DNA from: an uncultured Veillonella sp.
GTDB taxonomy: Bacteria; Bacillota; Negativicutes; Veillonellales; Veillonellaceae
NCBI GenBank assembly: GCA_900552445.1
Contig: URZS01000032.1
Coordinates: 1-8,479 of the forward strand
Length of the DNA: 8,479 bases
Direction: 5' to 3'
Made by a program: the position numbers and the translations under genes. Below the pieces are notes generated by a model, which saw only the letters and a list, made by a program, of their open reading frames with translations, ran no database searches and was not told where the DNA came from. This document shows positions 1-8,479 of this stretch, piece by piece (position 1 is the stretch's first letter; every line of letters starts with the position of its first letter).

Positions 1-296
1 AAGGCAAAATGGTTAAACGTAACGTGGCGATTAAAAATCTTGACTACGGAAAAATTGAACCAGCTGCTGGTGCTACAGTTCGCCAAATCATTACTATTAA
101 AAAAGGCATTACAAAAGAAAATGCTAAAGAAGTAGTAAAAGCAATTAAAAACATGAAAATTAAGGTACAAGCATCTATCCAAGAGGATCAAGTGCGCGTA
201 TCTGGTAAGGATAAAGACGATTTGCAAGCAGTAATCCAAATGTTAAAACAATTGGATATTCCTGTAGAATTGCAATTCGTTAACTTCCGTTCCTAA
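1..296 (+). CDS. yajQ: YajQ-family (UPF0234/DUF520) nucleotide-binding protein, 3' end only
   Basis: This is the C-terminal part of a gene that begins before the window. The reading frame is open from base 3 and gives about 97 residues before the TAA stop at 294-296, followed by a second in-frame TAA. The Met codon at 9 is probably internal, because the frame stays open upstream of it and the family is normally about 160 residues. Family-typical stretches visible are KIKVQASIQEDQVRVSGKDK, DDLQAVIQ and the C-terminal LQFVNFR, which corresponds to the LQFTNFR ending of YajQ proteins. Members are small cytosolic proteins with two ferredoxin-like domains; some have been reported to bind cyclic di-GMP or nucleic acid, but the role here is unknown. 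It lies 71 nt upstream of cbiD on the same strand. Nothing links it functionally to cobalamin synthesis, so it is probably a neighbour and not part of the pathway. Confidence 0.93.
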   Translation, partial: GKMVKRNVAIKNLDYGKIEPAAGATVRQIITIKKGITKENAKEVVKAIKNMKIKVQASIQEDQVRVSGKDKDDLQAVIQMLKQLDIPVELQFVNFRS

Positions 297-312
297 TAAC
301 ATATGTCCATAA

Positions 313-352
313 GATAGGGTTAGTTTGATTCCTTGGAGTCGCTAACCCTATC
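313..352 (+). promoter_or_regulatory. Hairpin in the cbiD leader (terminator-like stem without a T-tract)
   Basis: GATAGGGTTAG at 313-323 is the exact reverse complement of CTAACCCTATC at 342-352, giving an 11-bp perfect stem around an 18-nt loop. The loop can pair further (GATT at 327-330 with AGTC at 337-340, one G-U pair). No run of T follows the stem; the cbiD ribosome binding site starts 5 nt after it. It could be a weak or factor-assisted terminator for the upstream gene, a 5' stabilising hairpin, or a structure that affects cbiD translation. The sequence shows the pairing only; the role is inferred. Confidence 0.6.
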
Positions 353-357
353 GGTGT

Positions 358-363
358 AGGAGG
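358..363 (+). promoter_or_regulatory. Ribosome binding site of cbiD
   Basis: AGGAGG is a full Shine-Dalgarno match with a short 4-nt spacer to the ATG at 368. It supports 368 as the start over the in-frame ATG at 383, where AGAGG at 376-380 leaves only 2 nt. Confidence 0.75.
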
Positions 364-367
364 CCTT

Positions 368-1486
368 ATGAGAGTAGAGGACATGAAGGGTGGCTATACC
401 ACAGGTTCATGTGCTACGGCAGGTATGAAAGCTGGTTTATTGGCACTCTTAGATAAGAACATCGTGGACCAAGTGGTCATTGAAAATCCTCAAGGTCAGT
501 ATATTGAGGTGCCTATTAAAGCCGTAGAGGTTATATCCGATACTGAGGCTAAGGTGACCGTTATGAAAGACGGTGGCGACGATCCTGATGTAACCCATGG
601 CAATGATGTGGAAACGACGGTGACTCTTGATGATACTGGTGAACTACGATTCCGAGCAGGCTTTGGCGTTGGGACGGTAACTAAACCGGGCCTTGCGATG
701 CCGCCTGGAGAACCAGCTATCAATCCAGGGCCTCGTACGATGATGAACATCGTCTTTGAAGAGCATTGTGTACATGGTGAAGGTGTAACCGTAACAGTTA
801 GCGTACCAAATGGTATGATCTTAGCTAAGAAAACCTTAAATCATACCCTCGGTATCGAAGGTGGTATTTCCATTATCGGTACTACAGGTATCGTTAAGCC
901 TATGAGTGAAGAAGGGTTCAAAAACTCTTTAGTGCCTCAGCTAAGAGTTATGAAAGCTAATGGTTGTGAAACAGCTGTTCTCGTACCGGGCCGTATTGGT
1001 CAGGATCTAGCAGAGCAAGTACTGGGTATTCATAAGAATCAAATGGCAGAAACGAGTAATTTTATTGGCTTTATGCTAGAAAAGGCAGTTGAAATTGGCT
1101 TCAAGCGTATCTTGATTATCGGTCATATCGGTAAGTTAATAAAACTCGCTAATGGCAGTTTCCACACGCACAATCGCATGAGTGATGGCCGCATGGAAAG
1201 TATTGTGGCTTATGCCGCTTTAGAAGGGGCATCCCAAGCGGTGTGTGAAGAGTTGTTTAATTGCCAAACTACAGAGTCTACGTTCCCTATTTTGGAGCGC
1301 GAAGGACTGACTGGCGTTTACCAACGAGTAGTAGACCGCGCATCTCTTCGCAGTGAGCGATATATTGCTAACGAAGCAGAGGTGGGCATCATCATTACTA
1401 CCTTAAAAGGTGAGATTTTGGCTATGGATAAACGTGCAAAAGAGATAGGAGAGCTTGAACAATGGCACATACCTTGTATATCGTAG
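368..1486 (+). CDS. cbiD: CbiD, cobalt-precorrin-5B (C1)-methyltransferase
   Basis: CbiD transfers a methyl group from S-adenosylmethionine to C1 of cobalt-precorrin-5B, giving cobalt-precorrin-6A in the anaerobic cobalamin route. The 372-residue product matches the usual family length. Hallmarks in order are GYTTGSCATAG (residues 9-19), DGGDDPDVT (68-76), the glycine/proline-rich GVGTVTKPGLAMPPGEPAIN (100-119) followed by PGPR, GGISIIGTTGIVKPMS (165-180), and GHIGKLIKLANGSFHTHN (252-269). CbiD is unrelated in sequence to the tetrapyrrole methylase family used by the neighbouring CbiE, CbiF and CbiH. It is the first gene of the cbi operon here. Its last nine codons overlap the start of cbiE (25 nt counting both genes' bases), which suggests translational coupling. 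CbiD is specific to the cobalt-early pathway, so its presence points to anaerobic-type synthesis. Confidence 0.97.
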   Translation: MRVEDMKGGYTTGSCATAGMKAGLLALLDKNIVDQVVIENPQGQYIEVPIKAVEVISDTEAKVTVMKDGGDDPDVTHGNDVETTVTLDDTGELRFRAGFGVGTVTKPGLAMPPGEPAINPGPRTMMNIVFEEHCVHGEGVTVTVSVPNGMILAKKTLNHTLGIEGGISIIGTTGIVKPMSEEGFKNSLVPQLRVMKANGCETAVLVPGRIGQDLAEQVLGIHKNQMAETSNFIGFMLEKAVEIGFKRILIIGHIGKLIKLANGSFHTHNRMSDGRMESIVAYAALEGASQAVCEELFNCQTTESTFPILEREGLTGVYQRVVDRASLRSERYIANEAEVGIIITTLKGEILAMDKRAKEIGELEQWHIPCIS

Positions 1487-2088
1487 GCATTGGTCCAGGT
1501 AATCCTGATTATGTGGTACCTAGAGGCCTTAATTTAATTAAACATGCTACAGTATTGGTAGGTAGCGAACGGGCCCTAGAGGACTTTCAAGAACCTGGCC
1601 AAATTACATATCCTGTAACAGGTAAGCTCAGCTTATTGGCTGAGCAAATTGAGCGTGAGCTCAACGACCATGATGTGGTAGTTATGGTAAGCGGTGATAC
1701 AGGCTATTATAGCTTGTTGCCGTATTTGAAGAAGAAATTTACTGCTAATCCTATTGAGGTTGTGCCTGGCATTAGTTCTATGACCTTTGCCTTCGCTCGA
1801 CTCAATGAGGTATGGCATGATGCGGATTTAATGAGCTTTCACGGTCGCCAACCGGCACCGGAAAAACTCGTTTATGAAGCAGGTAAAAAGATGGGGTTCT
1901 TAACGGATCCTGAATATAATCCAGCGCATATTGCGCGTATTTTAATAGATGCAGGCTGGCCAAAAGAAACGAGAGCAGCAGCCCTTGAGCGCTTGAGCTA
2001 TGATGATGAAAAAATCGTAGACTCCACGTTAGAGGTATTAACTGAGCTTGAAGGCTTTGGTCATTCTGTAATGGTGGTACTAGGATGA
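1462..2088 (+). CDS. cbiE: CbiE, cobalt-precorrin-7 (C5)-methyltransferase
   Basis: CbiE methylates C5 of cobalt-precorrin-7 to give cobalt-precorrin-8. The 208-residue protein has the tetrapyrrole methylase fold: the N-terminal SAM-site motif GIGPGN (residues 9-14), MVSGDTGYYSLL (75-86), which contains the conserved SGD, VPGISS (101-106), and SFHGR (125-129). The start at 1462 is supported by AGGAGAG at 1447-1453 with an 8-nt spacer, and the motif sits at the expected distance from the N-terminus. The start lies inside the end of cbiD, in another frame. The stop overlaps the cbiT start as ATGA. CbiE and CbiT are separate proteins here; in many aerobic-pathway organisms the two activities are fused as CobL. 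The separate, adjacent arrangement is usual for anaerobic-pathway bacteria. Confidence 0.96.
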   Translation: MAHTLYIVGIGPGNPDYVVPRGLNLIKHATVLVGSERALEDFQEPGQITYPVTGKLSLLAEQIERELNDHDVVVMVSGDTGYYSLLPYLKKKFTANPIEVVPGISSMTFAFARLNEVWHDADLMSFHGRQPAPEKLVYEAGKKMGFLTDPEYNPAHIARILIDAGWPKETRAAALERLSYDDEKIVDSTLEVLTELEGFGHSVMVVLG

Positions 2089-2672
2089 GACATTTTTTCG
2101 GAATTCCTGATGAGGAATTTATCCGCGGCGACGTGCCGATGACGAAATGCGAGATTCGCAAAGCGGTTATGAACGAGGCGCGTATCGAAGAGAATAGCAT
2201 CGTTCTTGACGTAGGTGCTGGTACGGGCTCTATCTCTATTGAAGCAGCCTTGGCAGCTCCTAAAGGGCATGTATATGCGATTGAACGCTTTGATAAAGGC
2301 ATCGACCTTATCAATGAAAACATGAAGAAGTTCAATGTAAATAATATGACAGTCATAAAGTCTAAAGCTCCTGAAGGTATGGAAGAATTGCCTGACCTTG
2401 ATGCGGTTATTATCGGCGGTAGTGCTGGTGGTATGACAGGCATCATGGATGAAGCACAACGTCTTTTAAAAATTGGCGGTCGTTTAGTTGTAACTGCAGT
2501 AACGATGGAAACTGGTTATACAATCTTAAAAGAATTGAAAGGTCGTCCTTTCACCTATGAAGGGTACCAAATGTCCATCAGTCGTTACCGCAAGGCTGGT
2601 CCCTATCATTTGTTAGACCCATTGAGTCCAATTTTCATTGTATCTGCAACGCGTATCGCAGAAGGAGAGTAA
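2085..2672 (+). CDS. cbiT: CbiT, cobalt-precorrin-6B (C15)-methyltransferase (decarboxylating)
   Basis: CbiT methylates C15 and removes the carboxyl group of the C12 acetate side chain of cobalt-precorrin-6B, giving cobalt-precorrin-7. The 195-residue product is a class I Rossmann methyltransferase, unlike CbiE. The N-terminal GIPDEEF (residues 6-12) and PMTK (18-21) are typical of CbiT; motif I is LDVGAGTGSISIEAA (41-55), the acidic residue ending strand 2 is in YAIERF (64-69), and IIGGSAGG (109-116) lies near the active site in the family. The start is fixed by the ATGA overlap with cbiE. Only a weak GG-containing sequence precedes it, so translation is probably coupled to cbiE. The gene ends 1 nt before cbiF. 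Confidence 0.96.
   Translation: MRHFFGIPDEEFIRGDVPMTKCEIRKAVMNEARIEENSIVLDVGAGTGSISIEAALAAPKGHVYAIERFDKGIDLINENMKKFNVNNMTVIKSKAPEGMEELPDLDAVIIGGSAGGMTGIMDEAQRLLKIGGRLVVTAVTMETGYTILKELKGRPFTYEGYQMSISRYRKAGPYHLLDPLSPIFIVSATRIAEGE
2662..2667 (+). promoter_or_regulatory. Ribosome binding site that decides the cbiF start
   Basis: AAGGAG lies 6 nt before the ATG at 2674. It favours this start over an upstream in-frame ATG at 2638, which would lie inside cbiT and add 12 residues ahead of the conserved N-terminus. Confidence 0.8.
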
Positions 2673-2673
2673 T

Positions 2674-3435
2674 ATGGTTGACGTACATATCGTAGGCGCA
2701 GGCCCTGGGGATCCCGAGTTAATTACTCGTAAAGGGTATCGTTTAGTGCAAGAGGCAGACGTTGTTATCTACGCTGGCTCCTTGGTAAACCCTGCCATTT
2801 TAGAGGCTTGTAAACCAAGCTGTGAAATTCATAATAGTGCTACTATGAACCTTGATGAGGTGTTGGCTGTTATGAAAGCTTCTGTTGAGGCTGGTAAAAG
2901 CGTAGTTCGCCTTCACACAGGTGACCCTGCTATTTACGGTGCTATTCAAGAGCAAATGGATGCACTGGCTGGCATGGGTATTTCTTATGAAGTCGTGCCA
3001 GGTGTAAGTTCTTTCCTTGCTACAGCAGCGGCTTTGAAACAAGAATATACACTACCTAATGTATCTCAAACAGTTATCATTACGCGCATGGAAGGCCGTA
3101 CACCGATGCCTCCAAAGGAAAAATTGCGCATGTTAGCATCTCATGAAGCGACTATGTGTATTTTCCTTAGCGTTCAAATGTTAGATAAGGTTGTAGCTGA
3201 ACTCATCGAGGGCGGTTATGACAAAACGACTCCAGTGGCTATCGTGGTAAAAGCGTCTTGGCCAGACCAACGCATTATCCGTGGCACATTGGAAACCATT
3301 GCGGACATCGTAGCGAAAGAAGGCGTATTGCGCCAAGCTATGATCGTAGTAAGCCATGTATTAGATAGTGAATACGAACTATCTAAGCTTTACGACAAAG
3401 GCTTTGCTCACATGTACCGCAGTGCTAAGGACTAG
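2674..3435 (+). CDS. cbiF: CbiF, cobalt-precorrin-4 (C11)-methyltransferase
   Basis: CbiF methylates C11 of cobalt-precorrin-4 using SAM, giving cobalt-precorrin-5A. The 253-residue tetrapyrrole methylase shows nearly all CbiF/CobM hallmarks: VGAGPGDPELIT (residues 7-18), VIYAGSLVN (31-39), VRLHTGDPAIYGA (78-90), EVVPGVSSFLATAAAL (106-121) leading to KQEYTLP, and the ITRMEGRTPMP segment (136-146). The YAGSLVN and ITR(M)EGRTP motifs distinguish it from CbiE, CbiH and CbiL. The start at 2674 was chosen for its strong ribosome binding site and because it places the SAM motif seven residues in. It is 1 nt from cbiT upstream and 1 nt from cbiG downstream, so it is surely in the same transcript. 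No unusual or missing residues were seen. Confidence 0.97.
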   Translation: MVDVHIVGAGPGDPELITRKGYRLVQEADVVIYAGSLVNPAILEACKPSCEIHNSATMNLDEVLAVMKASVEAGKSVVRLHTGDPAIYGAIQEQMDALAGMGISYEVVPGVSSFLATAAALKQEYTLPNVSQTVIITRMEGRTPMPPKEKLRMLASHEATMCIFLSVQMLDKVVAELIEGGYDKTTPVAIVVKASWPDQRIIRGTLETIADIVAKEGVLRQAMIVVSHVLDSEYELSKLYDKGFAHMYRSAKD

Positions 3436-3436
3436 T

Positions 3437-4585
3437 ATGATGAAAGAACTAGAAACTGTTGCGCCTATGACGGGACGCAAGAAGAATAGAACTGCTATTC
3501 TTTCTGTGTCTGAACGAGGTGCAAAGCTAGGTCAACGCATCAAGTCTTTGGTGGCACCTCATGCGGATTGCTTTGAAAAAGAAAACCGTCCTTCTGGTGG
3601 AGAGGCTATTTACTTTGACTCTCTCAAAAACCATATTGGACAGATTTTCAAGGATTACGACCAAGTGTTATGTATTATGGCACTCGGTATCGTAGTGCGC
3701 ATGATTGCACCATATATTGAGCATAAATCCAAGGATCCTGCTGTAGTCGTTATGGACGAAGTAGGACACCATGTGATTAGCTTGTTATCTGGTCACCTTG
3801 GGGGCGCCAACGAATGGACGCAGTCCATTTCGCTGGCCATCGATGCGGACCCTGTCATTACGACTGCTACGGATGTAAACGGATTGCCAGCGCCTGACGT
3901 GTTGGCGCGCCACGAGCATCTGCTAGTAGATGATTTTCAAACCTTGATCAATGTGAACTCTGCCATTGTTGGGGGAGAACGCGTTGATTATTATATCGAT
4001 GCAAGCTTAGAAAATGCTGAGCATTTAGCGGAAGTTACAAAAGCTCATATTGGTGAACATGGCATGGTTCACGTCGTTTCTTTGGATCAACTAGAGTCTA
4101 TGCCATGTAAAAATGAAAGCTCTGAAGAGGGTACTTCTCGGGTGGTCATTACGGACAAAGGAATAACCGAGTATGGTCATCAATTGATTTTGCGCCCTCG
4201 GACCTATACGATGGGCATTGGCTGTCGTCGAGACACGCCGAAGGAATTAATTCTCGATGCCATACAACAGTCGCTAGCAGCGCATAAGCTTTCACCAAAG
4301 AGCCTTGTAACGGCAGCATCGGTCATCGTTAAACAAGACGAAGTAGGCCTCTTAGAGGCTATGCAAATTATGGGGTGGCCTATCGTGTTCTATACACAGG
4401 ACGAGATGGCACCACTCATTGAAGAACAAGAATTAAAAGAATCTAATTTTGTAAAAGGAACTATAGGAGTAGGAAACGTATGCGAGACAACGGCATTACT
4501 AGCGGCCAAGAGCCGAACATTAATACAGCACAAAACAATTTATCCCAAAACAACGGTAGCCATTGCACAGGTAACATCAAAGTAA
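3437..4585 (+). CDS. cbiG: CbiG, cobalt-precorrin-5A hydrolase
   Basis: CbiG opens the delta-lactone ring of cobalt-precorrin-5A and releases the two-carbon C20 fragment as acetaldehyde, giving cobalt-precorrin-5B. The 382-residue protein has the three-part CbiG layout: an N-terminal domain with IMALGIVVRMIAPYIEHKSK DP-type core (residues 80-101) and LLSGHLGGAN (116-125); a variable middle with a likely linker around 220-235; and a C-terminal domain with MGIGCRRDTP (259-268) and GTIGVGNVCETTALLAA (341-357). AAGGA at 3427-3431 precedes two adjacent ATG codons: 3437 (5-nt spacer) and 3440 (8-nt spacer). Either could be used, changing the protein by one residue. A longer frame from 3368 lies inside cbiF and is unlikely. 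The 3' end overlaps cbiH by 106 nt. CbiG has no counterpart of the same kind in the aerobic route, where CobG/CobF chemistry is used. Confidence 0.96.
   Translation: MMKELETVAPMTGRKKNRTAILSVSERGAKLGQRIKSLVAPHADCFEKENRPSGGEAIYFDSLKNHIGQIFKDYDQVLCIMALGIVVRMIAPYIEHKSKDPAVVVMDEVGHHVISLLSGHLGGANEWTQSISLAIDADPVITTATDVNGLPAPDVLARHEHLLVDDFQTLINVNSAIVGGERVDYYIDASLENAEHLAEVTKAHIGEHGMVHVVSLDQLESMPCKNESSEEGTSRVVITDKGITEYGHQLILRPRTYTMGIGCRRDTPKELILDAIQQSLAAHKLSPKSLVTAASVIVKQDEVGLLEAMQIMGWPIVFYTQDEMAPLIEEQELKESNFVKGTIGVGNVCETTALLAAKSRTLIQHKTIYPKTTVAIAQVTSK
4465..4474 (+). promoter_or_regulatory. Ribosome binding site of cbiH inside cbiG
   Basis: AGGAG (4465-4469, 10 nt from the ATG) and AGGA (4471-4474, 5 nt from the ATG) lie in tandem before the ATG at 4480. 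They support translation of cbiH from within the cbiG coding sequence and decide the long overlap. Confidence 0.65.
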
Positions 4586-5304
4586 TCGGCATCGGCCCTG
4601 GCGATGAAGAGTTTATGACGCCGCAAGCGCGCGAAGCTATCTTAGCGGCTGACCGCGTGGTTGGTTATTTGACATACCTCGACTTGATTAAAGACCTTAT
4701 CGAAGGCAAAGAAACTGTAGGTACTGCAATGATGCAAGAAGTAGATCGTTGCCAACAAGCCGTTGATTTAGCAGTAGAAGGACATCAAGTAGTTGTAGTA
4801 TCCTCTGGTGACTCTGGCGTATACGGCATGGCAGGCCTCGTATTGGAACTTGCTAACAAAGTACCAGCAGAAAAACGCCCTTCCGTAGATATCGTGCCAG
4901 GCCTTAGTGCTGTAAACGTAGCAGCATCTGTATTGGGTGCACCTTTGATGCATGACTTTGCAGTAATTTCCTTGAGCGACTTGATGACTCCATGGGATCT
5001 TATTAAAAAACGTGCTGACCTTTGTGCACAAGGCGATATGGTTATTTCCTTGTACAATCCACGCAGTAAAAAACGCGTTACTCACTTAGATGAAGTTCGT
5101 GAAATCGTTCTTAAATACCGTGACCCTAAAACACCTGTAGGCATCGTGCAAAAAGCAGGTCGTCCAGGTCAACAAATGGTAATTTCCGACCTTGAAAACT
5201 TCACAAAAGAAGAAGTAGATATGCAAACACTTGTTATCATCGGTAACAGCCAAACTTATGTTGAAAATGGTCGCATGATTACACCTCGAGGCTACAAATT
5301 ATGA
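4480..5304 (+). CDS. cbiH: CbiH, cobalt-factor III (C17)-methyltransferase, ring contraction
   Basis: CbiH methylates C17 and contracts the macrocycle, converting cobalt-factor III to cobalt-precorrin-4. The 274-residue product contains a standard CbiH/CobJ core: GIGPGDEEFMTPQA (residues 37-50), DRVVGYLTYL (58-67), VVVVSSGDSGVYGMAG (104-119), DIVPGLSAVNVAASVLGAPL (137-156), HDFAVISLSDLMTPW (158-172) and YNPRSKKR near 190. Before the core there is a polar stretch of about 33 residues rich in Asn, Gln, Ser and Thr. It is encoded almost exactly by the 106 nt shared with the end of cbiG in another frame. No ATG or other obvious start lies between 4480 and the core, and tandem ribosome binding sites precede 4480, so this start is preferred. 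The extension looks like a by-product of the overlap and not a domain. No C-terminal Fe-S extension like that of CbiH60 proteins is present. The stop overlaps cbiJ as ATGA. Confidence 0.95.
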   Translation: MRDNGITSGQEPNINTAQNNLSQNNGSHCTGNIKVIGIGPGDEEFMTPQAREAILAADRVVGYLTYLDLIKDLIEGKETVGTAMMQEVDRCQQAVDLAVEGHQVVVVSSGDSGVYGMAGLVLELANKVPAEKRPSVDIVPGLSAVNVAASVLGAPLMHDFAVISLSDLMTPWDLIKKRADLCAQGDMVISLYNPRSKKRVTHLDEVREIVLKYRDPKTPVGIVQKAGRPGQQMVISDLENFTKEEVDMQTLVIIGNSQTYVENGRMITPRGYKL

Positions 5305-6089
5305 TTTGGGTTATTGCCGGTACCTTGGATGGTCGCACCTTAGCGGTAGATATCCAAGAGCGGACAGGTGAAGATGTGCTTGTTACGGTAGTTAGCCAAT
5401 ATGGAGCAGAGCTTGCTGCCCATAAAGGTATTACTGTACATACGGGCCGTCTTGACCAAGCGGCTATGCAAAACTTGATTAAAGAGCACAATGTGCGCCT
5501 TTTAATCGATGCAAGCCATCCGTATGCAGCAGTTGTTACAGCAACTGCTCAAGATGCAGCAAAGGCAGTAGGTATTCCTTTCGTTCGTTTTGAACGTAAA
5601 GAGGTGCCATTGCCAGAATATGATAAATTACATATCGTAGTGGATGAAGTAGAAGCAGCGAATTTGGCAGGCAAGTTAGCTAAAGAAAATAATGGTCATG
5701 TGTATTTGACTACTGGTAGTAAAACAATGCACATCTTTGCTAAATCTGAAGCCTTGCAAGATTGTGAAGTATGGACACGCATTTTGCCTACCGCAGAGGT
5801 GTTACAGATGATGGAAGACCTCAATGTGAGTCCTAAACGCATCGTTGCTGTACAAGGTCCATTTTCTTACGATATGAACCGCATCATGTTCCACGATACA
5901 AAGGCTAGCGTGGTGGTTATGAAAAACTCTGGCCTAGTAGGTGGTGCTGATACAAAGTTACAAGCCGCTATGGATCTTGGTATCCATGTTATTGTTATCG
6001 ATAGACCTCGTGTTAAACTTGAATGCCACGTGGTATCAACAAATGATGAATTTTTCAAATTATGGGAGGACACTAATGGATTACGTTAA
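5301..6089 (+). CDS. cbiJ: CbiJ, cobalt-precorrin-6A reductase
   Basis: CbiJ reduces one double bond of the ring of cobalt-precorrin-6A with a nicotinamide cofactor, giving cobalt-precorrin-6B; it is the CobK counterpart of the cobalt-early route. The 262-residue protein shows the family pattern: N-terminal IWVIAGTLDGR (residues 2-12), LIDASHPYAA (68-77), VYLTTGSK (134-141), RIVAVQGPFS (180-189) and KNSGLVGGADTKLQAA (208-223). No membrane segment or signal peptide is seen, so it should be cytosolic. The start at 5301 overlaps the cbiH stop in an ATGA, with GAGG at 5288-5291 as ribosome binding site, 9 nt upstream. The 3' end overlaps cbiC by 14 nt. The third intermediate of the reaction order (after CbiD, before CbiT) is thus handled by a gene placed late in the operon: gene order does not follow reaction order. 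Confidence 0.95.
   Translation: MIWVIAGTLDGRTLAVDIQERTGEDVLVTVVSQYGAELAAHKGITVHTGRLDQAAMQNLIKEHNVRLLIDASHPYAAVVTATAQDAAKAVGIPFVRFERKEVPLPEYDKLHIVVDEVEAANLAGKLAKENNGHVYLTTGSKTMHIFAKSEALQDCEVWTRILPTAEVLQMMEDLNVSPKRIVAVQGPFSYDMNRIMFHDTKASVVVMKNSGLVGGADTKLQAAMDLGIHVIVIDRPRVKLECHVVSTNDEFFKLWEDTNGLR
6064..6070 (+). promoter_or_regulatory. Ribosome binding site that decides the cbiC start
   Basis: GGGAGGA lies 5 nt before the ATG at 6076. It favours this start over an in-frame ATG at 5941 within cbiJ, which would add 45 residues with no resemblance to the family. Confidence 0.8.
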
Positions 6090-6741
6090 AAATCCTAAAG
6101 AGATTGAAGATAAAAGTATGCAAATCATTTACGATTATGTAAAAGATTTGGGTTTAACAGATGATGAAGTACGCGTAGTATCTCGTACTGTACATGCTTC
6201 TGGTGACGTTGAATACGCTCAACTCGTAAGAATGAGCCCTGGTGCTGTTCAAAAAGGTATCGAAGCATTGGAAAATGGTGCTAATATTTACACTGACGTA
6301 GAAATGGTTCGCACAGGTATTTCCAAACCAGCTCTTAAAATTCGCGGTAATGAAGTACACTGCTTGATCAAAGACGAAAACGTAGCTAAAATGGCTAAAG
6401 AATTGGGTGTAACTCGTTCTATCGCAGCTATGCGTACATTTGGCAAACAATTAGAAGGCCAAATCGTAGCTATTGGTAATGCGCCTACTGCATTGTACGA
6501 AGTATTACGCTTAGCTCTTGAAGAAGGCATTAAACCAGCTCTTATCATTGGTATCCCTGTAGGCTTCGTAGGTGCTGCAGAATCCAAAGATTATTTGATG
6601 GAAGTATCCCCAGTTCCTTACATCACTGTAAAAGGTAACAAAGGTGGTAGCCCAATCGCTGCTTCCGTATGTAATGCATTGCTTTACACAGACGTAAAAC
6701 GCAATGACATGCTCTTCGTAGAAGGCAAAGAATCTAAATAA
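6076..6741 (+). CDS. cbiC: CbiC, cobalt-precorrin-8 methylmutase
   Basis: CbiC moves the methyl group from C11 to C12 of cobalt-precorrin-8, giving cobyrinic acid (cobalt form), the end of the ring-modification stage. The 221-residue product fits the family length. The catalytic histidine, known as the proton donor in CobH, is expected at H40 within SRTVHASGDVEYA (residues 36-48). Other conserved parts are NGANIYTDVEMVRTGI (67-82), VAIGNAPTAL (131-140), GIPVGFVGAAESK (159-171) and GNKGGSPIAASVCNALL (187-203). The start at 6076 lies inside the last codons of cbiJ, giving a 14-nt overlap. It is the last gene of the operon and is followed within 4 nt by a terminator stem. All 18 lysines use AAA, a stronger bias than in cbiG, so its codon use looks more like that of a well-expressed gene. 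Confidence 0.97.
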   Translation: MDYVKNPKEIEDKSMQIIYDYVKDLGLTDDEVRVVSRTVHASGDVEYAQLVRMSPGAVQKGIEALENGANIYTDVEMVRTGISKPALKIRGNEVHCLIKDENVAKMAKELGVTRSIAAMRTFGKQLEGQIVAIGNAPTALYEVLRLALEEGIKPALIIGIPVGFVGAAESKDYLMEVSPVPYITVKGNKGGSPIAASVCNALLYTDVKRNDMLFVEGKESK

Positions 6742-6744
6742 TAC

Positions 6745-6786
6745 AAAACCCGAATCGTGTTTTAGTAGTTTTGCGATTCGGGTTTT
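6745..6786 (+). terminator. Intrinsic terminator after cbiC
   Basis: AAAACCCGAATCG at 6745-6757 is the exact reverse complement of CGATTCGGGTTTT at 6774-6786. The GC-containing 9-bp core stem (6749-6757 with 6774-6782) is followed by TTTT, and the loop is 16 nt. The A-tract on the left arm would let it work in both directions. It closes the cbi operon, yet lies only 28 nt before the permease start codon. Confidence 0.88.
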
Positions 6787-6800
6787 ACTGTATATGTTTT

Positions 6801-6809
6801 GAGAGGGGG
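6801..6809 (+). promoter_or_regulatory. Ribosome binding site of the permease gene
   Basis: GAGAGGGGG is a purine-rich Shine-Dalgarno sequence 5 nt before the ATG at 6815. It supports that start, the first in the frame after the terminator. Confidence 0.65.
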
Positions 6810-6814
6810 TTCAT

Positions 6815-7810
6815 ATGGCATCTATAAATGAACGAAAAGCCTTTCGTTTATCAGTGATTTTTATCTTACTTATAGCCGTTATAGCCTGTATGATTATTTC
6901 TCTTATCTGGGGTTCCACACCGGTATCACTCACCGATATTTGGCGTACCCTTTGGTCCGATGAGTTAACAGATACGGCTTCACAGATTATTTGGAATATT
7001 CGTTTACCTCGTAATATTGTGGCCGCCTTGGTAGGGGCTTGTCTCGCTGTATCTGGTGCTATTTTACAAGCGGTTATGAAAAACCCACTGGCGGATCCAC
7101 AGATTGTAGGGGTATCCTCTGGTGCAGGCCTTGCCGGTGTTATAGTGCTCATTTTGTTCCCTGGTTACGATTATATTGTTCCTTTAGTGGCCTTCTTAGG
7201 TGCCATGGGGGCAGCCCTTATGGTGTATGCACTGGCCTGGAAAAATGGGGTAAGACCAAGCCGCATCATCTTAGCCGGTGTGGCCGTATCAGCCTTTTTA
7301 GGGTCTGGTATTTCGGCGCTTCTCGTGTTCTACGGTGACCGCGTACAAGGTGCGTTGCTATGGATGGTAGGGGGCTTGTCGGCTCGTAGCTGGCCTCAAG
7401 TTGAGGTACTATTCCCGTATGCTATGATTGGACTCTTCCTAGCTTGCTTAGGGGCAAAACGACTTACCATTTTAAGTCTTGGTGATGAGACGGCTAAAGG
7501 TCTTGGTCTTAAGGTTGAACAAACGCGCTTTATGATGACTGCTGTAGCTGCCCTTTTGGCGGCTGGTGCCGTAAGTATTGCAGGCCTCATCGGCTTTGTC
7601 GGCCTTGTCATTCCTCATATGCTACGCCTCATTATCGGTAATGACTATGCCTATCTATTGCCAGGGTCTGCACTATTAGGTGCCTTTGTTCTCGTTGTGA
7701 GCGACACGGTAGGGCGCGTTCTCATGAGTCCTATTGAAATTCCTGTAGGCATTATCATGGCCTTCTTTGGGGCACCGTTCTTCTTGTATCTATTAAGGAG
7801 GGATAGCTGA
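6815..7810 (+). CDS. FecCD-family ABC importer permease (BtuC-like; corrinoid, siderophore or heme uptake)
   Basis: This is an inner-membrane permease of a type II ABC importer that takes up a metal chelate such as a siderophore, heme or a corrinoid. At 331 residues it has the usual length, and its hydrophobic pattern fits about ten membrane segments, the first at residues 13-33. Family features are IRLPRNIVAALVGACLAVSG (62-81), QAVMKNPLADPQIVGVSSGAG (85-105), the cytoplasmic coupling segment GFVGLVIPHMLRLIIGND (260-277), which docks on the ATPase, and the C-terminal GAPFFLYLLRR (319-329). The next gene, an ABC ATPase, starts in a TGATG overlap, so the two should form one transporter. No substrate-binding protein gene is visible; it would have to lie past the contig end or elsewhere. 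Proximity to the cbi operon makes a cobalt or corrinoid substrate attractive, but FecCD sequences do not reveal the substrate by eye, so no symbol is given. Confidence 0.93.
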   Translation: MASINERKAFRLSVIFILLIAVIACMIISLIWGSTPVSLTDIWRTLWSDELTDTASQIIWNIRLPRNIVAALVGACLAVSGAILQAVMKNPLADPQIVGVSSGAGLAGVIVLILFPGYDYIVPLVAFLGAMGAALMVYALAWKNGVRPSRIILAGVAVSAFLGSGISALLVFYGDRVQGALLWMVGGLSARSWPQVEVLFPYAMIGLFLACLGAKRLTILSLGDETAKGLGLKVEQTRFMMTAVAALLAAGAVSIAGLIGFVGLVIPHMLRLIIGNDYAYLLPGSALLGAFVLVVSDTVGRVLMSPIEIPVGIIMAFFGAPFFLYLLRRDS

Positions 7811-8430
7811 TGAATACAACTAATACTGCTATTGCTGTAAAACAGCTATCCGTTACCCTTGGGAATCGACATATTTTGCATGATATTTCTTTATCGATTC
7901 CGATGGGGAAAATTACGACCTTAATAGGCCCTAATGGTTGTGGTAAAAGTACGCTTTTACGATCTATGATTGGCTATATTTCTAGTCCTAGAGAGTGTGT
8001 AACTATCTTTGATAAGCCTTTATCCTCTTATTCGCAGAATAAGTTAGCTCGTCAAATGGCATTCTTACCACAAGTGCCTAATATGCCAAAGGATATGACC
8101 GTAGAGGAACTGGTGTACTGTGGTCGTTATCCGTACCAAAATTGGTGGAAGAATACGGCAAAAGAGGATCGAGAAATCGTAGACAATGCACTGTCTATTA
8201 CGAAAACAGACCATCTTCGCCATCAACTGATTCCATCTCTATCTGGCGGTGAGCGCCAACGGGTTTGGATTGCCATGGCCTTAGCACAAGAACCAAAACT
8301 ATTAGTTCTAGATGAGCCAACAACGTATTTAGATATCAATCACCAACTCGAAATTATGGAGCTTTTAAAACGGCTCAATAAAGAGCAATGTCTAACAGTT
8401 CTCATGGTACTACACGATTTAACGCAAGCA
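7810..8430 (+). CDS. ABC importer ATPase of the FecE/BtuD type, 3' end missing
   Basis: This is the ATPase that would power the permease encoded just upstream. AAGGAGGG at 7795-7802 precedes the ATG at 7810 by 7 nt. Visible motifs are Walker A GPNGCGKST (residues 40-48), the Q-loop LPQ (Q88), the signature LSGGERQR (144-151), Walker B LLVLDEP (164-170) with catalytic E169, the D-loop TTYLDI (171-176) and the H-loop histidine H202 in MVLHDLTQA. YCGRYPYQ (103-110) is typical of the FecE/BtuD/FhuC group. Family members are about 250-270 residues; here genomic sequence supports only about 207. The frame continues as DRKSVV and a TAG at 8449-8451, but those codons come from sequencing adapter and are not real. 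The end given is therefore the edge of genomic sequence and not a stop codon. A normal gene would continue after LTQA, typically with ARY.D. Confidence 0.93.
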
Positions 8431-8479
8431 GATCGGAAGAGCGTCGTGTAGGGAAAGAGTGTAGATCTCGGTGGTCGCC
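8430..8479. other. Illumina TruSeq adapter sequence (assembly contaminant)
   Basis: The last 50 bases begin with AGATCGGAAGAGC, the common start of the Illumina TruSeq adapters, and continue with GTCGTGTAGGGAAAGAGTGT and then AGATCTCGGTGGTCGCC. From memory this matches the reverse complement of the TruSeq universal adapter without a mismatch, stopping a few bases short of its end. The A at 8430 may be genomic or the A-tail added in library preparation. The preceding ATPase frame is conserved up to this junction and loses all family resemblance after it. This stretch should be removed from any annotation. Confidence 0.97.

Follow-up and report, generated by a model that had tools for sequence, protein, structure and literature searches.

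Tools that detect adapter and vector contamination in public assemblies include, among others, FCS-adaptor. According to PMC7218494, NCBI uses VecScreen against adapter sequence and yet contamination persists, and PMC9765019 describes adapters in viral references that were detected with UniVec. Adapter contamination itself is well known and the locus described here is an ordinary, non-biological artefact. As in the contaminated public assemblies treated in PMC7218494, a synthetic sequencing oligonucleotide sits on a contig end. The contamination is of the same kind, but the TruSeq oligonucleotide is notable in that it supplies a stop in every forward frame once As follow it, which conceals the truncation. 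A second system for comparison is that of spurious proteins from contaminated contigs, where contaminant DNA is annotated automatically and enters protein databases (PMC7218494). There the whole protein is foreign, whereas in our case a genuine protein is shortened and carries a short synthetic tail, and a second difference from that account is that we also find short inserts framed by adapter on both sides, in 104 of 120 listed proteins. Because the adapter brings its own stops, the usual hint that the contig end has interrupted a gene disappears, and the fusion passes for a complete protein. What this analysis adds is that all-frame stops take away the customary warning of a truncated gene and that translated adapter occurs in public protein sets across the full depth of the searches; only the scale goes beyond routine.

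The window, by which we mean the whole stretch of 8,479 nucleotides that was analysed and which probably comes from a Veillonella, has the following features at its 3' end.

7810 to 8430, + strand: genuine portion of a predicted FhuC/FecE/BtuD-like ABC transporter ATPase, residues 1-207, 3'-truncated (97% identity to relatives; full PF00005)
8430 to 8479, + strand: TruSeq P5 adapter in its single-index form, reverse-complemented, first 50 of 58 bases (exact match at 50/50; 0/200 shuffles)
8431 to 8451, + strand: false C-terminus DRKSVV and false TAG (8449-8451) derived from the adapter (ORF list; adapter frame; 0/120 relatives agreeing at residues 208-210, 212 and 213)

The initial annotation had called the last 50 bases Illumina adapter, and this was borne out because positions 8430 to 8479 coincide with the reverse-complemented adapter at 50 of 50 bases, with no mismatches, and a match with up to three mismatches was found in none of 200 shuffled windows. 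The expected random count of a 50-base match is about 1e-26 when uniform base composition is assumed. The matching oligonucleotide is the Illumina TruSeq universal (P5) adapter, which has 58 bases in full; the first 50 of the 58 bases are present at 8430-8479. Since GTGT adjoins AGATCTCGG directly with no index in between, and since a layout without the i5 index is that of the single-index TruSeq P5 adapter, the single-index form is indicated. The copy faces outward on the + strand and occupies the extreme 3' end of the window (8430-8479 of 8479), which is probably the contig end as well. When words of 9 to 12 bases from the adapter are looked for upstream of 8420, a lone 9-base match at 7283 is all that occurs, and thus the 5' end of the window is clean of adapter. 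The segment 8430-8479 is an artefact and non-genomic, except that its first one or two bases may be genome too. We regard it as virtually certain that this segment is adapter, most likely left at the contig end by read-through of a short fragment, and that its TAG closes the ATPase after 207 of 262 residues.

The ORF that runs into the adapter was found mechanically and not by a gene-calling program; it extends from 7810 to 8451 on the + strand, encodes 213 residues, and ends in DRKSVV with a TAG stop at 8449-8451. Translation shows that DRKSVV followed by TAG is the reading of the adapter's second frame. If the tail were genuine genome the ATPase would be naturally shortened to 213 residues, and it is true that the ORF is intact, in frame, and has a stop, and that the ABC_tran domain is complete even without the lost residues. 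We consider this explanation exceedingly improbable because it has to account for an exact 50-base match to a synthetic oligonucleotide, with the chance of about 1e-26 given above, and because of the length of the relatives of this protein. A protein search gave 7,992 relatives among at least 7,993 scored candidates and the best 120 were compared. All 120 (the best of at least 7,992) are proteins of 262 amino acids; the mean identity to these 120 over residues 1-206 is 97%, and the alanine at residue 207 is conserved in 118 of them. Homology to all 120 listed relatives then breaks off abruptly at residue 208, where the relatives have Val (114/120) or Ile (6/120), and not one of the 120 agrees at residues 208, 209, 210, 212, and 213. 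Ser211 is matched in 117 of the 120, most likely by chance. Compared with the 262-residue relatives, the window ATPase is missing residues 208-262, that is, 55 residues. That the DRKSVV end and the TAG at 8449-8451 are made by adapter, as had been claimed from the sequence, is confirmed by the second frame of the adapter and by the complete disagreement at residues 208-210, 212, and 213, and the accompanying claim that the gene is truncated at the assembly end is upheld by the 262-residue length of all listed relatives. An alignment with full-length homologues had been suggested as a check, and it shows agreement up to residue 207, after which it is lost.

Where exactly the genome ends can be placed within narrow limits. 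A8430 can be read either as the last position of the Ala207 codon or as the A-tail added to a ligated fragment; G8431 suits the adapter but would equally well open the GTN codon for the Val expected at residue 208. Since these two bases fit both genome and adapter, the genome-derived end would lie within 8429-8431, and judging from the bases themselves the junction would be ambiguous by at most two bases. A protein scan of viral contigs for a DNA copy of a relative of P0001, an intact relative of the ATPase, found none and, therefore, the junction was placed by the protein relatives. For the contig of the window, we recommend removing 8430-8479 and labelling the ATPase gene as 3'-incomplete.

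The same adapter was searched for in two collections, namely, bacterial and archaeal genomes and viral contigs, using its first 33 bases as an exact pattern, so that shorter tails escape; at least 120 stretches came from each collection and the counts are samples and lower bounds, not rates. The adapter faced outward and lay within 250 bases of a stretch end in 122 of 123 genome matches and in 118 of 122 viral-contig matches (at least 120 stretches in each case), against about 6% and about 4%, respectively, if position and direction were random. Of the 240 stretches, 72 cover only part of a contig, and 71 of these 72 have the adapter where the contig itself ends; in the remaining one, L212, it is internal. 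Altogether five matches, L113, L164, L169, L212, and L232, are off the contig-end rule. When a read passes the end of its fragment a run of As is expected, and of the 24 printed tails that exceed 58 bases, 23 continue into such a run. The base preceding the adapter was G in 37, C in 30, T in 29, and A in 26 cases in the genomes, and T in 35, G in 34, C in 31, and A in 18 cases in the viral contigs; a strong site preference before the adapter is absent. The outward contig-end pattern, the runs of As, and the lack of a strong site preference are as expected if short fragments were read through and left untrimmed. The carriers of the contig-end adapter are unrelated organisms and this is a further argument against a naturally shortened ATPase.

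Tail lengths are mostly 33 to about 70 bases and the 50 bases in the window are inside this spread. It could be argued that the adapter is real but that its 50-base length reads out the k-mer size of the assembler (k = 51), the contig stopping at the first k-mer that is all adapter. Narrow clusters of tail length, such as 44-48 bases in 49 of 123 genome matches, and groups such as CANDMD would fit this, but tails differ inside single assemblies, from 34 to 68 bases in one and from 42 to 73 bases in another, and a tail of exactly 50 bases was seen in only 1 of 123 genome and 3 of 122 viral matches. We therefore think this explanation unlikely; the variation of lengths within assemblies leaves it unsupported.

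Under the preferred reading, read-through of a short fragment, a library fragment shorter than the read length would have ended at about 8429, and the sequencer, likely in read 2 judging by the type of adapter, would have run through the A-tail into the adapter. The reads would then have been left untrimmed and the assembler would have extended the contig with the adapter. The last step is seen directly, in that the ORF finder takes in six residues encoded by adapter, meets a stop, and reports the ORF of 213 residues as complete. Untrimmed contig ends would tend to give falsely complete chimeric proteins in this way.

Finished sequences were also searched. None of 20,395 records of E. coli complete genomes matched, in a search where matches of about 29 bases could miss the E-value limit; among plasmids 1 of 72,556 records had a match, of 29 bases, and among phages 7 of 50,697 records matched, one of them across the full 50 bases. 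In the collections searched, drafts and metagenomes account for most of the problem and finished records are nearly clean by comparison. The adapter is internal in three finished phage records, and these copies together with the matches that are off the contig-end rule show that adapter can also sit inside assemblies.

Translation of the adapter followed by As meets a stop whichever of the three forward frames is read, the peptides before the stops ending in RSEERRVGKECRSRWSPYH, DRKSVV, and IGRASCRERV, and thus genes that enter the adapter would look complete. Read inward from a contig start, the adapter supplies an ATG and the peptide MIRRPPRSTLFPYTTLFRS (also by translation). ORFs of at least 100 codons entered the adapter in 94 of 240 outward tails (51/122 genome and 43/118 viral), these ORFs being found mechanically as the longest of three frames with 5' ends that may be open. 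Of the 94, 68 have their stop inside the tail and 26 are open to the contig end, and the DRKSVV frame is used by 33. DRKSVV is too short for a protein search and was therefore counted through these ORFs of the fetched contigs and through one annotated example. This example is XIJ71931.1, annotated as 'endonuclease' of Escherichia phage HMD-P3 (PQ462667.1, GenBank), which ends in DRKSVV and a stop at an internal copy of the adapter.

Two further adapter peptides were searched in a protein catalogue of 5.77 billion sequences, with at least 8,000 candidates scored for each and the best 120 inspected. With the frame-0 peptide, 7,998 of at least 8,000 scored candidates had an E value of 1 or less; in the best 120 the exact 19 residues were present in every one, in 120 different upstream contexts, and they were C-terminal in 118. 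With the mirror peptide MIRRPPRSTLFPYTTLFRS, 7,994 of at least 8,000 scored candidates were found, and in the best 120 all 19 residues were present in 115 and the last 17 in 117, 92 of the latter at the start of the protein. The mirror artefact yields false gene starts. Adapter translations are on both sides in 104 of the 120 best MIRRPPRSTLFPYTTLFRS matches (P0241-P0360), which also have a 3'-adapter-like tail, scored by the tail strings of the second adapter. Proteins with both tails look like single untrimmed library fragments translated from adapter to adapter. The initial annotation had warned that proteins ending in this way could enter databases, and XIJ71931.1 with its DRKSVV end and the 120 of 120 listed proteins with adapter in another frame show that they have done so.

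We propose, tentatively and with slightly less than even confidence, that the adapter works in one direction as a cassette of stops for all frames and in the other as a start cassette, that it has seeded public protein catalogues with a very large and largely unfiltered class of falsely complete chimeric or adapter-framed proteins, well beyond the at least 8,000 candidates scored per search, and that this class makes up part of what is counted as novel small or orphan proteins. In the 5.39 million papers searched, nine adapter-derived peptide strings had no occurrence, and translated adapter tails were not the subject of any title or abstract opening among those listed. A Pfam scan of three adapter peptides gave no model at an E value of 1 or less, with short X-padded queries of limited power, and so Pfam is not expected to flag such tails. 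A PHROGs family made by the adapter was also considered; there was one weak match (E 0.14), taken as chance. The tails DRKSVV, IGRASCRERV, and RSEERRVGKECRSRWSPYH together with the false start MIRRPPRSTLFPYTTLFRS could serve as an easy screen when protein catalogues are compiled, orphan genes are counted, or small proteins are surveyed.

Some details of the phage records are as follows. In the 'complete' genome of HMD-P3 (PQ462667.1, 617-1222 and 1254-1454) the internal adapter divides the annotated endonuclease in two, and residues just upstream of the adapter are repeated just downstream, as if the flanks overlap. Phage phiFenriz (KT254133.1, 1201-1250) has 50 adapter bases internally, between annotated genes, and the match ends at the 50th adapter base, the same as in the window. 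In MW202825.1 the adapter translation LSLHDALPIS forms the end of an annotated hypothetical protein (1193-1456, - strand); this record already bears the mark UNVERIFIED_CONTAM.

With respect to its family, the window ATPase resembles the FhuC/FecE/BtuD-like importer ATPases in having the full ABC_tran domain (PF00005, 109.5 bits against a cut-off of 25, profile 1-137 of 137), and its intact relative P0001 aligns to FhuC, the closest solved structure (7lb8, residues 2-242, E 4.7e-58); it differs from them in that the window copy is without residues 208-262. The best NCBIfam model is FecE, with 238 bits for the window ATPase and 280 bits for P0001 against a cut-off of 375. Among the best 25 of 192 and of 191 families, respectively, neither protein reached a substrate-specific NCBIfam cut-off. 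The adjoining permease gene at 6815-7810 has BtuC as its best model (280 bits against a cut-off of 461), and upstream of it is the following run.

368 to 6741, all genes in one direction: anaerobic-type cobalamin genes for CbiD, CbiE, CbiT, CbiF, CbiG, CbiH, precorrin-6A reductase, and CbiC (NCBIfam)

Because of the BtuC-like permease and these cobalamin genes, the system is likely a vitamin B12 or siderophore importer, as far as similarity and gene order can predict it. CbiG and CbiC are under their NCBIfam cut-offs among the models shown. At the other end of the window, 1-296 is a YajQ-family gene cut at the window start (profile 70-163 of 164, below cut-off); genes are thus interrupted at both window ends, and adapter is absent at the start. 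The last 106 bases of the cbiG-like ORF (4480-4585) also belong to the cbiH-like ORF, in which about 32 residues precede the family match and whose start may have been called too far upstream. Between cbiC and the permease gene, at 6738-6795, there is a strong hairpin (-21.7 kcal/mol, z -6.2) followed by T-rich sequence, which a simple terminator scan missed because its loop of 12 is above the limit of the scan, and which is likely a terminator.
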